A stretch of 64,000 nt of DNA from Cecembia rubra (GTDB lineage: Bacteria; Bacteroidota; Bacteroidia; Cytophagales; Cyclobacteriaceae), in the NCBI RefSeq assembly GCF_003014575.1, contig NZ_PYGF01000001.1, forward strand, positions 248,001 through 312,000, in the 5' to 3' direction. Within the stretch, counting starts at the first letter, position 1. Every line of letters starts with the position of its first letter. Under the pieces are notes generated by a model that was given only the letters and a program-made list of their open reading frames with translations, did not search any database and was not told the origin of the DNA. The translations under genes and the position numbers were made by a program. Positions 1 to 64,000 of this stretch are shown in pieces.

Positions 1-1
1 G

Positions 2-868
2 GTACTTGCCACTACTGTAAACAGGACAGATTGTAGCGTACTGAGTGGAGAGCCGTATATATTTAGATTTTTTGTAGGTTGGCCTAGACCTAGGACAGCT
101 ATCCTTGGGACAGATTTTGCAGGAATAGTAGAAAGAGTAGGTAGCCAGGTAACAAAGTTCAAGGTGGGTGATAGAGTATGGGGATTTGATGACAATGGTT
201 TACCCTCTCAGGCGGAATATTTGGCTTATGGGGAGAATAAAAATATTTTACCCATTGCTGAAGGAGTTTCTTTTCATGAGGCTGCAGCATGCGCGGAAGG
301 AGCACATTATGCGGTTAATTTCCTCAGATATTTCAAATTAAAACCTGATTCAAAAGTCTTGGTCAATGGTGCAACTGGAGGGATTGGTTCGGCAATGGTC
401 CAACTATTAAAACATCAAGGTCTTTTCGTAACTGCTACGGCCAATACCAAAAACTTGGAATTGATCCGAGCTTTGGGAGTGGACCGTGTGATTGACTATG
501 AAAAACAGGATTTTACTAAATTAGATGAAAAATTTGATGTGATATTTGACGCGGTAGGTAAAAGCACTTTTTATAAATGTAAAGAGATTCTGGAAGAAAA
601 TGGGTCTTATTTATCATCTGAATTAGGAGAGGGGATAGAGAACTTATATTTACCTTTTTTAACTAAAATAAAAGGAGGGAAAAGGGTGATTTTTCCATTC
701 CCAATAGATATTAAAGGCAGCATGAATGTAATTCAAAAAGTAGTAATTGAAGGCGGTTTCCGACCTGTTATTGAAAAAGTTTTTACTTTGGATAAAGCCA
801 GAGAAGCTTATCAATATGTAGCTTCGGGAAGGAAGACCGGAAATGTAGTATTAGATTTGGGTTCTTGA
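2..868 (+). CDS. MDR-family NAD(P)-dependent alcohol dehydrogenase / quinone oxidoreductase, 5'-truncated
   Basis: Medium-chain reductase of the zinc-independent quinone-oxidoreductase type. The frame is open back to base 2, so the real start lies outside the window. The visible part begins inside the GroES-like domain (NRTDC, then GTDFAGIVERVG and VGDRVWGF). It continues into a Rossmann fold with the nucleotide-binding motif NGATGGIGSA, followed by IDYEKQDF and FDVIFDAVGK, which are typical of this family. Members reduce quinones, enones or aldehydes with NAD(P)H in the cytoplasm; the substrate here cannot be told. The usual catalytic zinc ligands are not evident. Only 9 bases separate it from the next gene, so the two may be cotranscribed. 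Confidence 0.88.
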   Translation, partial: VLATTVNRTDCSVLSGEPYIFRFFVGWPRPRTAILGTDFAGIVERVGSQVTKFKVGDRVWGFDDNGLPSQAEYLAYGENKNILPIAEGVSFHEAAACAEGAHYAVNFLRYFKLKPDSKVLVNGATGGIGSAMVQLLKHQGLFVTATANTKNLELIRALGVDRVIDYEKQDFTKLDEKFDVIFDAVGKSTFYKCKEILEENGSYLSSELGEGIENLYLPFLTKIKGGKRVIFPFPIDIKGSMNVIQKVVIEGGFRPVIEKVFTLDKAREAYQYVASGRKTGNVVLDLGS

Positions 869-877
869 AAAGATTAC

Positions 878-1447
878 ATGAGCAATGAAATCATGAATAA
901 ATCTGTAAAATATTTTCTTTTGGCCTTTTTATTTTCATGGTTAAGCTTTAGGTCTAATGCCCAAGATACTTCTGCGGGCTTTGCTGATTTGGTTCCCTTT
1001 GTTACTACTCCATGGGAGGTTATTGAGGCTATGCTGGATATGGCCAAAATTACCAAGGATGATTATATTATAGATCTGGGTTCTGGAGATGGGAGAATTC
1101 CAATATCAGCAGCCAAAAAATTCGGTGCCAAAGGGCTTGGTATTGAAATAGATAAGGATTTGGTCAGCGATGCATTTGATTTGGCAAAAAAGGAGGGGGT
1201 GGATCATTTGGTTGACTTTAAGCAAGGGGACTTGTTTGAATTGGATTTCAGCAAGGCCACTGTACTTACCTTATACCTTTTTCCGGATATCAATTTGAAA
1301 TTGAGGCCTAAAATATGGGGAATGCCATCCGGTACTCGGGTGATTTCTCATCGTTTTGACATGGGAGATTGGGAACCCACTGAGACTAGGACCATTGAAT
1401 TAGCGGATGGAAAGAGGCATACTGTTTTTTTGTGGATTGTGAATTGA
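878..1447 (+). CDS. Exported class I SAM-dependent methyltransferase
   Basis: Short class I (Rossmann-like) methyltransferase of 189 residues. Motif I is clear (IDLGSGDGRIPISAA, about residues 67-81), followed by an acidic residue ending the second strand (GLGIEID). The N-terminus is a good Sec signal peptide ending SNAQ. A second in-frame ATG at 893 (MNKSVKYFLLAF) gives a more compact signal and may be the true start. The first gene ends 9 bases upstream. An exported methyltransferase is biochemically odd because SAM is cytoplasmic, but Bacteroidota genomes do carry such proteins. Substrate unknown. Confidence 0.8.
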   Translation: MSNEIMNKSVKYFLLAFLFSWLSFRSNAQDTSAGFADLVPFVTTPWEVIEAMLDMAKITKDDYIIDLGSGDGRIPISAAKKFGAKGLGIEIDKDLVSDAFDLAKKEGVDHLVDFKQGDLFELDFSKATVLTLYLFPDINLKLRPKIWGMPSGTRVISHRFDMGDWEPTETRTIELADGKRHTVFLWIVN

Positions 1448-1589
1448 AATTTTTGGGTTGGATATTTTTTTAATGTGAGGAATTTTTGATAAATGGAAGT
1501 TATATTATTTTTAAAAATATTACATTTCAATAATTAAATTCTTTGGAATATAATATTTCAGAAATTATCAATATATAATTGGCCGGTTT

Positions 1590-3368
1590 ATGAGATTTTG
1601 TCAGGGTCTTGTTTTCATGTTCCTTAGAGGAATAATTTACTTAATGGGATATTGTCTCTGCATTACTTTTTTATTTTCCTGTACTCAATACCAAAAACTT
1701 CCACCGGGAGATATAGAAAATGCGGGTCTTTTTTTACCAGATGGATTTGAGGCATTAGTTGTAGTGGACAGTATTGGTAGGGCCAGGCATTTGGCAGTGA
1801 GTGAGGCAGGTGATATCTATGTTAAACTTAGGGTTCCTGATAATGAGGGAAGGGGTCTGGTAGTCTTGAGAGATACAAGCAAAGACGGGAAAGCAGATAT
1901 TATAGAATATTTTGGAGGGTATCCGGATACAGGTAATTATGGCACAGCCATGCGGATTTACAACGGTTATCTTTATTTCAGCACAGCTGGAGAGGTGTAC
2001 AGGTATAAAATGGATCCCAATTCATTACTGCCCATAGGAGACCCTGAATTGATTGTAGTGGATGATTATAAGAATGCAACATATGGATATGAGCATATTG
2101 CCAAGCCCATAGCTTTTGACGGTAAAGGCAATATGTATGTGTCTTTCGGGTCTCCAGGGGATATTTGTCAGGAGTTTAACCGAAGACCTGGTTCACCCGG
2201 CATGGATCCCTGTCCACAATTGGAATGGCATGCTGGGATATGGAAATTTGATGCCAATAAGTTGAACCAAACCCAGGAAATGGGGCAAAGGTATGCAACA
2301 GGAATCAGGTCAGTGGTGGCAATGGATTGGAACTTTGAGGAGGATGAATTATATGTTGTCCAACATGGAAGGGATGACCTGAATAAATCCTGGCCACAAT
2401 TTTTCTCGCCATGGCAAAGTGCTGTGTTACCTTCAGAAGAGTTTTTTAGGGTAAAAGAAGGAACCGATGGAGGTTGGCCTTATTACTACTATGACCATAT
2501 TGAGGGAAAGAAAAAACTAAACCCTGAATATGGTGGTGACGGGAAAATTCTGGGAGATGCCCATTTGGTGGAACAGCCATTGATAGCATTTCCCGGCCAT
2601 TTTGCACCCAATGACCTTCATTTTTATAGAGGAGATCAATTTCCGGAAAGATATAAAAATGGCGCTTTTGTAGCATTCCATGGATCAACAATAAGAGGGC
2701 CCTATCCTCAGGGAGGTTATTTTGTTGCCTTTGTTCCTTTTGAAAAAGGTAAGCCATCGGGGTCTTGGGAGGTTTTTGCCGATGGGTTTGCCGGATTGGA
2801 TACCATAGTGAATACCGGGGATGCCTTAGCAAGACCTATGGGCATTGCTATGGGGCCGGATGGTTCACTTTATATTTCGGAAAGTGTTAAGGGTAAAATT
2901 TGGCGAATCATGTACAAGGGCAAAAAATCTAAATTTGGGGATGATGCATTGGCTAAATTGGAGGAAAGGAAAAGAACCAGAACCAATATCAAAGACCCGG
3001 ATGAAAAATTGGATAATGTAGAGATAGGGATGGTAGAAGCCGGAGAAAAAATATATAATTTATATTGCAGTACCTGCCATCAAAAAGACGGAAAAGGAGA
3101 TGGGAACCGATTTCCTCCAATCACTGAATCGAAAATGGTCAATGGGAGGAGTAAAACATTGATTGAATTGATATTAAAGGGGATGGAAGGCCCTGTCACC
3201 ATTCAGGGTTTGGCTTACAATAGTGTTATGCCTGCCCATGATTTTTTAAACAATGCTGAAATTTCATCATTGCTAACCTATATCCGTAAAAATTTTGGAA
3301 ATGATTCTCCCAGCATATCAGCATTAGAGGTAGGAAAAGTCAGGGAAGAATTAAGAAATAAATTATGA
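1590..3368 (+). CDS. PQQ-dependent sugar/sorbosone dehydrogenase-like lipoprotein with C-terminal cytochrome c
   Basis: A beta-propeller of the glucose/sorbosone dehydrogenase family (about residues 45-440: DGFEALVVVDSIG, repeated DGKG/DGSLYI blades) is fused to a mono-haem cytochrome c. The haem site is CSTCH near residue 492 and a candidate axial Met lies in NSVMPAHDF near 549. A lipobox (FLFSC, Cys31) predicts a periplasmic lipoprotein; an alternative start is the ATG at 1617. Family members oxidise aldoses to lactones, and a fused cytochrome would pass electrons to the respiratory chain. The substrate is not determinable. The next gene starts 1 base after the stop, so the two are translationally linked. 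Confidence 0.85.
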   Translation: MRFCQGLVFMFLRGIIYLMGYCLCITFLFSCTQYQKLPPGDIENAGLFLPDGFEALVVVDSIGRARHLAVSEAGDIYVKLRVPDNEGRGLVVLRDTSKDGKADIIEYFGGYPDTGNYGTAMRIYNGYLYFSTAGEVYRYKMDPNSLLPIGDPELIVVDDYKNATYGYEHIAKPIAFDGKGNMYVSFGSPGDICQEFNRRPGSPGMDPCPQLEWHAGIWKFDANKLNQTQEMGQRYATGIRSVVAMDWNFEEDELYVVQHGRDDLNKSWPQFFSPWQSAVLPSEEFFRVKEGTDGGWPYYYYDHIEGKKKLNPEYGGDGKILGDAHLVEQPLIAFPGHFAPNDLHFYRGDQFPERYKNGAFVAFHGSTIRGPYPQGGYFVAFVPFEKGKPSGSWEVFADGFAGLDTIVNTGDALARPMGIAMGPDGSLYISESVKGKIWRIMYKGKKSKFGDDALAKLEERKRTRTNIKDPDEKLDNVEIGMVEAGEKIYNLYCSTCHQKDGKGDGNRFPPITESKMVNGRSKTLIELILKGMEGPVTIQGLAYNSVMPAHDFLNNAEISSLLTYIRKNFGNDSPSISALEVGKVREELRNKL

Positions 3369-3369
3369 A

Positions 3370-4140
3370 ATGGAAGGGAGAGCAAAAAAATTATACTATT
3401 TAATTCTATTAGGGATTTTTTCTCTTTCATTTTCTTACCCATCTGTATATGATTCAAGAGCCGGCAAAATGGGGGCTGTAGAGGAATATTTTATCCATAA
3501 GCTAGAGGGTGATTTATTGATCGATGGGAATTGGGATAAACCACAATGGCATAAAGCAGATGCCATTCATATTTTGAATAATATGGGGCAGGATCCCGGT
3601 TTTTTTCCTAAAACCCAAGCCAAATTATTATATGATGAGGATCATTTATATGGAATTTTTCAAGTCATGGATAAATATGTAAAAAGTGTGGTGGAGGATA
3701 TCAATGGTCCAGTTTATACTGATTCTTGTGTGGAATTCTTTTTTTCGCCTGATGAAAACAATCCCCTTTATTATTTCAATCTCGAAATCAATTGCGGAGG
3801 GGTAGCACTGATGCAATTTTCCACAGAACCTCATAAAAAGTTTAAGTACCTATTACCTTCTGATATTGAAAAAATCGAAATCGCCCATTCCCTTCCAAAA
3901 AAAGTATTTCCAGAGATACAGGATGAAGTTGTTTGGACCATAGAATTTAAAATGCCTTTGAATATGCTGTCAGGTTATTCAAAGATCAGTGATCCGAAAC
4001 CAGGTGTGGTATGGAAAGGCAATTTTTACAAGACCGCTACATTTACCAGTAATCCCCATTACATTACCTGGTCGTATGTTGATCGTCCCAAACCTGACTT
4101 TCATTTGCCACAATTCTTTGGTACATTGATTTTTCAATAA
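3370..4140 (+). CDS. CBM9-like carbohydrate-binding exported protein
   Basis: Protein of 256 residues with an N-terminal signal-like hydrophobic segment (about residues 6-24) followed by one domain resembling family 9 carbohydrate-binding modules. Visible marks are LIDGNWDKPQWHKAD near the start of the domain, KLLYDEDHLYGIFQVMD, then DSCVEFFFSP, and a WSYVDRPKPDFHLPQFFG ending. Such proteins in Bacteroidota are usually exported and bind sugars or xylan-like ligands; no catalytic residues are apparent. It starts 1 base after the dehydrogenase gene and most likely shares its transcript, which suggests a shared carbohydrate substrate. Confidence 0.75.
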   Translation: MEGRAKKLYYLILLGIFSLSFSYPSVYDSRAGKMGAVEEYFIHKLEGDLLIDGNWDKPQWHKADAIHILNNMGQDPGFFPKTQAKLLYDEDHLYGIFQVMDKYVKSVVEDINGPVYTDSCVEFFFSPDENNPLYYFNLEINCGGVALMQFSTEPHKKFKYLLPSDIEKIEIAHSLPKKVFPEIQDEVVWTIEFKMPLNMLSGYSKISDPKPGVVWKGNFYKTATFTSNPHYITWSYVDRPKPDFHLPQFFGTLIFQ

Positions 4141-4371
4141 CTCAATTTTTAAAATTCAGCAATCTTTATCCTTAAATCAAGAAAACTTTATTTTATATTT
4201 TTTTCAAAATAATATTATGAGAATATGATCAATATTGTGTAAATGGGATTATAATGTTCGCAGTGGTTTGCGGAATATTTTTTAAAAAATTAGATTTAAC
4301 AAATTTAATTCCAATCCCTAATCCGATGAATCAAATCCTCTAGGCAGTTTGATTCTAAAAATATACACTAT
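4141..4371. other. Intergenic region, likely promoter of the PLP-enzyme/amidohydrolase operon
   Basis: AT-rich 231-base gap between two genes on the same strand. No coding potential is seen. It contains an imperfect dyad around 4257-4275 (TTCGCA ... TGCGGAA), which could be a regulator site. I found no convincing TAnnTTTG element. The spacing suggests that the genes at 4372 and 5609 form their own transcription unit. Confidence 0.3.
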
Positions 4372-5592
4372 ATGATCAACAGGAGAACGCTATTAAAAAG
4401 ACTTTCTGCTTTGCCTTTTGTTGGGGCATTTGTCGGATCAGGAATTCCAATTGCCCCTGGGTTAGCGCATCCAATTTCACTCCCTAAAAGAGATCTTATC
4501 AAGGAACTTGGATTGAGGACATTTATTAATGCAGCTGGAACTTATACCGCCATGACGGCCTCCTTAATGCCCGAAGAAGTGATGGAAACCATTCAGGCTT
4601 CTTCCAAGGAATTTATCATGCTGGATGAGGTACAGGATAAAGTGGGGGAGAAAATCGCAGCACTTTGCCATGCAGAGGCAGCAACAGTCACTTCAGGGTG
4701 TTGGTCTGCCATGGTGTTGGGTCTAGCAGGGGTATTGACTGGAGCAGATAAAGAAAAAATAGCCCAGCTTCCCAATCTGAAAGGGATGAAATCACAAGTT
4801 TTAGTGCAAAAAACTCATAATGTGGCTTATGTACATGCCCTGACCAATACAGGGGTGAAATTGGTTGAAGTGGAAACCGCAGAGGATGTAGAAAAAGCCA
4901 TTAATGAGCAAACCGCGATGATGTGGTTTCTGAATTACACTGCCCCGGAAGGAAAAATCCAACATGAAGAATGGGTGGCTTTAGGGAAAAAGCATAACAT
5001 TCCAACCATGATTGATATTGCCGCAGATGTACCGCCGGTAGAGAATCTTTGGAAGTTCAATGATATGGGGTTTGACATGGTCTGTATTTCTGGAGGGAAA
5101 GCGATGAAAGGGCCTCAAAGTGCAGGCATACTGATGGGAAGGAAGCATATCATTGAAGCAGCAAGATTAAGTGCCCCTCCAAGAGGAAATACCATTGGAA
5201 GGGGGATGAAAGTGAACAAAGAGGAAATCCTTGGAATGTATGTGGCATTGGAGAAGTATATCAATACCGACCATGAAAAAGAATGGAAATCCTGGGAGAA
5301 TAAAGTGGCATATATTGCCAATATAGTCAGCAAAGTAATCTCGGTAACTACTTCAGTATCTGTTCCTCCTGTAGCCAACCATACACCTTTCCTTAAAATT
5401 ACTTGGGATCCGAAGGTGATTGGTCTGACTAGAGTACAGATGCAGGAAAAACTCAGGTTCGGAACTCCTTCCATTGAAGTTATTGGCAATGGAGATCATG
5501 AAATTAGCCTGACTGTTTTTATGTTGAGACCGGATGAAGAAAAAATAGTTGCTAGGAGAATTCAAGAAGAATTAATAGCTGCAAAAATCTAA
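4372..5592 (+). CDS. Tat-exported SelA/DgaE-like PLP-dependent enzyme (fold type I)
   Basis: A 406-residue fold-type-I PLP enzyme of the group that includes selenocysteine synthase (SelA) and D-glucosaminate-6-phosphate ammonia-lyase (DgaE). The Schiff-base lysine is predicted at K243 in CISGGKAMKGPQSAGI, the counterpart of the SelA-type GDK..GGPQ motif; TVTSGCWSA near residue 105 would bind the cofactor phosphate. Unlike cytoplasmic relatives it opens with a twin-arginine-like signal (NRRTLLKRL, then a hydrophobic stretch ending near GLAHP), suggesting export with bound PLP. It lies 16 bases before an exported amidohydrolase; pairing of these two families is known from DgaE-like loci. An ammonia-lyase/dehydratase role is inferred. 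A selenium role is unlikely, since nothing else for it is seen here. Confidence 0.82.
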   Translation: MINRRTLLKRLSALPFVGAFVGSGIPIAPGLAHPISLPKRDLIKELGLRTFINAAGTYTAMTASLMPEEVMETIQASSKEFIMLDEVQDKVGEKIAALCHAEAATVTSGCWSAMVLGLAGVLTGADKEKIAQLPNLKGMKSQVLVQKTHNVAYVHALTNTGVKLVEVETAEDVEKAINEQTAMMWFLNYTAPEGKIQHEEWVALGKKHNIPTMIDIAADVPPVENLWKFNDMGFDMVCISGGKAMKGPQSAGILMGRKHIIEAARLSAPPRGNTIGRGMKVNKEEILGMYVALEKYINTDHEKEWKSWENKVAYIANIVSKVISVTTSVSVPPVANHTPFLKITWDPKVIGLTRVQMQEKLRFGTPSIEVIGNGDHEISLTVFMLRPDEEKIVARRIQEELIAAKI

Positions 5593-5608
5593 CATTTAAC
5601 TTAGTGTC

Positions 5609-6859
5609 ATGATGAGAATATTACTCAAAACATTGTTGTTGTTTTTTCTTATTGGAAGTGTTCATGCCCAAAATTATCAGTTGGTAATAAAAGGAGGACA
5701 TCTGATTGATCCAAAGAACAATATTGATGAACTTATGGATATTGCTATTGAGGAAGGGAAAGTAGTCAAAGTAGCCAAAAATATAGACCCAAAAAATGCC
5801 AGGCAAGTGGTTAGAGCAAATGGTTTATTGGTGGTACCAGGCTTGATAGACATCCATGGGCATAATTTTTATGGCACCAGACCCAATAGCTACTTGAGTG
5901 ATGGATTAGTGGCAGTGGATCCTGATAGCTTTACTTTCAGGACAGGAGTGACCACTATTGTCGATTGTGGTGGTCCGGGATGGAAAAATTTTCATATTTT
6001 CAAACAGAACATCATTGATCATTCCAAAACCAGAGTTTTGGCCTTCATGAATATTGTAGGTGAAGGCATGCGGGGCGGAGCCTATGAACAGGATACTTCC
6101 GATATGAATGCTGTTCTTACAGCGCAGACTGCTTTGAATTTCAAGGAACATGTGGTTGGATTCAAAGTTGCCCATTATGCCAAAAGAGATTGGATTCCTG
6201 TGGACAGGGCAGTTGAGGCAGGAAATATTGCAAACATGCCTGTGATCATTGATTTTGGAGGATCTATGGCTTTTGCCCCCTTGAGGTTAAGGGAATTGTT
6301 TTTCGATCATTTAAGACCAGGGGACATCTATACCCATGTTTTTGCAGAATTAGGAGGTGCCAGGGAACCCGTGGTAGATTATCAGACCCGTCAATTCAAA
6401 CCATTTGTAAGGGAAGCTCAGGAGCGAGGGATTATTTTCGATGTTGGATATGGAGGGGCAAGTTTTGATTTCAGGCAGGCGATTCCTGCTTTGGAAGCCG
6501 GTTTTTATCCCAATACCATCAGTACTGACCTACATAAGGGAAGTATGAATGCCGCCATGAAAGATATGCTCAATGTAATGAGTACCTTTATGGCCATGGG
6601 AATGGAGATTCCACAGATTATCGAAGCCAGTACTTGGTCGCCAGCCAAGGCCATTAAAAGAGAAGAATTAGGGCACCTTTCAGAAGGTGCCATTGCTGAT
6701 GTAGCGCTAATTCATGTCAGGGAAGGTCAATTTGGGGTATGGGACAAAAACGGGTACAAACTTGAAACCGATAAACGTTTTGAATGTGAAATGACCATTA
6801 AAGATGGGGAAATTGTATTCAGTGTCAATGGTTTAAGTGAGCCGGTTGTAGTCAAATAA
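5609..6859 (+). CDS. Exported amidohydrolase/deacetylase-family metallohydrolase (cog3964-like)
   Basis: Amidohydrolase-superfamily enzyme of 416 residues, often misnamed dihydroorotase. A Sec signal (MMRILLKTLLLFFLIGSVHA) predicts a periplasmic location. Metal-centre motifs are all visible: DIHGH (H83, H85), a candidate carboxylated lysine K186 in VGFKVAH, a His in YTHVF, and the late Asp D307 in STDLHKG. The family (EF_0837/AHA_3915, cog3964) hydrolyses N-acyl or ester bonds and is recurrently encoded beside SelA-like PLP enzymes, as here (16 bases apart). The likely role is deacylation of the substrate before the PLP step; the exact substrate is unknown. Confidence 0.82.
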   Translation: MMRILLKTLLLFFLIGSVHAQNYQLVIKGGHLIDPKNNIDELMDIAIEEGKVVKVAKNIDPKNARQVVRANGLLVVPGLIDIHGHNFYGTRPNSYLSDGLVAVDPDSFTFRTGVTTIVDCGGPGWKNFHIFKQNIIDHSKTRVLAFMNIVGEGMRGGAYEQDTSDMNAVLTAQTALNFKEHVVGFKVAHYAKRDWIPVDRAVEAGNIANMPVIIDFGGSMAFAPLRLRELFFDHLRPGDIYTHVFAELGGAREPVVDYQTRQFKPFVREAQERGIIFDVGYGGASFDFRQAIPALEAGFYPNTISTDLHKGSMNAAMKDMLNVMSTFMAMGMEIPQIIEASTWSPAKAIKREELGHLSEGAIADVALIHVREGQFGVWDKNGYKLETDKRFECEMTIKDGEIVFSVNGLSEPVVVK

Positions 6860-6872
6860 TCCTGACCCAATT

Positions 6873-7334
6873 TTAGATGTATGCTATACAATCCATTTCT
6901 ACCAAAGAATCTCCAGGAACTCCGCCATAAGTGGCAACAGTAGTCCTTACAGGTGGTTTTTTACCGAATCTACCTTTATACACTTCATTCATTCCCTTAT
7001 AATCATTCAGATCATGAAGGTAGACATTTACTTTCAGCACTTTTTCCATGGATGAACCTGCCTTTATCAGTTCCTTTTCAAGTTCTTTAAGTACGTGGTC
7101 TGTATGTGCTTTGATATCCCCATCAAAATGGGCACCTTTTCCTGCGACAAATATCATGTTTCCCAGTTTGGTGGAACCTGAAAACAAAGGAATGTCCTGA
7201 TCCTGAACGACATTGAACACCTCTTTTTCAGGAGTATTATCAGGTTCTGCTTTTGCTACCATTCCGATTCCGGCAAATCCTGCCAATGAGGCAATCAATT
7301 TTTTCAAAGAGGTTCTTCTTTTAAGTTTTTCCAT
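6873..7334 (-). CDS. Tat-type exported RidA-family enamine/imine deaminase
   Basis: RidA (YjgF/YER057c/UK114) domain of about 115 residues behind a twin-arginine-like leader (KRRTSLKKLIASLAGFAG). I chose ATG 7334 because it gives this compact leader; an upstream start at 7391 adds 19 unlikely residues. The deaminase signature is kept: R130 in PVRTTVAT and the acidic VEMDCIAYI ending. RidA proteins hydrolyse reactive enamines/imines such as 2-aminoacrylate released by PLP enzymes, normally in the cytoplasm. An exported copy converging (13 bases) on the exported PLP-enzyme/amidohydrolase pair fits a clean-up or product-release step for that PLP enzyme. That link is inference. Confidence 0.85.
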   Translation of the reverse strand: MEKLKRRTSLKKLIASLAGFAGIGMVAKAEPDNTPEKEVFNVVQDQDIPLFSGSTKLGNMIFVAGKGAHFDGDIKAHTDHVLKELEKELIKAGSSMEKVLKVNVYLHDLNDYKGMNEVYKGRFGKKPPVRTTVATYGGVPGDSLVEMDCIAYI

Positions 7335-7571
7335 AATCTTGGGCTGATTTAAAGTTTGATAAACAAAACTGAATATATGGTTTTGATCCAACTACTGCAA
7401 ATAAAAGATAGGGGGATGTCAAGTTATTCAAAGTAATTGTTCTATTTTTTCCATATTCGGAAAATTCTTAGTTTTTGGAGAGCAGAAAGCTTAAGATCTG
7501 TTTCAGAAAATATTTATCAGGGAATTATTCTTATATTAAGACATCTATCTTCACCAAAAAAATCTTAACCC

Positions 7572-8492
7572 ATGTGCCGTCTTTTATTGAGTTTGTTTTT
7601 AATAATTTTTATCGGTTCCTGTAAAAATAGGGCAAAGGATCAGCAAACAACTGACTTAGGATATTCAGAATCAGAGGAATTATATATTGCAAAGCCTTTT
7701 ACCCAAAACAGTCAGTTTACCAATGGTATTGAAGGACCTGCCGTTGATTCAAATGGAATATTGTATGTGGTCAATTTTGAAAATGAGGGTACTATTGGAC
7801 AGGTAAATCAGGGTGGGGTGGCTTCTTTATTTATTGATCTTCCCGAGGGTAGCACAGGGAACGGGATACGCTTCGATAGCAAAGGCAATATGTTGATCGC
7901 TGACTATACGGGCCATAATATTCTGAAAGTAAATATGGAGAGTAAGGCCATTTCCGTGCATGCCCACAATGGTCAAATGAACCAGCCTAATGATATTGCC
8001 ATCATGGATAATGATATTCTTTTTGCAAGTGATCCTGACTGGAAAAACAGTACTGGTCAGCTCTGGAGGATAGATGCAGATGGAAGTACTCACCTTTTAG
8101 AAAAGAATATGGGTACCACCAATGGGGTAGAGGTGAGTCCTGACAATCGAAAGCTTTATGTGAACGAATCTGTCCAAAGGAAAGTTTGGGTATATGACTT
8201 ATCAGAAAAAGGTGATATCAGCAATAAAAGGCTCTTGATCCAGTTCGATGATTTTGGAATGGACGGCATGAGGTCGGATATTAATGGTAATTTATACATC
8301 ACCCGACATGGGAAAGGAACTGTGGTGAAAGTTTCTCCTGAAGGTGAAATACTTCTGGAAATAGCTGTTTCAGGCAAAAAACCATCAAACATAGCCTTTG
8401 GCGGGAATGATGGGAAAACTGCTTTTGTAACCTTACAGGATAATGGAAATATAGATTATTTCCGGATTGATGCTCCAGGTAGGGAGTTTTAA
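7572..8492 (+). CDS. SMP-30/gluconolactonase-like lipoprotein
   Basis: A 306-residue six-bladed propeller of the SMP-30/gluconolaconase/LRE type. The lipobox is IGSC (Cys17 of MCRLLLSLFLIIFIGSC). Typical family motifs follow: EGPAVDSNGILYVVN, GNGIRFDSKGNMLIADY, NQPNDIAI and TNGVEVSPDNRKLYVNES, which carry the expected divalent-metal ligands (Glu, Asn, Asn, Asp). Members hydrolyse aldonolactones. As a periplasmic lipoprotein close to a lactone-forming sugar dehydrogenase it could open that lactone, but the role is inferred. The DoxX gene follows after 22 bases, probably on the same mRNA. Confidence 0.82.
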   Translation: MCRLLLSLFLIIFIGSCKNRAKDQQTTDLGYSESEELYIAKPFTQNSQFTNGIEGPAVDSNGILYVVNFENEGTIGQVNQGGVASLFIDLPEGSTGNGIRFDSKGNMLIADYTGHNILKVNMESKAISVHAHNGQMNQPNDIAIMDNDILFASDPDWKNSTGQLWRIDADGSTHLLEKNMGTTNGVEVSPDNRKLYVNESVQRKVWVYDLSEKGDISNKRLLIQFDDFGMDGMRSDINGNLYITRHGKGTVVKVSPEGEILLEIAVSGKKPSNIAFGGNDGKTAFVTLQDNGNIDYFRIDAPGREF

Positions 8493-8514
8493 TAAAGAAA
8501 ATATAGATTAAAAG

Positions 8515-8982
8515 ATGAAAGCATTTTTTTATTGGTTATTCAGTACATATTCTACAGGCAAAAAGTTGGATTTCGGACTGTTGTTGCTTAGGTTATTCTT
8601 TGCTTTGCCTTTGACCATTAGACATGGATGGCCCACCCTTTTCCAATGGTGGAAAGGAGAGATCAGTTACCCTGACCCATTGGGATTAGGAGAAAACCTG
8701 ACCATGCTGATTATGGGAAGCATAGAAGCATTTTGTGCTACTTTTGTTGTATTGGGCTTGTTTACCCGTATTTCTGCCTTTTTTGTAGCTGCAGGATTTA
8801 CAGTTGCAGTACTTGTAGTACATGGTACAGATACATTCGCAGTCAAAGAACTGGCCTATATGTATATGGCAGGATTTTGGTCGGTATTTTTTTTAGGTTC
8901 AGGAAAATACGCTTTAGATTTTCTGATTTTTGGGAAAAGCCAAGGTAAAAGGCTATTAAAATTTCAAACCGACAATGCTTAA
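8515..8982 (+). CDS. DoxX-family membrane protein
   Basis: Small inner-membrane protein of 155 residues with four predicted transmembrane helices (roughly residues 20-40, 60-85, 90-108, 115-135). The family marks are LLLRLFFALPLTIRHG at the start of helix 1 and the acidic residue of helix 2 (GSIEAFCATFVVLGLFTR). DoxX relatives associate with respiratory or redox membrane complexes, but most Bacteroidota members are uncharacterised. It follows the SMP-30 lipoprotein by 22 bases, so it might connect the periplasmic oxidation proteins to the membrane; this is only context. Confidence 0.8.
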   Translation: MKAFFYWLFSTYSTGKKLDFGLLLLRLFFALPLTIRHGWPTLFQWWKGEISYPDPLGLGENLTMLIMGSIEAFCATFVVLGLFTRISAFFVAAGFTVAVLVVHGTDTFAVKELAYMYMAGFWSVFFLGSGKYALDFLIFGKSQGKRLLKFQTDNA

Positions 8983-9103
8983 ACTGATTCCCACGTAACT
9001 CATTCCATCTGTAAATATATTTTGCTCCTGTTGATCCCAGTAATTTAGGATCCCATTTCCTCAGGTTGGGCTTTCTTTAGGGTGGTTTCAATTGCTAGAA
9101 TCT

Positions 9104-9472
9104 TCATTTTTTAGGTTTTCTGCTTTTATTTTCTTCTAGCCTAAATTGAACAATATCGGAAATCAAATTATATGGGATTGGTTTATCCAAGGGAAATTGT
9201 AATGTTCCTTTTCCTGTTTTGAATGATTCAACTTCCTTCTTGAAGGCCTCAATTCCTGAAGGGGCTGGATAAAATCCTATGTGTTTCTTGTAGGCCGCGA
9301 AATGGACAAGATTTCCATGCATTTTAAAGGTAGGGATACCGTAATTGATGGATTCCGTGGCCTCCGGTGCTGCTTCTCTTACCGTTTCCCTTATCTTTTG
9401 AAGTATCCTTTTGGTCTCACTGGGAAAAGCATTGATATAGTCATCTATGGTTTCGAAAGTGTTTTTTTCCAT
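9104..9472 (-). CDS. DUF1801 / YdhG-like small cytoplasmic protein
   Basis: A 122-residue protein of the DUF1801 family. Marks are the opening TIDDYINAFPSETKRILQKIRE, the YGIPTFK motif, HFAAYKKHIGFYP and a final LQFPLDKPIPYNLI segment before the basic tail. No signal peptide. Some members are called iron-chaperone-like (frataxin fold) but the function is unproven. It is isolated, with no partner on its strand nearby. Confidence 0.82.
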   Translation of the reverse strand: MEKNTFETIDDYINAFPSETKRILQKIRETVREAAPEATESINYGIPTFKMHGNLVHFAAYKKHIGFYPAPSGIEAFKKEVESFKTGKGTLQFPLDKPIPYNLISDIVQFRLEENKSRKPKK

Positions 9473-9633
9473 GGGGTTGAGCCAAGTATGCTTTGTAGTT
9501 TATTGGAGACCATATCTTTTTGTTTTCAAGATACGAAAAAATCAAAGCTTCAAAATACAAGCCCAAAAGTTCAAAATCAAAACATTAAGTTTAGAAAGTC
9601 AAGTTTTGGAAAAAGTCAATCTTTAAAAATTTA

Positions 9634-9662
9634 ACCTGCCAGGTTTCTGAAACCTGGCAGGT
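9634..9662. repeat. Perfect 14-bp palindrome (ACCTGCCAGGTTTC arms)
   Basis: Arms 9634-9647 and 9649-9662 are perfect inverted copies around a single T. It lies downstream of the amidohydrolase gene on the minus strand (ending 9677) and in the upstream region of the DUF1801 gene. The sequence resembles the AACCTG(C/T)CAGGTT palindromes scattered through Bacteroidota genomes. It could act as a terminator stem, but there is no clear T-run directly after it on the minus strand. Confidence 0.7.
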
Positions 9663-9676
9663 ATTCCTAAAATTTA

Positions 9677-11383
9677 TTACTCAGCTTTATATACAATTTT
9701 TCCACCCACTACCGTCATGGCCACTTTGGTCTGAAGGATTTCATTTTCCGGAATTTCCATGATGTTTCGTTCAAAAATGGTAAAATCAGCTGCTTTTCCC
9801 ACTTCTATGGATCCTTTGTAAGCTTCTTCAAACTCTGAAAATGCCCCATCCAAAGTATAGGATTTCAAAGCCTGTTCCCTAGTCATTTTCTGATCCGGTT
9901 CATAACCTCCTTCTGGAGTCATTTTTAAGGTTTTTCTGGTCACAGAAGCATAGAATGAAGGGATGGGATCCAAAGGTTCCACCGGGGCATCTGTTCCATT
10001 GGAAATTACGGCACCGGATTGTAGTAATTTTTGCCATACATAGGCCCCGTCTTTTATCCTTTTGGCCCCTAATCTGCCAATTGCCCAAGGCCTGTCTGAA
10101 CTCAAATGGATGGCCTGAATAGCGGCAATTACGCCCATTTCTCCAAATCTGCTGATATCATCGGGATGCAGGTGTTGGGCATGTTCGATCCTAAAGCGGT
10201 GATCTGTTACATTTGGGAATTTAGCAAATGCCGCCTCGTAACGGTCCAAAACTTCCCTGTTGGTCCGGTCACCGATGGCATGGGAGCATACCTGAAAACC
10301 CAATTCCAAACCTTTTTCCGAAACTTCACTCACCAATGCCATAGGCATGGTCTCATGTCCTCTATGGCCCGGTTTATCTTCGTAGTCCTCCAGCAGCCAA
10401 GCACCCCAGGGTCCCAATGCCCCATCCATATTCAGTTTGATGGATCGGACGGTTACCATATGATCTGGATCTATTTTCGGCCCTCTTTTGTACCATTCCT
10501 GCAATAAATCAGGCTGGCGGCTACTCAGCATAATGTACATCCTGGAAGTCAGACGACCTTCATTTTTGAATTTTTCTACTAGATCGATCACATCCTGACC
10601 GCTTCCGGCATCATGGAAGGAAGTGATTCCCTTTTCAGCAAGTTCCTGTAAAGCCAATTCAAGGGCTTTTTCTCTTCTTTCAGGGGTGTCAACAGGAATC
10701 AATTTGCTCACCAGATAGGATGCTCTCTCGACCAGTACTCCTGTAGGATTGCCCAGTTCATCTCTTAGCACTTCCCCGCCTTCTACTACCTGTCTTGGAT
10801 TTTCACTTCCCAGGGGCGTGATGCCTGCCAATTCCATGGCTTTTTGGTTGACGAAAGAGGCATGTCCTGAGGCATGGGCAAGATAAACTGGATTATTGGG
10901 GGTTACCGCACTGAGCTGATCATGGGTTTGGAATCCTTTCACGGTATTATCCGGCATTTTAATCCACTTGTCCTGATGCCAGCCTCTTCCGGTAATCCAT
11001 TCTCCCGGCTCTGCTTTAGCAGCTGCCTCAGCTACCTTTTCTATCAGTTCATCATAGGTTTGGACGTACATCAGGTCGATTTCCAGTTTGTTGTATCCAA
11101 TTCCCATCAAGTGGGCATGGGATTCAATAAACCCTGGAGTCATGGTCTTTCCTTTCAGATCGATGACTTCGGTTTGCTTTCCGATATACTCTTTGATTTC
11201 TTCTGAGGTTCCGACGGCCAGAATTAAACCGTCCTTTACTGCAACAGCTTCCGCCATAGGATTAATCTCATTTACTGTGTAGATTATCCCATTAATAAAT
11301 ACTTGGTCTGCTGATTTCTTGTTTCCTGAAACACAGGAATAAAAGAACAAACCGAGCAGGATGATAACATTGATATTTTTCAT
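9677..11383 (-). CDS. YtcJ-type amidohydrolase (amidohydrolase 3) lipoprotein
   Basis: A 568-residue amidohydrolase-3 family metallohydrolase. The leader MKNINVIILLGLFFYSC has a lipobox (YSC, Cys17), so the enzyme is probably anchored in the periplasm or outer membrane. Metal and active-site motifs are present: ESHAHLMG (HxH), CSHAIGDRT, EHAQHLHPDD and the late SNGTDAPVEPLDP. YtcJ/NfdA-like enzymes act on N-formyl, N-acyl or carbamate-like bonds; the substrate cannot be assigned. The gene stands alone, with the palindrome at 9634 just downstream. Confidence 0.87.
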   Translation of the reverse strand: MKNINVIILLGLFFYSCVSGNKKSADQVFINGIIYTVNEINPMAEAVAVKDGLILAVGTSEEIKEYIGKQTEVIDLKGKTMTPGFIESHAHLMGIGYNKLEIDLMYVQTYDELIEKVAEAAAKAEPGEWITGRGWHQDKWIKMPDNTVKGFQTHDQLSAVTPNNPVYLAHASGHASFVNQKAMELAGITPLGSENPRQVVEGGEVLRDELGNPTGVLVERASYLVSKLIPVDTPERREKALELALQELAEKGITSFHDAGSGQDVIDLVEKFKNEGRLTSRMYIMLSSRQPDLLQEWYKRGPKIDPDHMVTVRSIKLNMDGALGPWGAWLLEDYEDKPGHRGHETMPMALVSEVSEKGLELGFQVCSHAIGDRTNREVLDRYEAAFAKFPNVTDHRFRIEHAQHLHPDDISRFGEMGVIAAIQAIHLSSDRPWAIGRLGAKRIKDGAYVWQKLLQSGAVISNGTDAPVEPLDPIPSFYASVTRKTLKMTPEGGYEPDQKMTREQALKSYTLDGAFSEFEEAYKGSIEVGKAADFTIFERNIMEIPENEILQTKVAMTVVGGKIVYKAE

Positions 11384-11469
11384 GGATTTTATATTCTGAT
11401 TCGAAACTAAAAGAATTGAGTTGCTGGTGCAAAACCATTCGTGTAATCAATTCTTTTAGGATTAGGTAT

Positions 11470-12339
11470 TTATTTTATGGCCTCTACATCGTAACCCGCA
11501 TTCCGTAACAATGCGATTACACCCGTTTCAGATGCTAGATGACCTGAACCCACAGCGATGAATGTGGTTTGCTCTTTCATTAATTCTTCAATAATGGGTA
11601 TCCAATTTTTATTCCTTTCATCTAATAGGATATCTTGGTAATTCTTAAAAAGATCACTTGATGCTATGATTTGGTACAACTTCTCGATGTCTTCTTCCAG
11701 ATAAGCATTCACCAAAGTCTTAAACTCTTCAATTCCTTCATTTTCCATAACCATTTTACCCAGATCATTTAATTGCTCTTTAATTGGAATCTGATCAAAA
11801 ATACCAATCTGGGCTGAAACAGATTCTAAGCCCACTATTGGTGTTTTTTCTTCTTGGGCTTTTTGGATAAAGAACATTTCATAAGAGCTTACCTGCTCAC
11901 ATGGTAACAATTTGGTCATGATCATGCTGGAAAGAACAAATGGTTTCATAATTCCCATTTGTTCAAGACCTACCCCAAATGAAGCTTTTAGAAATTCATC
12001 CACCGCAATTTGGTGATCGGGCTCAAATTCATCCTTAATGTTCAAAAAATCTTTATTTACCGATAAGCGTTGCATGTCAATCATAGCATTTGGATCGGTT
12101 AGATCTATTTCCAAAGCAATTCTTTTTGAATTTGAAAGTGCGTTTAATACCCTTTCATCCATTTTGAACTGATCTTCACAGATCAGGTGAATCGTTCCAA
12201 ATAAGTAAGATTCTTTATCCAGACCGTTTCCACTTATTTTCCATAAAAGTGACTTTTCTTCACTTGTCTGTGCAAAAAGTGGTAAAGGTAGATATAAAAA
12301 AAGAAGAAAATAATGTAAAATCTTGAGTTGAATTTTCAT
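11470..12339 (-). CDS. TraB/GumN-family protein
   Basis: A 289-residue exported protein with an N-terminal Sec signal ending LPLFAQ. The TraB/GumN marks are clear: SYLFGTIHLICED (the GTIH motif) near the start, IALEIDLTDPN, and AVGSGHLASETGVIALLRNAGYDVE at the end (the second conserved GxxH). The family has a Tiki/TraB-like fold proposed to be a metallohydrolase; the role in Bacteroidota is unknown. Its stop lies 87 bases from the start of the amidohydrolase on the same strand, so it may be upstream in the same unit. Confidence 0.87.
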   Translation of the reverse strand: MKIQLKILHYFLLFLYLPLPLFAQTSEEKSLLWKISGNGLDKESYLFGTIHLICEDQFKMDERVLNALSNSKRIALEIDLTDPNAMIDMQRLSVNKDFLNIKDEFEPDHQIAVDEFLKASFGVGLEQMGIMKPFVLSSMIMTKLLPCEQVSSYEMFFIQKAQEEKTPIVGLESVSAQIGIFDQIPIKEQLNDLGKMVMENEGIEEFKTLVNAYLEEDIEKLYQIIASSDLFKNYQDILLDERNKNWIPIIEELMKEQTTFIAVGSGHLASETGVIALLRNAGYDVEAIK

Positions 12340-12758
12340 AAGAATTGAATTAAGATTATAGGCAAATTAGTTATTTTTTATGGAAATGGAAACGATTTGT
12401 TGAATTGTCATTTTAGTAAATATGTAGTTCAGTAATGATACCTGTAATCATTATAAATGCGGTTTTTAACCACACCTATATTTATTGATATTGGAAATTC
12501 ATTCTAATTTACAGGTAAACTCCTTGAAATTCAGTTAATGGTATGATTGCGGATAATCATATCAGTTAACTGCCATTCTCCATTCAGCCTGTAATAAAAG
12601 TCACATTAGGAAAACATTAAATCTGTGATATTTGAAACAGTAATTAAATTACCCTAAAACCAGACCTAAATAAAAATCCTCCTTTTTGACAAAGAAGCGT
12701 ATTTTAAGTTACTGGTTTTCAGTTCTATTTCTCTGCACTTAACCCAATTTAACCAGCA
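12340..12758. other. 419-base divergent intergenic region with a hairpin-forming dyad
   Basis: Non-coding gap between the divergently transcribed TraB/GumN and metallophosphatase genes, so it must hold both promoters. No tRNA or known riboswitch is recognisable. The notable element is an imperfect inverted repeat at 12532-12572 (left arm CAGTTAATGGTATGATT, right arm nearly its complement, short GC-containing loop). I found no strong TAnnTTTG box. Confidence 0.4.
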
Positions 12759-14450
12759 ATGAATACATCAAAAAGAGAATTTCTAAAAAAAATTGGAGCC
12801 CTGGGGGCAAGCACTGGCTTTTTTGCATCGAATCCGCTCGTGTCCTTGGCAAATTCAGATAATGAAAAAATAGACTTTGGGGCAGAGCCAAAAAAGAAAT
12901 TTAAAGTAAGTATTTTACAGACAACGGATGTGCATTGTCAGATACATCCTCATGATGAACTCTTTTGGGAAGATGGGCAGGTTGTTTTCCGAAAAGCTGG
13001 AGGATATGCCAATTTACATTCTTTTATACAGCAAGAAAGAGCTAAGGCTGAATATTCTTTCCTCATAGATACTGGAGATATGTTTCAGGGCTCTTTGTTA
13101 TCAGTAAAAACAAAAGGAAAAGCTATAGTACCTATCTTAAACAGTATGGCTTATGACCTATATCTGCCCGGCAATTGGGAAGTGGTATATAATAAAGGTC
13201 CAATGCAGGAATTGATGGGTGCTTTATTTGGTAATAAAGTTTGTGCTAACATGTACCATGATCTAGGAGATGGTAAACGTGGAAATTTGATGTTTCCTCC
13301 CTATTACATTTGGCAGATTAATGGATTGAAATTAGGATTCATTGGTTACAATGACCATTTGGTTCCAAAAAGACAATCTCCGGGCTATAGTGAAGGCATC
13401 ATTTTTGCCAAGCCTGAAGAGAACCTAGCCTATTTTGTGGATGTTTTAAAAAATCAGGAGAAATGTGCATTTGTTGCTGTTTTATCCCATACGGGTCTTT
13501 CTCAGGAAATAGCACTTTCCAACCATCCTTTCTGTGAAGGAGTAGATTATATTTTGGGTGCTGATACCCATGAAAGGGTTAGAAAACCTATACAGGGAAA
13601 GTATGCAAAAGTTGTTCAGCCAGGAGCTTTTGGTTCTTTTTTAGGTAAATTGGAATTGTCATTTGATAATGGCAAGTTAGTAGATGAGCACTATGAACTC
13701 CTTGAAATACCTGGAGAAAAAATAAAACCCTCTCCAAGAATTACCAAAGTTATAGAAGAGGTAGAAGCCCCATTTAGAAATGAAATCAACAAAGTGGTTG
13801 GCTATAGTACAATTCCTTTGTATAGGTACTTCGTCATTGAAAATCCAATTGATACCATGGTACTTGACGCATTGAATTGGAAAATGCCTGAAATAGATAT
13901 TGTGCTTTCAAATGGTTTTAGATTCTGTCCCCCACTTACCAGTCGGGATGAAACCGGTAATGTACCAATAACAAGAGGATTTATTTATGATATGTTACCG
14001 GTCGATTCTTTGGTCCGTAGGGGAGAAGTCACTGGGCAGCAGCTATGGGACTGGATGGAAGGTGAGCTCAACAATGTATTTGCGTCCGATGCCTCCAAGA
14101 GATTTGGAGGTTGGGTCACTAAATTCAAGGGAATGGAAGTCAGGTTCTATGCATTCGGAGAAGAAGGCAAGAGGATTCAGAGCATGACGATCAAGGGTCA
14201 AGCTGTGGATAGGAATAAAACCTACTCTATTTCTGCATGCGAACGTGAGGGAGATCCTGCAGATGTAGTTTGCAGGATCAACAACGTGAAAAATGTAAAA
14301 ACTGCACAATTCAGCTTACATCAGGTCATGTTGGGTTATTTGGCTGAAAACTCACCTGTAACACCTTCCCCAAGAAGCGCAGCCGTTGCTTTGGACGCAC
14401 CAGCTACATTGCTGACACAAGTTCATGGAGTGGATTATGAGTTTAGATAA
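12759..14450 (+). CDS. Tat-type metallophosphatase / 5'-nucleotidase-SoxB superfamily protein
   Basis: A 563-residue two-domain protein with a Tat-like leader (SKREFLKKIGALGAS). The N-terminal calcineurin-like metallophosphatase domain has TTDVH (D57, H59), DTGDMFQG, and a variant GNWEV where most 5'-nucleotidases have GNHE, so W140 replaces the catalytic His; later LSHTG and ADTHE follow. The C-terminal half matches the 5'-nucleotidase substrate-binding domain (LSNGFRFCPP, GEVTGQQLWDWME, ISACERE). The Trp variant recalls SoxB thiosulfohydrolases, but no other sox genes are nearby. It may be a nucleotidase with altered chemistry or a phosphoesterase of another specificity. A bidirectional terminator follows the stop. 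Confidence 0.85.
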   Translation: MNTSKREFLKKIGALGASTGFFASNPLVSLANSDNEKIDFGAEPKKKFKVSILQTTDVHCQIHPHDELFWEDGQVVFRKAGGYANLHSFIQQERAKAEYSFLIDTGDMFQGSLLSVKTKGKAIVPILNSMAYDLYLPGNWEVVYNKGPMQELMGALFGNKVCANMYHDLGDGKRGNLMFPPYYIWQINGLKLGFIGYNDHLVPKRQSPGYSEGIIFAKPEENLAYFVDVLKNQEKCAFVAVLSHTGLSQEIALSNHPFCEGVDYILGADTHERVRKPIQGKYAKVVQPGAFGSFLGKLELSFDNGKLVDEHYELLEIPGEKIKPSPRITKVIEEVEAPFRNEINKVVGYSTIPLYRYFVIENPIDTMVLDALNWKMPEIDIVLSNGFRFCPPLTSRDETGNVPITRGFIYDMLPVDSLVRRGEVTGQQLWDWMEGELNNVFASDASKRFGGWVTKFKGMEVRFYAFGEEGKRIQSMTIKGQAVDRNKTYSISACEREGDPADVVCRINNVKNVKTAQFSLHQVMLGYLAENSPVTPSPRSAAVALDAPATLLTQVHGVDYEFR

Positions 14451-14462
14451 CTTAAATATTTG

Positions 14463-14506
14463 AAAAAAGGGTATTGGCTTTGATGTAAAAGACAATACCC
14501 TTTTTT
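14463..14506. terminator. Bidirectional intrinsic terminator
   Basis: A 14-bp perfect stem (AAAAAAGGGTATTG and its complement ending CAATACCCTTTTTT) around a 16-base loop, between two convergent genes. The A-run and T-run allow it to work on both strands, serving the metallophosphatase (+) and the universal stress protein (-). Confidence 0.85.
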
Positions 14507-14522
14507 ATTTTAATGATAACCC

Positions 14523-15326
14523 TCATTTAATGACCAATAAAGGAACATGAGTATGATAAGCCATTTCCAGACTCTCACTTCGGTTAAATAGGTATTCAAA
14601 GAAAGTCTTGTCTTTACAAAACATCACCAACATAGCATCTTCATTTTCATTCAGGTAAGATTGAAGTCCAACTCCGACTTCCTTGGCCGGAATTGTTTTG
14701 AAATTCATTTTCAAATTAGGGTGCTCTTCTTTGAGGAATGCTTCAAGCCCTTTGATTTCCATATTTTTTTCGAAGTTATCTTCCACTTTAACATGAAAGA
14801 ACTCATATGGTAAATTCAAGCCTTCAGTTAGTTCAAATAGCTTTCTAAAGTATTTTTCATCTTCATTTTGAAGCTCTAAACCAACTGAAATTTTTTTGAT
14901 TTTTTCCCAACTTGCCATTTCAGGAACGGCTAGGATTGGCACTTTGCACTCTTTGATTACATGACCAGTGTTAGAACCCACCAATGCTTTTTTGATCCCG
15001 CTGGCGCCTTGTGTACCCATCACTACCAGATTATAATCTTCCCTGTGGGCAAGGGAGGTGGTCACAGAGGCAACTGTACCTTGTAAAAGCTTGTAGTCAA
15101 CATTTAAACCTTCTTTTTTACCCGACTCAGTAGCTTTTTTTAGCTCATTTTTTGCATCTTCTTCTATTTGCCCCAATATTTCAGTTGACTGTGCTGCGAA
15201 GTCATATACTGCATAAATAGCATATAGAAGTGTTATGGATGCTTTTTTCAATTTGGCTATTTTATAGGCCAAATCCAATGCATTATTCGCATTCTCGGAG
15301 AAGTCGATGGGGACAAGGATTTTCAT
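14523..15326 (-). CDS. Universal stress protein, two tandem Usp domains
   Basis: The start chosen is ATG 15326 (MKILVPIDFSENAN), the canonical beginning of a Usp domain; a start at 15347 would add seven residues. The first domain (about residues 1-140) ends with the ATP-binding signature VMGTQGASGIKKALVGSN, while the second domain (145-267) is more diverged and lacks that loop. Tandem Usp proteins of about 270 residues are common in Bacteroidota and respond to stress or growth arrest. It is cytoplasmic. The gene stands alone, bounded by the terminator downstream. Confidence 0.88.
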   Translation of the reverse strand: MKILVPIDFSENANNALDLAYKIAKLKKASITLLYAIYAVYDFAAQSTEILGQIEEDAKNELKKATESGKKEGLNVDYKLLQGTVASVTTSLAHREDYNLVVMGTQGASGIKKALVGSNTGHVIKECKVPILAVPEMASWEKIKKISVGLELQNEDEKYFRKLFELTEGLNLPYEFFHVKVEDNFEKNMEIKGLEAFLKEEHPNLKMNFKTIPAKEVGVGLQSYLNENEDAMLVMFCKDKTFFEYLFNRSESLEMAYHTHVPLLVIK

Positions 15327-15402
15327 GGGTTTTATGGATGTTTTCATTGATGCTATGAAGCTTCAATTTACTCAAGAAAAACCAATTATAACCTGATCTT
15401 TA

Positions 15403-16011
15403 TCAGTTTGATGGCTGTTTTTTTCCTATTAATCGGATAACATGCGCCTCTCCAGAATGTCCTTTTCCTTCTTTTAGGAGGATCGGACCGTCAAATTCAT
15501 ATTGCCAATTCAGGTTAGGAAAACTGGATTTGAGTTCCTCTAGTGAATAAAGCATTTCAAGATTCTTGGGTCCGCCTGATTGAAAGTTCAATTGGGGCTT
15601 TCCAAAGCCTTCCAAAATCAACAGACCATTTTCTTTCAATGCCAGCACAAATCTTTGATGAACTTTATCCCGTATTGTTAAAGGCAAATGAAAATAGATC
15701 ATTGCAATGACATCAAAACTCTTGGCTTCAGGAAGATAATCCTCAACATTACATACATGGTATTTTATGTGCAGATTCGCTTTTTCTGCCTTTTCCAAGG
15801 TGTGTTTTTGAGCAATTTGACTTTGATCCAAAGCTGTCACTTCCCATCCATTTGAAGCAGCGAAAAAGGCATTTCTTCCTTCACCTTCACCTGGCAATAG
15901 TATTTTGCCTTTCTTTAGTTTATACAATTGATCCTTAAGAAATTCATTAGGTAGTTCTCCATACAGATCAGGCGAACTTGAGAATTTTTCATCCCAAAAC
16001 TTACTATCCAT
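15403..16011 (-). CDS. Class I SAM-dependent methyltransferase
   Basis: About 202 residues from ATG 16011 (MDSKFWDEKFS), which fits the family start better than the upstream start at 16068. Motif I is LLPGEGEGRNAFFAA, followed by EVTALDQSQ and FDVIAMIYFHLP. This pattern is that of the small cytoplasmic methyltransferases related to TehB and thiopurine methyltransferase (FWDEKF, YGELPNEFL), so a role in methylating tellurite, thiols or other toxic compounds is possible. The substrate is not determinable. It lies 65 bases downstream of the ABM protein on the same strand. Confidence 0.8.
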   Translation of the reverse strand: MDSKFWDEKFSSSPDLYGELPNEFLKDQLYKLKKGKILLPGEGEGRNAFFAASNGWEVTALDQSQIAQKHTLEKAEKANLHIKYHVCNVEDYLPEAKSFDVIAMIYFHLPLTIRDKVHQRFVLALKENGLLILEGFGKPQLNFQSGGPKNLEMLYSLEELKSSFPNLNWQYEFDGPILLKEGKGHSGEAHVIRLIGKKQPSN

Positions 16012-16075
16012 TGACTTGTAATTATTTTTTACAAAGCAAATAAAAAGTCTAAACCCGCCCCATAACAAAAGTCAC

Positions 16076-16414
16076 TTATCCTCCGGGTATTTCAAATTCC
16101 GATTGAAATTCATAATCCCTTTCAACCAAACAAACTCTTGTTTTAAAGAATTTGTACCAAAGGGATTTACCTTTCTCTTGGGCTATTTGGTGCTCTGCAT
16201 CCATTTTCCATTTTTTGATAGCTGCTAAACTGGTCCAATAACTGACTGTGATTCCAAGGCCCTCTCTGGCTGATTCATGACCTAAATAACCTTCCTGAAG
16301 TTGTGCCAGTTCAACCATACGGTTCGCAGTATCAAGGTAATCTTCTTTTATTTCTGTACGTATACTGGTAAATATGACAGCATAGTAAGGTGGATTAGGA
16401 GTTTTAGCGATCAT
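16076..16414 (-). CDS. ABM-domain (antibiotic biosynthesis monooxygenase-like) protein
   Basis: A 112-residue ferredoxin-like-fold protein. The family pattern is seen in YAVIFTSIRTEIKEDY, MVELAQLQEGYLGHES, ISYWTSLAAIKKWK-type sequence and AEHQIAQEKG. Members include cofactor-free monooxygenases and haem-degrading enzymes, but many act in detoxification or are uncharacterised. It is divergent from the PagL-like gene with only about 13 bases between the nominal starts, so the promoters must overlap coding sequence or the PagL-like start is further downstream. Confidence 0.8.
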   Translation of the reverse strand: MIAKTPNPPYYAVIFTSIRTEIKEDYLDTANRMVELAQLQEGYLGHESAREGLGITVSYWTSLAAIKKWKMDAEHQIAQEKGKSLWYKFFKTRVCLVERDYEFQSEFEIPGG

Positions 16415-16427
16415 AATATGCTTGAAA

Positions 16428-17516
16428 ATGTGGAATGAAAAGAAGAAATCTGAATCAAAATTATCCTTTAAGTTAGTGAAAAAGTTGGTTATTATTTACT
16501 GTTCTTTTTTTCTAATTTCTAACACTTTTGGGCAAGAAATCAAAAGATTTGGGCTGGATTCAGGTTATGGATTCATTATCAGTCATTCCCAGGCACTTAA
16601 GCCATTATCTCAAAGTAATCCGATCGGAGTATCCCTACATTACCAAAGAATGAACCTGTCCCAGAAAAGCTGGAATGCATGTAATTGTTTTCATTATTTG
16701 GGGCTTCAATTAAGTTACCATAATTTTCAAAATCCTGAGGTACTAGGATATGCAGTAAGTATTACGGGTACCTTTGAACCAATCCTTTGGCAAAAAAAAT
16801 CTAGGACATTCAGTATGGTGACTGGGCTTGGCCCCAGCTTTTTGTCCAAAGTATATGATGAGGCCAACAATCCTGATAACATTTTTTTCAGCACTCCTAT
16901 TAGTTTTCTTTTGTTTTTGAGTCCTAAACTGGAATATACCTTAAAAGATAATCTTGGACTACACTTGGCATTTGCATATAATCATATTTCCAATGGTGGT
17001 CAAAGTCAACCTAATAAAGGAATGAATTACCCTATGCTTGGGCTGGGATTATCCCATTTTTTTATTAAATCACCTTTCCCCGTTTATGGTAAAGAATCCA
17101 TTTCACAAGATTGGACTTTTTATTTGGAGACAGGGCTTTCTACCAGAGAAGGGGAGGAGGGAAGAGCGCCTAATTTCTCTGTTGCTTTGGCATTAAAGAA
17201 ACCCTTAAGCAATATTAATGGCATTGGAGCGGGCATAGAAATTAACAAAGACTATTCTTTGGAAGTAGAAAAAAACAGGTGGGAAGCCTTGATGCCAGCT
17301 CCATTTATTTCCCACCATTTTTTATTTGGAAAATTTGATTTTAATCAGAGAATGGCATGGTACACCAATAAGCCCGATAACTATCATGATTTTAGATTTT
17401 ATCAGAGATATGTTTTGAGCTATTTACTTACCCGGCACTTAACCCTTGGAGTAGGACTTAAGGCACATGGGCATGTAGCAGAGCACATGGATCTAAGATT
17501 TGGATGGAGTTTTTAA
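16428..17516 (+). CDS. PagL-like acyloxyacyl hydrolase (lipid A 3-O-deacylase family)
   Basis: Predicted outer-membrane beta-barrel of about 360 residues. The PagL-family active-site block is visible: FAYNHISNGGQSQPNKGMN carries the catalytic His-Ser pair, and the strands before it (LSPKLEYTLKDNLGLHL) fit. It would remove an acyl chain from lipid A in the outer membrane. ATG 16428 follows a possible TTG at 16422; a GTG at 16476 gives MKKLVIIYCSFFLISNTFGQ, a textbook signal peptide, and may be the true start. At 364 residues it is about twice the length of proteobacterial PagL, with a second barrel-like half (residues 220-364) of unknown role. Confidence 0.78.
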   Translation: MWNEKKKSESKLSFKLVKKLVIIYCSFFLISNTFGQEIKRFGLDSGYGFIISHSQALKPLSQSNPIGVSLHYQRMNLSQKSWNACNCFHYLGLQLSYHNFQNPEVLGYAVSITGTFEPILWQKKSRTFSMVTGLGPSFLSKVYDEANNPDNIFFSTPISFLLFLSPKLEYTLKDNLGLHLAFAYNHISNGGQSQPNKGMNYPMLGLGLSHFFIKSPFPVYGKESISQDWTFYLETGLSTREGEEGRAPNFSVALALKKPLSNINGIGAGIEINKDYSLEVEKNRWEALMPAPFISHHFLFGKFDFNQRMAWYTNKPDNYHDFRFYQRYVLSYLLTRHLTLGVGLKAHGHVAEHMDLRFGWSF

Positions 17517-17518
17517 AT

Positions 17519-17545
17519 AAAAAAAAGGAGGCTTAATCCTCCTCT
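17519..17545. terminator. Short convergent terminator hairpin
   Basis: AGGAGG (17526-17531) pairs with CCTCCT (17538-17543) across a six-base loop, preceded by an A-run. It sits between the PagL-like gene and the rhodanese gene and overlaps the latter's stop codon. The 6-bp stem is weak; it would serve the minus strand, where a T-run follows. Confidence 0.45.
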
Positions 17546-17841
17546 TCCATTTGTCTATAAGCCAAAATACCTCCAAGGAGATTTCGGACTTTTGTAAAGC
17601 CTTTGGTCTCCAGAAATTTTTTAGCATTCCCACTTCTGGAACCTGATCTGCATTGAAGCACTATTTCTTTGTCTTTATATGCCTCCAGTTCATCGAGTTC
17701 ATAAGGAAGTTGACCTAAGGGGATATTGATCGCACCTAGGTTATCTTCTTCATATTCCCATTCTTCCCGTACATCAATGAAGACAAAATCTTCTTTATTC
17801 TGAAGCTTTTCTCTAAGTTCTGATACGTTTATATCTTCCAT
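17533..17841 (-). CDS. Single-domain rhodanese-like sulfurtransferase
   Basis: A 102-residue cytoplasmic rhodanese of the GlpE/PspE size class. The active-site loop is CRSGSRSG with the persulfide-forming Cys64, preceded by FVFIDVREEWEYEEDNLG. The family transfers sulfur from thiosulfate or persulfides to acceptors such as cyanide or thioredoxin. The gene starts 5 bases after the stop of the T9SS protein gene, so it is the last gene of a three-gene minus-strand unit (PASTA, T9SS protein, rhodanese). Confidence 0.9.
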   Translation of the reverse strand: MEDINVSELREKLQNKEDFVFIDVREEWEYEEDNLGAINIPLGQLPYELDELEAYKDKEIVLQCRSGSRSGNAKKFLETKGFTKVRNLLGGILAYRQMEEED

Positions 17842-17845
17842 ATTT

Positions 17846-19684
17846 TTATTTTACAAGTATGCGGATTGATTTTTGTTCTTCTCCTTTTCGGATATTAAGG
17901 AGGTATATTCCTCTTTGAAGTCCTGCAAAGTTAATCATTTTACTTTCATCTTTTCCCATTTCAACTGGAAGATTGAGAGCCCTGCCATAAGGATCCAATA
18001 CTGTAAAATCATCCATTTCTCCTTCCAAAATCAACCAATCCGTAACCGGATTAGGATAAACTTTAAATCCAGCATTAGTTTCAATTTGTTCCTCGACTAT
18101 TGGATTTTCGGTCAAATGGACTCTTATCATTAAAGAACCTTTAACAATATTGTTTTGCTGCCAACTTCCAGAAACATTAAAAAACACCTCACTACCATTA
18201 TCATATGTTTTGTCCAGCCCCACATAAATAAAATCATTGGTGAACTGCATAAAACCTACGAAGAATGTATCATCTACCCTTACATTTTCCTCCAGTTCAA
18301 AATAAGCAAAATCATTCAAGTTATCTTTTTCTGGTATAAATATTTCCTTGGTATAGACTGGTTGATTGCTTAAGTTATTCCAAATCATCAGATCTACAAT
18401 AGAGTTGAACTGATTGAAATTGGTAAAATTAATACTGATGCCTTTGACATAGGCAGGTTCAGAAACTTCAAACCTGTTGGCCAACATCCCATTTCTCTGG
18501 TTGATTCCGGCTGAGTAGTCTACTAATCCATCATCATAAGCAAAAAAATCCCGTATAGGAACGATTGTTTTTACAGTATCATTAACTCTTAAATCAACAT
18601 TTCTGAATATGACACTGTCACCATTGATTACTTGGAATAGGAAACGGTCTCCAGAACTGATATAAGTAATAAGTTCAAGATCAGACTCTTGGGGCGGTAG
18701 GGGAATTGTGCCGAAATTATTGCTTGTAAAGCGCCTTCTTTCATTAGCCAACGGGACAGGATTAAATGGTGTGTTATCATTGATCCTCCTTATGGTAGCA
18801 CCTGTAGTAAGATTTTTGAGAACCACGCTGTATTCCATAGCGCGAAACCTGTTTTCCAGATTTTTAAATTCATTAGAAATATTCTGCCAAATGTTAGGAG
18901 GGCTCCTTCTCAGTTCTGCCAAAGGGATCGCAGTATATTTGCCAAATGGCCTGCTGTTGGTCTGGGTTAATGCCCTATCGGGAACGAAAAGATTATTTGA
19001 ATTCCTGTTTTTATTGAGATAAATATAATCCAATAACCATGAATCAAATGGACCTGAAGATCTTCCACTTACCTGGAACCTGAATTGGAAATTTTCGTGG
19101 TGAAAAGATTCAGATACTTGTATGATTTCTTGTGTAAAAAATAACTGCTCTGCTGTCAGATCTCCGGACACTGTCCACACTTGTTCCCAGATACCATTCT
19201 TATTTAGAAAAAATAATGTTAAATCATCATTGAAATCAGGCATCTCTGCTTTACCGCCTGGCTGCCAATGAAAACTCAAGAATACTGTATTTGATTCTTG
19301 AGGACTCAGGTTAGATAGGTTTATTGGTTGAGAAGTAATCCTGTCATTGAGGCCTTGCTGCACTAGTACATTGGAATATGGTCTCCCTCTTTCATCCACT
19401 CCGTCCATAAGTAAAACTCCTAAACTAGGTGGAGCATTGCCTATGGTAAATGATTGGGTAGCTCCTTCATTTATCCATTTTTTTGAATCGATCCCTGACT
19501 TAGAAAAATCATCCCAAAAAGGAAGTGGAAGTGATTCCTGCATCAACCTTTCTGAGATATTTCCTGTTTCTTGGAAATGTTTTTGTGGCGTTGGCAAAAC
19601 TTGGAATTGCCCAAAAGAAACTTCTGGCAAAGCCCAAAATACACCAACCAAAAAAAATAAAAATATGACTTTTGTATTATGCAT
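17846..19684 (-). CDS. T9SS type A sorting-domain protein, large exported beta protein
   Basis: A 612-residue exported protein with a Sec signal ending VSFGQ. The C-terminal about 75 residues are a type A T9SS sorting domain (FKVYPNPVTDWLIL, then LQRGIYLLNIRKGEEQKSIRILVK), so it is secreted or attached to the cell surface. The region between is beta-rich (LSFHWQPGG, FRFQVSGRSSGPFDSWLLDYIYL), resembling MAM/concanavalin-like jelly-roll domains. No catalytic motif is seen. Its ATG overlaps the stop of the PASTA gene by one base, implying coupled translation. Function unknown. Confidence 0.82.
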   Translation of the reverse strand: MHNTKVIFLFFLVGVFWALPEVSFGQFQVLPTPQKHFQETGNISERLMQESLPLPFWDDFSKSGIDSKKWINEGATQSFTIGNAPPSLGVLLMDGVDERGRPYSNVLVQQGLNDRITSQPINLSNLSPQESNTVFLSFHWQPGGKAEMPDFNDDLTLFFLNKNGIWEQVWTVSGDLTAEQLFFTQEIIQVSESFHHENFQFRFQVSGRSSGPFDSWLLDYIYLNKNRNSNNLFVPDRALTQTNSRPFGKYTAIPLAELRRSPPNIWQNISNEFKNLENRFRAMEYSVVLKNLTTGATIRRINDNTPFNPVPLANERRRFTSNNFGTIPLPPQESDLELITYISSGDRFLFQVINGDSVIFRNVDLRVNDTVKTIVPIRDFFAYDDGLVDYSAGINQRNGMLANRFEVSEPAYVKGISINFTNFNQFNSIVDLMIWNNLSNQPVYTKEIFIPEKDNLNDFAYFELEENVRVDDTFFVGFMQFTNDFIYVGLDKTYDNGSEVFFNVSGSWQQNNIVKGSLMIRVHLTENPIVEEQIETNAGFKVYPNPVTDWLILEGEMDDFTVLDPYGRALNLPVEMGKDESKMINFAGLQRGIYLLNIRKGEEQKSIRILVK

Positions 19685-20457
19685 TAAAAACGGGAAATGT
19701 TTTTTATGTCTGAAATCCAGATATCAATAGGTTCTCCGGTTTTTACCTCAGCCCCTGGTGGTGGAATCTGCCTTAGAATTAAACCTGCTGGCACGGAATC
19801 TGTCTCAATATAATTGATTCTTCCCAGTCTCAAACCTGAGCCTAAAATAAGAAATTCTGCATCAACTTCATCCATTCCAATGAGATTTGGAACATCCAAT
19901 ATCTGATTTCCTAACCCATCGCCTACCACCAGGTCAATTTGTGAACCTTTTGGGATTTCAAATCCTTCAGGAATGTTCCTACCTCTATAACGCTGTTCTA
20001 AAACTACATTGATTCCTATATCTGGAACATAAATGATTTCTCCTCTTACCAATCCCATGTTTCCAAGTGTTTCCTGCGCATTTTTCAACAATGTATTTAC
20101 AAGGTTTGGCATTCGGACAATTGGTGCATTCTGGGAATTCAAGGTAACATATATTTTTCTTCCCTGCTTTACTTTACTACCAGCCCTTGGATTTTGCTTT
20201 AAAACAGATAATGGTTTTAATTCTGCATTATATCCACTGTCCAGCGTCACCTCAAACTGCAAATCCCTTGCACCTAGGTAAGCTTCCAATTGATTATATT
20301 CGAATCCTTCCAGATCAGGGACACTCACTGTTTGACCATGATTGGTATAAATGGGAAGAAATATTTTTAAAAATAAGAAAGATAAAATAAGGATGGCAGC
20401 AAAAACCAAAACCAAATGTGTGATTATTTTTTTGGCGGAAATTTTAATTTCGCTCAT
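19684..20457 (-). CDS. PASTA-domain membrane protein without kinase
   Basis: A 257-residue protein with one N-terminal transmembrane helix (about residues 12-34) and three PASTA repeats facing the periplasm (about residues 40-110, 111-180, 185-252; marks VSVPDLEGFEYNQLEAYL, RMPNLVNTLLKNAQETL, DVPNLIGMDEVDAEFLI). PASTA modules bind peptidoglycan fragments or beta-lactams. Unlike PknB/PBP2x proteins there is no kinase or transpeptidase domain. In other Bacteroidota such genes often sit by rluD or ddl; here the next gene encodes a T9SS protein overlapping by one base. A peptidoglycan-sensing or scaffold role is a guess. Confidence 0.85.
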   Translation of the reverse strand: MSEIKISAKKIITHLVLVFAAILILSFLFLKIFLPIYTNHGQTVSVPDLEGFEYNQLEAYLGARDLQFEVTLDSGYNAELKPLSVLKQNPRAGSKVKQGRKIYVTLNSQNAPIVRMPNLVNTLLKNAQETLGNMGLVRGEIIYVPDIGINVVLEQRYRGRNIPEGFEIPKGSQIDLVVGDGLGNQILDVPNLIGMDEVDAEFLILGSGLRLGRINYIETDSVPAGLILRQIPPPGAEVKTGEPIDIWISDIKNISRF

Positions 20458-20570
20458 ATTGAATTTGTTTTTTTATTGCTTCAACGTATAAAGGTATGAT
20501 TAATTTGATTTGCAAACTTAATACTTTCATCAGACTGCAACCAAACTGCTATTTATTTTAAAAAAAAATA

Positions 20571-20599
20571 TACCGGAATTAAAAAAAGTAATTCCGGTA
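20571..20599 (-). terminator. Intrinsic terminator after the M43 protease gene
   Basis: Perfect 10-bp stem TACCGGAATT / AATTCCGGTA around a 9-base loop. On the minus strand it is followed by a TATTTTTTTTT tract. It lies 26 bases beyond the protease stop and separates that gene from the PASTA operon. Confidence 0.85.
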
Positions 20600-20624
20600 C
20601 ATAGAATTTAACTTTTAACCAATA

Positions 20625-23600
20625 CTAATACAGAATCAACTTTCTTGTCTCTGTAATAGATTGACTGGTTATTCTTACAACAAACAGGCCTTTTGAGAAA
20701 TTTTCAGCGCTGAAGGTGTAGGTTTGATTCAAAGTATTTGGATAATCTACATCATGAACAAGTGCCCCTGTAGCGGAAATTATCTGAATATTGACTGTCT
20801 CAAATCTTGGTAAATTGAACACAATATTGAACAAACCATTAGCAGGGTTTGGATAAATTCTGGTATTTCCAAGGCCAGGATCAACCGGTTCTGGATTAGC
20901 AGACAAGAACAGTTCTACATTGTTAAGGTAAACAGGATCAATATTTTCATTGGCCCCCTCAAGAACAAATGCAACCCGGACCATTGCCCTGTTTCTACCT
21001 GCAAATGCTGTTAAGTTTACGTAATCTCTTTGGTATTCTGAAGGATTATTTGGATTTACCTGACCATTTGGAACAGTGATAAGGTCACTACCTGATTTGC
21101 TGAAAACCTGCTGATAGGTAAGTCCTCCATCAGAACTTGCCAATACTCTTAAGGTAGTCCCAGGGGAAATAGTGCCACCGGCAGCCCTATCAAAGAATAA
21201 TGCGGCCTGACTACTAGATGTCAGATCAAACATTGGTGAACCTAACCAATAGGTGTTGTTTTCAGTCCCTGTTATCAACCTAACTACATTTTGGGAAACT
21301 CCAGTTTGTAGAGGAGATAATTCCCAAGAAGTTCCATTTGTTTGTGGATTAATACTAACCCAAGGACTAAGACTGAAAGTATTGTTGAAATTTTGCCTCC
21401 AAGGAGAACGAATAAGTTCCTGATTAATGATAAAATATCTGTCAAGGTTAATATCGGGCCTCGGGTTTTGGTCAAAATTTGGGAATTCTAAGCGGTAAGT
21501 TAACCTATTACTTCCATTGCTAGAGGAGGACCTTGGAAGGTTGATTAAAGTACTGTCCCCCGGCAATAAATTTTGGCCTCTTGCCAAAAATGATTGTTGA
21601 GGGGCATTGTTGGAACTCCTTCTGAATACAAATCCAGATATAGCCAAATTCCCTGTATTCACCAACATGATAGACTCTTGGTCGTGATTTCCAGTAGAAA
21701 TAGGGGTTGGTTTGATAAGTTCAGTCAACTTAAGATCATATCGGAATGTTTCTTGTGGAAATATTTCTATGTCCTTTAGATAAATGTTATTTCCAAAGCC
21801 ATTCCTAGAAATGAATGCCAACCTTACTGACCCAAACTCCGCAAATTTGGACAGGTTTACAATTTCTCTCCTGAATTGATCCTCCCTTGATGGAATAAAT
21901 TCATTTAAGGTAGGTTCAGAAGTTTGAAGAAATACCCTGTCCTTACTATATGGCGCATTTACTATTTCAAAGGTGTTTCCGCAATCAGTTGAAATGGCCA
22001 CATAGAGGAAATCTCCAAAACCTTGGATATTGTATGGAGCATATGCCATTTTAAACGATAGCTGAGCATTTGGGAATGCTGACAGGTTGATTTGTGGAGA
22101 TATCAAAAAATCAAGTTGGCCACTTGCATCATATTCATAATGCTGAATCCGTATGACTTCTTGGGAAGTTCCGCTAATATTCAATGCTACTTTTTCCCAA
22201 GTAAGACTGTTGTCAGGGTTGTCCACCACCCATTCATTACCAAAAGAATCCATTCTAAAACTATAAGGCAGTGTTATTTGTGCCTGAAGTACAGGATTAG
22301 AACTGACAGTATTATTTGTTGGATTTCCGTCTGCTGTCTGATTGACTTCAACAATATTGACTACAAAATTATTATTGGTATTATTTAGAGTAATAGGGTT
22401 GAATCTTACAATTTGAGTATCACCTGTTCCCAGATCCAAAGTCAAGTTGAGCCTTTGAAGCAGGGCTCCATTATTTCTGATTTCAATAGCAGCAGAACTG
22501 ATACGGTTGTTACCAGCATTGAAAACCTGAACCTCAGGAACAGTCTGAACATCACAGATGAAGTTCTGCGGATTGATCAACCTTTCAATGCCAAGGTCAT
22601 TAGCAACTAATATAGGTTCCCTAGTGGCACGGTTATTTACCAATGAAGCTCGGCGAGGGCTATTTTCCAAGACTATCTGCATCCTTTCTGTCTGCCCAAT
22701 AGTAAATAGGTTCATACAGATGTCAGTTGTATAATCCATGTAGTTTTCGACCATATCCCTGCTTCCGCAAGTTACCCTTGGTGTAGAACGACAAATATTA
22801 TTGGGACCATCCTGATTAGGAGTGTCGTTTACAAAGTCATCTACGTTACAATCTCCATCCCCCCAAATATGTCTAAGTCCAAGGAAATGTCCCACCTCAT
22901 GGGTTAGGGTTCTTCCTCTTGAACCTGCTACTGCAGAACCTCCTTGACCAAAATAGCGGTAATCTACAGTTACACCATCCGTTTCTCTAGAGCTGGCGGG
23001 AAAATTAAGACCCGGTAAATTTGAAACTGGGAAACTTGCATAACCGATAAAGGGAGAAACCAACGGTACAACCCAAATATTTAGATACTCCTCCGGAGGC
23101 CAAAGTGCAATTTGTCCCAAAAGACTTGCATCATTGGGATCATAAGTGTTTTTTGGCCCCTGCACCCTGTTGATACCATCAGTAGGGAGGCCCCTTGGGT
23201 CCTGTTTAGCAAGTACAAATTCGATTTGTGTATCTGCTGCTACAGATTGGAATTCCGCTGGAGTTTGATTGATGTCTGGGTTAGTCCTTCTGAAATCCTC
23301 GTTCAGTGTTCGGATTTGTGATTGGATCTGAGATAGTGGAATATTGACTCCGACTCCGATTGCCGTTCCAGTATGAATCACATGGACAACCACTGGAATT
23401 ACCTTAACAGATTCCTCTGTCCTGAATTGTGCAGCGGGCTTGGATCTTAGTTCTTTTACTTTTCCCTGCATCCATGATTCAAAATATTCTTTGCTTCCAT
23501 AAATGCCCAACTGTTCTTCCTGCATCTGTTCAAGATGCGTAGCAGCACATTTTTCATCATGTATATGCTGGAAAGTCTTTCCAAAGAAATTTTGTGAAAA

Positions 23601-23675
23601 AATGTGGGAAACCGATAAAAAGAACAATAGGGGTATTAAAAAACATACCCTCTTTTGGAAAGTAAAATTTCTCAT
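20625..23675 (-). CDS. M43-family (pappalysin-like) zinc metalloprotease with T9SS type A sorting domain
   Basis: About 1016 residues from ATG 23675 (MRNFTFQKRVCF). A Sec signal ends near HIFSQ. The zincin motif HEVGHFLGLRH (H259, E260, H263, H269) and the later Met-turn NYMDYTTD identify an M43 cytophagalysin/pappalysin protease. The middle contains two jelly-roll domains (LSFKMAYAPYNIQGFGDFLYVAIS; ALFFDRAAGGTISPG) likely for substrate binding. The end is a type A T9SS domain (RIYPNPANGLFNIVF ... GLFVVRITSQSITETRKLILY). The protein should be secreted or surface-attached and digest external proteins. It starts 10 bases after nifU and is probably cotranscribed with mrp-nifU, an unusual partner. 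Confidence 0.92.
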   Translation of the reverse strand: MRNFTFQKRVCFLIPLLFFLSVSHIFSQNFFGKTFQHIHDEKCAATHLEQMQEEQLGIYGSKEYFESWMQGKVKELRSKPAAQFRTEESVKVIPVVVHVIHTGTAIGVGVNIPLSQIQSQIRTLNEDFRRTNPDINQTPAEFQSVAADTQIEFVLAKQDPRGLPTDGINRVQGPKNTYDPNDASLLGQIALWPPEEYLNIWVVPLVSPFIGYASFPVSNLPGLNFPASSRETDGVTVDYRYFGQGGSAVAGSRGRTLTHEVGHFLGLRHIWGDGDCNVDDFVNDTPNQDGPNNICRSTPRVTCGSRDMVENYMDYTTDICMNLFTIGQTERMQIVLENSPRRASLVNNRATREPILVANDLGIERLINPQNFICDVQTVPEVQVFNAGNNRISSAAIEIRNNGALLQRLNLTLDLGTGDTQIVRFNPITLNNTNNNFVVNIVEVNQTADGNPTNNTVSSNPVLQAQITLPYSFRMDSFGNEWVVDNPDNSLTWEKVALNISGTSQEVIRIQHYEYDASGQLDFLISPQINLSAFPNAQLSFKMAYAPYNIQGFGDFLYVAISTDCGNTFEIVNAPYSKDRVFLQTSEPTLNEFIPSREDQFRREIVNLSKFAEFGSVRLAFISRNGFGNNIYLKDIEIFPQETFRYDLKLTELIKPTPISTGNHDQESIMLVNTGNLAISGFVFRRSSNNAPQQSFLARGQNLLPGDSTLINLPRSSSSNGSNRLTYRLEFPNFDQNPRPDINLDRYFIINQELIRSPWRQNFNNTFSLSPWVSINPQTNGTSWELSPLQTGVSQNVVRLITGTENNTYWLGSPMFDLTSSSQAALFFDRAAGGTISPGTTLRVLASSDGGLTYQQVFSKSGSDLITVPNGQVNPNNPSEYQRDYVNLTAFAGRNRAMVRVAFVLEGANENIDPVYLNNVELFLSANPEPVDPGLGNTRIYPNPANGLFNIVFNLPRFETVNIQIISATGALVHDVDYPNTLNQTYTFSAENFSKGLFVVRITSQSITETRKLILY

Positions 23676-23685
23676 GCTAATCAAT

Positions 23686-23934
23686 TTATACTACAGCGAC
23701 ATTCACGGCTTCCACTTTGATGATTTCAGGCACATCCCTTTTAATAGCTTCTTCCACTCCAGCCTTTAAAGTCATCGTTGACATTGGACAAGAACTGCAT
23801 GTACCTGTCAGTTCAAGTTTTAAAACCATATCTGAAGTTACTTCTACAATTTTTACATTGCCTCCATCAGCTTCTAAATAAGGCCTTATGTTATTTAAAG
23901 CCCTTTCAATTCTATCTATTAACTCCATTTCCAT
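23686..23934 (-). CDS. NifU C-terminal-domain Fe-S scaffold/carrier
   Basis: An 82-residue stand-alone NifU-like domain. The cluster-binding motif TGTCSSCPMSTMTLK has Cys46 and Cys49, flanked by the usual IRPYLEADGGNVKIVEV and GVEEAIKRDVPEI. Such proteins carry 4Fe-4S clusters to apoproteins. It lies 10 bases after mrp, another Fe-S carrier, so the two likely act in the same maturation step. Full length for the class. Confidence 0.93.
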   Translation of the reverse strand: MEMELIDRIERALNNIRPYLEADGGNVKIVEVTSDMVLKLELTGTCSSCPMSTMTLKAGVEEAIKRDVPEIIKVEAVNVAVV

Positions 23935-23944
23935 GTTCTTTCTA

Positions 23945-25039
23945 TCAAATATTTACCTGAACCACTTCTGTTTTGCTCATTGCTGCATTTCTAATGGCCA
24001 CTTGTCTCGCAACATTTTCAGCCAATAATGAAAATGCTTCTTGAGTGATACCAGACTTTAAAACTGCCGGATAACCTGTATCACCACTTTCCCTGATACT
24101 TTGCACAATTGGAATTTCTCCTAAAAAGGGAACTCCGAATTTCTCTGCTAACCTCTGCCCCCCTTCTTTGCCAAATAAGTAATATTTATTGTTTGGCAAT
24201 TCTTCCGGAGTAAAATAAGCCATATTTTCCACAACACCTAGAACAGGTACGTTAATTTGTGGCTGCTTAAACATACTGAGTCCTTTTGTCGCATCTGCAA
24301 GGGCAACCTTCTGTGGGGTTGTTACAATTACTGCTCCTGTCACCGGGACTGTTTGAACCATAGTGAGATGGATATCTGAGGTACCGGGAGGCAGGTCAAT
24401 TAACAAATAATCCAACTCTCCCCAATTAACATCCCTTATAAATTGCTTAAGTGCTGAACTGGCCATAGGGCCTCTCCAAACTACAGCAGCATCAGCAGGA
24501 GTCAGAAATCCTATAGACATCAGCTTTACGCCATACTGTTCAATGGGTTCTATCACATTTTTTCCATCCAATTGTCTTACAGCTGGCTGTTCCCCTTCCA
24601 CATTAAACATAGTGGGAATTGAAGGTCCTGAAATATCAGCATCAATCAGACCTACTTTTGCCCCAGATTTTGCCAAGGCTACTGCTAGGTTGCTGGATGT
24701 AGTAGATTTGCCCACTCCTCCTTTTCCAGAAGCAATGGCAATTATATTTTTGACTTTAGGCAACATAGGCGCATTGTCCCTTGCTGTTGTCACATTAGAT
24801 GTCATAAAGATATCCAACTCAATATCCGAACCCAATTCCTCTTCTAATGCTTCAACACAATTGTTTTTTATAACTTCCTTCAAGGGACAGGCTGGTGTTG
24901 TCAGGACAACTTTGAAGCTGATTTTATTTCCTTCTATCTGTAGCCCTTGAATCATTCCCAAACTCACCAAGTCCTTTTTAAGATCTGGGTCATCAACTCT
25001 GGAAAGGGCTTTCAATACTATTTCTTTACTTATTGACAT
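23945..25039 (-). CDS. mrp: Mrp/ApbC (NBP35-family) Fe-S carrier ATPase
   Basis: A 364-residue P-loop protein. The N-terminal MIP18/DUF59 domain (residues 1-85, DDPDLKKDLVSLGMIQG, TTPACPL) is followed by a ParA/MinD-like ATPase with the deviant Walker A GKGGVGKS (105-112), DADISGPS and LIDLPPGTSD. Mrp/ApbC binds and delivers Fe-S clusters. The CxxC motif typical of the C-terminal half in many homologues is not obvious here, but such variants exist. First gene of the unit mrp-nifU-protease, divergent from dnaG. Confidence 0.93.
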   Translation of the reverse strand: MSISKEIVLKALSRVDDPDLKKDLVSLGMIQGLQIEGNKISFKVVLTTPACPLKEVIKNNCVEALEEELGSDIELDIFMTSNVTTARDNAPMLPKVKNIIAIASGKGGVGKSTTSSNLAVALAKSGAKVGLIDADISGPSIPTMFNVEGEQPAVRQLDGKNVIEPIEQYGVKLMSIGFLTPADAAVVWRGPMASSALKQFIRDVNWGELDYLLIDLPPGTSDIHLTMVQTVPVTGAVIVTTPQKVALADATKGLSMFKQPQINVPVLGVVENMAYFTPEELPNNKYYLFGKEGGQRLAEKFGVPFLGEIPIVQSIRESGDTGYPAVLKSGITQEAFSLLAENVARQVAIRNAAMSKTEVVQVNI

Positions 25040-25187
25040 ATCTCTGGATTATTGCCCGCAATTTAGTTTATAAATATTCTAAATAAAAAGGGCATTTTAA
25101 AGATAATAGTTTCCCAAAATTTAGAAACTTGCAATTAGGGTAAATAGTTTCGATAACCCTTTCCAAAGAAATATACTTCAATACTTT

Positions 25188-25195
25188 TATATTTG
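25188..25195 (+). promoter_or_regulatory. Bacteroidota -7 promoter element of dnaG (TATATTTG)
   Basis: An exact match to the Bacteroidota TAnnTTTG consensus, 20 bases before the dnaG ATG. It predicts a transcript start around 25200-25203 and a very short leader. The -33 TTG is not clear. Confidence 0.5.
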
Positions 25196-25214
25196 AGACT
25201 TGATGTGATTGATT

Positions 25215-27152
25215 ATGGTTATAAGCAGAGCGACAACCGAGAAAGTAAGAGATAGGGCCGATATTGAAGAAATTGTAAGTGATTATGTTCCGCTGAAGAA
25301 AAAAGGTCAAAATTTATGGGCGTGTTGTCCTTTCCATAATGAAAAATCACCTTCATTTTCTGTCTCACCGGCCAAGCAGATATATAAATGTTTTGGATGT
25401 GGCAAAGCCGGTGATCCAATTCAGTTTGTGATGGATATTGAAGGTATCGGCTTTAATGAAGCGATTAGACAATTGGCTAAGAAATACGGGATAGAAATTG
25501 AGGAAGAGAAAAATGTAACTCCTGAAGAACTTCAAGCCTACAATGAAAGAGAGAGTTTATACATTGTATTAAATTATGCCAAGGATTTTTTTGTAAATAA
25601 TCTGGATACAGAAGAAGGGAAGTCCATCGGTCTTAGTTACTTCAAAGAAAGGGGATTTGATAGGCAAACAATTGAAAAGTTTGACTTAGGATATGCCTTG
25701 GATGGCTGGGACCACCTTCTTCAGTCAGCAAAGAAAGCAGGCCATTCTGAAGAATTATTGTTGAAATCAGGATTAATTCTTCAAAAGGAAGGTGATGCTT
25801 CGCGTTATTATGATAGGTTCCGGGGGAGAGTGACATTTACCATCCATAACCTTTCTGGAAAAGCCATTGGTTTTGGTGCCAGAATTCTTACTCAAGATAA
25901 AAAGCAACCAAAATATATCAACTCTCCTGAGACAGAAGTTTATCATAAGAGTGATATACTTTATGGGATTTTTCAGGCCAAAAAATCAATAAGAGAAAAG
26001 GATAATTGTTACTTGGTAGAGGGATACACAGATGTCATTTCCCTTCATTTGGCCGGGATTGAAAATGTGGTGGCCTCTTCAGGTACCTCTCTAACAGAAA
26101 ATCAAATCAAACTGATCAAAAGGTTTACGGATAATATTACCGTATTGTATGATGGTGATGCCGCTGGTATCCGGGCTTCTTTGAGGGGTATTGATATGAT
26201 TTTGGAGGGAGGACTTAATGTAAAGGCTGTTGTTTTTCCAGAAGGTGAAGACCCTGACAGTTATGCTCGAAAGGTTGGTTCTTCAGCTTTCCAATCTTAT
26301 TTAGAAAATAATTCCCAGGATTTTATCTCGTTTAAAATTAGTCTTTTTGCCGAAGAGGCTGCCAAGGATCCCATCAAACAGGCAGATTTGGTTAAGCAAG
26401 TTGTTGCAAGCATTGGAAAAATCCCGGACCCTATCATTCGGACAGTCTACATCCAGCAATCAGCACGCCTGTTGCATATGGAAGAAGAAATCATCCAGGC
26501 GGAGCTTAATAAAATTTTCTTAAAGGAACAAAAAGACCTGTTTTTTAAAGAGCAAAGGGATCAGGAGGCCAGTTTTATAGAAGACCTTTTGCCAACAAAG
26601 GAACAACCTACAACCAATTCCAAACTGATAGAAATACAGGAAAGGGAAATGTTGAGGCTCTTGGTCAATTATGGATTTGAGATGGTCTCTGAGGAACTCC
26701 ATGTTTGTCAATATTTACTTCAGGAAACAGGGGATCTGAACTTTCATATCCCTGTTTATGAAAGGATTCTTAATATTTACAAAGAAGCACTTTCGGAGGG
26801 GATTCTTCCTCAACCAGAATATTTCCTTTCACATTCGGACCCAGAAGTAAAGAAGGAGGTAATCAATTTGATTACAAGAAAATATGAACTCTCTAACCTA
26901 TGGGAAAGTCGTTTTCAGATTTTTACACATCATGAAGCGGATGATTTGGCCAAAACGGTATATGATAGTATTCTCCATTTGAAAAAAAGAGTGCTGAAAA
27001 AATTGTTGGAAGAGGCAAAAGTCAAAATAAAAGAAGCTGAAGAGGAAAAAGCCGATGAAAGTATCATTACTGAAAGATTGTCCATTTACATGGAATTGAA
27101 AAAATACCAGGTAGAAATAGATAAGCAGCTCGGAATTGTAATCAGTTATTAA
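25215..27152 (+). CDS. dnaG: DNA primase DnaG
   Basis: Replicative primase that makes RNA primers for lagging-strand synthesis. ATG 25215 (MVISRATTEKV) is preferred over the TTG at 25209. The N-terminal CHC2 zinc finger has C38, H41, C59, C62; the catalytic core has the TOPRIM signatures YLVEGYTDVISLHLAG and VLYDGDAAGIRASLRGID. A C-terminal helical region (from about residue 440) should contact the DnaB helicase. About 645 residues, normal for the family. Cytoplasmic. It has its own promoter and is followed after 82 bases by ribBA. Confidence 0.97.
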   Translation: MVISRATTEKVRDRADIEEIVSDYVPLKKKGQNLWACCPFHNEKSPSFSVSPAKQIYKCFGCGKAGDPIQFVMDIEGIGFNEAIRQLAKKYGIEIEEEKNVTPEELQAYNERESLYIVLNYAKDFFVNNLDTEEGKSIGLSYFKERGFDRQTIEKFDLGYALDGWDHLLQSAKKAGHSEELLLKSGLILQKEGDASRYYDRFRGRVTFTIHNLSGKAIGFGARILTQDKKQPKYINSPETEVYHKSDILYGIFQAKKSIREKDNCYLVEGYTDVISLHLAGIENVVASSGTSLTENQIKLIKRFTDNITVLYDGDAAGIRASLRGIDMILEGGLNVKAVVFPEGEDPDSYARKVGSSAFQSYLENNSQDFISFKISLFAEEAAKDPIKQADLVKQVVASIGKIPDPIIRTVYIQQSARLLHMEEEIIQAELNKIFLKEQKDLFFKEQRDQEASFIEDLLPTKEQPTTNSKLIEIQEREMLRLLVNYGFEMVSEELHVCQYLLQETGDLNFHIPVYERILNIYKEALSEGILPQPEYFLSHSDPEVKKEVINLITRKYELSNLWESRFQIFTHHEADDLAKTVYDSILHLKKRVLKKLLEEAKVKIKEAEEEKADESIITERLSIYMELKKYQVEIDKQLGIVISY

Positions 27153-27234
27153 ACCAAACTTTCAACTGTTTTTTACTGTTTTCCTCAATAAAGGATGTAA
27201 TTTTACCTCGACTAAACCCAAGTATTGAAATAAA

Positions 27235-28452
27235 ATGTCAAATGAAATTAAGTTGGATTCCATTGAGGATGCCATTGAAGCCATAAAAAAAGGTGAGGTA
27301 ATTATAGTAGTGGACGATGAAGACCGTGAAAATGAAGGGGATTTTATTTGTGCTGCGGAAATGGTAACACCTGAAATTATCAACTTCATGGCAACACATG
27401 GCCGAGGCCTTATCTGTGCACCTCTCATTGAGGATCGCTGTGAACAACTGGGTTTGGAGCTCATGGTTGGACAAAATACTGCGGCTTATGAAACCCCATT
27501 TACAGTTTCTGTGGATTTGATAGGTCACGGTTGTACGACCGGAATTTCTGCCAGTGATAGGGCAAAAACCATCAGGGCATTAATTGATGATAGTATACAT
27601 CCAGATGAATTGGGCAAGCCTGGGCATATTTTTCCTCTTAAGGCTAAGAGGGGAGGAGTGCTCCGTAGGGCTGGACATACAGAAGCTGCTATTGATTTTG
27701 CCAGGCAGGCAGGCCTATCCCCTGCAGGTGTATTAGTGGAAATCATGAATGAAGACGGTACTATGGCACGGCTACCTGATCTGGTAAAAGTAGCAGAAAG
27801 GTTTCAGTTAAAGTTGGTTTCAATTAAGGACCTCATTGCCTACAGACTTAAAAATGAATCGCTGATCAAAAGAGAAATCGGTGTAGAGATGCCTACCTCT
27901 TGGGGTAATTTTGACCTGATTGCCTTTAAACAAACCAATACCGATGACATCCATATGGCTTTGATCAAAGGAACTTGGGAAAAAGATGAGCCTGTAATGG
28001 TAAGGGTACATTCTTCATGCGTAACAGGGGATATTTTCGGTTCTTGTAGGTGTGATTGTGGACCCCAGTTACACAAAGCCATGGAAATGGTAGAAAAAGA
28101 AGGAAAAGGAGTGGTCCTATACATGAATCAGGAAGGAAGAGGTATTGGTTTGATCAATAAACTCAAGGCCTATAAGCTTCAGGAACAGGGTTTGGATACC
28201 GTTCAGGCCAACCTTGCATTAGGCCTTCCTATGGATAAGCGTGATTATGGAGTAGGAGCACAGATTATCAGAGACCTTGGTATTTCCAAGATCAGGTTGA
28301 TTTCTAATAATCCAACCAAACGTGTTGGATTAATTGGGTATGGACTGGAAATTGTAGAGCAGATTCCTATTGAAATAGCTCCCAATCCCCATAATGAAAA
28401 TTACCTTAAAACCAAGCGGGATAAAATGGGGCATTCCATTTTGAAAAAATAA
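27235..28452 (+). CDS. ribBA: Bifunctional DHBP synthase / GTP cyclohydrolase II
   Basis: Riboflavin biosynthesis enzyme feeding both branches of the pathway. The N-terminal half (about residues 1-205) is 3,4-dihydroxy-2-butanone-4-phosphate synthase, with [18 protein letters not shown] and [10 protein letters not shown]. The C-terminal half (206-405) is GTP cyclohydrolase II, with zinc cysteines in [18 protein letters not shown] and [11 protein letters not shown]. All key motifs are intact, so both activities are expected. No FMN riboswitch is visible in the 82-base leader. Standard length for Bacteroidota. Confidence 0.97.
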
Positions 28453-28554
28453 AAGCCCCTAGGATAAAGGAGATGGAAAATCAATTATCTTAGATTCAAA
28501 TCAACAAAAAAAAAGAATTCACGTTATCATGAGGAGAGTTAAACAGTAGAACTT

Positions 28555-29193
28555 ATGATGTACAGGGTATTTGTTTCCATATTGACGACTTTCCTGAGCC
28601 TTTCTTCTGTTTTGGCTCAAGGAAATCAATTTCCGTCTCAGGTTTGGCACCAAGGTCAGATCATAACAATGAACGGTCAGGTTTATCGTGGTCTGGTGAA
28701 ATATGATTTAGAAAATAATCTTGTTCAACTACAGGATAATGGAATAACCACATTTGGATCCTCCAATGTTTCCCAGTTTGAAATTTTTGATGAAGTATAT
28801 GGAGGTATTAGGTCATTTTACACTTTACCTTATTCAATGGCGGGTGATTACGATACCCCTATGTTTTTTGAGATTTTGACGGAGGGAGATGAAATAGTCC
28901 TTTTGTGTAGAGAACAAATCGTCATTGATAATAGAGGAATGGGAATGTATGGACCTATGGCGATGAATCCTTTATGGGGGCCTCCTATTGGTGGTATTTA
29001 CAAACTGGCTTTCAATTATTATTTCATCAAAGACGGGAAGCTTCAAAAGTACTCCTTAAAGAAAAAAGAACTTCTGGATATCTTGGGAGATAGAGCTGAC
29101 GAAATAAACCTTTTTATGAGGAAGAACAGACTTTCCCATGATAAAAGGGGTGATTTACTACGAATCACTGCCTACTACAATCAGATAAAATAA
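28555..29193 (+). CDS. Unknown exported protein (about 212 residues)
   Basis: A Sec signal (MMYRVFVSILTTFLSLSSVLAQ) opens a protein with no motif I can tie to a characterised family. The first half looks like a small beta domain (WHQGQIITMNGQVYRGLVKYDL, VQLQDNGITTFGSSNV), and the middle is rich in Gly and Met (NRGMGMYGPMAMNPLWGPP). The basic end (KLQKYSLKKKELLDILGDRADEI) may be helical. Short spacing to surE (4 bases) suggests the two are cotranscribed. ATG 28558 is an equally good start. Confidence 0.72.
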   Translation: MMYRVFVSILTTFLSLSSVLAQGNQFPSQVWHQGQIITMNGQVYRGLVKYDLENNLVQLQDNGITTFGSSNVSQFEIFDEVYGGIRSFYTLPYSMAGDYDTPMFFEILTEGDEIVLLCREQIVIDNRGMGMYGPMAMNPLWGPPIGGIYKLAFNYYFIKDGKLQKYSLKKKELLDILGDRADEINLFMRKNRLSHDKRGDLLRITAYYNQIK

Positions 29194-29197
29194 TTTT

Positions 29198-29980
29198 ATG
29201 GCAAAAAAACCATTGATTTTGGTGTCCAATGATGATGGGATCACCTCAAAAGGTATTAGGGTTTTGGTTAATATCATGAAGCAGTTGGGTGAAGTAGTAG
29301 TGGTTGCACCAGACAGCCCTCAGTCAGGTATGGGGCATGCTATTACTATTGGGGAGACCCTCCGCCTCTATGAAGAGGATATTTTTGAGGATGTTTTGGC
29401 ATTCAAATCAAGTGGTACACCTGCAGATTGTGTGAAATTGGCTAAGCACTATGTTTTGAAAGACAGAAGGCCTGATTTGGTGGTCTCTGGAATAAATCAT
29501 GGAAGCAACACTTCCATTTCAGTTTTATATTCAGGAACAATGTCCGCAGCTATCGAGGGCGCTTTAGAGGGACTTCCATCAATTGGCTTTAGTCTTTGCG
29601 ATTACTCTTCCAAAGCTGACTTCAGCCATGTGGAAGAATATGTATTCAAAATTTCCCAACAAGTATTGAATAATGGGATTGCCAAAGGTGTTGCACTTAA
29701 TGTGAATTTTCCGCCAAAAAGGAATGAAGCTATAAAAGGGGTAAAGGTCTGCCGTCAGGCCCATGCCAAATGGCAGGAAGAATTCTCTGAACGGTACGAT
29801 CCCAATGGCAGGAAATATTTCTGGATGGCCGGCAATTTTGTAAATTTTGACAAAGGAGAAGATAATGATGAATGGGCAATAGCCAATAATTATATTTCAA
29901 TTGTTCCCTGCCAATATGACTTGACAGCCCATCATGCAATTACCCAAATCAATGAAGACTGGGATTGGTCATCTCTATAA
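29198..29980 (+). CDS. surE: 5'/3'-nucleotidase SurE
   Basis: SurE-family nucleoside monophosphate phosphatase (stationary-phase survival). The divalent-metal site LVSNDDGITSKG is at residues 8-19, with PDSPQSGMGHAIT, SGTPADCVKLA and VSGINHGSNTS, all diagnostic. At 260 residues it is full length and cytoplasmic. It follows the unknown exported protein by 4 bases and ends at a clear terminator (30009). Confidence 0.96.
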   Translation: MAKKPLILVSNDDGITSKGIRVLVNIMKQLGEVVVVAPDSPQSGMGHAITIGETLRLYEEDIFEDVLAFKSSGTPADCVKLAKHYVLKDRRPDLVVSGINHGSNTSISVLYSGTMSAAIEGALEGLPSIGFSLCDYSSKADFSHVEEYVFKISQQVLNNGIAKGVALNVNFPPKRNEAIKGVKVCRQAHAKWQEEFSERYDPNGRKYFWMAGNFVNFDKGEDNDEWAIANNYISIVPCQYDLTAHHAITQINEDWDWSSL

Positions 29981-30008
29981 AAAATAAATCTTTGAATAAG
30001 CTTAATTG

Positions 30009-30034
30009 AACCTGATTAAATCTCAGGTTTTTTT
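30009..30034 (+). terminator. Intrinsic terminator after surE
   Basis: AACCTGA (30009-30015) pairs with TCAGGTT (30023-30029) around a 7-base loop, followed by a T-run. It ends the transcript about 30 bases after the surE stop. Confidence 0.8.
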
Positions 30035-30148
30035 AATTTTACAAAGAAAAATTTTAAAATAATTTGTATATTTTTTTAGTTTTTGATTAGATTTATCCAT
30101 CGATTTTGACTTTATAATCTGGTGATTAACAAATTTTTAACAGAATTC

Positions 30149-30886
30149 ATGGGGAAATTAATTTATTTTACTTTGATATGCTTTTTACTGCATGCTTGTT
30201 TTATTGAACAAGAGAATGGGGATGCAATTGAGCTGTCAAAAGAAATTTTGGAATTTCCGATTTTGAAATCTGGCCCTAATCCTGTGGATTATTTAATTGT
30301 ATTTCCCGAATATCAGATGACGTTTCGAAATGACCTAGTAGGAAGTACAAGACTGAGGATAAATGAAGTGAATAATATATTGAGCAAACACCGTTTGGAC
30401 CCTGAAATTGTTGATCACGTTTATGCTCTTGCTTGGTCTGACTTTTCCGGTGGAATCAAACCGGACAGATTACCAGATTTTTTTACTGGTCAAAAGGTTA
30501 GTTACATTAAACAGGATCGAAAAAGTGAACCTGGATCTCTTCCCAAATTATATAAAACTCATGATGAAGAGGGGCCTATTCTAAGCACACAAATGTTGCC
30601 TTGGAGTGTTTCAAGGTTTGGAAATCTATTCCCATTTATGGTTTCTGCTTTGGAACATGGATACAGATTTGATTCTTTTTCAAATTTGGGAAATACGGTC
30701 AAACATTCCGAATCTTTAGTAAATATCAAGTCCAAAGGGATCAATAATAAGCGTTTGAATTACTCAGAAATTTCCAAGCCTGATCACCATACTACGGGTA
30801 ATAGGGGATTGTGCGAAATGGAGAGAGATGGCCACGTTTTGAATCATTCCTTTCATGATAATCATTATTTTATAGCGTTTAATTAA
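30149..30886 (+). CDS. Unknown lipoprotein (about 245 residues)
   Basis: From ATG 30149 the leader MGKLIYFTLICFLLHAC has a lipobox (LHAC). The GTG at 30122 would add nine residues. The mature part shows no known domain: it begins FIEQENGDAIELSKEI, contains a predicted mixed region (DYLIVFPEYQMTF, RLRINEVNNILSKHRLDPEIV) and ends in a His-rich tail (KPDHHTTGNRG, DGHVLNHSFHDNHYF). The histidines could bind metal, but this is speculation. It precedes the TPR histidine kinase by 34 bases, possibly in one unit, so it might be a sensed or sensing envelope partner. Confidence 0.6.
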   Translation: MGKLIYFTLICFLLHACFIEQENGDAIELSKEILEFPILKSGPNPVDYLIVFPEYQMTFRNDLVGSTRLRINEVNNILSKHRLDPEIVDHVYALAWSDFSGGIKPDRLPDFFTGQKVSYIKQDRKSEPGSLPKLYKTHDEEGPILSTQMLPWSVSRFGNLFPFMVSALEHGYRFDSFSNLGNTVKHSESLVNIKSKGINNKRLNYSEISKPDHHTTGNRGLCEMERDGHVLNHSFHDNHYFIAFN

Positions 30887-30920
30887 TAAATTACATTTAG
30901 ATATTTTTTTAAAAAGTATT

Positions 30921-32897
30921 ATGTTTCGAGTTTTGTTTTTTTTGAATTGCTTAGTTTTAAGTCAATTGGTTGTCTATGGCCAATCTGACATGGAATTAGA
31001 CAGCCTAAAATTTCAAATAGAAGCCCCTGAATCAAGAAGCAAGGTAGAGGTTCTGAACAGGCTTTCATTTTTATTAAGAGAACAGAATATCACAGAATCC
31101 TATGAATATGCAACCTTCGCTGAGCAATTGGCTATTTCTGAAGGCGATAGTATTAACCTTGGAAGGGCTAAAGCCAATTTGGGTTGGATTTTTTATCGTA
31201 CAGGTGTTTGGGATAAAGCTTTCCGGTATTCAAGAGATGCATTTCTGATCAGTTTCAGGATTAAGGACAAGCAAGGAATGGCAATGTCTTTAAACAATTT
31301 GGGGGTGATTTATTACAAACAAAAAAACTACCAGGAAGCGATAAAAAAGTTTAGGGAGGCATATCAAATCGGGTTTGAAATTGAAGACCCTTATGTCATC
31401 ATAAGAAGTTTCAATAATCTGGCGCTAAACTTTTTGGCAACTAATGAATTGGATTCTGCTTATAATTATGCATATCGTGCTCTTGAAATAAATGATAAGT
31501 ATAACTCAGTTTACTATAACAGTTTTATTTATCGGGTAATAGGAGATATACAGGCTGCCAAAGGGTCAATTGATGATGCGTTGGCAACATATGATTTTGC
31601 CCTGCTGACAGATACCCATCACAGGTTGGAATCATTTGAAGCTTCAATACTGAATCGAAAAGGTAAGGCTTACAGGTTGTTGGGGCAATTTGAAATGGCT
31701 GCAGAATATTTGGAAAAGAGCAAGGAAATTTCAATAATCAAAAACTACCAGGAAGAGTTGGCCAATAGCTATAAGAATTTGGCATTGACTTATGAGGCAT
31801 TGAACAAATTGGACCTGGCTTTTCATAATCAAATGGCTTATAATAAGCTGAGTGAATTATTGGAAGAAAAGGTCAATAAGGACCGGTTAGCTTTGATTTC
31901 TGCCATGTTTGAAGTAGAGAAGACAGATGCCGAATTAAGATACCTTCGCGCTGAAAATGATTTCAAAGAACTGCAAATCAAAAGTTTTAAAACTTATAAC
32001 AACATTTATGTTTTCGGGACTTTGATATTGGGAATCCTTTTTATATGGTTGTTTGCTTTACATAAGAAAACCAAATCTATCAATTTAGCGCTGGTGATCA
32101 ACCAAAACAAAGTCAACCAGCAAAAAGAGGAATTGGAAAAACAATCAAAAGATTTGGAAAGGTCTAATAAGTTAAAGAATAGGTTATTTTCTATCCTTGG
32201 CCATGATCTCAAAGCACCTGTAGCCCAATTACAGGGAGTCCTTGGACTTATGAATGATAATTCCTTAAGTAGGGAAGAGTTTAATGAGATTTCCTATGTA
32301 TTGAAGAGGAATGTTGATGGTCTGTTTGTTACTTTAGATAATATTCTTAGTTGGTCGCGTGCCCAAATGGATGGTTTTAAGCTACATTTGAGGCCAACCT
32401 CCTGTTTATCAACAATAAACCAATGTATTGAATTGCTACAACAACATGCATCAGGTAAGGGGCTTGAATTCAATGTAAATGTGGGAAAAGAAACTAAAGT
32501 TTGGGTTGACCATGATCTTTTTCAAATTATTCTTAGGAACCTAATCAGCAATGCCATTAAATACTCCAAAAAAAATTCTTTTATAGATGTTTTTGCTTTG
32601 GAGGAAGAGGATTGTGTAATAATAAAAGTCAAGGATTATGGCATGGGTATGTCTAAGGAGATGCTAGATCAGATTAGAAACCAGAAATTCTCACTCATGG
32701 AATCCAGTAAGGGAACAGACAATGAAAGAGGTACAGGACTTGGAGTAAACCTTTGTAAAGAATTTACCAATATGATGGGAGGCACCATTCATTTTGAAAG
32801 CGCCCGCAACATTGGGACTACTGTAACTTTGAAATTCAGAAAAGTTATGTTGGTAGAAGATTCACAAGAGATTCATCCACGAAAATATTTGGTTTAA
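30921..32897 (+). CDS. TPR-containing membrane sensor histidine kinase
   Basis: A 658-residue kinase. A signal-like N-terminus is followed by five to six TPR repeats (residues about 50-310, e.g. KANLGWIFYRTGVWDKAFRY, NNLGVIYYKQKNYQEAIKKF), one transmembrane helix (about 358-377), and a coiled-coil linker. The HisKA domain has H428 in ILGHDLKAP; the HATPase domain shows LRNLISNAIKYSKK, VKDYGMGM and GTGLGVNLCKEF. There is no receiver domain and no response regulator nearby, so the partner is elsewhere. The TPR sensor is probably periplasmic. Its 3' end overlaps the convergent gene at 32845 by 53 bases. Confidence 0.9.
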   Translation: MFRVLFFLNCLVLSQLVVYGQSDMELDSLKFQIEAPESRSKVEVLNRLSFLLREQNITESYEYATFAEQLAISEGDSINLGRAKANLGWIFYRTGVWDKAFRYSRDAFLISFRIKDKQGMAMSLNNLGVIYYKQKNYQEAIKKFREAYQIGFEIEDPYVIIRSFNNLALNFLATNELDSAYNYAYRALEINDKYNSVYYNSFIYRVIGDIQAAKGSIDDALATYDFALLTDTHHRLESFEASILNRKGKAYRLLGQFEMAAEYLEKSKEISIIKNYQEELANSYKNLALTYEALNKLDLAFHNQMAYNKLSELLEEKVNKDRLALISAMFEVEKTDAELRYLRAENDFKELQIKSFKTYNNIYVFGTLILGILFIWLFALHKKTKSINLALVINQNKVNQQKEELEKQSKDLERSNKLKNRLFSILGHDLKAPVAQLQGVLGLMNDNSLSREEFNEISYVLKRNVDGLFVTLDNILSWSRAQMDGFKLHLRPTSCLSTINQCIELLQQHASGKGLEFNVNVGKETKVWVDHDLFQIILRNLISNAIKYSKKNSFIDVFALEEEDCVIIKVKDYGMGMSKEMLDQIRNQKFSLMESSKGTDNERGTGLGVNLCKEFTNMMGGTIHFESARNIGTTVTLKFRKVMLVEDSQEIHPRKYLV

Positions 32898-33723
32898 TTT
32901 CTACATTCTTGATGATTTGGAGTTTTTGTAGGGTTTCAATTACCTTTTTCAAATCCGTAGAATTCATATTATTGTCTTCTGCCCAGTAAACACTTCTCAT
33001 CCATGCTGCAATATCATCCTTTCCAATACCATAAAATTCACTGATTTTCCTTCCTGCCTCTGGCTCGGTTTTCAATAGCCTCGCTTCTTTATAAACCAGA
33101 TCCCTTATTCTTCTGATTGTTTCACTTTTTGTGTTTAAAGCGTTCTCAGAAGCTGCCATCACAAAGCATGGCCATGGAGTAGGTATTTCACTTATTCTTT
33201 TAAATAATCCTTGATCAACCAAAGGTTTGGTTGTGAATTTTTCCCATAAAAATAACTTTGGTTCAGGATTTTCAAATGATTTTTTGGCACCTTCAAGGTT
33301 ACCAATTTCTTCAAATTTGATTTGATTGGGTTTCCAGCCTTCTCTCTCAGCCAATAGGAACGCCATAAGGTGAGAACCTGATCCAAACCTACTGATCAAA
33401 AATGTTTGATTTTTTAATTCTGAGAGCTGATCGATTAGGCAAAGAGATGAGGTGTGTATTCCCCAGGTCAATGGACTTTTTACATACCAGCCAATAATTT
33501 TTCCAGGATTCCCCTCAATTTTGTCCTTAATAAAACTTTCTGTAAGGATAAGTGCAATGTCCACTTCACCATTGCGGAGGGCTTTATTCATTGCTCCTGA
33601 ACCTTTTGACTCGTTGTGCCATACCAACTCAATGCCTTCATTCAGAAGAGGCTGCCTTTCAATTAATTTTATCCATGGAAAATTAAAATGTTCAGGCACT
33701 CCTACAATGTTGATCTTATTCAT
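32845..33723 (-). CDS. Cytoplasmic periplasmic-binding-protein-like protein (orphan)
   Basis: About 292 residues from ATG 33723 (MNKINIVGVPEHFN), which has an A/G-rich ribosome-binding sequence just upstream (AAAGGAGAG). The fold is that of type II substrate-binding proteins of ABC transporters (NMT1/SsuA-like): GVPEHFNFPW, RNGEVDIALILTESFIK, FLISRFGSGSHLMAFLLAE. No signal peptide or lipobox is present and no permease or ATPase gene is near, so it probably acts in the cytoplasm as a ligand-binding or enzymatic domain. It overlaps the histidine kinase 3' end by 53 bases on the opposite strand, which may give antisense coupling. Confidence 0.75.
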   Translation of the reverse strand: MNKINIVGVPEHFNFPWIKLIERQPLLNEGIELVWHNESKGSGAMNKALRNGEVDIALILTESFIKDKIEGNPGKIIGWYVKSPLTWGIHTSSLCLIDQLSELKNQTFLISRFGSGSHLMAFLLAEREGWKPNQIKFEEIGNLEGAKKSFENPEPKLFLWEKFTTKPLVDQGLFKRISEIPTPWPCFVMAASENALNTKSETIRRIRDLVYKEARLLKTEPEAGRKISEFYGIGKDDIAAWMRSVYWAEDNNMNSTDLKKVIETLQKLQIIKNVEIKPNIFVDESLVNLLPT

Positions 33724-33746
33724 ATTCTCTCCTTTATCAAACAAAA

Positions 33747-33773
33747 ATACCGCTTATTTTGGGTAAGCGGTAT
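33747..33773 (-). terminator. Intrinsic terminator after the MFS transporter gene
   Basis: Perfect 10-bp stem ATACCGCTTA / TAAGCGGTAT around a 7-base loop, followed on the minus strand by TTTTTG. It separates the GH31-MFS unit from the binding-protein-like gene, whose start lies 24 bases further. Confidence 0.85.
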
Positions 33774-33798
33774 TGGTTTTTTAAGTTTCTGGACAAAA

Positions 33799-35133
33799 TC
33801 ATCCATCATGGGTAGCTGCTCTGTTGGTAATCAAAAGATTGGATAAACCAGCAATGATCAAGGATGTGCCTGCCAACAACATGGTAAATATCACTTCTTC
33901 CCCAAAAAGGAATTTATACATAATATTGATCCCGCCTATTGCAGCTACAATTTGTGGAATTACAATAAACATATTGAATATCCCCATATAAACCCCCATT
34001 TGATTGGGATTGACTGAGCTGGAGAGCATAGCGTATGGCATGGAAAGGATACTGGCCCAAGCAATACCAACCAAAGCAAAGCAAAGATGTAGCATCCATA
34101 CCTCAGAAATAAAGTAAATAAGTATAAAACCTACCCCACCAGCAATTAAACTAAACATATGTACCAGCTTCCTATTGATCTTCACTTTGGAAGTTATAAA
34201 AGCCAGTACCAGGGCAAAAATCATAGAAACTAAGCCATAAGTGCCTAGGTAATTTCCAACACTGTCTGCTGCATTATTGTATTCGATTGATGAAGTATCT
34301 GTGGCTTGGAATACATGCTCTGTAATAGCCGGAGTAGCAAAGCTCCACATGGTGAAAAATGCAAACCATGAGAAAAACTGTACGATCCCTAGTTTCAACA
34401 TTACTTCGGGCATGTTTGCTATATTTCGGAATATTTCTGTGAAACCGGCAAAGAAACCTTTATTTTCTTCTTTTACTTTATTGAATGCCTTGAGGTCAGC
34501 TGGTGGATATTCTTCTGTAGTGAGAATAGTGTAAAGGATTGATGAAAAAAGGACTACAGCACCAATAGCAAACGCAAATTTAACTGAATCTGGTACTACA
34601 CCTGGTTCTGCTGTATTGGGAATACCTATCTGTGTCATGAACCATGGGAGATTACTGGCAATCCATGTTCCTATTCCTATTATTAAAGTCTGAACTACAA
34701 AACCAAATGACCTTTGGCTATCAGGAAGCTTATCTGCAACCAAGGCCCTGAATGGTTCCATGCTGATGTTTATGGAAGCATCCAAAACCCAAAGTGAACC
34801 TGCTGCAATCCAAAGTGCACTTGAATATGGAGCAAAAAATAATGCCAAAGTAGATAAAATAGCACCTATAAGAAAGAATGGCCGTCTCCTTCCAAACTTT
34901 GGATGCCATGTTCTATCGCTCAGATAACCAACTATCGGCTGAACTATGAGTCCTGTCAATGGAGCTGCAATCCATAACATGGGAATGGTGTCTTTTTCAG
35001 CTCCAAGGGTTTGAAAAATCCTGGACATAAATCCTCCTTGCAAGGCAAATCCGAACTGGATTCCTAGAAATCCGAAACTCATATTCCAGATCTGCCAAAA
35101 GCTGAGTTTGGGTTTGTTTTGATCTTCAGACAT
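33799..35133 (-). CDS. MFS sugar transporter (SLC45/GPH-like), likely maltose/maltodextrin
   Basis: A 444-residue permease with twelve predicted transmembrane helices. Marks are FLGIQFGFALQGGFMSRIFQTLGA at helix 1, the loop GYLSDRTWHPKFGRRRPFF between helices 2 and 3 (an MFS-type signature with DR..GRR), and internal-membrane Asp/Glu residues. Such transporters in Bacteroidota starch loci are usually maltose/oligosaccharide:H+ symporters. It starts 23 bases after the GH31 gene and ends at a terminator, so the two are cotranscribed and give uptake followed by hydrolysis. Specificity is inferred from context. Confidence 0.88.
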   Translation of the reverse strand: MSEDQNKPKLSFWQIWNMSFGFLGIQFGFALQGGFMSRIFQTLGAEKDTIPMLWIAAPLTGLIVQPIVGYLSDRTWHPKFGRRRPFFLIGAILSTLALFFAPYSSALWIAAGSLWVLDASINISMEPFRALVADKLPDSQRSFGFVVQTLIIGIGTWIASNLPWFMTQIGIPNTAEPGVVPDSVKFAFAIGAVVLFSSILYTILTTEEYPPADLKAFNKVKEENKGFFAGFTEIFRNIANMPEVMLKLGIVQFFSWFAFFTMWSFATPAITEHVFQATDTSSIEYNNAADSVGNYLGTYGLVSMIFALVLAFITSKVKINRKLVHMFSLIAGGVGFILIYFISEVWMLHLCFALVGIAWASILSMPYAMLSSSVNPNQMGVYMGIFNMFIVIPQIVAAIGGINIMYKFLFGEEVIFTMLLAGTSLIIAGLSNLLITNRAATHDG

Positions 35134-35156
35134 TATTTTGGGTGGATTAAATTTTA

Positions 35157-37583
35157 TTAAGGAAGATTGATTTGGAAAGCGGATTCAAAATTTGGAATGG
35201 TGACACAAGCAGTATTTTTTGCTACATGATAAGGATGTGAATGTTCAGGAAGAGGATCGAAGTCAGTCAACTTTCCAAGAAAAGCCACATCTTCTTTTTC
35301 TACCGGAAGTTTTTCCCCATTTAAAAGGATTTCTTTTGGATCCACTCCATGAATGTATAGCTTGATCTGATTAAATTTTGATTTAAAACTACCTAATGGA
35401 GAATCAAAAACAAGTTTTTTCTCATCTGCAGACCATTGAATCATCCTTTTGTAATATTGGCCATTCTGATAGCTTAAGCTTAACCCATCATCTTCATAAT
35501 ATAAGGACCCATTGTCCTCTTTGCCATAATAAAAATGAAGATTTAATATTCCATCAGTATTTTCTCCAGTATGGGAAATGTCGGATTGAAGTGCCAATAT
35601 GGAGCCGGCTTTCACATAAACAGGTAGGTAACTTGTCGGACAGTCCTGATAAATTACTTGATTACCATGAAAAGTTTTACTGTCAAATAAATAATACCAT
35701 TCTCCTTTAGGAAGGTAGACTTTTGTGATTTCTTTATAGCTTTCAACTGGAGCTACCAATAAAGAATTACAGAAAATATATTGGTTTTGAAATGCGGAGT
35801 CAAAAATCAAATGGTCGTGAGAATAGTCAATAGCTAAGCTTTTTGCCACGGGAATTCCATCCAGGCTGCTCTTATAAAAGGCACTGTAAATGGTTGGAAG
35901 AAGTCGATATCGGAGTTTCATATAATTCCTGGAAATCTCCTCAACCTCCTCTCCAAATGCCCAAGGTTCCGCATCATTGCTGTTGATCATGGAATGTGCC
36001 CGAAATAAAGGAGCAAATGCCGCAATACTTATCCATCTAGCAAAAAGTCCCTTGCTTGGTTCACCTGCAAATCCACCCACATCATATCCTGCAAAGGAAA
36101 TTCCACTCAAGCCAAGGCTATTGACCAATCGGATCCCGGCAAGCATATGGTCATCACTGGACACATTATCACCGGTCCAAGCTGCTGCATAGCGTTGCAC
36201 ACCTGAAAAACCTGAACGGGTAAGTATAAATGGCCTCTCTTTAGGATTGTGCATTAAACTTCCCTCCATGGCACTTCTTGCCATCTGCATTCCATAAACA
36301 TTTCGCGCCTTTCTGTGGCTAACCTGCTCACCTTCATAATGAAAATCGATCAAATTGGGTGTGAACTGACCCCAAGATGCGGGCTCATTCATATCAGTCC
36401 AAAAACCGACAACTCCAGCCTCATTATAAAACTGCATTTTTTCTGCCCACCAAGTTCTCGTCTCAGGTTTGGTAAAATCAGGAAAAGCACACCAGCCCGG
36501 CCATACCTGTCCCTCATAAATTTCTCCGTCAGGGTAGGTTACAAATAGATTTTTTTCTTTTCCTTCATCAAAAGGATGATAACCTTTGTCTGTTTTAATT
36601 CCTGGGTCCATGATTACCACCACCCTGAATCCTTTTTCCCTTAACTGTCTGATCATGGATTTTGGGTCAGAGAATTTTTCAAAGTCGAAAGTAAAGACTT
36701 TGTACTTTTCCATATGATGGATATCCAGATATATCACATCAGCGGGCATATCCCTGTTTCGGAAATTATTTGCTAAAGTAATTACTTCTGAATCAGGATA
36801 ATAAGAGTATCGACATTGCTGAAAACCAAGTGACCAAATCGGTGGCATGAGCATCCTGCCTGTCAATTTGGTATATGCTTCGATAATTTTTGAGACATTG
36901 TCTTCATAAAAAAAATAATAGTCCAAGTCTCCATCTTCAGCACTGTAATAGATAAAACGTTTGTTGGATGCTCCAAAATTGAAGACTGTTTTATGGGTAT
37001 TATCGAAAAAAATCCCATAGGCCAGTTCATTGTGCAGTCCTATGTAAAATGGGATAGACATGTACAGAGGATCATCATTGACCCCGTAAGCAAAATAATC
37101 AGTATTCCAATTGGTATATGCTTTACCAAATCGATTGAGATTGCCTGTTTTCTCTCCCAAACCTATAAATTTTTCATCCTTTTGGATTTTTTTATAGTTA
37201 GTGACCTCTGTGCCCAGCCACGAAACAGCAAATGCGCTATCGTCTTGGTTGATTATTTTACCTTCCAATGTTTTGAAAGTTAGGCTATATGGTCTCAAAT
37301 TGACTTGAATTTCCATATTTTCAGTGATAAGAAGTATAGAATCTGAAGTCTCCTTGATCTGAAATCTAGGATTCTGGGGTTCTAGTATCACTGAATATGG
37401 GTTAGGTGAAAAAGTATCTTGGTCGCTTACCTGAATTCTTACTGTATGCTTATCATAAATCGAGAGGCAAAAATTAGCCTGTTCAGTATGACCTTTTAAC
37501 CCTAAATTGGTCTTTTCCCAATATTGCACATTGCCTATGGCAATATTTCTTTTGCCACTGCCCTTTTTAATCAGTGTAGTCAT
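35157..37583 (-). CDS. GH31 alpha-glucosidase, cytoplasmic
   Basis: An 808-residue family 31 glycoside hydrolase. Its N-terminal beta-sandwich leads into a TIM barrel with the catalytic nucleophile D397 in FWTDMNEPASW and the second conserved block WTGDNVSSDDHM; the C-terminal domains include a DUF5110-like portion (PVYVKAGSILALQ, LHFYYGKEDNGSLYYEDDG). No signal peptide is present, so it should act in the cytoplasm on sugars brought in by the adjacent MFS permease. Maltose or maltodextrin hydrolysis to glucose is likely, but GH31 also includes other specificities. Regulation by the upstream LacI protein is suggested by operator-like sites. Confidence 0.9.
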   Translation of the reverse strand: MTTLIKKGSGKRNIAIGNVQYWEKTNLGLKGHTEQANFCLSIYDKHTVRIQVSDQDTFSPNPYSVILEPQNPRFQIKETSDSILLITENMEIQVNLRPYSLTFKTLEGKIINQDDSAFAVSWLGTEVTNYKKIQKDEKFIGLGEKTGNLNRFGKAYTNWNTDYFAYGVNDDPLYMSIPFYIGLHNELAYGIFFDNTHKTVFNFGASNKRFIYYSAEDGDLDYYFFYEDNVSKIIEAYTKLTGRMLMPPIWSLGFQQCRYSYYPDSEVITLANNFRNRDMPADVIYLDIHHMEKYKVFTFDFEKFSDPKSMIRQLREKGFRVVVIMDPGIKTDKGYHPFDEGKEKNLFVTYPDGEIYEGQVWPGWCAFPDFTKPETRTWWAEKMQFYNEAGVVGFWTDMNEPASWGQFTPNLIDFHYEGEQVSHRKARNVYGMQMARSAMEGSLMHNPKERPFILTRSGFSGVQRYAAAWTGDNVSSDDHMLAGIRLVNSLGLSGISFAGYDVGGFAGEPSKGLFARWISIAAFAPLFRAHSMINSNDAEPWAFGEEVEEISRNYMKLRYRLLPTIYSAFYKSSLDGIPVAKSLAIDYSHDHLIFDSAFQNQYIFCNSLLVAPVESYKEITKVYLPKGEWYYLFDSKTFHGNQVIYQDCPTSYLPVYVKAGSILALQSDISHTGENTDGILNLHFYYGKEDNGSLYYEDDGLSLSYQNGQYYKRMIQWSADEKKLVFDSPLGSFKSKFNQIKLYIHGVDPKEILLNGEKLPVEKEDVAFLGKLTDFDPLPEHSHPYHVAKNTACVTIPNFESAFQINLP

Positions 37584-37746
37584 TGTTAGTTCAACAGTTT
37601 TATGCTAAGAAAATCAGGCTAAAGCCATATATAAGGCTAATTTAGAAAGTAAAGTCAAAGTAAAAAATCATTCAGAAAGTGGAACAGTTGTACATGCTTC
37701 AGGTTATTTGGATAAGTTGTTGGAATTTTAAAAATTATGGCATATT

Positions 37747-37756
37747 CAAACGTTTG
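37747..37756. promoter_or_regulatory. LacI-type operator upstream of the GH31-MFS unit
   Basis: CAAACGTTTG is a perfect 10-bp palindrome with the CG centre typical of LacI-family operators; with flanks it reads TTCAAACGTTTGCA. It lies about 165 bases before the GH31 start and just downstream of the lacI-type gene. It resembles two half-matches at 38957-38982. Confidence 0.5.
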
Positions 37757-37786
37757 CACAAAAAAATGAAATTTCTTCAAAATAAT

Positions 37787-38821
37787 TCAGGAATTTTTTA
37801 AAGAAGATTTCCTGATCAGCAATTCCGTATCCAGGACAAGATCCTCCATATTCAATGGGTTTATCACTTTGTTGTTGATCATTTCCAAAAGGATTTGTGT
37901 TGCTTTTTCACCAATTTTTGAGCCTGGTTGCATGACAGATGTTAAGGGAGGATCAATCATTGAGGCGAACTGCCAATTGGAGAAGCCTACGACGCCTACT
38001 TCCTCAGGGATTTTTAATCCTAATGACTTAACAGCCAACATAGCTCCTGCTGCGACAATATCGTGATGGGCAAAAATTGCATCAGGCCTGTTATCAGCAT
38101 CCTTAAATAACTGCACACAACTTTCAAAGCTTTCTTTTTCGTTGGCAATTGGACATTCCACAATAAGTTTCTCATCAACTGGAATTCCTGCTTCATTTAG
38201 GGCAGCCAGATAGCCCTCTTTTCTTTTTTTACTTATTGTGAGGTTGGAAGGTCCTGCTAAGTGTAAAATCTTCCTATATCCTTGGTCAATTAAATGTTTT
38301 GTAGCTTGATATCCACCATTGAAATCATTAACGGTGACATTTACTGTATTTTCAATATTAGGGGTTCTGTCAAAGAAAACTATTGGCAACTCCATTTCCA
38401 TTAACTTGATGAAATGAGAAAAGTCAGTGGTTTCTTTTGAATAACTTACCAAAAGTCCGTCAATTTGATTGGAAAGCATAGTTTCAACACTGCTTATCTC
38501 CCTTTCTAGTTTTTCGTTGGTTTGACATAAAATTACATTGTAGCCATTTTTATAAGCTACTTCTTCTATTCCCGAAATAACAGTTGAAAAAAAGAAATGT
38601 ACCACCTCTGGAATCACTACACCGATAGTAAAAGATTTACTTTTCCTCAAACTCAAAGCGACAGCATTTGGTCGGTAATTTAATTTCTCGGCCATCTCCT
38701 TTACGCGCTTTTTTGTCTCATCGCTTATTCCAGGATAGTCCTTTAACGCACGTGAAACAGTGGATGAAGACACATTTAGTTCTCTTGCAATATCCTTAAT
38801 TGTCGCTTGTGCTAATTTCAT
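37787..38821 (-). CDS. LacI-family transcriptional regulator
   Basis: A 344-residue repressor/activator. The N-terminal helix-turn-helix and hinge (ATIKDIARELNVSSSTVSRALKDYPGIS, then YRPNAVALSLR) precede a periplasmic-binding-like sugar sensor (GVVIPEVVHFFFSTVISGIEE, DGLLVSYSKET). The GH31-MFS unit lies downstream on the same strand and the SusE/amylase genes diverge upstream. Operator-like sites on both sides (37747, 38957-38982) suggest it controls both units in response to a maltodextrin-type sugar. Confidence 0.93.
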   Translation of the reverse strand: MKLAQATIKDIARELNVSSSTVSRALKDYPGISDETKKRVKEMAEKLNYRPNAVALSLRKSKSFTIGVVIPEVVHFFFSTVISGIEEVAYKNGYNVILCQTNEKLEREISSVETMLSNQIDGLLVSYSKETTDFSHFIKLMEMELPIVFFDRTPNIENTVNVTVNDFNGGYQATKHLIDQGYRKILHLAGPSNLTISKKRKEGYLAALNEAGIPVDEKLIVECPIANEKESFESCVQLFKDADNRPDAIFAHHDIVAAGAMLAVKSLGLKIPEEVGVVGFSNWQFASMIDPPLTSVMQPGSKIGEKATQILLEMINNKVINPLNMEDLVLDTELLIRKSSLKNS

Positions 38822-39168
38822 AAAAATTATCTTTTTCTAAGAATTTAAATATAAATCAAATTACGTCTATTTTCTGCAAATCATTGTTGATTTTTTTCTT
38901 AACGAGCCATTAGAAAATCCCAGTATTTGTATAAATCCTACTTAAAATAAGATTTATGCACACGTTTGCGGTGACGTTTGCAAAGTTTTTTTTAATATTT
39001 TGTTTTAAGAATATTTGATTAAATAAGGTGCTTGTAGTATTATCATAGAGTATTTTGTGTAGGAGTGGGTGCGTTAATTTTAATTTTCATGATTTGAATT
39101 GTGATTTTACAAGTATTAATAGAAAAAAACAATAACAACAATTTGATGAAACAATAAATACCAAAACA
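38822..39168. other. 347-base divergent control region between LacI gene and SusE gene
   Basis: Non-coding, AT-rich region between the lacI-type gene (-) and the SusE-like gene (+). It carries operator-like sites at 38957-38982, with ACGTTTGC repeated directly at 38962-38969 and 38974-38981 (12-base period). Several TATTTTG strings occur but none is an exact TAnnTTTG box with clear -33. No remnant of susC or susD is visible here. Confidence 0.45.
38957..38982. promoter_or_regulatory. Operator-like direct repeat of ACGTTTGC
   Basis: Two copies of ACGTTTGC 12 bases apart. The first is within TGCACACGTTTGCG, an imperfect CG-centred palindrome; the second within GTGACGTTTGCA. They match the better palindrome at 37747, suggesting one regulator binds all three, plausibly the LacI protein encoded between them. 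Confidence 0.45.
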
Positions 39169-40239
39169 ATGATGAGATTACTTTCAAAATTAACCCTGGT
39201 AGGATTATTACTACCGCTTATTTGGTCTTGCAGTGCAATAGATGAGCCACCAATTATTCCACAACTTCCTGCGACAATTGCATCAGCCCCCAGTTCAATT
39301 ACTTTAATAGGTGAGGATGAGGAAGAGGTTGTAGTATTTAATGTAAATCCAGCAGATTTCGGTACACCAATGGAAGTAACTTATATTATCCAAATGGACC
39401 GTCCTGGAAATAATTTTGCCAATGCTGCAGATCTTGGATCCTCTACTTCCACTACAGTAGAAGTAAAAGCTGCCGATATAAACAGGAGAGCTGTGTCAAG
39501 AGGTATAATTGCAGGAGAAGCAGGACCTATGGAATTCAGGGTTAGAGCTGTCCCTTCCCGTTCACTATCTGCCCTTGAGGGAGCAGCTGTAACTATTAAC
39601 GTGACAACATTTGCCGACCCTGTGGCATTGAGAAATCTTTTCTTAGTGGGAGAAGCTACTGCCAGAGGTTGGAACAACAATGACAATAATCCAGCACTTT
39701 TCAGGGACCCTGAAAATCCTGATTTATTTGTTTATTCTGGATTTTTTAATGCCGGAGGATTCAAGGTATTAGAGAATCTGGGAGCGTGGCAGCCTCAGTA
39801 TGGTACCAATGATGGAACTTCTATTGCCGTAAACCCAGGAAATGGTTCTGATCCGGATGTGTTCAATGTACCTGCTGCTGGATACTATACGTTTACTTTT
39901 GACCTTGCTGCAGAGACCTTCTCATTGGTCCCAATAGCCAATGTGCCCGCTGTATTCGGAACTGTTGGCATTATCGGAAGTGCAACTGCAAATGGATGGG
40001 ATGCAAGTACAGCAATGAACCAGCTAGCGTTTGACAAACACATTTATTATCTGACGGCCACCTTGTCGAATGGAGAAATGAAATTCAGAGCAGACAATGA
40101 CTGGGCGGTTAACTGGGGCTCAAATACTGCTATTAGTGGCAGAGCTACCCAAGATGGTCCAAATATCCCTGTTGAAGCCGGAACTTTCAAAATCTGGTTT
40201 AACTCCCTAGATGGCAGATATGTCAAAATAGACCAATAA
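39169..40239 (+). CDS. SusE/SusF-like starch-binding outer-membrane lipoprotein
   Basis: A 356-residue lipoprotein (lipobox IWSC; Cys24). An N-terminal immunoglobulin-like SusE domain (about residues 30-145) is followed by two starch-binding modules with the typical W-rich signature (LVGEATARGWNNNDNN, about 160-260, and IIGSATANGWDAS, about 265-350). It should sit on the outer-membrane surface and hold starch. It is cotranscribed with the secreted amylase that starts 73 bases downstream. The usual SusC/SusD partners are absent. Confidence 0.88.
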   Translation: MMRLLSKLTLVGLLLPLIWSCSAIDEPPIIPQLPATIASAPSSITLIGEDEEEVVVFNVNPADFGTPMEVTYIIQMDRPGNNFANAADLGSSTSTTVEVKAADINRRAVSRGIIAGEAGPMEFRVRAVPSRSLSALEGAAVTINVTTFADPVALRNLFLVGEATARGWNNNDNNPALFRDPENPDLFVYSGFFNAGGFKVLENLGAWQPQYGTNDGTSIAVNPGNGSDPDVFNVPAAGYYTFTFDLAAETFSLVPIANVPAVFGTVGIIGSATANGWDASTAMNQLAFDKHIYYLTATLSNGEMKFRADNDWAVNWGSNTAISGRATQDGPNIPVEAGTFKIWFNSLDGRYVKIDQ

Positions 40240-40312
40240 TTCCTTCAGCAAAAAGGTGAAATGGGCTGCTTGAAAAAGTAGCCCTTTTCATTGAATTTAT
40301 CTTAATTAAGTA

Positions 40313-43102
40313 ATGAAAAAAATTATCTTCCTTCTTTCCTTTTTTTTAGTTGTTTGTTTTACAGCTATTGCTCAGGTTACTACTGTACCGGGTTTTCCAA
40401 GGGCTGATAGTAAAGTCAAAATCATTTATGATGCCACTAAAGGTACTACCGGTTTACAGGGTGTCAATCAAGTTTATATCCATATTGGGGCGGTCACTTC
40501 AGGACCCACATCCACTACATGGTCAATTGTCCCAACCCAATGGGGCGTAGATGATCCAAAAGCAAAAATGAAAAAAGTGGAAGGTCAAGATAATCTATGG
40601 GAATATGAATTGACCCCAAATGAATTTTTTAACCCTCCAGCAGGGCAGACTATTTTTAGATTGGGAATGGTATTCCGTAATGTAGATGGAACCAGAGAAG
40701 GTAAAACCGATACCAATCAGGATTTTTTCATCAATTTAAGCCAAGGATTTCAGGTATTTTTCCAAAGTCCAAGTAACAACACTACGCTTTTGGAATTAGG
40801 TGAATCTCAGGAAATCAGGATAGTTTCTTCTGAACCTTCAGATTTAAGCCTTTCTGTAAATGGGACTGTAGTCGCTTCAGCAGGCAATGTGGAAGCACTT
40901 CCTTACACATTTACAGCAACCAATGAAGGTGACTTTTCACTTCAGGCAATTGCCAAATCTGGAGAAGAAGAGAGTACAGCAGAAATTACTATTTCTGTGG
41001 TGGGACCTAGTCCTCAGGAAGCACTACCAGTAGGAGCAAAAAAAGGCATCAATTATATCTCAGATTCTGAAGTGATTTTGGTTTTGGAAGCACCTAGAAA
41101 AAAGAATGCTTTTGTGATCGGTGATTTCAATGATTGGGAAATCAGGTCAGAATTTCAAATGAAACAAACCCCTGATAAAGAACTATTTTGGTATCACTTA
41201 AAAGAACTTAACCCTGGCCAAGAGTATATTTTTCAATATCTTATAGATGGAAGTTTAAGAATTGGTGATCCCTATGCAGATAAGACCTCTGATCCTTTCC
41301 ATGATAATGAAATTATCCAACAAAACAGGTATCCCGGATTGAAACCATATCCACAGGGCAAGACAGAGTTTCAGGCAACATTCTTACAGACTGCGCAGCA
41401 ACCTTATGAATGGAAGCACTTGAATTACAATAAACCTGCACCCGAAGAACTGGTTGTATATGAATTGTTGGTCAGGGATTTCGATGACAGGCGTACGTTC
41501 AAAGCAGTAACTGAAAGGTTGGATTATCTGAAAGAACTTGGTATCAATGCCATTGAATTGATGCCTGTAAAAGAATTTGAAGGAAATATTTCCTGGGGAT
41601 ACAATCCTTCTTTCTTTTTTGCGGTGGATAAATTTTATGGTCCTAAAAATCATCTCAAAGAACTGATTGATGAAGCACATAAACGTGATATGGTTATAAT
41701 TTTGGATATGGTGCTTAATCATGCTTTTGGACAAAGTCCTTTCGTACGTTTGTATAATGACGGTGATTTTGGTGCGCCAACAGAGGACAATCCCTGGCTT
41801 AATAGGGTAGCCAAACACCCATTCAATGTAGGTTATGATTTTAACCATGAAAGTCCATATACAAAAGCATTTGTGGATTCTGTCAATAACTATTGGTTAA
41901 CTGAATACAAAGTAGATGGTTTCAGATTTGATTTAAGTAAAGGATTTACCCAAGTCAATTCGGGTGATAATGTGGGTTTGTGGAGTCAAAGAGATGAATC
42001 CAGGATTGTCATTTGGAAAAATATTTATGACCAGATTAAAAAGAATCATCCTGATGCATATGTGATTTTAGAACATTTTGCTGATAACTCTGAGGAAAGG
42101 GAATTGGCAGATTATGGTATGATGTTTTGGGGAAATCTTAATTTTGATTTTAGAGAAATGGCGAAAGGTGGTTCAAGAAATTTTGATTGGGGCTACTATC
42201 AGACCAGGGGCTGGTCAAAAAACAATCTTGTATCTTATATGGAAAGTCATGATGAGGAAAGGACCATGTGGGAGTCCCTTACTTGGGGCCAGACTTCTCC
42301 TTTAAATATCAGAAATCTCAAAAATGCCGTCAACCGGAATCAACTGATGGCTGCCTTTTTCTTTGCAATACCGGGACCAAAAATGTTATGGCAGTTTGAA
42401 GAATTTGGATATGACCTTGAGCTAAATAATGACCGCTTAGGTATCAAGCCAACAAGGTGGAATTATCTTGATAATCCGGACAGACTTCGGCTTTGGAGGT
42501 TATATAAAGCCATGATCCATCTGAAGAAAGAACATAATGCTTTCAATAAACCTGAAAATGCCATCTTGAATTTATCACAAAACCTTAAATCAATACGATT
42601 GGTGGATGGTGATTTTCAAGTGCTTCTGTTTGGGAATTTTGGACTTACAGATATCAACAATGCTAACCTGAATTTTCCAAATCCCGGCAAATGGTACAAT
42701 TATTTTACTGGAGAAGAAATAGAAGTAACAGGTAATTCAAAGTCATTCCGTTTGAGGGCAAATGAGTTTTTCTTATTTACCAATAAGCCACTGGAGAAGC
42801 CTACTGGAGAGATTTTGATGGAAGACTTGATTACTTCAATAGGTCCTGAAGAAATAAACCCTTCAGCATTTAAAATTTATCCGGTTCCTGCCAGTAATTA
42901 TATCTGGATCAGCTTGCCTTCTGAATACAATGAATTCAATTATAGGGTGATGGATGTTACAGGGAAAGTGCTGATAGAGAGCGTTTATACAGGTCAGGAC
43001 AATATTTTGCAAGTGGATGTAAAGGATTTTAAGGCAGGTCTTTATATCTTTGAAATCTTTGATAACCGTCAGGTGGTCAGGAAAAGATTCCTAAAACAGT
43101 AA
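40313..43102 (+). CDS. T9SS-secreted GH13 alpha-amylase with N-terminal binding modules
   Basis: A 929-residue exported amylase (signal ending TAIAQ). Two or three N-terminal beta domains come first; the last is CBM48-like (NAFVIGDFNDWEI ... YLIDGSLRIGDPY, about 240-340). The GH13 barrel follows, with catalytic D540 (DGFRFDLSKG), E587 (VILEHF) and D647 (MESHDEERT). The C-terminus is a type A T9SS sorting domain (FKIYPVPASNYIWI ... LYIFEIFDNRQVVRKRF), so the enzyme is secreted or surface-bound and would attack starch outside the cell. It lies between the SusE gene and FBP aldolase (18 bases after its stop). Confidence 0.93.
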   Translation: MKKIIFLLSFFLVVCFTAIAQVTTVPGFPRADSKVKIIYDATKGTTGLQGVNQVYIHIGAVTSGPTSTTWSIVPTQWGVDDPKAKMKKVEGQDNLWEYELTPNEFFNPPAGQTIFRLGMVFRNVDGTREGKTDTNQDFFINLSQGFQVFFQSPSNNTTLLELGESQEIRIVSSEPSDLSLSVNGTVVASAGNVEALPYTFTATNEGDFSLQAIAKSGEEESTAEITISVVGPSPQEALPVGAKKGINYISDSEVILVLEAPRKKNAFVIGDFNDWEIRSEFQMKQTPDKELFWYHLKELNPGQEYIFQYLIDGSLRIGDPYADKTSDPFHDNEIIQQNRYPGLKPYPQGKTEFQATFLQTAQQPYEWKHLNYNKPAPEELVVYELLVRDFDDRRTFKAVTERLDYLKELGINAIELMPVKEFEGNISWGYNPSFFFAVDKFYGPKNHLKELIDEAHKRDMVIILDMVLNHAFGQSPFVRLYNDGDFGAPTEDNPWLNRVAKHPFNVGYDFNHESPYTKAFVDSVNNYWLTEYKVDGFRFDLSKGFTQVNSGDNVGLWSQRDESRIVIWKNIYDQIKKNHPDAYVILEHFADNSEERELADYGMMFWGNLNFDFREMAKGGSRNFDWGYYQTRGWSKNNLVSYMESHDEERTMWESLTWGQTSPLNIRNLKNAVNRNQLMAAFFFAIPGPKMLWQFEEFGYDLELNNDRLGIKPTRWNYLDNPDRLRLWRLYKAMIHLKKEHNAFNKPENAILNLSQNLKSIRLVDGDFQVLLFGNFGLTDINNANLNFPNPGKWYNYFTGEEIEVTGNSKSFRLRANEFFLFTNKPLEKPTGEILMEDLITSIGPEEINPSAFKIYPVPASNYIWISLPSEYNEFNYRVMDVTGKVLIESVYTGQDNILQVDVKDFKAGLYIFEIFDNRQVVRKRFLKQ

Positions 43103-43120
43103 TAACCTATTAAAAACATC

Positions 43121-44182
43121 ATGAAATTCAAACCAGGAGTTAAATTCGGAGAAGAACTCAAAGACCTATTGGATTATGCGAAAGAGAGCGAGTTTGCAAT
43201 GCCCGCAGTCAATGTAATCAATACCAGCACTGTCAATGCTGTATTGGAAACAGCCAAGAAAGTTAATTCACCAGTTATCATACAGTTTTCCAATGGAGGT
43301 GCTCAGTTTTATGCCGGCAAAGGTGCGGGCAATGAAAACCAAAAAGGAGCAATTCACGGCGGAATTTCAGGAGCCTTGCATGTACACAGGATGGCCGAAG
43401 CTTATGGCGTTCCAGTGATTTTGCATACTGATCATTGTGCCAAAAAGCTCCTACCTTGGATAGATGGTCTTTTGGAAGAAGGAAAGGCATATTATGCTGC
43501 ATACAAAAAGCCCCTGTTCAGCTCCCATATGTTAGACCTTTCGGAAGAACCTGTTGAGGAAAATATTGAAATTTCTGTTGAGTATTTCAAAAAAATGAAA
43601 GCCCTTGAAATGGGAATTGAGATTGAATTGGGCATAACGGGCGGAGAAGAAGATGGAGTGGACAATACAGACGTGGACAGCTCAAGATTATATACCCAAC
43701 CGGAAGAGGTGGCTTATGCTTATGAACACTTGAAGCAGGTAGGTGATTTGTTCACTGTGGCAGCTTCTTTTGGAAATGTTCATGGTGTGTATAAGCCTGG
43801 AAATGTAAGCCTTAAACCAGTTATCCTCAAAAACTCCCAGGATTACATTGCCAAGAAATTTGGTACAGGGCCGAAGCCGGTTTATTTCGTATTTCATGGA
43901 GGTTCTGGTTCTACCCAGGAAGAAATCAGAGAAGCTAACAGCTACGGTTCTATCAAAATGAATATTGATACTGATCAGCAGTGGGCATTCTGGGAGGGTG
44001 TTAAGAATTATTACCAAGCCAATGAAGCTTATCTACAAAGCCAATTAGGTAATCCAGAAGGTTCCGATAGCCCTAATAAAAAATATTATGACCCAAGAGT
44101 ATGGCTTCGCAAAGGTGAAGAAAGCTTTATCAAAAGGCTTGAACTGGCCTTTGATATGTTGAATGCCATTGGAAGAAATTGA
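43121..44182 (+). CDS. fbaA: Class II fructose-1,6-bisphosphate aldolase
   Basis: A 353-residue class IIA (E. coli-type) zinc aldolase of glycolysis. Visible marks are VILHTDHCAKKLLPW (zinc ligand and catalytic Asp), GIEIELGITGGEEDG, VHGVYKPGN and FHGGSGSTQEEI. It converts fructose-1,6-bisphosphate to glyceraldehyde-3-phosphate and DHAP in the cytoplasm. Its position between two amylase genes is unusual and couples central glycolysis to starch use; a terminator follows directly. Confidence 0.95.
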   Translation: MKFKPGVKFGEELKDLLDYAKESEFAMPAVNVINTSTVNAVLETAKKVNSPVIIQFSNGGAQFYAGKGAGNENQKGAIHGGISGALHVHRMAEAYGVPVILHTDHCAKKLLPWIDGLLEEGKAYYAAYKKPLFSSHMLDLSEEPVEENIEISVEYFKKMKALEMGIEIELGITGGEEDGVDNTDVDSSRLYTQPEEVAYAYEHLKQVGDLFTVAASFGNVHGVYKPGNVSLKPVILKNSQDYIAKKFGTGPKPVYFVFHGGSGSTQEEIREANSYGSIKMNIDTDQQWAFWEGVKNYYQANEAYLQSQLGNPEGSDSPNKKYYDPRVWLRKGEESFIKRLELAFDMLNAIGRN

Positions 44183-44203
44183 TCATAGACTTTCATTATC
44201 ATT

Positions 44204-44232
44204 GAAAAAGTCACTGTGTTGGTGACTTTTTC
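44204..44232 (+). terminator. Intrinsic terminator after FBP aldolase gene
   Basis: 11-bp stem GAAAAAGTCAC / GTGACTTTTTC around a 7-base loop with T-rich tail. It ends the SusE-amylase-aldolase transcript and lies just before the GH13 lipoprotein start at 44255. Confidence 0.75.
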
Positions 44233-44254
44233 CTTTTCTAAATTAAGTTTGAAT

Positions 44255-45805
44255 ATGAAGTACCATTTTGCATCTATTATTGTCTTGTTAACCACTTTAG
44301 TTTCCTGTTCAGGTAAAAAAGCAGGGGAGGTTGAAAACCATTGGCCCTACGCCGGAATTACCTATGAAATTTTCATTCAATCTTTTTATGATTCAGACGG
44401 GGATGGAATTGGAGATTTCAACGGGGTTACAAAAAAGCTAGACCATGTCAAAGAATTGGGAGCAAATGCAATTTGGTTTATGCCTATTATGCCTTCACCA
44501 AGTTATCACAAATATGATGTAACGGATTATAAAGCTGTCCATCCGGATTACGGTACCATGGAGGATTTTAAGAATCTGATTAAGGAAGCTCATAAAAAGG
44601 ACATTAAGATAGTTATTGACCTAATTATTAACCATACCAGCAGTGAACATCCTTGGTTTTTGGAGTCCAAAAGTAGCAGAGAAAATCCTTACCGGGATTA
44701 TTATGTATGGGCGCAAAAGGATACCATTGCTGACTTTATCAACAAAAAAACAATAACTTTAGACAGTGACAATATCCGCCAATGGCATGATCCGGGATTT
44801 GGGGAGGATTTTTATTATGGATTTTTTTATGGTGGTATGCCGGACCTTAATTTTGATAATCCCAAAGTAAGAGAAGAAATTTATGAAATTGGAAGGTTTT
44901 GGCTTGAAGAAGTAGGGGTGGATGGTTTTAGATTAGATGCAGCAAAGCATATTTTTCCTGATGACAGACCCGAAGACAACCATGCTTTTTGGAAGGAATT
45001 CAGACAAAAAATGCAGGCAATTAAATCAGATGTCTATCTAGTAGGGGAGGTGTACGATAGAAAGGAGGTTGTGGCACCGTATTTACCTGGGCTCCCTGCA
45101 TTATTTAATTTCGATTTCCACTATACCCTGATTGAGGCTTACCAGAAGGAAGATGGGATGTTGTTGGCCAAAAAGCAGAAAGAAGTCTTGGATTTTTATT
45201 TGGACATTACAAAAGACTTTATTGATGCGACTTTTTCTTCTAATCATGACCAACAAAGATTATTGAATTCACTTGACCAAAATCCAAGGAAAATGAAGCA
45301 GGCAATCAACATTCTGATGACGATGCCCGGTGCACCCTATCTTTACTATGGAGAGGAGATAGGTATGTTGGGATTGAAGCCTGATGAACATATTAGAGAG
45401 CCTTTTCTTTGGGACATCAAAGCCAATGATAAAGGGAGGGCATCATGGATAGATCCTGTTCATTCCATTGATGATATGGTAACCCCATTAGCCATTCAAA
45501 AATCAATGAGCACGAGTTATTTCAATCATTATAAAGAAATTATAAAATTAAGGAATAGCAATAGAGCACTTGCCCTTGGAAATTTGGAATTGTATGAGGG
45601 AGAGCTGGCCCAACCACTGATGGCATATTTCAGAAGCCATAAAGATCAGGCAGTTTTTGTAGCTCATAATTTAAGCGATGTGGAACAAAGCCTCGAAATT
45701 CCTGAAGAATATCAAAAAGTCCTTTACACATTTGGGTCTGCGGATTTACAAGATCAAAAAGTAAAATTGCCAGCATATTCAACCATAGTTATTGAAAGAC
45801 AATAA
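44255..45805 (+). CDS. GH13 alpha-amylase/alpha-glucosidase lipoprotein
   Basis: From ATG 44255 (MKYHFASIIVLLTTLVSC; lipobox LVSC) about 516 residues. The GH13 barrel shows DVTDYKAVHPDYGTM (oligo-1,6-glucosidase-like loop), catalytic D228 (DGFRLDAAKH), E265 (LVGEVYDR) and D332 (SSNHDQQR), plus a final beta domain. As a lipoprotein it would trim oligosaccharides in the periplasm or at the surface. The TTG at 44216 would remove the signal from its usual position and is rejected. Unlike the upstream amylase it has no T9SS domain. Terminator downstream. Confidence 0.92.
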   Translation: MKYHFASIIVLLTTLVSCSGKKAGEVENHWPYAGITYEIFIQSFYDSDGDGIGDFNGVTKKLDHVKELGANAIWFMPIMPSPSYHKYDVTDYKAVHPDYGTMEDFKNLIKEAHKKDIKIVIDLIINHTSSEHPWFLESKSSRENPYRDYYVWAQKDTIADFINKKTITLDSDNIRQWHDPGFGEDFYYGFFYGGMPDLNFDNPKVREEIYEIGRFWLEEVGVDGFRLDAAKHIFPDDRPEDNHAFWKEFRQKMQAIKSDVYLVGEVYDRKEVVAPYLPGLPALFNFDFHYTLIEAYQKEDGMLLAKKQKEVLDFYLDITKDFIDATFSSNHDQQRLLNSLDQNPRKMKQAINILMTMPGAPYLYYGEEIGMLGLKPDEHIREPFLWDIKANDKGRASWIDPVHSIDDMVTPLAIQKSMSTSYFNHYKEIIKLRNSNRALALGNLELYEGELAQPLMAYFRSHKDQAVFVAHNLSDVEQSLEIPEEYQKVLYTFGSADLQDQKVKLPAYSTIVIERQ

Positions 45806-45831
45806 AAAAGGAGGCCTTGGCCTCCTTTTTT
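45804..45831. terminator. Bidirectional intrinsic terminator
   Basis: Perfect 13-bp stem AAAAAAGGAGGCC / GGCCTCCTTTTTT with a 2-base apex, between the GH13 lipoprotein (+) and pfkA (-). The A- and T-runs fit termination on both strands; it overlaps the pfkA stop. Confidence 0.88.
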
Positions 45832-46816
45832 ATGTTGAAAGAATTCTTACAACTCTGAAATCATCTTCGTCTACTTCTTTGCTGCCTACAATCGCTTTAG
45901 CGATAGGAGTATAGACTACTTTGTTATTGATGACACCGGCCATCACATCGTATTTGCCCTGTAGTAGGCCTTCTACAGCGGCTACGCCCAATTTGCTTGC
46001 CAATACCCGGTCTAAAGCAGATGGAGCGCCTCCGCGCTGCAAATGACCCAAAATGGTCACTTTTATATCGTAATAGGGAAGTTGCTTTTTGATTTTTTCA
46101 GCAATTTCAGCTGCACCGCCACTTTTTCCCCCTTCGGCAACAATGACAATATTGGATTGTTTCATGGCCTTGGTTCTGGCTTGTAATCTTTCCACCAATT
46201 TTTCAATCGGCATTTTTTTCTCTGGAATTAAGGTGGCCGCTGCAGCACTGCCTATTCCGGCATTGATGGCGATAAATCCTGCATCTCGGCCCATCACCTC
46301 TACAAAAAAAAGCCTATCATGTGAAGTAGCTGTATCTCTGATTTTATCAATAGCCTCAATTGCCGTATTGCATGCTGTGTCAAACCCTACTGTTAGGTCA
46401 GTTCCTGCCAGGTCATTATCAATGGTTCCAGGAATACCGACAGCTGGTATACCATATTCTTTATAGAACAAGTGGGCACCTGTAAGCGATCCGTCTCCAC
46501 CTATAATTACTAATGCGTCAATTCCGTGTTTTTTTAGATTTTCGTAGGCTTTTTTCCTTCCTTCCTGTGTACGGAATTCCGCACTGCGTGCAGATTTTAG
46601 GAAGGTTCCACCTCTTTCAAGGACATGGCTGATATGTTTGGATTCCAGTTTTTTGATTTCATTCTGGATCATCCCCTCATAGCCCCTATAGACACCATAC
46701 ATTTCCAGATTATAATAAAAGCCTGCTCTTACCACAGCCCGAATAGCAGCATTCATTCCCGGCGCATCTCCACCTGAAGTCAATACCGCAATTCTTTTTA
46801 TTGTCTTTACTTCCAT
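45830..46816 (-). CDS. pfkA: ATP-dependent 6-phosphofructokinase
   Basis: A 328-residue phosphofructokinase catalysing the committed step of glycolysis. Marks: VLTSGGDAPGMNAAIRAVVR (ATP site), GGDGSLTGA, PGTIDNDLAGTDLTVGFDT (catalytic Asp) and GHLQRGGAPSALDR. The GGDGS form points to ATP rather than pyrophosphate use. It begins 1 base after the mgsA stop on the same strand, so the two are translated from one mRNA. Cytoplasmic. Confidence 0.96.
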   Translation of the reverse strand: MEVKTIKRIAVLTSGGDAPGMNAAIRAVVRAGFYYNLEMYGVYRGYEGMIQNEIKKLESKHISHVLERGGTFLKSARSAEFRTQEGRKKAYENLKKHGIDALVIIGGDGSLTGAHLFYKEYGIPAVGIPGTIDNDLAGTDLTVGFDTACNTAIEAIDKIRDTATSHDRLFFVEVMGRDAGFIAINAGIGSAAAATLIPEKKMPIEKLVERLQARTKAMKQSNIVIVAEGGKSGGAAEIAEKIKKQLPYYDIKVTILGHLQRGGAPSALDRVLASKLGVAAVEGLLQGKYDVMAGVINNKVVYTPIAKAIVGSKEVDEDDFRVVRILST

Positions 46817-47197
46817 TTAAGATTTCAGTCTTGAGGTTAATTGTTGAAACATCAAACCCGCTGCTGCAGGATTTGTTGCAAGGGGGATATTGTGTACATC
46901 ACAGATACGCATCAACATCTGTACATCAGGCTCATGAGGATGCTTATCCAAAGGATCCCTAAAAAAAATGACCATGTCCAGTTCTTTTTGAGCTGCCATT
47001 GAAGCAATCTGTGCATCTCCACCCAGTGGTCCGGAAAGCAGTCTTTGCACTTTAAAGCCTGCTTTTTCTATATGGGAACCCGTAGTGCCTGTTGCAACCA
47101 GTTCAATATCAGAATGGTTGAGCTGTTCCTTAAATCCACTCAAAAAGTGGACCATATCGGCCTTTTTACCGTCATGGGCGATTAAGGCTATTTTCAT
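46817..47197 (-). CDS. mgsA: Methylglyoxal synthase
   Basis: About 126 residues from ATG 47197 (MKIALIAHDGKKADMVHF), the usual family start; an upstream start at 47284 adds 29 unlikely residues. GTTGSHIEK, LSGPLGGDAQIA (catalytic Asp region) and FFRDPLDKHPHEPD are diagnostic. The enzyme turns DHAP into methylglyoxal and phosphate, relieving sugar-phosphate overload. Zero-gap pairing with pfkA puts the overflow valve and the flux-controlling kinase under one promoter. Confidence 0.95.
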   Translation of the reverse strand: MKIALIAHDGKKADMVHFLSGFKEQLNHSDIELVATGTTGSHIEKAGFKVQRLLSGPLGGDAQIASMAAQKELDMVIFFRDPLDKHPHEPDVQMLMRICDVHNIPLATNPAAAGLMFQQLTSRLKS

Positions 47198-47416
47198 CTT
47201 GTCTTTAATAGGTTTGAATGCGAAAGTTATAAAATTTTGGAGATTTCCCGATGGTGATTGATGTTTTATCCTATTTTCCTCCAAAAGAAGTATTAAAAAT
47301 CAGGGAGTCCGCAAAATCAGCGGATTTTGGTTTTTATTGAAAAAATGAAACAATTAGTAAATATTTTGATCCAATTTGTTTATTTTCAGACATAAATCAT
47401 CAACTAAACACAAGCT

Positions 47417-47833
47417 ATGGGATTATTAAAAGAATTTAAGGAATTCGCTGTCAAGGGCAATGTAGTTGACCTTGCGGTCGCTGTTATCATTGGCGGTGCT
47501 TTCGGGAAAATCGTTTCCTCCTTTGTGAACGATATTATTATGCCTCCATTAGGAGTATTATTGGGTGGGGTAGACTTCAAAGACCTTTCTTTGACCATCC
47601 GGGATGCATATACCACTGATGCTGGAGAACAAATGGCGGCTGTAGTGCTTAGCTACGGTAATTTTATCCAAAATGTAGTGGACTTCCTGATTATCGCTTT
47701 CGTGATTTTTATGGCGATAAAAGGAATGAATACCATGAAAAAGAAGAAAGAAGAAGCTCCGGCAGCTCCTCCGGCTCCTCCAAAGTCAGAAGTATTGTTA
47801 GAGGAAATCAGAGACCTTTTGAAAAACAAGTAA
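47417..47833 (+). CDS. mscL: Large-conductance mechanosensitive channel MscL
   Basis: A 138-residue channel protein opened by membrane tension on osmotic downshift. The first helix is diagnostic ([25 protein letters not shown]), the second is [15 protein letters not shown], and the tail is an amphipathic [12 protein letters not shown] linker followed by a cytoplasmic helix ([12 protein letters not shown]). Full length. Stand-alone gene with a strong terminator. Confidence 0.97.
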
Positions 47834-47835
47834 TG

Positions 47836-47864
47836 AAAAAAAGCAGCGTAAAGCTGCTTTTTTT
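47836..47864. terminator. Intrinsic terminator after mscL
   Basis: 12-bp stem AAAAAAAGCAGC / GCTGCTTTTTTT with a 5-base loop. It sits between convergent genes (mscL and the Spy-like gene) and can serve both strands. Confidence 0.88.
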
Positions 47865-48321
47865 AGTTTTTATTACTTTCTCCTCTGTCTCTTCCCTGTT
47901 GCATTCTGTAAACATGCCTTGTGAAATCACGGTTTGCTCCACCCAACTTTACTGCCTGTGAAGGGCTGATTACCTGAATGATCTCATTCATAAAGCGTTT
48001 TTCCCGATTTAAGAGCTTTTCCTGGAGCTCAAATCTTTTGTTGATCAGTTCTTTTGCTTTTTCATCATCTATTTCCCTTCCTGCTTGTCTGTTCAACATG
48101 GAAAGCTCCTCCATCATGGATTTTCTTTCTTCCTGATATTGATTAAAGATCGGCCAGAATTTTTCTGCCTGCGAAGCTTTAAGGTCCAATCTGTTCGTAA
48201 TAAATGCTATACGGGCTGCCTCAAATTTCTCTTGATCGTATTGCTGGTTGCCTCTTTGTGCCATGCTAAGTGAAGCAAAGCATAGGAAAAAGGCCAGGAT
48301 TAGGATTGTAAGTTTCTTCAT
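47863..48321 (-). CDS. Spy/CpxP-like periplasmic protein
   Basis: About 152 residues from ATG 48321 (MKKLTILILAFFLCFASLSMAQ); longer starts lack sense as signals. The mature part is a helical protein of the Spy/CpxP type, seen in FITNRLDLKASQAEKFWPIFNQYQEERKSMMEEL and ELQEKLLNREKRFMNEII, where the LTxxQ-like region is altered to LKASQAEKF. Such proteins are periplasmic chaperones or metal-stress sensors. It is the last of three genes (ECF sigma, small membrane protein, this), reminiscent of sigma/anti-sigma/sensor modules such as CnrYXH. Confidence 0.75.
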   Translation of the reverse strand: MKKLTILILAFFLCFASLSMAQRGNQQYDQEKFEAARIAFITNRLDLKASQAEKFWPIFNQYQEERKSMMEELSMLNRQAGREIDDEKAKELINKRFELQEKLLNREKRFMNEIIQVISPSQAVKLGGANRDFTRHVYRMQQGRDRGESNKN

Positions 48322-48331
48322 CAAAATTGAA

Positions 48332-48709
48332 TTAATACCAAATATCTTCTTCAGGATCGGTTTCAGCCCAATCAAAGCTGCCCCATTCAGTAGCGATAAT
48401 TTCATCTAATATAGAATTGGGATTGTCTGCCAGTAAAAGTATATCTTCCGCCTGCCAGTACTCAGTGTCTATGTATAAATCAATCTCCTGACTTATCATC
48501 AAGTCCATTGGATCAACCTGAGAGGTCTGGGATATAAATACCCATAATCCCAAACCCAGTATGAACACTGCTGCAGCGGCATATTTCAAAGGTTTAGAAA
48601 ACCATACGGATTTCCGGCTTTCATACCTTTCCAAAATCCTATCAGGCAATTTATCAAAATAGCCTTCAGGTACTAGGTGGATTTCTTTTTTATTCAATTT
48701 TTCCATCAT
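48332..48709 (-). CDS. Small single-pass membrane protein, candidate anti-sigma factor
   Basis: A 125-residue protein with a cytoplasmic N-terminus (about residues 1-39, EGYFDKLPDRILERYESRK), one helix (about 40-60, LKYAAAAVFILGLGLWVFIS) and an acidic periplasmic C-terminus (EDILLLADN, EEDIWY). It lies between an ECF sigma gene (34 bases upstream) and a Spy-like gene (10 bases to its start), which suggests it anchors the sigma factor at the membrane. The cytoplasmic part lacks the HxxxCxxC motif of zinc-binding anti-sigmas, so the call is from context and topology only. Confidence 0.6.
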   Translation of the reverse strand: MMEKLNKKEIHLVPEGYFDKLPDRILERYESRKSVWFSKPLKYAAAAVFILGLGLWVFISQTSQVDPMDLMISQEIDLYIDTEYWQAEDILLLADNPNSILDEIIATEWGSFDWAETDPEEDIWY

Positions 48710-48743
48710 TCTTGTTGGTTAGACAGTATAAAATCCAAATGGT

Positions 48744-49292
48744 TTATTCTGATTTGATTTCCTGTTCTATTTTTTTTGCGGCATGGTGGTAGGAAGCTTT
48801 AAGTGACCCGACGCTGGTATCCGTGATTTTGCTTATTTCCTCGTAGCTCAGGTCTTCGAAATACTTCAGGTTAAAGACCAATCTTTGCTTTTCAGGCAGG
48901 TTGAGGATTGCTTTGTGAAGTTTTTTTTCGATCATATCTCCGTCTATCAGGGGTGAACTGTCAAGATATTGTTTCATGACTTCCTCGTGGTCTTCAATCT
49001 GGAAGAAAAACCTTTTTTTCTTTTGTTGCAAAAAATTCAGGCTTTCATTGGTTGCTATCCTGTACAACCAGGTAAATAGAGAGGAATGGCCCTGAAATTT
49101 ATGGATATTCTTAAATGCTTTGATGAAAGTGATCTGGGTCAGATCATCTGCATCTTCATGGATAATGACCATTTTTCGGATGACACCATATACTTTTTTC
49201 TGAAACCTCTCCACCAAAAGCCTGAAACCCTTGTCTTTTGTGGTTGGGTCATTGATCAGTGCTAAAAGTTCCAGTTCGCTTATTGGTGTCAT
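48744..49292 (-). CDS. ECF-type RNA polymerase sigma factor
   Basis: About 182 residues from ATG 49292 (MTPISELELLALI). Region 2 is ADDLTQITFIKAFKNIHKFQG with SSLFTWLYRIATN; region 4 is LPEKQRLVFNLKYFEDLSYEEISKITDTSVGSLKASYHHAAKK. The -35-recognition helix is intact. It is the first gene of a three-gene unit with a candidate anti-sigma and a Spy/CpxP-like protein, so it probably drives an envelope-stress response and is held at the membrane until the periplasmic signal arrives. Confidence 0.93.
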   Translation of the reverse strand: MTPISELELLALINDPTTKDKGFRLLVERFQKKVYGVIRKMVIIHEDADDLTQITFIKAFKNIHKFQGHSSLFTWLYRIATNESLNFLQQKKKRFFFQIEDHEEVMKQYLDSSPLIDGDMIEKKLHKAILNLPEKQRLVFNLKYFEDLSYEEISKITDTSVGSLKASYHHAAKKIEQEIKSE

Positions 49293-49360
49293 TAAGTGTT
49301 TAGACAAGACTGGTGAGTAATGGTTTAATTCAAAAATCAGAAAAGAAATTGATGAAAAAA

Positions 49361-49381
49361 AAGCGGGCATTCAGCCCGCTT
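49361..49381 (-). terminator. Intrinsic terminator after the Usp gene
   Basis: Stem AAGCGGGC / GCCCGCTT around a 5-base loop; on the minus strand it is followed by a run of T. It overlaps the stop codon of the universal stress protein gene and separates it from the sigma operon. Confidence 0.85.
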
Positions 49382-50303
49382 AAATTTCAAGGATATAATC
49401 CAGAATTCCTGCATTCTTCCCCTTAGGTCTTGTGACCAAAAGAGGGAATTCGTCATTAAGTTGGATCAATCGCTCAGCCATACTTCCAATAAATAGGGCA
49501 GTGGCAGCTGTTCTCCCCTTAGCTCCAATGATTATGGCATCGGCATTGATTTCCTTTGCTTTGGCAAGGATATCTTCTACTGGATCATCGTCTTCATCCT
49601 GGGTATAAACAGGAAGGATGTGAATGTTTTTGGTGTCGATTTTACGGATAAATTTTTTGAAATTGATTTCGGCATGCATCTTCATGATAGAAGTAAACTC
49701 TTCATAACTCTTGCCTGTAAAATGGTAACCCGAAGGTACTGTAAAGACATTCTGACATACGATTTCTGTGTTTTTTCCGTACTTTTCGGCAATAAGGATT
49801 GCTTCCTCCATGGCATCTTTGGAGTAATCCGAAAAATCAGAAGGAACCAAAAGCCTGTCAATTTTTGGCACAGCATTCTCTGGAATGATCAATAGCGAAC
49901 AGCTTGCTCTTCTGGCTAAGCGCTGTGAGATGACCCCGGTGCCGGGTAAGTTAACCTTCCTGCCCACAATGATCATGTCTGCCGACTTTTCATGGGCCAG
50001 TTTTAGGATTTTTTTAGATAATTGCCCTTCTTTTACAATGTAGGAAAACTCAATATCACTGACTGCTCCAAAGGTCTTTTCTACTACCTCCTTCATTTGG
50101 CCTTTCCTTTCCTCCACCATATTTTCAATAAGATTGGGGAATTCACTGAGGACCTCTTTGGGGATATTAAGGTTTCGAATAACATTAGTAAAATAAATTT
50201 TTTTGGTCTGATTAGCCTTGGCTATAAAAGAAGCAAACCTGACAAGGGTTTCATCCAAGGAGGTTTGATCCAGACAAACAATTAATTTTTTGATTTGATA
50301 CAT
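49380..50303 (-). CDS. Universal stress protein with two Usp domains
   Basis: A 307-residue tandem Usp protein. Domain 1 is about residues 1-150 with a degenerate nucleotide loop (IIVGRKVNLPGTGVISQRL). Domain 2 (about 155-296) keeps the ATP-binding pattern IIIGAKGRTAATALFIGSMAERL. Cytoplasmic, about 40 residues longer than the paralogue at 14523, sharing only family similarity. Role in stress survival is inferred from the family. The gene is flanked by a terminator. Confidence 0.9.
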   Translation of the reverse strand: MYQIKKLIVCLDQTSLDETLVRFASFIAKANQTKKIYFTNVIRNLNIPKEVLSEFPNLIENMVEERKGQMKEVVEKTFGAVSDIEFSYIVKEGQLSKKILKLAHEKSADMIIVGRKVNLPGTGVISQRLARRASCSLLIIPENAVPKIDRLLVPSDFSDYSKDAMEEAILIAEKYGKNTEIVCQNVFTVPSGYHFTGKSYEEFTSIMKMHAEINFKKFIRKIDTKNIHILPVYTQDEDDDPVEDILAKAKEINADAIIIGAKGRTAATALFIGSMAERLIQLNDEFPLLVTRPKGKNAGILDYILEI

Positions 50304-50656
50304 TTTATTAATGCCTTTTGGTACTGCAAAATTAATGATAATTGGGCTGAGAAGTTGAAATTTTTAGAATATTATTTTGTGCCGTCCGTATAATTTTTTC
50401 AATAATTGATTTTTTATTCTGTTGTTTCCGATATTTTGACAAACAAATCTTTCGGCTTCGTTTTTGAATTCCCTCAAATTGTTTAACTGCTTCTCAAACC
50501 TCCATAAAATTACTGTTAGGATTATTACAACAAAATCTTTTTTGGCAAGTGGGGTATAAGCTAGTTGGAAGGTTTGAAATTCAAGGACTCCCATAAACCA
50601 TTTTATTCTCCCCAAAATGATCAACTTTTCCCTGAATAAATCCGTATATTTGCGCA
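50304..50656. other. Region upstream of the ncRNA; no convincing gene
   Basis: AT-rich stretch of about 350 bases between the Usp gene and the predicted RNA. A minus-strand frame (50364-50702) is open for 112 codons but has no recognisable domain and its start overlaps the RNA and its promoter, so it is likely spurious. A degenerate gene remnant cannot be excluded. Confidence 0.3.
50645..50652 (+). promoter_or_regulatory. Bacteroidota -7 promoter element (TATATTTG) of the ncRNA
   Basis: Exact TAnnTTTG match, identical to the dnaG element. It predicts a transcript start at about 50657-50659, precisely where the terminal stem of the RNA begins. The upstream ACTTTTC at 50624-50630 may be the -33 region. 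Confidence 0.6.
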
Positions 50657-50880
50657 AAGGCTCGGGTCGCTGACATGTTCCAACTTCACAATTAAAAAAC
50701 AATTCCGAGTGAAGCCCTTTCCAAAAACAGGCCTCATCCCTTTCTGATAACCTGTCAGTTTTGGGACCTCGTATCTTAGGATTCAGGATAACAGTGGAAG
50801 TTTGCGGTCTTCAGGCAGCTCAAATCTTGTCTATAAAGAGGTTTGGCAACAACTCTAAGGCCTGAGCCCTTTTATTTTTT
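50657..50880 (+). ncRNA. Candidate 6S-type regulatory RNA (6S-Flavo-like), about 220 nt
   Basis: A compact RNA unit with promoter and terminator. The ends pair: GGCTCGGGTC (50659-50668) with GGCCTGAGCC (50859-50868), all ten positions with two wobbles, followed by a T-rich run. A second helix joins TGTTCCAAC (50676-50684) and GTTTGGCAACA (50841-50851) with a bulge. Inside are a hairpin CTTCAC/GTGAAG (50684-50689 / 50709-50714) and a stem CCAAAA..ACAGG with CCTGT..TTTTGG (50721-50731 / 50751-50764). The rod-like, about 200-nt form fits 6S RNA, which binds RNA polymerase. It is not SRP, RNase P or tmRNA by sequence. The family is inference; the structure is directly visible. Confidence 0.55.
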
Positions 50881-52333
50881 GTATCAACTCATTTTGACTT
50901 TTTTCAGCAATTTTAAACCCATATACTCCACCAATATAAAGTATTGTGATCAGTGCCGAACGAACAATCAGATCCCAAAAACCTGCATCCATCCACACCA
51001 ACGAATAATATTGAGCTACGAAAACAAAGATTCCCAAGACAATTATTTTTAAAACATCCCATGTGAAAGGATCGAGATTCAACCTGATTTTTACATAATA
51101 ATATTTGATAATATTGTACGATCCCATTGCCAGGAAAGAGGCTATGGCAGCCCCTTCAATACCATAAATTGGAATAAGCCATAAATTCAAAACAATGACT
51201 ATGATGCTCATGACCATAGTGGCAGTGATGTTGAAAACATAATACCTTGAATAAACAATTATTTCTCCGTTTATTGAGAAAAGGATATCGATGATTTTCC
51301 CCAATCCAATCCAAAACACTACCCATTTTCCTGTTTCATAAACTTCTTTGTTTGGTATGAAGTGATAAAGGTTATTGATGTTGGCCCAGATACCTAGAAA
51401 CAATAAAAGGCAAATCAATAATTGGTGAACTGCTACCTGCTTGTAAAGTCGATCGATTTTATCTATTTCATTTTTTGCGAAGTATTCAGCTACCACAGGC
51501 ATCACTACCTGGGATACAGCCCTTCTTGGCATTTCAATAACAATGGCTATGGCAAAACCAATGCTGTAAATTGCATTGGCATCCAATCCCAACATGGATG
51601 CAACCATAAGACTGTCAATTTTCATGATCAAAAGTGATCCCGTGGTTCCAAGGAGGGTAATCAGGCTATATTGTAAAAACTCATTGATAAAACCTCTTGG
51701 GAAGATTTTAAAATCAAAGTTTATTTTGAAAATACCCAATCGGATCATGTAAATCATCATGCCCAAAAGTGTTGCTAGGTAAATCAAAGCAAGACTCCAA
51801 ATCAATTGTTCAAATTGTATCCAATTCAAAAAATACAATAGAACAATGATCGAAACCAATATCCTCAAAAATACTTCCCTGAAAAAAGTCGGAACTGCAA
51901 TTTCAAGAAATGACCTACTAAAAGCATCCAAAATTGAATTCAGCACTGAAAAAAGCATCAGAACCAAAACCACTCCAAAAAAATCGATCACTTCTGGTGA
52001 ATTCGCTGCAAATGCGAGAATAAGGTAATGCTTGAAAAGCCAAAATAGTATGGCTACAAGAAAAGCTCCTACCAAGCTTAGCAATAGGCTCATTGTGAAA
52101 AATGAAAACTGATGGTCCCTGATTTTTGGATAGAATCTGGTAATCCCATTTCCCAGCCCCAATTGCGCAAAAGGAACCAAAATGAGGGCCATATCCTGGA
52201 CCGTCCTGAACAATCCAAGTTGGTTCGGGTCCAACACATATGGAAGAAGCCAAAGCACATTAAAGTAACCTATCAAAACCCCCAGGTAGGAAGAAAAGGT
52301 GGTTAGGATACTCTGCTTGGCAATTATTCTCAT
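50855..52333 (-). CDS. Polysaccharide flippase of the Wzx/MOP family
   Basis: About 492 residues with roughly twelve to fourteen transmembrane helices, from ATG 52333 (MRIIAKQSILTTFSSYLGV). N-terminal marks SILTTFSSYLGVLIGYFNVLWLLP, GLFRTVQDMALILVPFAQLGLGNGITRFYP, and the later EMPRRAVSQVVMPVVAEYFAKNE are typical of polysaccharide transporters. It should move lipid-linked sugar units across the inner membrane. The C-terminal codons overlap the predicted RNA terminator stem on the other strand. Part of the surface-polysaccharide cluster but separated from fkbM by 127 bases. Confidence 0.88.
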   Translation of the reverse strand: MRIIAKQSILTTFSSYLGVLIGYFNVLWLLPYVLDPNQLGLFRTVQDMALILVPFAQLGLGNGITRFYPKIRDHQFSFFTMSLLLSLVGAFLVAILFWLFKHYLILAFAANSPEVIDFFGVVLVLMLFSVLNSILDAFSRSFLEIAVPTFFREVFLRILVSIIVLLYFLNWIQFEQLIWSLALIYLATLLGMMIYMIRLGIFKINFDFKIFPRGFINEFLQYSLITLLGTTGSLLIMKIDSLMVASMLGLDANAIYSIGFAIAIVIEMPRRAVSQVVMPVVAEYFAKNEIDKIDRLYKQVAVHQLLICLLLFLGIWANINNLYHFIPNKEVYETGKWVVFWIGLGKIIDILFSINGEIIVYSRYYVFNITATMVMSIIVIVLNLWLIPIYGIEGAAIASFLAMGSYNIIKYYYVKIRLNLDPFTWDVLKIIVLGIFVFVAQYYSLVWMDAGFWDLIVRSALITILYIGGVYGFKIAEKSQNELIQKIKGLRP

Positions 52334-52460
52334 AGGCAACAAAAATATAAAGATACTTGGATTAATATGTATATCCGTAATTTCCCCAGTTCTTCAATAC
52401 CATATTGTTAGATTCAATCAGGACTTAGGGTTAGTTTCAATAGTTTCGGTTACATCGAGG

Positions 52461-53324
52461 TCAATTTTTTTGGTAGGCCAGGACATTACAAAAATTATTT
52501 CGGATCAGTTCTATGGACTTTAATTTTCCGCGTAAACCAATTTGTTTAAAAGAATATCCATAACCCTTTAGAAATTCCAAAATTTCATCCGCTTCATAGC
52601 CTGCTGATTGGCAAGCCTCTTTGTTGATTTCAATAATCAGGGTAGGCTTAAATTTGGAAATGCTTTTAGTTGCCCCTTTTAATACTTGAAGCTCAGCACC
52701 TTCTACATCTATTTTTATTAAGTCAACCCGGGAAGGCTGAAGTTTTTCCAATTGATTATCTAAGGTATCCAGTTCAATTTTCTGGATTAAAAAAGTGTGT
52801 TCTGGACTTGGGAAAATGGTATTGACGCCTTCATTACTACCCTCTTTTCCATAAAGGTTTATTTCTCCAGGATTATCTGATAAACCCAACTGAATCGCCT
52901 CAATGGTGTTTTTGTAGCTTGGATTCAGGGAGATATTCACCTTTAACTGGGAGAAAATTTCATCCATAGGTTCAAAAGCCAATACTTTACCACTTGCAGT
53001 GGTTTTTCTTGCAGCCCATAATGCATATTCTCCCTGATTGGCTCCAATATCAATAAAAGTTTTTCCTTTTTTGAGGAATTTTTCAAGTACAAATATGGGG
53101 CGCCAATCATGGGCACCTCTCCAATAAATGGAAGAACCCATACTTTTGGAGATATCCACTTTCATATTTATTCCTCTAAAGCTGAACGTTCTCCATTCCT
53201 TTTCTTTGTATGCTTTTGCGAAAAGGCCTTTCAAGAATTGTACTAAAAAGTAACCTCCTGGAATGATATATAGCCTCCTTGAAAATGCCGCTGCAATTCT
53301 TTCCATGTTCCTGATTTGAATCAT
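52461..53324 (-). CDS. FkbM-family methyltransferase
   Basis: A 287-residue SAM-dependent methyltransferase of the FkbM type. Motif I is TFIDIGANQGEYALWAA and the family signature LIKIDVEGAELQVLKGA is clear. FkbM enzymes O-methylate sugars or polyketides; here the neighbours (GT4 3 bases upstream, flippase downstream) suggest methylation of a surface polysaccharide. The N-terminus (about 35 residues) is a basic/hydrophobic extension, possibly membrane-associating. Confidence 0.9.
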   Translation of the reverse strand: MIQIRNMERIAAAFSRRLYIIPGGYFLVQFLKGLFAKAYKEKEWRTFSFRGINMKVDISKSMGSSIYWRGAHDWRPIFVLEKFLKKGKTFIDIGANQGEYALWAARKTTASGKVLAFEPMDEIFSQLKVNISLNPSYKNTIEAIQLGLSDNPGEINLYGKEGSNEGVNTIFPSPEHTFLIQKIELDTLDNQLEKLQPSRVDLIKIDVEGAELQVLKGATKSISKFKPTLIIEINKEACQSAGYEADEILEFLKGYGYSFKQIGLRGKLKSIELIRNNFCNVLAYQKN

Positions 53325-53326
53325 TT

Positions 53327-54376
53327 CTAATAGGGAAGTACTGAAAATAATTGTTCCTTTCTCCTTCTGAGACTATAGCGCTCAATTATTCTCTGTCTAA
53401 CCATATCTGTATCATTACTTGATATTGGCATTGGAATCCTCCTTTTCATGGTTTTTTCAAGCTTATTAAGATCCCTTATTGGGATAACTTCTCCATTGTC
53501 TCCCACAATTTCTGGAAGAATATTTACCTTGCTGACTATAGGAATACATCCACAAAGCATGGCTTCACAGAGCGCACAGCCAAATCCCTCAAAACTGGAA
53601 AGCTGAAAATAATAACTGTGCCTTAAAAATTCGGATTTTAGCTTTTCATGGGGTAATTTCCCCAAGAATTTTAAGTTTTCGGGAACTTCAAGGCCTTTCG
53701 GATTATCCATTCCTACGATGGTAAATTGACAGTCTTTTAATCTTTTGGCAAGTTCAACTATTAAATCACCACCTTTTAAAATAAACTGGGAGGGAGATAA
53801 AACACTGATAAATGATTTTTGGTGACGTTGTTCAGTTTTTTTCCCTTGCCAGAAAGTTTCGTCAAAGCCATTATGAATTACCTTATATGCAGTTGTTAAT
53901 TTGGGAAAATGAAATAATACTCCGTTTCCAATAGGTTTTCCGTTATCTAGAAAATTGTTTTCACTACTGACCAAAGATTCGCTTACCGGCAGTAATAAGC
54001 TTGCCCATTCATAGGATTTTTTACAGAACCATTTCAAAAGAGGAATTCTTAAACTGCCATAATTTAATTGGGGAATGGAAGCACAATCTGTTCCATGTAG
54101 CACGATATAGACTGGTTTATTGAAAATCTTTCCCAAAAGTGCAGGGAAAAAAGACCAATATCCACCAAAGTGAACAAAGATAATCTTCACTTCATTGATC
54201 CGGGATAAGAGGTGCAAGAACTGGGCTATTAAATAAAACGGTGCCAATTCTTTCCTTGTCCAGTTGTAGGTATTGATAATCAAGTCATACCTTTCAGTCA
54301 ATATTTTGATATCCTGAAGTACAAAAGACTGGAAAGATGGAGTTACAAAAAAAACCTTTGGCTTCCTGGATTTCAT
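53327..54376 (-). CDS. GT4-family glycosyltransferase
   Basis: A 349-residue GT-B glycosyltransferase. The donor-binding domain has ILKGGDLIVELAKRL, FTIVGMDNPKG, and the EX7E-like block SSFEGFGCALCEAMLCGCIPIVS with LPEIVGDNGEVIP. The family transfers sugars from nucleotide donors, probably during surface-glycan synthesis. Its ATG overlaps the stop of the YfhO gene by four bases (ATGA), and fkbM begins 2 bases after its stop, so the genes are tightly linked. Sugar specificity unknown. Confidence 0.9.
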   Translation of the reverse strand: MKSRKPKVFFVTPSFQSFVLQDIKILTERYDLIINTYNWTRKELAPFYLIAQFLHLLSRINEVKIIFVHFGGYWSFFPALLGKIFNKPVYIVLHGTDCASIPQLNYGSLRIPLLKWFCKKSYEWASLLLPVSESLVSSENNFLDNGKPIGNGVLFHFPKLTTAYKVIHNGFDETFWQGKKTEQRHQKSFISVLSPSQFILKGGDLIVELAKRLKDCQFTIVGMDNPKGLEVPENLKFLGKLPHEKLKSEFLRHSYYFQLSSFEGFGCALCEAMLCGCIPIVSKVNILPEIVGDNGEVIPIRDLNKLEKTMKRRIPMPISSNDTDMVRQRIIERYSLRRRKEQLFSVLPY

Positions 54377-56802
54377 GTTTCTATTTTAGCCTGGTAAAAG
54401 CTATATCCAAGTCCTATGATTAATAGTGCAGAAATCAAATATTGCATGATTACTACTATGATTTTGGTTTTGAAATAGGACTCAGGTTCAAATTGCATAA
54501 TGACTGTGGAAATTCCCTGGGGAACCTCAATACCTCTCAGTAGGTAATTGGTCCTGATAATGGAAGCATTATTCCCATTGATGCTTGCTTTCCAGCCTTT
54601 AGGGTAAAATACCTCAGAAAACACAACCAGACCACCTTCCGTTGCATCTACTTCATATTCCAAGAGATAGGGTTTTCTATTGATCAATTTTACCGTACCT
54701 CTACCGGTTTTTTGCTTTCCAAATTCGGATTCATTTACGGTTGCTGTGAATTTTGTGTCAATACTTGCGACCAAATTGATTTCCTCATCATTAGTAATCA
54801 CATTTTTTATTTCAGAAGGGAACCAGGCCACCCCATTGGCCTCAGGGTTTAAGAAAACAGCATTTTCTCCTCTTCCTGCCATTAGGTATTTGGTGTTTAG
54901 CATGTTGAGGGCATTCAGCCCCTTCCAGTCGAACTCACCTTCTTGGGCTTTTTGAATGAAGGCCTGCATTTCGGGCCCCAATACATTTTCAATTAATTCC
55001 TGATAGCGCTTCATCTTGGCACCATGATATCCTCCAATACTGTTATGGTAATAACTTATCCTGGCATCATTAAAAGGATTATCAATGTTCAATACCCTGT
55101 AATAATCTTTGTCCTGGAGTATTTTTTCATCAGCTGGTGTAATGGAGAAAAATTGTTCAGATGGATTGTATTGCATAGCATCATCTCCCAAATACCTTCT
55201 GTTGACAGTCCAAAGGTCAATAATAAGCATTACTGCCATACCCAAAGCTGCTAATTGTAGGGATAACCTTTTGGTTAAAGCTGCCCAAATTAGTCCCGCA
55301 GATAGCACAATTAGTAAAATAGATTTTAAAGCACTGCTTTTTAACATGGTTTTCCTGTCTTCCATTAGGGCATCTGCCAGCCAATCAGGGAAGTTGCTGT
55401 CAATGGGTGCTCTAAAGCTGAACATTCCAGCAAATAGCCAGAAAAATGCAGCAAGCCCTGCTGTAGTACCCAGGGCGATCAATAAGTTTTTGTTGAAATT
55501 GTCTTTTAAATTGGATTTAAAAAGATTTTCAAGACCTAATACTCCCAATACCGGTATGGCAAATAAAGCCATGGACAGGGCCATGGTTACCGCTCTGAAT
55601 TTGTTGTAACCAGGCAAAAAATCAAACAGAGTATAATTGAACCATTCTAGGTTCTTTCCCCAGGCTAGTAAAAGTGACAGAACTGTAATGCTGAGGAAAA
55701 TTGATTTCTGTCTTTTGGGAGTGTAAAGAATGCCTAAAACAAAAAGAAATACCATAATGGCTCCTCCGTATATTGGGCCACCGGTTCCGGGTTGATCTCC
55801 CCAATACGTTCTCGCGTTCTTTACAAAATCTCTGGTCTGTGCCGCATCAATTCCATTTGATCTAAGGGCTTGTTCTGTTTTAGAGTTATCTGGTAATGCC
55901 TCTGTACTGCCTCCCCCATAAAGGTATGGTACAAGTAGGGTCAAGGTCTCTAATTTACCCTGAGACCAATTGAATGCATAATCCTTGTCCAAGCCTGATG
56001 AAGTTACTTGTGCCGAACCCAAATTTCCAGGTCCTCGGGTAGAATAGGGGCTATATTCCAACACGGTCATGAATCTGCTAAGGTTTGCGCCTACAGCTAT
56101 GATCAAACCTATTATCAAAATGCCCAGTGCTTTTGCAAAAGCTCCAAAAAGCTTTGATTTATAAACATGGACCAATTCTCCAATACCATAAATCAACACT
56201 ACCAAAACTGTGTAATAGGTAATCTGCAGGTGGTTAAATTTCAACTGAAGCATCAACCCAAATGCAAAAAGGGCCAAGCCAATTAAGTACTTTCTTTGGA
56301 AAGTAAGATGGATTCCCGCAAGGATGAAAGGTATAAGACAGATGGCCCAGATTTTAGCATTATGTCCTGCATCCAGACTGATCAAATGGAAGGTGTTAAA
56401 AGCAAAGGCAATTGAACCTAGGATTGAAAATTCAGGCCTGACTTTGAAACTCAAAAGTAGGATATACATGGCCACCATGCCAAAAAACAGGGAATTGACA
56501 GGATGGGGAAGACCTAGGGTGATAATTTTGGTTAATGTATTGGTGATGTCACCCGGAACTTCAAAACTCACCAAATAGGCCGGCATACCACTGAACATTC
56601 TCGAGGCCCAAAGCGCCTCATCTCCGGTTTCTTTCCTGTAGTCCAGGATTTCTTTTGAAGCGCCTTCCCATTGGAGGATATCGTATTGGAATATAATTTT
56701 CCCATCGAAGATTACTGGGGAAAAATAAAGTACAACTACCAGGTAAAAAAAGACAATACCAACCAAATGGGGCAAAATATCTTTCTTGAAATTGATCTGC
56801 AT
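54373..56802 (-). CDS. YfhO-family multi-pass membrane protein
   Basis: An 809-residue protein with twelve or more predicted transmembrane segments and a C-terminal extracytoplasmic domain (from about residue 570, DEKILQDKDYYRVLNIDNPFNDARISYYHN). The start resembles GT-C glycosyltransferases (FFYLVVVLYFSPVIFDGK, QYDILQWEGASKEILDY, WASRMFSGMPAYLVS). YfhO-type proteins are implicated in polysaccharide or lipoteichoic-acid glycosylation in Firmicutes; in Bacteroidota they are poorly known. It is the first gene of a cluster with GT4, FkbM and a flippase, supporting a surface-glycan role. Confidence 0.85.
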   Translation of the reverse strand: MQINFKKDILPHLVGIVFFYLVVVLYFSPVIFDGKIIFQYDILQWEGASKEILDYRKETGDEALWASRMFSGMPAYLVSFEVPGDITNTLTKIITLGLPHPVNSLFFGMVAMYILLLSFKVRPEFSILGSIAFAFNTFHLISLDAGHNAKIWAICLIPFILAGIHLTFQRKYLIGLALFAFGLMLQLKFNHLQITYYTVLVVLIYGIGELVHVYKSKLFGAFAKALGILIIGLIIAVGANLSRFMTVLEYSPYSTRGPGNLGSAQVTSSGLDKDYAFNWSQGKLETLTLLVPYLYGGGSTEALPDNSKTEQALRSNGIDAAQTRDFVKNARTYWGDQPGTGGPIYGGAIMVFLFVLGILYTPKRQKSIFLSITVLSLLLAWGKNLEWFNYTLFDFLPGYNKFRAVTMALSMALFAIPVLGVLGLENLFKSNLKDNFNKNLLIALGTTAGLAAFFWLFAGMFSFRAPIDSNFPDWLADALMEDRKTMLKSSALKSILLIVLSAGLIWAALTKRLSLQLAALGMAVMLIIDLWTVNRRYLGDDAMQYNPSEQFFSITPADEKILQDKDYYRVLNIDNPFNDARISYYHNSIGGYHGAKMKRYQELIENVLGPEMQAFIQKAQEGEFDWKGLNALNMLNTKYLMAGRGENAVFLNPEANGVAWFPSEIKNVITNDEEINLVASIDTKFTATVNESEFGKQKTGRGTVKLINRKPYLLEYEVDATEGGLVVFSEVFYPKGWKASINGNNASIIRTNYLLRGIEVPQGISTVIMQFEPESYFKTKIIVVIMQYLISALLIIGLGYSFYQAKIET

Positions 56803-57013
56803 TTTTCTCGTTGCATTTTAAAGTCAGTCCGCAAATTAGGAATAAAAGGGAAAAGCATGGCCGAAAAAATCCAAATTGTATTTTCAAACACAAAAATTTC
56901 AGGAAAGGATTGGGAAAAAACCGAAGAGGTCAGGTCCCCAAAGTTCATTATGTATGCAGACATTCCGCAATAACCAAATTAATTCCTATTTTTGCCTCAA
57001 ATAGAATGCAGGC
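56803..57013. other. Short divergent intergenic region between YfhO and ffh
   Basis: Contains the ffh promoter element at 56987. A 38-codon plus-strand frame beginning at 56858 (MAEKIQIVF...) is open but has no supporting feature and no known relative, so I do not call it. Confidence 0.35.
56987..56994 (+). promoter_or_regulatory. Bacteroidota -7 promoter element of ffh (TATTTTTG)
   Basis: Exact TAnnTTTG match 20 bases upstream of the ffh ATG, the same spacing as in dnaG. The -33 box is weak. Confidence 0.5.
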
Positions 57014-58351
57014 ATGTTTGATAATCTTAGTTTAAAATTAGATAGAGCTTTTAAGACCCTCAAGGGTACCGGTAAAATCACCGAAATCAATGTGGCCACT
57101 ACTGTAAAGGAAATCCGTAGGGCCCTGATTGATGCGGACGTGAATTATAAAGTTGCCAAGGAAGTAACTGATACCATCAAAGAACAGGCATTGGGCAGGG
57201 ACGTGTTGATAGCGGTATCACCAGGCCAGTTGTTGGTAAAGATCACACAGGAGGAGTTGACCAAATTGATGGGTGGATCGAAAGTGGATGTAAACATCAA
57301 AGGAGATCCAGCGGTGATTTTGATTTCGGGTTTGCAGGGTTCGGGTAAGACTACTTTTTCTGGTAAGTTTGCCAATTTATTGAAAAAACAAGGCAGACAG
57401 GTTCTATTGGCAGCTTGTGATATTTACCGACCTGCTGCGATCGACCAGTTGAAAGTATTGGGAGAGCAGATCGGAGTGGAAGTATATGCTGAGCCCGAAA
57501 ATAAGAATGCCCTTGAAATTGCCAGTAGGGCAGTAGAATATGCCAAGAAAAACGGTAAGAAGATAGTCATCATCGATACTGCGGGCCGTTTGGCAGTTGA
57601 CGAGCAGATGATGAAGGAAATTGAAGCCCTCAAAAAGGCCCTCAATCCTTCGGAGACGCTTTTTGTAGTGGACTCCATGACTGGTCAGGATGCAGTCAAT
57701 ACAGCCAAAACATTTGATGAAAGACTGAATTTTGATGGTGTAGTATTGACCAAATTGGATGGTGATACCCGTGGTGGTGCGGCCATTTCTATCCGTCACG
57801 TAGTCAATAAGCCGATCAAATTTATTTCTACAGGTGAAAAAATGGAAAACATTGATGTTTTCCACCCTGATAGGATGGCCCAGAGAATCTTGGGCATGGG
57901 AGACGTGATCTCTTTGGTAGAGCGTGCCCAACAGACATTTGACGAAGATGAAGCCAAGCGTATCAATGCCAAGATCCGTAAAAACCAGTTCAATTTTGAC
58001 GATTTCCTTTCCCAACTGGAGCAGATCAAGAAAATGGGTAACATCAAGGATCTTGTGGGGATGATTCCGGGCATGGGCAAGGCCATGAAAGGATTGGATA
58101 TAGATGACGACTCTTTCAAACCTATTGAAGCCATTATCAGAAGTATGACCCCTGCTGAAAGGGAGGATCCGGATATCATTGACGGAAACAGAAGAAAGAG
58201 AATTGCCAACGGCAGCGGAAGAAGTATTACAGAAGTCAATAACCTAATGAAGCAGTTTGCCGATATGCGAAAGCTGATGAAGCAGATGAATAAAATGGGC
58301 GGTGCCAAAAAGGCCATTGGAAATATGATTCCTGGAATGGGAAGAAGGTAA
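57014..58351 (+). CDS. ffh: Signal recognition particle GTPase Ffh
   Basis: A 445-residue SRP54 homologue that targets membrane proteins co-translationally. NG domain: four-helix N part (FKTLKGTGKITE), P-loop GLQGSGKTT, DIYRPAAIDQL, DTAGR and TKLDGD. M domain: methionine-rich C-terminus (GNIKDLVGMIPGMGKAMK, MRKLMKQMNKMGGAKKAIGNMIPGM), which binds the 4.5S RNA and signal peptides. Full length. Its own promoter lies 20 bases upstream. Confidence 0.98.
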   Translation: MFDNLSLKLDRAFKTLKGTGKITEINVATTVKEIRRALIDADVNYKVAKEVTDTIKEQALGRDVLIAVSPGQLLVKITQEELTKLMGGSKVDVNIKGDPAVILISGLQGSGKTTFSGKFANLLKKQGRQVLLAACDIYRPAAIDQLKVLGEQIGVEVYAEPENKNALEIASRAVEYAKKNGKKIVIIDTAGRLAVDEQMMKEIEALKKALNPSETLFVVDSMTGQDAVNTAKTFDERLNFDGVVLTKLDGDTRGGAAISIRHVVNKPIKFISTGEKMENIDVFHPDRMAQRILGMGDVISLVERAQQTFDEDEAKRINAKIRKNQFNFDDFLSQLEQIKKMGNIKDLVGMIPGMGKAMKGLDIDDDSFKPIEAIIRSMTPAEREDPDIIDGNRRKRIANGSGRSITEVNNLMKQFADMRKLMKQMNKMGGAKKAIGNMIPGMGRR

Positions 58352-58443
58352 AGAATGGACCAGGTAAAATTTGGAAGGAGGATTTCATGAGGGTACAAGG
58401 ATGTGACTCGGAAACAATTGACATCAAGTTTTCCTGATGGAAA

Positions 58444-59565
58444 TTAAGGGCTTTTTAGCTTATATCTTTTTCCAGGTAAAGACTGTATATATCCCTCAAA
58501 TTCAAGGTTTAATAACCTGATAGCTAAAGTGGAAACAGATGTATCGAGCAGCAATGCCATCGTATCTATTTCCACTTCTTTTTTTGTCTGCAAGAGGAGG
58601 ATGATTTCCTGGTCTTCCTGTTCAAATTTGGAAAGGTCCCAAGTAAGGGATGCATTGTCTTTAAGGGAATGTTTGGACCAGGAAAGGCATTCTTCCAGGT
58701 CTTTGGGACCTGTATAAATAGAAGCTTTCATGCTTCTGATCAAATTATTGCATCCTTCACTGAAGGGTGCCTGAAGATTGCCCGGTACTGCCAAAACCTC
58801 TTTGTTGTAGCTGTAGGCAATTTCAGCGGTAATCAATGCCCCCCCTTTTTTAGCCGCTTCCACAACTATCAGGGCATCTGAAAGTCCGGCTATGACCCTG
58901 TTTCTTTTAGGGAAATTGGTGGGATGCATGATGGTACCTGGGGAAAATTCACTCAAAAGTCCTCCTTCTTCAAGCATGCTTTGTGCGGTTGCTTTGTGTG
59001 CTGAAGGATAGATTTGATCCACTGAGGAGCCCAAAACGGCAATTGTGGGAAGATTATGGTTGAGTGCATTTCGGTGTGCTTCAATGTCTACCCCGTAAGC
59101 CAATCCACTGATTACCGTAGGCTGATAGGGGGCAAGGTCTTCAATGATCTTTTTGGTGATGGCTTTACCATATTCCGTAATATTCCGGGTACCTACGATT
59201 CCAATCGTTCTTGCAGGATTGAAATTGATATTTCCTTTATAAAAAAGTACAACAGGACAGTCTTCCAACCCCTTTAATCTTAGCGGAAAATTTTTGTCTG
59301 AAAAAGTTACAATTTCGATGTTTTTTTTCCGGCAGGCATGAATGACGTCTTCGGCAGACTTCAGGTACTCCTGTTTATTGGCCCTAAATGAAAGCAGCTT
59401 AGGACTGATCCTGGGGATTTTAGCAGCTTTGCCGGCGGGCATTTCAAAGAAGTTTTTGGCAGAACCTGCATAACCCACGATATTCCTACAGATGGCAGGG
59501 CCTATTTGTGGTATAAAGTTGAGCGCTATTTCATATACCAGATCATCTTTCTCCTGGACCAACAT
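58444..59565 (-). CDS. dprA: DNA-processing protein DprA
   Basis: A 373-residue DprA/Smf protein, which loads RecA on incoming ssDNA during natural transformation. The Rossmann core shows TIGIVGTRNITEYGK, VISGLAYGVDIEAHRNAL, TIAVLGSSVDQIYPSAH and the SEFSPGT motif. The N-terminal helix-hairpin region and a C-terminal winged-helix domain (EVEIDTMALLLDTSVSTLAIRLL) complete the usual architecture. Its start overlaps the MerR gene by 23 bases, so the two are cotranscribed. No other competence gene is in the window. Confidence 0.95.
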   Translation of the reverse strand: MLVQEKDDLVYEIALNFIPQIGPAICRNIVGYAGSAKNFFEMPAGKAAKIPRISPKLLSFRANKQEYLKSAEDVIHACRKKNIEIVTFSDKNFPLRLKGLEDCPVVLFYKGNINFNPARTIGIVGTRNITEYGKAITKKIIEDLAPYQPTVISGLAYGVDIEAHRNALNHNLPTIAVLGSSVDQIYPSAHKATAQSMLEEGGLLSEFSPGTIMHPTNFPKRNRVIAGLSDALIVVEAAKKGGALITAEIAYSYNKEVLAVPGNLQAPFSEGCNNLIRSMKASIYTGPKDLEECLSWSKHSLKDNASLTWDLSKFEQEDQEIILLLQTKKEVEIDTMALLLDTSVSTLAIRLLNLEFEGYIQSLPGKRYKLKSP

Positions 59566-59899
59566 GCATTTTGTCTCTAATTTCGATTAAAAAACGTTTG
59601 ATTTGATGAAGCCTGTCCACCATACTTGCTTTGTCAAAAACTTGTTCCTCATCTTTTTTGATCACTTCCTGAGCACCTTGAAGCGTATATCCCTTTACCT
59701 TCACCAATTGGTAGATGTAGCGGATTTTTTCAATGTCATCTTTGGTAAACCTCCTGTTGCCCTTTTTATCCTTTTTGGGTTTGATGATGTCAAATTCACC
59801 CTCCCAATACCGAATGAGTGATGGGGCTACCTTAAACATACTGGCTACTTCGCCTATGGAGTAATACTTTTTCTCAATTTCTCTTTCTTTGTATGGCAC
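59543..59899 (-). CDS. MerR-family transcriptional regulator
   Basis: A 118-residue MerR-type protein with an intact winged-helix N-terminus (YYSIGEVASMFKVAPSLIRYWEGEF, NRRFTKDDIEKIRYIYQLVKVKGYTLQGA). The C-terminal part is short and has no metal-binding cysteines, so the effector is unclear; this short form is the usual Bacteroidota version, often linked to dprA. It overlaps dprA by 23 bases. Confidence 0.9.
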   Translation of the reverse strand: MPYKEREIEKKYYSIGEVASMFKVAPSLIRYWEGEFDIIKPKKDKKGNRRFTKDDIEKIRYIYQLVKVKGYTLQGAQEVIKKDEEQVFDKASMVDRLHQIKRFLIEIRDKMHVGPGER

Positions 59900-60060
59900 G
59901 GCTTTCGGTTTTAGGTTTCAGTGTTCAGTTCAAATTTGGTTCCAATCTTCAAAAATTAAAGGATTATCTAAATTTACTTTGCCTTTTTCAAGAAGTAAAC
60001 TGTTTTTTAATCGATTAATTTTAAATCACTGATAATCAGGCTTATATTTTCTTCCTTCTT

Positions 60061-60393
60061 TTATTTTTCTGTATGGAATATTCTTTTCATCAATTGCCAT
60101 TTTTCACCGGATTTTGAACCAGGTAAGGCCTGTTGATAGGTGGACATTAAATTTTCCCATTGCTGTACTATCGGGCTATTGGCATCTATTTCATTTTTCC
60201 TTTCGAAAGAAAAGGAAGCATCTGTATCCATGATCAAAAACAGGCGGTTTTCCCATCGGAAAATTTCCATGGATAGGATTCCTGCTTCTTTGAAGCTGTC
60301 CAAAATTTCAGGCCAAACAGCTTGGTGGTGCTTCTCATATTCTTCGATAAGATTTGGATCATTTTTCAAATCCAGTGCTAAACAATATCTCAT
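60061..60393 (-). CDS. rhaM: L-rhamnose mutarotase
   Basis: A 110-residue enzyme of the RhaM (DUF718) family that interconverts alpha- and beta-L-rhamnose. Marks: CLALDLKNDPNLIEEYEKHHQAVWPEI at the start and MEIFRWENRLFLIMDTDASFSF. The usual acid-base His lies in EYEKHHQAVWP. No other rhamnose gene is in the window, so it may act on a related sugar such as L-fucose, which this family can also handle in some organisms. Confidence 0.85.
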   Translation of the reverse strand: MRYCLALDLKNDPNLIEEYEKHHQAVWPEILDSFKEAGILSMEIFRWENRLFLIMDTDASFSFERKNEIDANSPIVQQWENLMSTYQQALPGSKSGEKWQLMKRIFHTEK

Positions 60394-60494
60394 AAACTAA
60401 AATATTTGCGCAATAATTGGACTTTAGTGTAATTTTTAAAACATTTTTCAAAATAGGTTTTTATATTGAATAGTTAACCTTGCCTGATTTATTC

Positions 60495-63400
60495 ATGCCT
60501 GAAAATTTTACTCGGTACTTCTTTTTCCTTTTCTTCCTTTTCCTGGGTCAGGCAAATAACAGTTTCGCCCAGCTCTCTACGGTAGGAAGGGAATTCTGGC
60601 TGGGATTTATGGAGAATAACCGGGTACAGAATTTTAATAACCCTGCCAACTCAGCTTTGGATTTTGGGATTGTTTTGATTACAGCTGCAGAACCTGCTAT
60701 TGGGGTTATTCAATATGGCGGAAGGCAGGTTAACTTTAACTTACAGCAGGGAGAGCAGTTTTTTTATAAAATTACAGACCAGGATATGCTTCACCGGAGT
60801 ACAGGCATTGTGGAGAGTAAAGGTGTATATGTACAATCCAGTGGGAATGTTTCAGTTTACGCTTTTAATGAACGTGCCAGGTCGGCAGATGGAACAGTAG
60901 TTTTGCCGATACCTTCATTGGGAAAGGATTATTTTGTAGTGTCACACTTTGAAACCATGACAGCTCCCACAGGTCTTCCTTATTTCCCGAATGTTAACGA
61001 TGAAAGTTTGTTTTTAATAGTAGGAGTGGAAGACAATACACGCATTGAAGTCGTGCCCTCAGCATTTACTTTAAATGGAAATGCTGCAAACACACCATTT
61101 TATATCAACTTGAATGCAGGGCAATCCTATCAGGTAAAGGCAAAAGCTGATCTTACCGGTTCTAGGGTTCGTGTAGTCGGGGATAATATTGATGATTGTA
61201 AAAATATCGCAGTTTTTGGAGGGAATAAATGGACCAGCGTAGGTAATTGTGGGGGGGCTAATGATCACCTGTTTCAACAACTCTATCCTACAAAAACATG
61301 GGGGACAGATTACCTGCATATTTCTTTAGCAGGTAGGACATCTGGAGAACTTGTTAAAGTAATGGCATCTGAAAATAATACCCAAGTGATGGTTGATGGT
61401 CAACTTGTTGGCTCAATTGATGCTGGTAAATTCTTGACATTTGATTTTGAATCAGATGTTGTAAAGAGAATACAGTCAGATAAGCCTTCCTCGGTCACAG
61501 TCTTTTCCAAAAGCCAGGAATGCAATAAGCCTGGTTCCCCTTTATTTCAGGATGGAGATCCCTTTATGATCAGTTATAGTCCAACTCAACAGCTTCTTAG
61601 GTCCGTAACTTTCAATGCCATCCAATTACCTGTGGTGACTGCCCATTATGTAAATATAATTGTCAAAACAACTTCTACCGGAACTACAAGGCTTGATGGA
61701 CAGAACATAGGTAATCGATTTACGCCTTTTCCCCAACAGGCTGAGTTTTCCTATGCCAGAATTCCAATCAATCAGGGAGTTCATAGCCTTTCCAACCCAG
61801 ATGGCTTTATTGCTTATGTTTATGGATTTGGGGACGTGGAATCCTATGGTTATGCGGCAGGAGCTAGTTTAGATAATCTTAACTTCGAAGTTGAACCACT
61901 TTATGAATTTGATATTGAGGGGGATAAAGTAGCATGCTTAAATCAAAATGCTAAGTGGCAAATTTTTCCAGAGAATGAAATCTTCACTTATTTTCTTTGG
62001 GATTTTGGGGATGGAACTGGGCTGAAAGAGGGAAAAGAGGTAGAGCATATTTTTACTCAAAAAGGGGAATATGAGGTAAAGGTCATTGCTTCTGTTAGCC
62101 AAACGAGCTGTGACCTTCAGGAAGAAGTAGTCTTCAAGGTAGAAGTGACTGATGTTGGAGGAGAGATCATTGGCCCCACTTCAGTTTGTCCAGATGTGGA
62201 AGAAATAACCTATAATTTTAAATCTTCAGATACATTCCAAAAGGTGGACTGGCGACAAGTAGGAGGTGAGGTCATTGCTAAGGACGATAAACAAGGTTCC
62301 ATTACGATTCGATGGGGAGAGGCCAATCCCAATGCAGCAATATATGCTATACCCTATACTACAGAAGGCTGCCCATTGGAAGAGATTGAGCTCCGAGTTA
62401 TTATCAATCCAGTAATTCAATCAATCATACCTCAGGGGCAAAAACAGGTCTGCTTTGAACCTGAAGGAGAATATGAATACACAGTTTCCAATGCAATGAA
62501 TTTCAGGGCTTATGAATGGTTTGTAGAAAATGGGACTTTCATAGGGGATTCTGAAGGATCAAAAGTAAAAATTAAATGGGATTCCCCTGGTGTGACAGGA
62601 AGGGTTTGGTACAAAGAATACAGCCTGATTGATGAATCCTGTGAAGGGGAATCACCAAGATTGGAAGTCACCGTCAATCAGGCATTTATTATGCAAAGCC
62701 CGGAAAAAACAGATGTTTCCTGTTATGGCGGAAATGATGGTCAAATTTTTTTAAACATCGAGGGGGGCGTCCTTCCTTACAAATTTGAGTGGAGTCATGA
62801 TGCATCTTTGAATGCTCCCAGAGCCATTGGATTAAAAGCAGGGACATACAACGTAAAGGTAATTGATGGTTTTGGTTGTGAAATATTGGCTGAGGAGGTT
62901 GAAATCAGACAACCACAAACATTGCAAATTTCATCTATTGAGACTTTTGGTACCACATGTTTTGGAAAGGCAGATGGAAGAGCAGTGCTTTCAATCCAAG
63001 GAGGAACAGCACCTTATTTTATTAATTACCAAGATGCAATTTTTAATGAAAATTTAATTTTCTTGGAAAACTTGGAGGGGAAACAGTATTCACTTAAACT
63101 AAAAGATAGTAAAGGATGCTTTCTGAATTTGGAATTTGGGATTGATTCCCCTTTACCTGCACAATTGGAAATTACACAAACCCGCTCCAGTTGCCCCGGC
63201 CAGTCTAATGGTGAATTAATGGTCATTCCTTCCCTGGGCTTCACACCATTGCATTACCGTTGGGATTATGATGGTGGTCAGGGGCAATTACTTTCCGGTC
63301 TCCCCAAAGGAATATATCAGGTAATCGCAACCGATGCCAATGGATGTGAGGCTATCGGGACTTCTGAGGTTAGGGAAACTCCGCCGGTGGTTAGGATGCC

Positions 63401-63644
63401 TACTGGTTTCAAGTTAGGAGAAGATTTATTTATGGGGATATCAAATTGTGACCTCAGATTTAACCTTTCAATTTTCAGTAGGTGGGGCCAACTGGTCTAT
63501 AACGGGATTGAAGGCTGGGACGGTAAAATCGATGGAGAAAATGCTCCAATGGGAACCTATTCGTATTTATTCCAATATAATTTTCTACTGGATGGAGAGG
63601 TAATAACAATGGAAAAAAGAGGTGTATTTACAATAATTCAGTGA
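60495..63644 (+). CDS. T9SS type B surface protein with IgGFc-binding-like, PKD and SprB-type domains
   Basis: About 1049 residues from ATG 60495 (MPENFTRYFFFLF; signal ending SFAQ). The N-terminal half (to about residue 460) is IgGFc-binding-like (LSTVGREFWLGFMENNRVQ, VYVQSSGNVSVYAFNERA, FGGNKWTSVGNCGGANDHLFQQLYP). A PKD domain (FLWDFGDGTG, about 482-552), an Ig-like stretch, and three SprB-type repeats follow (about 738-958: TDVSCYGGNDGQIFLNIEGG; TTCFGKADGRAVLSIQGG; SSCPGQSNGELMV). The end is a gliding-associated type B sorting domain (FNLSIFSRWGQLVYNGIEGWDG). It should be exported to the cell surface, probably for adhesion. A paralogue follows. Confidence 0.9.
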   Translation: MPENFTRYFFFLFFLFLGQANNSFAQLSTVGREFWLGFMENNRVQNFNNPANSALDFGIVLITAAEPAIGVIQYGGRQVNFNLQQGEQFFYKITDQDMLHRSTGIVESKGVYVQSSGNVSVYAFNERARSADGTVVLPIPSLGKDYFVVSHFETMTAPTGLPYFPNVNDESLFLIVGVEDNTRIEVVPSAFTLNGNAANTPFYINLNAGQSYQVKAKADLTGSRVRVVGDNIDDCKNIAVFGGNKWTSVGNCGGANDHLFQQLYPTKTWGTDYLHISLAGRTSGELVKVMASENNTQVMVDGQLVGSIDAGKFLTFDFESDVVKRIQSDKPSSVTVFSKSQECNKPGSPLFQDGDPFMISYSPTQQLLRSVTFNAIQLPVVTAHYVNIIVKTTSTGTTRLDGQNIGNRFTPFPQQAEFSYARIPINQGVHSLSNPDGFIAYVYGFGDVESYGYAAGASLDNLNFEVEPLYEFDIEGDKVACLNQNAKWQIFPENEIFTYFLWDFGDGTGLKEGKEVEHIFTQKGEYEVKVIASVSQTSCDLQEEVVFKVEVTDVGGEIIGPTSVCPDVEEITYNFKSSDTFQKVDWRQVGGEVIAKDDKQGSITIRWGEANPNAAIYAIPYTTEGCPLEEIELRVIINPVIQSIIPQGQKQVCFEPEGEYEYTVSNAMNFRAYEWFVENGTFIGDSEGSKVKIKWDSPGVTGRVWYKEYSLIDESCEGESPRLEVTVNQAFIMQSPEKTDVSCYGGNDGQIFLNIEGGVLPYKFEWSHDASLNAPRAIGLKAGTYNVKVIDGFGCEILAEEVEIRQPQTLQISSIETFGTTCFGKADGRAVLSIQGGTAPYFINYQDAIFNENLIFLENLEGKQYSLKLKDSKGCFLNLEFGIDSPLPAQLEITQTRSSCPGQSNGELMVIPSLGFTPLHYRWDYDGGQGQLLSGLPKGIYQVIATDANGCEAIGTSEVRETPPVVRMPTGFKLGEDLFMGISNCDLRFNLSIFSRWGQLVYNGIEGWDGKIDGENAPMGTYSYLFQYNFLLDGEVITMEKRGVFTIIQ

Positions 63645-63762
63645 GTTTATAACCTTTTGGTTAGACAAAAGCTTATTTAATATAATTGCTTTAGCCATTG
63701 GTTCTTAAATTCTCAAACTTGTAGAATTATTGTAAATTGTACTTGGTATTTTGATATTAAAA

Positions 63763-64000
63763 ATGCGTCGGTCCAGTCAAATTATTTTAGGTTTCTTTTA
63801 TTGGCTTTTGGCTTGGTGCCTTATTTCACCTGCCCATGCGCAACTCAGTACAATTGGTAGAGAGTTTTTTGTTGGCTTTATGGAAAACCATCGCGTAGTT
63901 CCCAATAGAATTGATCAGGCCACTATAATAATTTCTGCAGAAGAGGACGCCGATGGTTTCATCCAATATGTTAATAATACCATTAATTTTTCAATAAAAG
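63763..64000 (+). CDS. Tandem paralogue of the IgGFc-binding-like surface protein, cut off at the window end
   Basis: Only the first 79 codons are in the window. From ATG 63763 the signal reads MRRSSQIILGFFYWLLAWC and ends PAHAQ. The mature N-terminus LSTIGREFFVGFMENHRV matches the same region of the gene at 60495 closely (LSTVGREFWLGFMENNRV), and IISAEEDADGFIQYVNNTINF corresponds to the next segment there. A tandem duplication is the simplest explanation. The rest of the protein, including any sorting domain, cannot be seen. Confidence 0.85.
   Translation, partial: MRRSSQIILGFFYWLLAWCLISPAHAQLSTIGREFFVGFMENHRVVPNRIDQATIIISAEEDADGFIQYVNNTINFSIK

Follow-up and report, generated by a model that had tools for sequence, protein, structure and literature searches.

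A structured RNA of a Cyclobacteriaceae bacterium that is very probably its 6S RNA and appears to join two Rfam families of Bacteroidia

6S RNA shuts down RNA polymerase when bacterial growth stops. It is a rod with a closing stem, a central bubble, and an apical arm. Transcription of a pRNA by the polymerase, templated by the 5' strand of the bubble, opens the helix P2 and releases the 6S RNA (PMC8876501). In beta- and gamma-proteobacteria, its gene, ssrS, always lies immediately after zapA (PMC7641849). The order in E. coli is zapA, 41 nt, and ssrS, with fau as the downstream gene. In Bacteroides thetaiotaomicron, a 6S RNA has been detected along with two pRNA classes (PMC7366714); it may correspond to the RF01693 locus. 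The models closest to our subject are RF00013 (6S / SsrS), RF01685 (6S-Flavo), and RF01693, which is labelled "Bacteroidales-1, 6S-Bacteroidales RNA suggested" in Rfam.

Here, we analysed a stretch of 64,000 nucleotides (G000:C1:248001-312000), called the window below, within a genome of 4.75 Mb. A structured RNA encoded at 50657-50879 on the plus strand is confirmed, and we identify it with high confidence as the 6S RNA of this member of the Cyclobacteriaceae. Its length of ~220 nt is predicted from sequence signals, with the 5' end placed by promoter spacing and the 3' end by a U-run. The Bacteroidota-type promoter element TATATTTG (consensus TAnnTTTG) occupies 50645-50652 (+) and ends 4 nt ahead of the claimed RNA start, and the U-rich 3' end, the predicted terminator tail CTTTTATTTTTT, lies at 50869-50880 (+). 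Of 111 copies of the RNA, 92 have a T-run of at least 5 at their 3' end; such a run occurs in 351 of 2220 random windows. A preliminary description of the locus had named both a promoter element directly upstream and a T-rich end, and both are borne out.

The RNA is closed by the terminal helix P1, which pairs 50659-50668 with 50859-50868 and whose 3' strand runs directly into the U-run. The second helix, P2 (50680-50687 with 50838-50845), together with its extension, covers 50677-50687 on the 5' side, predicted to be the downstream-duplex side of the closing stem, and 50838-50850 on the 3' side. Between the closing stem P1/P2 and the apical arm is an unpaired central bubble of ~14-18 by 13-18 nt, with its 5' strand at 50688-50706 and its 3' strand at 50822-50837. 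The base of the apical arm is formed by P3a/P3b (50707-50717 with 50813-50821), followed by P4 (50725-50728 with 50800-50803) and by the two hairpins of an apical three-way junction, P5 (50737-50766, paired at 50737-50740 / 50763-50766) and P6 (50767-50787), all on the plus strand. In an alignment of 100 sequences, paired cells amounted to 97.7% in P2, 98% in P3a, and 82% in P3b, each with double changes, and to 91% in P4, the third pair of which occurs as AU, CG, GC, UA, GU, and UG. P5 is 89.5% paired with double changes, and P6 is 90.8% paired with double changes in 7/7 pairs. The loop motifs GGCCU and ACAGUGGAAG are near-invariant.

Folded as a single sequence, the plus strand is mildly unusual (z = -1.57, with 7/200 shuffles as good), and the thermodynamic signal is therefore not convincing alone. 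The comparative evidence is decisive. The DNA of the RNA is conserved in 22 of the 59 genomes searched, our own included, with identity down to ~70%, and all 22 belong to one family. Relatives carrying the core of the RNA by an exact pattern include Algoriphagus, Aquiflexum, Belliella, Cecembia, Cyclobacterium, Echinicola, Indibacter, Mariniradius, and other Cyclobacteriaceae, so the family of the window (f1) was taken as Cyclobacteriaceae. The structure tested was made by hand and consists of the P2 extension, P2, P3a, P3b, P4, P5, and P6; RNAalifold run without it mispaired the junction. In the alignment of the 22 copies, made by MAFFT from sequence only, 90.8% of the cells are paired, with 65 double-change cells as compared to 21 in shuffled data, and the pairing falls to 24-50% when partners are slid by 1-3 columns. 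The same structure gave 92.1% pairing and 297 versus 86 shuffled double changes in 50 copies fitted to the covariance model R1, and 90.5% and 719 versus 228 in 100 class-wide copies fitted to the model R2, two alignments that lean towards the structure. The two helices of the closing stem were also evaluated by comparing own with foreign partners in 68 divergent copies of <75% identity, where the strands of P1 were not aligned to each other. The own ends of P1 pair at -21.7 kcal/mol as compared to ~-10 for foreign ends (z = -26.5; 0/2000 permutations as good), and P2 likewise prefers its own partner (z = -15.6). The strands of the bubble show no such preference among the 68 copies (z = +0.5), and the bubble is therefore real. 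Thus, the 10-bp terminal pairing, the second compensating helix, and the internal hairpins put forward in the preliminary description are all present, and the covariation that it proposed looking for in relatives is found throughout. Its picture of an RNA with the size and rod shape of 6S RNA stands for the predicted size and for the succession of closing stem, bubble, and arm; the RNA is no plain rod, because in this family P4 and the hairpins P5 and P6 meet in a three-way junction at the end of the apical arm.

At the thresholds of Rfam 15, there is no real match in the window, where chance matches to eukaryotic families alone were returned, nor is the RNA itself matched in any of 20 divergent copies. 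RF01685 (gathering threshold 85 bits), RF01693 (60 bits), and RF00013 (46.4 bits) give no match either in the window or elsewhere in its genome. The relation to Rfam became visible through models built from relatives. R1, which was built from the 22 copies of the window's family alone, directly matches six RF01685 loci (G250, G277, G302, G327, G370, and G391). R2, whose training genomes contain none with an RF01685 or RF01693 match, overlaps 15 of the 16 genomic RF01685 loci in the same place and on the same strand; these loci came from an independent search, in which RF01685 matched 16 of 395 genomes. The sixteenth (L064, in G447) is matched by R2 with laxer filters, under which 12/12 fetched RF01685 loci were matched at E < 1e-6. 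RF01693 has matches in 15 of 277 genomes, plus Bacteroides ihuae among the controls, and its loci are overlapped by R2 in 7/15 cases and by the model R3 in 11/15, an R3 overlap that is not independent, since RF01685 loci and a single RF01693 locus were among the sequences used to train R3. With laxer filters, 10/10 fetched RF01693 loci were matched in place. The R2 and R3 matches coincide with those of RF01693 in the same genomes; one R2 match, L130, scores 184 bits to RF01693, and several other R2 loci have below-threshold scores to both RF01685 and RF01693 at identical coordinates.

Judged from these sequence comparisons, RF01685, RF01693, and the window RNA belong to a single family, Bacteroidia-wide and normally single-copy, because a model made from relatives outside the Rfam 6S families lands on the loci of both. 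Each of the two Bacteroidota 6S models in Rfam covers only a portion of the group, and the window RNA is therefore missed. The suggestion that RF01685 and RF00013 be searched thus had a mixed outcome, the window sequence itself giving no match and the models from its relatives landing on RF01685 and RF01693 loci, and the kinship it had proposed with 6S-Flavo, a distinct family of Bacteroidota, is established by homology via intermediates. RF01685 and the window RNA share segments around the bubble and the apical arm (CUCAAC, GUGA, AAAGCAGGC, UUAGC..UAAACUUGU, and GGAGUUU), but RF01685 is a 108-nt core model with a short apical hairpin, whereas the window RNA has a long P1 and a three-way apical junction. 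The RF01685 loci examined lie behind zapA, in contrast to the free-standing window RNA. The RF01693 loci examined are free-standing, as is the window RNA, and RF01693 has no match in the sampled Cyclobacteriaceae genomes. In the RF01685-type loci L062-L072, compared with L001, the junction of P5 and P6 is reduced to a short hairpin and the rest of the RNA is kept.

Full-length matches were obtained in 65 (R1), 127 (R2), and 147 (R3) of 395 Bacteroidia genomes, counts which are lower bounds because the filters were strict. There is nearly always one copy per genome, as each of the three models finds in the genome of the window, and all 9 genomes of its own family in the sample are positive. Two other families of the same order gave no match to R1, R2, or R3 in 7 genomes (G046, G345, G406, and G442 of f11; G048, G244, and G425 of f13), reflecting either loss or divergence past detection. 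Two genomes carry two divergent copies each (L137 and L034 at G104:C37:11959 and C93:5474; L075 and L088 at G135:C3:61113 and C7:46662); each pair may be 6S paralogues, of the kind known from Bacillus subtilis, or a sign of contamination.

The gene order around the RNA divides the family. Among the 111 loci with enough flank, 47 have zapA (PF05164) directly upstream on the same strand, as E. coli ssrS does, and nearly all of these 47 have the RNase Y gene rny (PF12072) directly downstream, a position held by fau in E. coli. No Cyclobacteriaceae copy among the 111 loci, that of the window included, has the zapA-linked position, and the ~65 nt that separate zapA from rny in the window's own genome contain no RNA. 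In the flanks searched, neither zapA nor rny adjoins the RF01693-type copies (L156-L164 and L166), so the RNA seems to have parted from the zapA operon on more than one occasion. In the Cyclobacteriaceae, it would be the RNA of this family that moved, rather than the others, because the zapA-ssrS order is shared with E. coli.

The expression signals track gene position, with an own promoter in free copies and GTTCTTT in zapA-linked ones. Of the 64 free-standing copies, 42 have a strict TANNTTTG (TAnnTTTG type) between -35 and +8 relative to the 5' end, as compared to 0 of the 47 zapA-linked copies. A GTTCTTT(A) motif is present upstream of the RNA in 32 of the 47 zapA-linked and 3 of the 64 free copies, and is often followed by a small hairpin (e.g., L044, L047, L062-L072, L172, and L201). 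GTTCTTT resembles the boxA antitermination signal, and the arrangement suggests that antitermination lets transcription of the zapA operon run on through the structured RNA.

On the combined sequence evidence, a 6S-type RNA, as first proposed in the preliminary description, is the best-supported reading, and the window RNA is in all likelihood orthologous to the other Bacteroidota 6S RNAs. It is carried by the RF01685 and RF01693 loci matched by relatives' models, by the compensatory changes, by the central bubble, and by the zapA adjacency in relatives. The architecture is that of the 6S class, with a predicted ~180-220 nt, a closing stem, a large unpaired bubble, and an apical arm, features which the window RNA shares with E. 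coli SsrS. A sub-threshold RF00013 match of 25.8 bits covers one flavobacterial copy (L063) end to end. RF00013 stays below its cut-off in all of 62 Bacteroidia genomes, and therefore no other canonical 6S RNA competes there.

Beside the 6S reading, we give a small probability to a different class-wide housekeeping RNA of Bacteroidota, for example a scaffold or a protein-binding RNA, whose relatives in Rfam would owe the name 6S to their shape alone. The apical three-way junction and the strongly conserved loops set the RNA apart from the plain rods of proteobacterial 6S RNA, and the junction and the motifs GGCCU and ACAGUGGAAG exceed what a promoter mimic needs. The bubble has no recognisable TAnnTTTG: its 3' strand contains 3.88 matches versus 3.64 in shuffles, which is not above chance, and a direct mimic of the promoter element is thus not supported. 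Rfam itself terms RF01693 6S merely "suggested". However, such an RNA would have to share with E. coli ssrS its synteny with zapA and with 6S RNA its size and an unpaired bubble separating the closing stem from the apical arm; pRNAs are moreover reported for the Bacteroides 6S RNA, and the 62 genomes searched with RF00013 leave no competitor for the 6S role. An identity as SRP RNA was rejected, as the SRP RNA is located elsewhere in the genome.

The neighbouring genes bear on a further explanation, a cis-acting element that would serve either as a 3' UTR or antisense regulator of a flippase gene or as the leader of a universal stress protein gene. The RNA is flanked by the universal stress protein gene (PF00582; 49380-50303, minus strand) and by the convergent polysaccharide flippase gene (PF01943; 50855-52342, minus strand), and its last ~25 nt (50855-50879) overlap the 3' end of the latter, here and in several relatives. 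We consider this explanation very unlikely, as both genes are on the opposite strand, the RNA persists while its neighbours differ among relatives, the folding signal is stronger on the plus strand (z = -1.57 versus -0.35), and the promoter element and the U-run fit the plus strand. The overlap itself consists of the 3' strand of P1 and the start of the U-run, and is kept in several Cyclobacteriaceae. Judged by eye, an apparent ECF-type sigma factor gene lies at 47863-49370 (minus strand), with two small genes downstream, possibly encoding an anti-sigma factor and a Spy/CpxP-like periplasmic protein. That there is no RNA and that promoter-like and complementary sequences were arranged by chance, as a single-sequence fold only modestly better than shuffled might suggest, has a negligible probability and is refuted by the massive covariation, the pairing of the P1 ends with their own partners, and the full-length R3 matches in 147 of 395 genomes.

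Read as a 6S RNA, and following the biology of that class, the window RNA would accumulate as growth slows, a stationary-phase accumulation that we infer by analogy. Its bubble and the flanking helices would mimic an open promoter and occupy the RNA polymerase carrying the housekeeping sigma factor. At outgrowth, the polymerase would use the 5' bubble strand as the template for a short pRNA that extends into P2, and this synthesis would open P2 and eject the RNA; both polymerase binding and pRNA synthesis are expected by analogy. The best-conserved part of the bubble is AACA.U, on the 5' strand adjoining P2, and this region is the putative pRNA template. For the release step, an alternative hairpin of the 3' bubble strand with the 3' strand of P2, of the E. 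coli type, is suggestive, with an own-versus-foreign z = -3.2, in which the kinship of copies is partly controlled, and 81% pairing in 50 sequences. A collapse helix of the central bubble of the B. subtilis type is unsupported in the 68 copies (z = +0.6). A candidate picked out by eye, a GACA/UGUC pseudoknot spanning P2, likewise lacks support (z = -1.2). The gene is part of a zapA-6S-rny row in other lineages, and stands elsewhere, with its own TAnnTTTG promoter, in Cyclobacteriaceae.

As far as the literature shows, three sequence-based proposals appear to be new: the joining of RF01685 and RF01693, the zapA-rny context, which Cyclobacteriaceae lack, and the three-way junction of the apical arm. 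The polymerase of Bacteroidota is unusual and reads TAnnTTTG promoters. We tentatively raise the idea, which we hold to be possible but on balance doubtful, that the 6S RNA of Bacteroidota forms a branch with a structure of its own, marked by the conserved junction and the near-invariant loops, that may engage the polymerase by contacts other than a -10-like bubble element. The conserved junction makes it testable whether the Bacteroidota 6S RNA grips the polymerase by the textbook mode. That the zapA-6S order is shared with Proteobacteria suggests that the arrangement is old. Cyclobacteriaceae lack it and have the RNA behind a promoter of its own, which amounts to a natural experiment on the wiring of 6S expression. 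By filling the gap between two Rfam families, the window RNA would make them one Bacteroidia-wide 6S family, so that annotation and RNA-seq in the class can name a general regulator.
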